This document shows positions 1 through 6,633 of a stretch of 6,633 nucleotides of DNA, in pieces. The first letter of the stretch is position 1; each line of letters opens with the position of its first letter. The translations under genes were made by a program, and so were the position numbers. This stretch comes from a bacterium. GTDB lineage: Bacteria > CSSED10-310 > JAJRTK01. The notes below the pieces were generated by a model. It worked only from the letters and a program-made list of their open reading frames with translations, was not told the origin of the DNA and searched no databases. The stretch is from the NCBI GenBank assembly GCA_024278345.1, contig JAJRTK010000439.1:1-6633 (forward strand). The letters are read 5' to 3'.

Positions 1-21
1 CTCGGTCATGGTACCGGCCAC
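1..21 (+). repeat. Left arm of perfect 21-bp inverted repeat
   Basis: This is the exact reverse complement of 175-195. Pairing stops inward at base 22 (g opposite g174). The outward limit is hidden by the window edge. Confidence 0.9.
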
Positions 22-174
22 GGTTCAGATTTCAGACGCCGCCCCGGGGCTTCCAGCCCTGGAACCCGGCGGAGGCTCCGCCTCCGGACCTCCGCTGGGA
101 GCGCCGCTCCCAGACCCACGCCAGGGAGCCAACTCCCTGGCCCCACATCTTTGTGCGCTGCGTGCTTTTTTCGG

Positions 175-195
175 GTGGCCGGTACCATGACCGAG
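175..195 (-). repeat. Right arm of perfect 21-bp inverted repeat
   Basis: This is the exact reverse complement of 1-21. It follows the T-run at 166-171 and ends at the boundary with the unassigned stretch that starts at 196. Confidence 0.9.
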
Positions 196-556
196 GCCGC
201 CAATCTTCCATCCTCTCGTGTACCCACAGACTCGAAAAAGGGAAGACGAGGCTTTTCGTTGCAGCAGATGGTCACCGTTTCCATCGGTTGCCTGTTCTGC
301 AGCTCCCCGACAAACTGGCGCCTCCAAGATTGCGATGATTTCGGCCTCTTTCTTGGCTCCCCGGGGGATCAATTCCCCATCGCCGACCCGATCACAAACT
401 CGGTGGCGGTGAAGTCCTGTTAGCTTCTGAGGGTCTGCTCCTGGGACAGCTCCCTATCGGCTGCCCTTGGACCAAGCTCCGGGAGTGCTTCAGAGATCTC
501 GAGTACATTCTAGACAACTACGAAGCCCTATAGGGCGAGCCCATGGCCTGCAGCTT
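196..556. other. Stretch with no recognisable gene
   Basis: Short reading frames exist on both strands, but none shows a family motif or a convincing start with a ribosome binding site. A minus-strand frame around 372-250 (containing GAKKEAEIIAILEAP) and a plus-strand frame around 466-530 (containing RDLEYILDNYEAL, then a TAG) look somewhat protein-like and may be fragments of decayed genes. I cannot assign either to a family. Because recognisable pseudogenes follow immediately, this is most simply more of the same degraded accessory DNA. Confidence 0.45.
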
Positions 557-778
557 CTCGTATTCAGGCACTCGAGAGGCCGATTCCGCAGTCAACGCTA
601 CAGCGGCAAGCTCTCCCGGATCTGGCGAAAAGGGAGCGTGCGTGCCGGTGAGCGGTTCGTCGAGCTCTACTCCGCCACCAAGCACTCCTGGCGTAGACAA
701 GCCCTGGAAGCAGGCCTCGACCGGTCGTTCGCCCGGCGAATGATGGGGCATGCGGACATCCGATCAACGGAGAGATAG
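557..778 (+). pseudogene. Tyrosine recombinase (phage-type integrase), C-terminal catalytic remnant
   Basis: Tyrosine recombinases cut and rejoin DNA through a catalytic Tyr, helped by conserved Arg, His and Arg residues. The frame here carries the classic C-terminal signature: LYSATKHSWRRQALEAGLD contains the HxxR box (His at 683-685, Arg at 692-694), then MMGHADIRSTER contains the GH box (His at 749-751). In the family the next residue is the nucleophilic Tyr (consensus TxxYA). Here that codon, 776-778, is TAG, and the following codons read AQYS, so the frame continues naturally past the stop. A single change from TAC or TAT would explain it. The N-terminal DNA-binding half and the first catalytic Arg are missing: the frame can be opened from a TTG at 467, but similarity is only visible from about 557 (VFRHSRGRFRSQRYSGKL). 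The product would be inactive. It was probably the integrase of an island or prophage. Confidence 0.8.
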
Positions 779-793
779 GCACAGTACAGTCTG

Positions 794-1380
794 GCATCTG
801 AATTTGTCCGCGAGCGACAACTTCTCCTGTTCGAGCGGTTCCTGGTCCGCATTCAGACGGAGTTCGACCAGGCTGTCGTCCTGAAGGGTGGCTTCGCCAT
901 GGAGCTCCGCCTCGGGAAAGCCAGAACAACGAAAGATATCGACCTGAACCTCAAGGGTCGCCCGGTCGAGGTTCTTTCCAAGCTTCAGCGGGCTGGTCGA
1001 GCGGATCTTGGCGATTTCTTCTCGTTCCAAGTGCGCAGGGGCAAGCCGATTGAGCACGAGGAGTTCGCCTACGGGGGACAAAGGTACGGGGTTGTGCCAA
1101 TGCTGGGAGGCAGAACTACGGAGATGCCTTTCACGTGGATGCGGCGTTTGCCGAACCATTGGTCGCACCAACGGAACAGCTTGTGGGCAAGAATGCTTTG
1201 GAGTTCATTGGAGCAGAGACACCTCGGTTCGAAGCAATCTCCCTCGAAACCCAGATCGCAGAGAAGCTCCACGCCTACACCTTGCCGAGACCGAGGCCGA
1301 ATAGCAGAGGAGGAGGCGCAGCGTCCCAAATGAGCTTCCATCACCTCCCGACTTCTGGGCAGGTCCCTATGCTGCCATGG
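794..1380 (+). pseudogene. AbiEii/AbiGii-type nucleotidyltransferase toxin (DUF1814-like), broken
   Basis: Proteins of this family are nucleotidyltransferase-fold toxins of type IV toxin-antitoxin or abortive-infection modules. Three frames must be joined. The first runs to about 1105 with FERFLVRI, then VVLKGGFAMELRLGKARTTK and DIDL: the GG pair (887-892) and the DxD pair (Asp at 935-937 and 941-943) are the metal/nucleotide motifs and are intact. The second, about 1102-1308, gives NYGDAFHVDAAFAEPL and later ETQIAEKLHAYTLPRPRPNSR, the conserved AEKLHA...NSR block. The switch implies one lost base near 1100-1108. After NSR about 50 codons of the usual protein appear to be missing. A third frame from 1332 reads ELPSPPDFWAGPYAAMV, which resembles the family's C-terminal tail. 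No antitoxin gene (AbiEi-like) is visible beside it. The start is uncertain because the frame runs on directly from the recombinase remnant. The family call is from remembered motifs; the tail assignment is weaker than the rest. Confidence 0.8.
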
Positions 1381-1385
1381 TTACA

Positions 1386-1416
1386 ACACGAGCCCCGAAA
1401 TCGGGGCTTTTCGTGT
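1386..1416 (+). terminator. Strong hairpin with T-run, probable intrinsic terminator
   Basis: gccccg/cggggc pair around a four-base loop (aaat), followed by tttt. The structure extends outward: acacga (1386-1391) pairs with tcgtgt (1411-1416), with the ttt at 1408-1410 bulged. Read on the plus strand it fits a terminator behind the toxin pseudogene. Read on the minus strand it lies about 120 bases beyond the tRNA-Ser(GCU) gene and could stop tRNA readthrough, but that side lacks a T-run. Confidence 0.5.
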
Positions 1417-1533
1417 GGAGTGAGGGGTTGTTCACTGCACAACCACTGCACATCCGAGAAAAGTCTTCAAGGTCAATGCTTTGCCGGGAGACACACCGAT
1501 ACGGATAGCATCTATCGTTGAGTCTGAAAGAGA

Positions 1534-1628
<95 letters not shown>

Positions 1629-1684
1629 GCTAGGGAAATTCCGTCTTCAATTTCATTTGCCGCCCGGGATCGGATATTTCGTGA

Positions 1685-1769
1685 CGGAGGGAGTGGGATT
1701 CGAACCCACGGAGCTTTGACACTCAACGGTTTTCAAGACCGCCGCCTTCGTCCACTCGGCCATCCCTCC
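1685..1769 (-). tRNA. tRNA-Ser (anticodon UGA)
   Basis: An 85-base type II tRNA. The acceptor stem is GGAGGGA (5' end at 1769) with TCCCTCC (1692-1686), discriminator G at 1685. The D-arm region TGGCCGAGTGG is shared with the neighbouring tRNA-Ser. The anticodon stem GCGGT/ACCGT (one G-U pair) encloses CTTGAAA, giving anticodon UGA (plus-strand 1733-1735), which reads UCA and, by wobble, other UCN codons. The T-arm contains GGTTCGAATCC. The genome reads TCA after the discriminator, so the 3' CCA end must be made by CCA-adding enzyme, unlike in the adjacent gene. Confidence 0.97.
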
Positions 1770-2135
1770 CGAGGGCAGCAACAAAATACCTCCAACTTGC
1801 CCCCAAGATCAAGAGCAGTAAATCCTGGAACGTCCACCGGATTGTGAACGCAGCCGCAGATTCGCTGGATCGTGCCATGTCTCCCTGGGACGAATGGTTC
1901 TCCGGGGCTTGTGGAAAGGCGAGTGGCGGCGGACGGATTGCCGCCGCCGGGAGCGGACTCAACCCCAAGGAAAGAAAAGCGCTTTGATCGATTCAGGCGG
2001 CAGGGGGAAAGCACTGGTCCACCCTCCCCATCGGCGTCCCATTCATCAGGGCATTCGGCTTTTTCCCGGGCGTGTGATGAACGGAGACAAGGTTCAGGTA
2101 GACTCCCTTTCAGTGGGCGTGGTTGCCGGCCGCGG
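1770..2135. other. Intergenic stretch between kinase gene and tRNA-Ser pair
   Basis: I see no coding region here. It holds the possible tRNA promoter near 1783-1812, a GC-rich inverted repeat at 1925-1948 (ggcggcgg/ccgccgcc, 8-base loop), a palindrome aaagcgcttt near 1976-1985 followed on the minus strand by a T-rich stretch, and a 7-bp inverted repeat ttcatca/tgatgaa at 2042-2048 and 2075-2081. None makes a convincing intrinsic terminator for the kinase gene. Confidence 0.5.
1783..1812 (-). promoter_or_regulatory. Possible sigma-70-like promoter for the tRNA-Ser pair
   Basis: On the minus strand TTGATC (1812-1807) and TATTTT (1788-1783) are separated by 18 bases, and the -10-like box ends 13 bases before the mature 5' end of tRNA-Ser(UGA). 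Each box matches the consensus at four of six positions, so this is only a plausible site; position relative to the tRNA is the main support. Confidence 0.33.
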
Positions 2136-5100
2136 TCATTCTTTCCGGGAAACCTCTTTGGCGTGGCGCTCGGCGTAGGCCAAGATGATGCCGATTCTCT
2201 CTTTCTCCCCGGAGTCGTTGGTTCGGGCCACGAGGGCAGCGTAGTTTCGCAGGATTTCTAGGATATCGGGCCTGGCCAGAAAATTCCGGCTGAGATCGCC
2301 AAAGAGTTCTCTTCGGATTTGCTCGACGAAGTCCATGGCCCTCTCCAGGGCAAAAAGCGCCTGTGACGGGTCCTTGGCGGCAAGGCAAGCTCGGGCTCGG
2401 AGTCTCCAGGCATTCAAAAGCCCTTCGGTGTAACCGATTCCGGAAGCACTCTTGAGGGCTTGGCTAAGGACGGCTAGAGCAGTGTCGGGGCTGTCGGCGG
2501 TCATCTCGACGTCGCTCAACAAGCAGGAGAAATCCACTGCCATCCCCAGAAAGCCGGCGCTTCTGGCGAAAGCCAAAAGATCAGTGGCACAAAAGCGGGC
2601 CTCGGCCAATTTACCCGCTTTGAGATCCAGGCTGGCCAGCGCCCATCTCAGGCCCAATTCTTGGAGTTTTTCTCCACGTCGGTTGGCAACCTCCAACCCC
2701 TGCAACCACAACCGCACAGCCGTTCCATCGTCGCCCAACTCGAACCGGAGGTTCCCGCTGAGCAGACAGAGCTCGGAGAGGTAGGCCTCTGTTCCCAATT
2801 CGCCGTGAGCCTGCCATGCTTCTTCGAGGTGCGCTCTTGCCTTTTCCAGATCTCGGACCCGCAAATAGACGGTGGCCAGGTTCTTGAGGCTTTCCAGAAT
2901 GCCGGCCAAATGGCCAAGGCGGCGACGGATTCCCAGGGCTTCGACTCCGGTGACGAGGGCCTCATTGTAGCACGAACGAGCGGTCAAGACTGCCGCCAAC
3001 GTCCCCAACGCTCCGGCCACTTTGAGGGGAAGCCCCAGAGCGCGGAAGATCTCCAGGGATTCGCGGCTTCGCCGCTCCGCTTCCACGTAGTTCCCCAGGA
3101 CGATCTCCACGCGGGCCAGGTTGTTGAGAGTGTCGGCCAAACCCTGTCGGTCGCCGATTTCCCGGGAAACATCCAGAGATTCCCCGTAGTGGGTCAGAGC
3201 CTCCTGGTAGAGCCCCCTGGAAGCCTGGGAGTAACCCAGGTTGTTAAGGGTGACCGCCAGCCCGACCTTATCTCCTGCCTGCCGGCGGACCTCAAGGCTC
3301 CTATCCAAGGTTTCCATGGCCTGCTGGAATTGGCCTCTTTCCGTATGGAGGAGTCCCAAGGTGTTAAAGACGCCGGCAACTCCCATGGGGTCCTCTAGAT
3401 CGCCTTTGATTTGGAGGGCACCTTCCAGGTATTCCACGGCCTCCTGGTAACGCCCCTGGATTGAGATGAAAAGCCCGAGGTAGAGCAGCATGTCGGCCAC
3501 TCCCGCATAATCGTTGAGTTCGTCAAAGAGCGCGATGGCCGTCTGATAGTGGTCCCACGCCTGGGCAAACTCTCCGCGGCCGGCGCGGATGACGCCAAGC
3601 TGCTGGTGTGCCCGTGCCACGGCCGAAAGTTCTCCGGCATCCCGCCCCAGTCGTAAGAGCTTCTGAAACTCCTTTTCGGCGGATTTGTAATCGCCCAAAG
3701 TTTGGCGGATTTCCCCAAGGTTGACATGGATTTCCAGGAGCAACGGAACAGCCCAGGCCGCACCTGCCCGGTCTCCTTTGCAGCAGGCGTCGAAGGCGGA
3801 TAAAAAAAGATCGATCGCTCGTTCGAAGTGGAACTGCTCGCGGTAGCGGCTGGCTGCGGCAGTGGCGTATTCCGCGGCCTCGTGCCACTGTTCAGCCGCC
3901 CGGAAATAGCGGCCCAGGCGCTCGACGTAGGGGGCCAAATCACCCAGGTAACGGAGCTCGATAGCACGCCCGGCGCGGTAGTGGAACTGGCGTTTGGATT
4001 CGAGATCCAACTCCTGGAGCAAGATCCGACCGTAAATGGGGTGCAGGAATCGAAACTCTTCGTCCGTTTCGTCGATGGGCTCGAGGATACCTCGCTTGAG
4101 GAGTTCGTCAAGGCCATCGAGGAGATCGTTCTCCGCGACTTGCGCCACCTTTCGAAGGAGGCCAAAGCAAATCCCTTCCCCCAAAACGGCCGCCGCCTCT
4201 CCAATCCTTCGAGCCAGCCTCGAGAGTCGCGACAGGCGGGTAGCGTAGACCGTGGCCACCTTTTCCGGAAGCTCCCTTCCGCCCAACAGCCGCCCGGAAT
4301 CGCCACGTGGCACCTCGAAAATCCACGTACCTTCGTCCAGCTTCAGCATTCCCCTTGCAGAGGCGAATTTGACGAACTCACAGATCAGGAAAGGGTTACC
4401 TCGCGACTCTCCGAACACGGCATCCACGAGGGCCTCGGGGGGCTCGCCTCCCAGCATCGAAGCGACCAGCTCCGCGCAAGCGGATCGATCCAATCGGTTC
4501 AGCCGCATTTTCGTACCCAGACTCCGGTCCCTGAGCAGGTGAAAGGAATGTCGCGGCAAACTGCTGAGCTCGGCATCGTCATCGCGATAACAAACGACGA
4601 GCAACAAGCCGCCGCACCCCGACGGCGACACTTTGCTGGGACCCACGACATTCCGCGCCACATAGGCAATGAGCTCCAGTGCGGGACGAGTCGCCCAATG
4701 GACCTCCTCCAGCACCAAGACAACCGGCAATCGCTGGGTCAACCTGGAGAGTACGCGAGCCACCGCGTCAAAAAAGCGGTATCGATTCTGCTCTGGAGGA
4801 AGCGGAGTCAGCGGAGCAGCCCGTCGGACGTAGTCAAGCTCGCCGAACGCCTCAATCTCCTTGGCCAAGACCCTACCGCACGAACCGAAGAGCCGCTTCG
4901 CGATCTCCCGGTCCTTGTTGGCAATGGTCTGGCAAAGGGCTCCCAGAATCTTCGCGAACCCTTCGTAAAGAGACTCTGCGTCCTGCCGGAATGCCCCGCG
5001 AAAAAGGCCGATCTTCCGGCGCTTTGCCCGATGTTCCAGCTCGTCGATGAGTCGGCCCTTTCCGATGCCGGACTCACCGGTAACCTCCACCATGTCCCCA

Positions 5101-6134
5101 AGTCCCAAACGAAGGCGGCCCAGCATCCCCGTCAAGAGGTCCAGTTGTTCGTGCCTTCCCACAAGCGGCGGCTCCGCCACTCGGGTCCGTGCCAGCTCCC
5201 AGGCTAAGCGAGGCGGTGTGATCCCCGCGAAGGTCAGGGTTTCGTCGGGGATTTCCAGGCCTCCAGGAATCAGGTTGAGCAGGCTCCTTGCCAGGGCCGC
5301 CGCCGTGTGAAACCTCTTGGAGGGCTCCTTCTGCAACAGCTTCCGGACGATCTCCTCAAGCTCAAGCGGAATGTCTGGCAGCTCCGAGGAAAGCCGCGAA
5401 GGCTCCTCATAGACGTGGCAATAGATCAAGGCGCCCAGCCGTTTGGAGACGAAAGGGCGATGACCGGCAAGAAGCTCGTAGAGAATGAGCCCCAGGGAAT
5501 AGAGATCACTCTGTGGCAGCGGCTTTTCCCCCAACGCCTGCTCCGGAGAAAGATAGGCCGGCGTGCCCAAAACGACTCCAGGTCCCGTGAGATCGAGATC
5601 CATTCCCTCTTCCCGGACATCGTCAAGACGCTTTAGGAGGCCAAAATCCATGATCCGAACCTGGCCCTGGTGATCCACCAAGATGTTGGCCGGCTTCAGG
5701 TCCCGATGCACGATTCTCTGGTCGTGGACGTAATCAAGGGCAGCCGCCGACTGCACCATCACCGAGAGCAACTTCCGAAGGCGACCGGAGCTGACAAGTT
5801 CCGAAGGAGAGAGCTCCACATTCCCCGAAAGCCCCATGTACGCCTTAATATCAGAGCCATCCACAAACTCCATGGTGAAAAACGAAGAACCACCATGCTC
5901 GCCCCAATCGTAGAGGCGGATCACGTTGGGGTGCCGCAGCTTCGCCACCGACAGAAACTCCAGCCGAAAACGGCGATTGTGCTCTTCGGTCCGGGGCCGA
6001 CTGGGATTGAGAAGCTTCAGGGCCAGCTCAGCCTGCCGCACGGGGTCCCAAACCAAAAAGACACGCCCCATCCCGCCTCGCCCCAAAGGCCGGATCACCT
6101 CGTATCGCCCAATCTCCCGCCACGTCTCGCTCAC
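2136..6134 (-). CDS. Ser/Thr protein kinase with AAA_16 ATPase and TPR domains (PknK-like)
   Basis: A 1332-residue soluble signalling protein that likely phosphorylates Ser/Thr on partners in response to a bound ligand or protein. The Hanks-type kinase spans about residues 11-285: glycine loop GRGGMG (18-23), Lys40, helix C Glu59, HRDLKPAN (143-150) with catalytic Asp145, DFG (163-165), and GTPAYLSPE ending the activation segment (190-198). The HRD arginine suggests activation-loop control. An AAA_16/STAND-like ATPase starts near 323 (LVGRHEQLDLL), with Walker A GESGIGKGR (353-361) and Walker B-like VVLVLEEVHWA (471-481). About a dozen TPR units with 40-residue spacing follow from about 765 to 1272, several with the LNNLG/LNNLA core. 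There is no signal peptide, membrane segment or DNA-binding domain. All kinase catalytic residues are present. In the ATPase, the Ser/Thr after the Walker A Lys is Gly360, and the usual LED..WAD is LEE..WAT. The GTG start at 6134 is supported by an upstream GGAGGAGGAGG. There is no operon partner: flanking spaces are about 195 and 366 bases. The substrate and signal are unknown. Confidence 0.97.
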   Translation of the reverse strand: MSETWREIGRYEVIRPLGRGGMGRVFLVWDPVRQAELALKLLNPSRPRTEEHNRRFRLEFLSVAKLRHPNVIRLYDWGEHGGSSFFTMEFVDGSDIKAYMGLSGNVELSPSELVSSGRLRKLLSVMVQSAAALDYVHDQRIVHRDLKPANILVDHQGQVRIMDFGLLKRLDDVREEGMDLDLTGPGVVLGTPAYLSPEQALGEKPLPQSDLYSLGLILYELLAGHRPFVSKRLGALIYCHVYEEPSRLSSELPDIPLELEEIVRKLLQKEPSKRFHTAAALARSLLNLIPGGLEIPDETLTFAGITPPRLAWELARTRVAEPPLVGRHEQLDLLTGMLGRLRLGLGDMVEVTGESGIGKGRLIDELEHRAKRRKIGLFRGAFRQDAESLYEGFAKILGALCQTIANKDREIAKRLFGSCGRVLAKEIEAFGELDYVRRAAPLTPLPPEQNRYRFFDAVARVLSRLTQRLPVVLVLEEVHWATRPALELIAYVARNVVGPSKVSPSGCGGLLLVVCYRDDDAELSSLPRHSFHLLRDRSLGTKMRLNRLDRSACAELVASMLGGEPPEALVDAVFGESRGNPFLICEFVKFASARGMLKLDEGTWIFEVPRGDSGRLLGGRELPEKVATVYATRLSRLSRLARRIGEAAAVLGEGICFGLLRKVAQVAENDLLDGLDELLKRGILEPIDETDEEFRFLHPIYGRILLQELDLESKRQFHYRAGRAIELRYLGDLAPYVERLGRYFRAAEQWHEAAEYATAAASRYREQFHFERAIDLFLSAFDACCKGDRAGAAWAVPLLLEIHVNLGEIRQTLGDYKSAEKEFQKLLRLGRDAGELSAVARAHQQLGVIRAGRGEFAQAWDHYQTAIALFDELNDYAGVADMLLYLGLFISIQGRYQEAVEYLEGALQIKGDLEDPMGVAGVFNTLGLLHTERGQFQQAMETLDRSLEVRRQAGDKVGLAVTLNNLGYSQASRGLYQEALTHYGESLDVSREIGDRQGLADTLNNLARVEIVLGNYVEAERRSRESLEIFRALGLPLKVAGALGTLAAVLTARSCYNEALVTGVEALGIRRRLGHLAGILESLKNLATVYLRVRDLEKARAHLEEAWQAHGELGTEAYLSELCLLSGNLRFELGDDGTAVRLWLQGLEVANRRGEKLQELGLRWALASLDLKAGKLAEARFCATDLLAFARSAGFLGMAVDFSCLLSDVEMTADSPDTALAVLSQALKSASGIGYTEGLLNAWRLRARACLAAKDPSQALFALERAMDFVEQIRRELFGDLSRNFLARPDILEILRNYAALVARTNDSGEKERIGIILAYAERHAKEVSRKE

Positions 6135-6329
6135 CAGCCTCCTCCTCCGCCGCGTTTCCGAGGCAATCCTCCGCCTTTACAATCGTGGGCCAATCTTCTC
6201 GTTCTGGATGCTTGAGTTCCGCATCGCGCCGCAGGGCAGCCGCCCCGCGTCACTCGCCAGTTTCCACAGCATTTTCTAGCCACGACACCGCCGTGAAAGA
6301 AAGGCCCCCATGAGCTGCTCCAGACCCGA
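6135..6329. other. Intergenic stretch upstream of the kinase gene
   Basis: This stretch lies between the stop of the right-edge reading frame and the kinase start. Apart from the ribosome binding site I see no confident promoter; TAGAAAAT and TTGTAAAG on the minus strand are possible -10-like boxes without good -35 partners. A small inverted repeat gggc/gccc lies near 6234-6245. Confidence 0.4.
6138..6148 (-). promoter_or_regulatory. Strong ribosome binding site for the kinase gene
   Basis: On the minus strand GGAGGAGGAGG sits 3 to 9 bases before the GTG start, depending on which register pairs with 16S rRNA. The middle register gives about 6 bases of spacing. It decides in favour of the GTG at 6134 and overlapping registers may favour high translation despite the GTG. 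Confidence 0.75.
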
Positions 6330-6633
6330 CTACTGGGATGGGAAGGCCCCCACACCCATGGGCCGCTCCGCCAAGACCGCTTCCTCAAGATGGAACAGCT
6401 TCCACCGGAGGTCCAGGGAATCCCACCCGCAGACCGGGGTTCCTCCCGCGACAAACGGAGCATTTCCCAAGGCCTCCCTCCATTCTACCATCGACAGACC
6501 AGCATCCCGAATCAGATGGATCAAGCGAAGGGTCTTCAGGCTGTCGAACCAGGTGTGGAGGCGGCGGCCCAGAACGACGGCGCACCGGCAAGCCTCCAAG
6601 GCCTGTTCCACCTGCCCAAAAACGCGCAACCCC
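6330..6633 (-). CDS. C-terminal part of an unrecognised protein (runs off the window edge)
   Basis: The frame is open from the right edge to a TAG at 6332-6330, giving about 100 residues. Third codon positions are mostly G or C, as in the kinase gene, which supports real coding. A TTG at 6629 could be read as a start but has no visible ribosome binding site, so I take this as the end of a longer protein. The sequence begins LRVFGQVEQALEACRCAVVL, is mixed hydrophobic and charged, is rich in Trp (WFDSLK, EWREAL, GWDSLDLRW), and seems globular with likely helices (FDSLKTLRLIHLIRDAG). It has no membrane segment or motif I can assign. It is transcribed in the same direction as the kinase gene but ends 195 bases before it, so a shared operon is possible but not shown. 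Function unknown. Confidence 0.55.
   Translation of the reverse strand, partial: GLRVFGQVEQALEACRCAVVLGRRLHTWFDSLKTLRLIHLIRDAGLSMVEWREALGNAPFVAGGTPVCGWDSLDLRWKLFHLEEAVLAERPMGVGAFPSQ

Follow-up and report, generated by a model that had tools for sequence, protein, structure and literature searches.

A hairpin-rich 201-bp repeat with 24-bp inverted ends is very probably a MITE mobilised by a DUF6399 transposase

What kind of sequence occupies the start of contig C378, where four GC-rich hairpins follow one another between perfect inverted repeats, and how has it spread? This contig of 6,633 nucleotides, from a draft genome of 6.06 Mb that comprises 550 contigs, constitutes in its entirety the stretch analysed here (the window). 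The original prediction, made from the sequence alone, had proposed a non-autonomous mobile element or a structured, transcribed repeat enclosed by 21-bp inverted arms. The arms (1–21 and 175–195) are perfectly complementary as claimed. However, they are slightly longer than predicted: other copies carry three more bases at each end, GGC ahead of window base 1 and GCC at 196–198, so that the full unit measures 201 bp and has 24-bp arms of the sequence GGCCTCGGTCATGGTACCGGCCAC. Window 1–195 therefore holds a nearly complete copy, the contig starting 3 bases inside the element and the element ending at 198. The left terminal inverted repeat (TIR) on the plus strand (1–21) comprises 21 of its 24 bp, the first three (GGC) lying left of the contig start, and is followed by the left sub-terminal segment GGTTCAGATTTCAGACGCCG... 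(22–43, plus strand), by which the left end is recognised in 101 copies. The complete right TIR, GTGGCCGGTACCATGACCGAGGCC, occupies 175–198 of the plus strand (24 bp). Outside the 24-bp arms the flanks of different copies are unrelated, which identifies the arms, extended by 3 bp, as the boundaries of the repeated unit. No protein-coding content was recognised in these 201 bp, and their size lies within the range of MITEs (below about 500 bp).

Searching the source genome with the 24-bp arm, allowing up to three mismatches, revealed 233 ends with conserved arms, as against none for the reversed control. The copies in this genome number roughly 120, well over a hundred, and are mostly 95–99% alike. 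A DNA similarity search of the genome scored 40 copies at 92–100% identity, out of 387 first-look candidates. Left ends (arm plus GGKKCAGATTTC, n = 101) and right ends (arm plus CCGAAAAAAGC, n = 111) can be distinguished, and the element therefore has a defined orientation. When all subfamilies with related arm variants are included, 307 ends or about 150 elements are obtained. When 40 contigs were sampled without bias, 16 of 69 contig ends were found to stop inside an element, which accounts for part of the fragmentation of the assembly.

The ends and flanks of the copies were compared for target-site duplications (TSDs). Of the 20 standard copies with both flanks, 10 had an exact 8-bp TSD, and such duplications were also found in diverged subfamily copies (L168 at 3212, GTTGAGTT; L159 at 1388, GGATTCCC; L185 at 1438, CAAACTCA). 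Pairing the flanks of 97 left and 57 right ends gave 23 exact 8-bp matches compared with 0.08 expected (97 x 57 / 65536), and many of these matches join a left and a right end that lie on different contigs. An ISL3 transposase gene is interrupted by one of the copies. No matching TSD was seen in about half of the standard copies, for which recombination, deletion or misassembly has to be invoked. In the window, the predicted duplication is GCCAATCT at 199–206, deduced from the other copies; its partner, which would lie on another contig, was not found among the 97 left ends read. Because 8-bp duplications common to left and right ends occur far above chance, the repeat is best regarded as a non-autonomous DDE-type transposon, that is, a MITE. 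As judged from these flanks, the element is mobile with a fixed 8-bp duplication, and according to established knowledge its mover would be a transposase of the DDE type. The proposal of a non-autonomous mobile element was thereby borne out by copy number, conserved arms and target duplications as well as by the compensatory stem changes described below.

The element had also been described as adjoining integrase debris. A remnant resembling the C-terminus of a tyrosine recombinase (...RRMMGHADIRSTER) is indeed visible at about 600–780 of the window, but it appears unrelated, since copies elsewhere have many different flanks and 8-bp duplications need no integrase; no link to the element was found. 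The remainder of the window contains two tRNA genes (1539–1628 and 1685–1769, minus strand) and a 1332-aa open reading frame (2136–6134, minus strand), whose product, judged by eye, resembles a Ser/Thr kinase joined to ATPase and TPR-like segments.

The interior of the element folds far beyond chance, in agreement with the prediction. For the strand 1–195 a folding energy of -122.7 kcal/mol was obtained, which none of 200 dinucleotide-shuffled sequences equalled (z -9.4); folding as DNA gave z -9.0. All four hairpins are present on the plus strand, although the first had been placed slightly off, at 45–70 instead of 44–62. Hairpin 1 (CCGGGGCT-TCC-AGCCCTGG, 44–62) is followed by hairpin 2 (CGGAGGC-TCC-GCCTCCG, 70–86), hairpin 3 (CTGGGAGC-GCC-GCTCCCAG, 95–113) and hairpin 4 (CCAGGGAG-loop-CTCCCTGG, 121–140). 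Across 12 distinct arrays, which are related sequences, 98.4% of pair cells were standard pairs and three pairs had changed on both sides with pairing kept: one in hairpin 1 (T-A/C-G across subfamilies, in four sequences) and two in hairpin 3. No two-sided changes were seen in the control, in which the pairing partners were slid by 1–3 columns. The stem covariation that the prediction anticipated is therefore present, and these changes lend modest support to selection or templated correction of the stems.

The arrays also vary as units. The copy in contig C58 (L051) lacks exactly hairpin 4, apparently through deletion between repeats of the linker ACCCAC, the C507 copy has a longer variant of hairpin 2, and in several copies (C490, C546, C512) a different hairpin sequence interrupts hairpin 3 and replaces its tip. 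Read from these copies, the hairpins are modules that can disappear, grow longer or be exchanged without loss of pairing. Hairpin 4 has a constant stem, and the two bases at its centre of symmetry are hypervariable (CA, AC, GT, TA, GC, GG, TG, CC, GA, TT). Some copies carry foreign DNA. In C78 (L210, element from 14418 to the end) and C128 (L211, element near 1–246) a foreign sequence, GTACGCCTGAAAGC..., starts at the same point, just after hairpin 4; these are apparently putative group II introns. A group II intron domain match lies near the element end in C542 (L212, 3005–3083), and L147 is a further locus with an apparent group II intron in an element copy. Class C introns insert behind a hairpin, and the position of the apparent introns after hairpin 4 fits this behaviour. 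Another repeat, starting with GTATCCACGCAAGGCGGGACA or similar, is inserted in some copies (L090, L128, L129) and recurs elsewhere in the genome.

The arms extend well beyond this genome, into several other bacterial phyla. A related Candidatus Schekmanbacteria MAG (JACPHN, G003) contains 24 arm matches, with none in the controls. An exact scan of reference genomes with GGCCTYGTYCATCGTTTSGGCCA returned at least 110 stretches against a chance expectation of about 0.06 for the whole collection; the matches listed come mostly from MAG Yes70-08 and Legionellaceae MAGs, and also from alphaproteobacterial, Magnetococcales, Desulfobacteraceae and Thermodesulfobacteriota MAGs. In these other genomes many ends form pairs separated by 100–409 bp, which are flanked by exact 8-bp duplications and contain no open reading frame. 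The interiors differ between genomes. With the arms excluded, their mean fold z was -6.0, compared with -0.6 for neighbouring DNA, and 91% of them, compared with 6% of neighbouring DNA, had a z below -3. MAG Yes70-08 (L335, 1–8000, and other JASEGY loci) holds dozens of arm-family copies whose interiors are of several kinds; some are nested, and lengths reach 409 bp. TIR matches in Tianweitania and in the casp40 MAG fall within coding sequence, in the same homologous gene, and were excluded as elements. Searched as a whole, 1–195 gave only two short chance matches by DNA similarity in 59 other genomes and none in plasmids and phages; an exact 21-mer scan yielded no loci in viral contigs and none among the matches listed for genome contigs.

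A candidate for the partner transposase came from an alphaproteobacterial MAG (L347), in which an unpaired arm lies about 12 bases from the stop end of an open reading frame matching Pfam DUF6399 (E = 2e-45). Pfam assigns no function to DUF6399 (PF19936). A profile search of ten genomes, most of them chosen for carrying the TIR, gave 14 DUF6399 matches, at least 8 of which abut a TIR: L347, GH14, contigs C56, C87 and C127 of the Schekmanbacteria MAG, C80 of the window's genome and two Legionellaceae sites (with three mismatches). In C80 a decayed DUF6399 frame (...SHGTTAAERFFGSPPTELFEWLLP*PPLPARPARA...) is followed by the arm GGCCTTGGTCATAGTACCGACCAC, three mismatches from the arm of the window. 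Autonomous relatives with the same kind of ends exist. In Desulfobacteraceae GH14 (L377) a full DUF6399 element of 1824 bp has both arms and no duplication, and plasmid pTs417 of Ca. Thiodictyon syntrophicum (L389, 1660–3575) carries a full DUF6399 element with both arms and the TSD GTCCAACC, the only full autonomous copy with a TSD. On the same plasmid, 327 bp away from it, lies a 160-bp MITE with matching ends and the TSD GTTGCGCC; four further similar places were found on two plasmids. Since autonomous elements with the same kind of ends carry this gene, DUF6399 is, by adjacency, most likely the transposase of the element. Two other candidates were discounted as nesting or chance proximity: a remnant that follows a TIR in L245 and was identified by eye as IS91-like, and an IS630-like gene close to a TIR in L314.

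The DUF6399 proteins gave weak N-terminal HTH matches. Alignment of four full-length proteins revealed the motifs D (DETF), D (SD) and E (EGRNG), which could be a DDE triad; comparison of DUF6399 with solved structures gave no convincing match. In the assembly of the window's genome (87.9% complete) no intact TIR-type DUF6399 gene was found, only the C80 remnant and a truncated one in C387. A collapsed 1.9-kb IS could be missing from this assembly, in which the shortest contig among those read has 2.7 kb; this is an argument from absence. The genome also contains a second DUF6399 type, partial, repeated and without 23-bp ends (C188, 168–506, L375; C507, 2854–2976, L385), which is closer to the type found on cyanobacterial and Methylomonas plasmids. 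DUF6399 was not found in viral contigs and phages. Neither DUF6399 nor any of five pieces of the arm is mentioned in the literature searched; an IS of this type may already be registered.

Could the element instead derive from another IS of the same genome? The ISL3, IS1595 and IS256 families all generate 8-bp duplications, the ends of ISL3 and IS1595 start with GG, and transposase genes of both are present. Their ends differ from those of the element, though: the common boundary of the IS1595 copies starts with GGCTCTATATGCG, and the end found after the ISL3 copy reads GGCTCTTCGCC in the inward direction, neither of which matches, and both families were rejected as donors. The ISL3 gene is, moreover, itself the target of an element copy. 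IS256 was rejected because no transposase match was found in the incomplete assembly. We consider an origin from any of these three families highly improbable. Less probable still are REP/BIME-like palindromes moved by a RAYT (TnpA-REP) single-strand transposase, despite the high copy number of short GC-rich palindromes. REP sequences have neither TSDs nor long TIRs, whereas the element has 24-bp arms and 8-bp duplications, and the Y1 transposase route is not known to make either. In an unbiased sample of 429 kb, nearly all copies of the array adjoined a TIR.

The strong folding and the compensatory stem changes would also suit a repeat that the host retains for some function of its own, as a structured RNA or a transcription terminator, with transposition as a secondary means of spread. 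Unrelated members of the arm family likewise have strongly folded interiors, and the right sub-terminal segment contains a weak terminator-like short stem followed by a T run (153–171, plus strand; 1 found against 0.4 expected). On the other hand, Rfam gave no family match in the window except the two tRNAs, a consistent gene context was not established, the flanks of the copies are unrelated and their duplications typical of transposition, and the hairpin array is variable and subject to loss or replacement. Such a host-function repeat thus seems very unlikely, though slightly less so than an origin from the resident IS families; being a structured, transcribed repeat may be an additional property of the mobile element.

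We therefore conclude that the element very probably represents a new family of MITEs, mobilised in trans by a DDE-like transposase to which no function had previously been assigned, DUF6399. The enzyme acting in trans, most likely encoded by a DUF6399 gene, would recognise the 24-bp ends, excise or copy the element and insert it with staggered cuts, and gap repair would then leave the 8-bp duplication. The four GC-rich hairpins between the ends can be lost, lengthened or replaced with pairing preserved; they probably give the insertion a compact, branched fold, as DNA or as RNA, and may reduce read-through. Only tentatively, and with more doubt than confidence, we propose in addition that DUF6399 is an undescribed DDE family whose non-autonomous derivatives make up a MITE superfamily that spans phyla and has almost invariant 23-bp ends, and that hairpin packing itself is selected. 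Unrelated, host-typical hairpins would then refill the interiors under selection for transposition or host tolerance. If the main conclusion is right, the DUF6399 protein family gains a testable function as transposase and the 23-bp tag marks DUF6399-mobilised offspring in several bacterial phyla. The recurrence of hairpin-rich interiors without sequence similarity makes it a testable question why MITEs fold.

Comparison with other DUF6399 genes and with described MITEs places the element as follows. The TIR-bearing DUF6399 genes of Thiodictyon and Desulfobacteraceae have 23-bp ends of a kind with those of the MITEs, in one copy with an 8-bp duplication; the cyanobacterial-plasmid genes differ from this group in that no 23-bp end, within six mismatches, adjoins them, and the same was found for the Methylomonas genes. 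The Chunjie MITE of Geobacter uraniireducens is summarised in a review as a non-coding element of 178–235 bp with TIRs and direct repeats, variable in length and present in dozens of copies plus partial ones (PMC10969869). By description alone, Chunjie resembles our element in being non-coding and in size, TIRs, direct repeats and copy number, but its host belongs to another lineage. QMITE2 of Coxiella burnetii is reported to have 150–190 bp, TIRs, 7–9 bp direct repeats, many copies and palindromic short forms (PMC5896051). It too is similar by description alone, in size, TIRs, direct repeats and copy number; the passages that describe QMITE2 name no partner transposase, whereas the element described here has a candidate in DUF6399.
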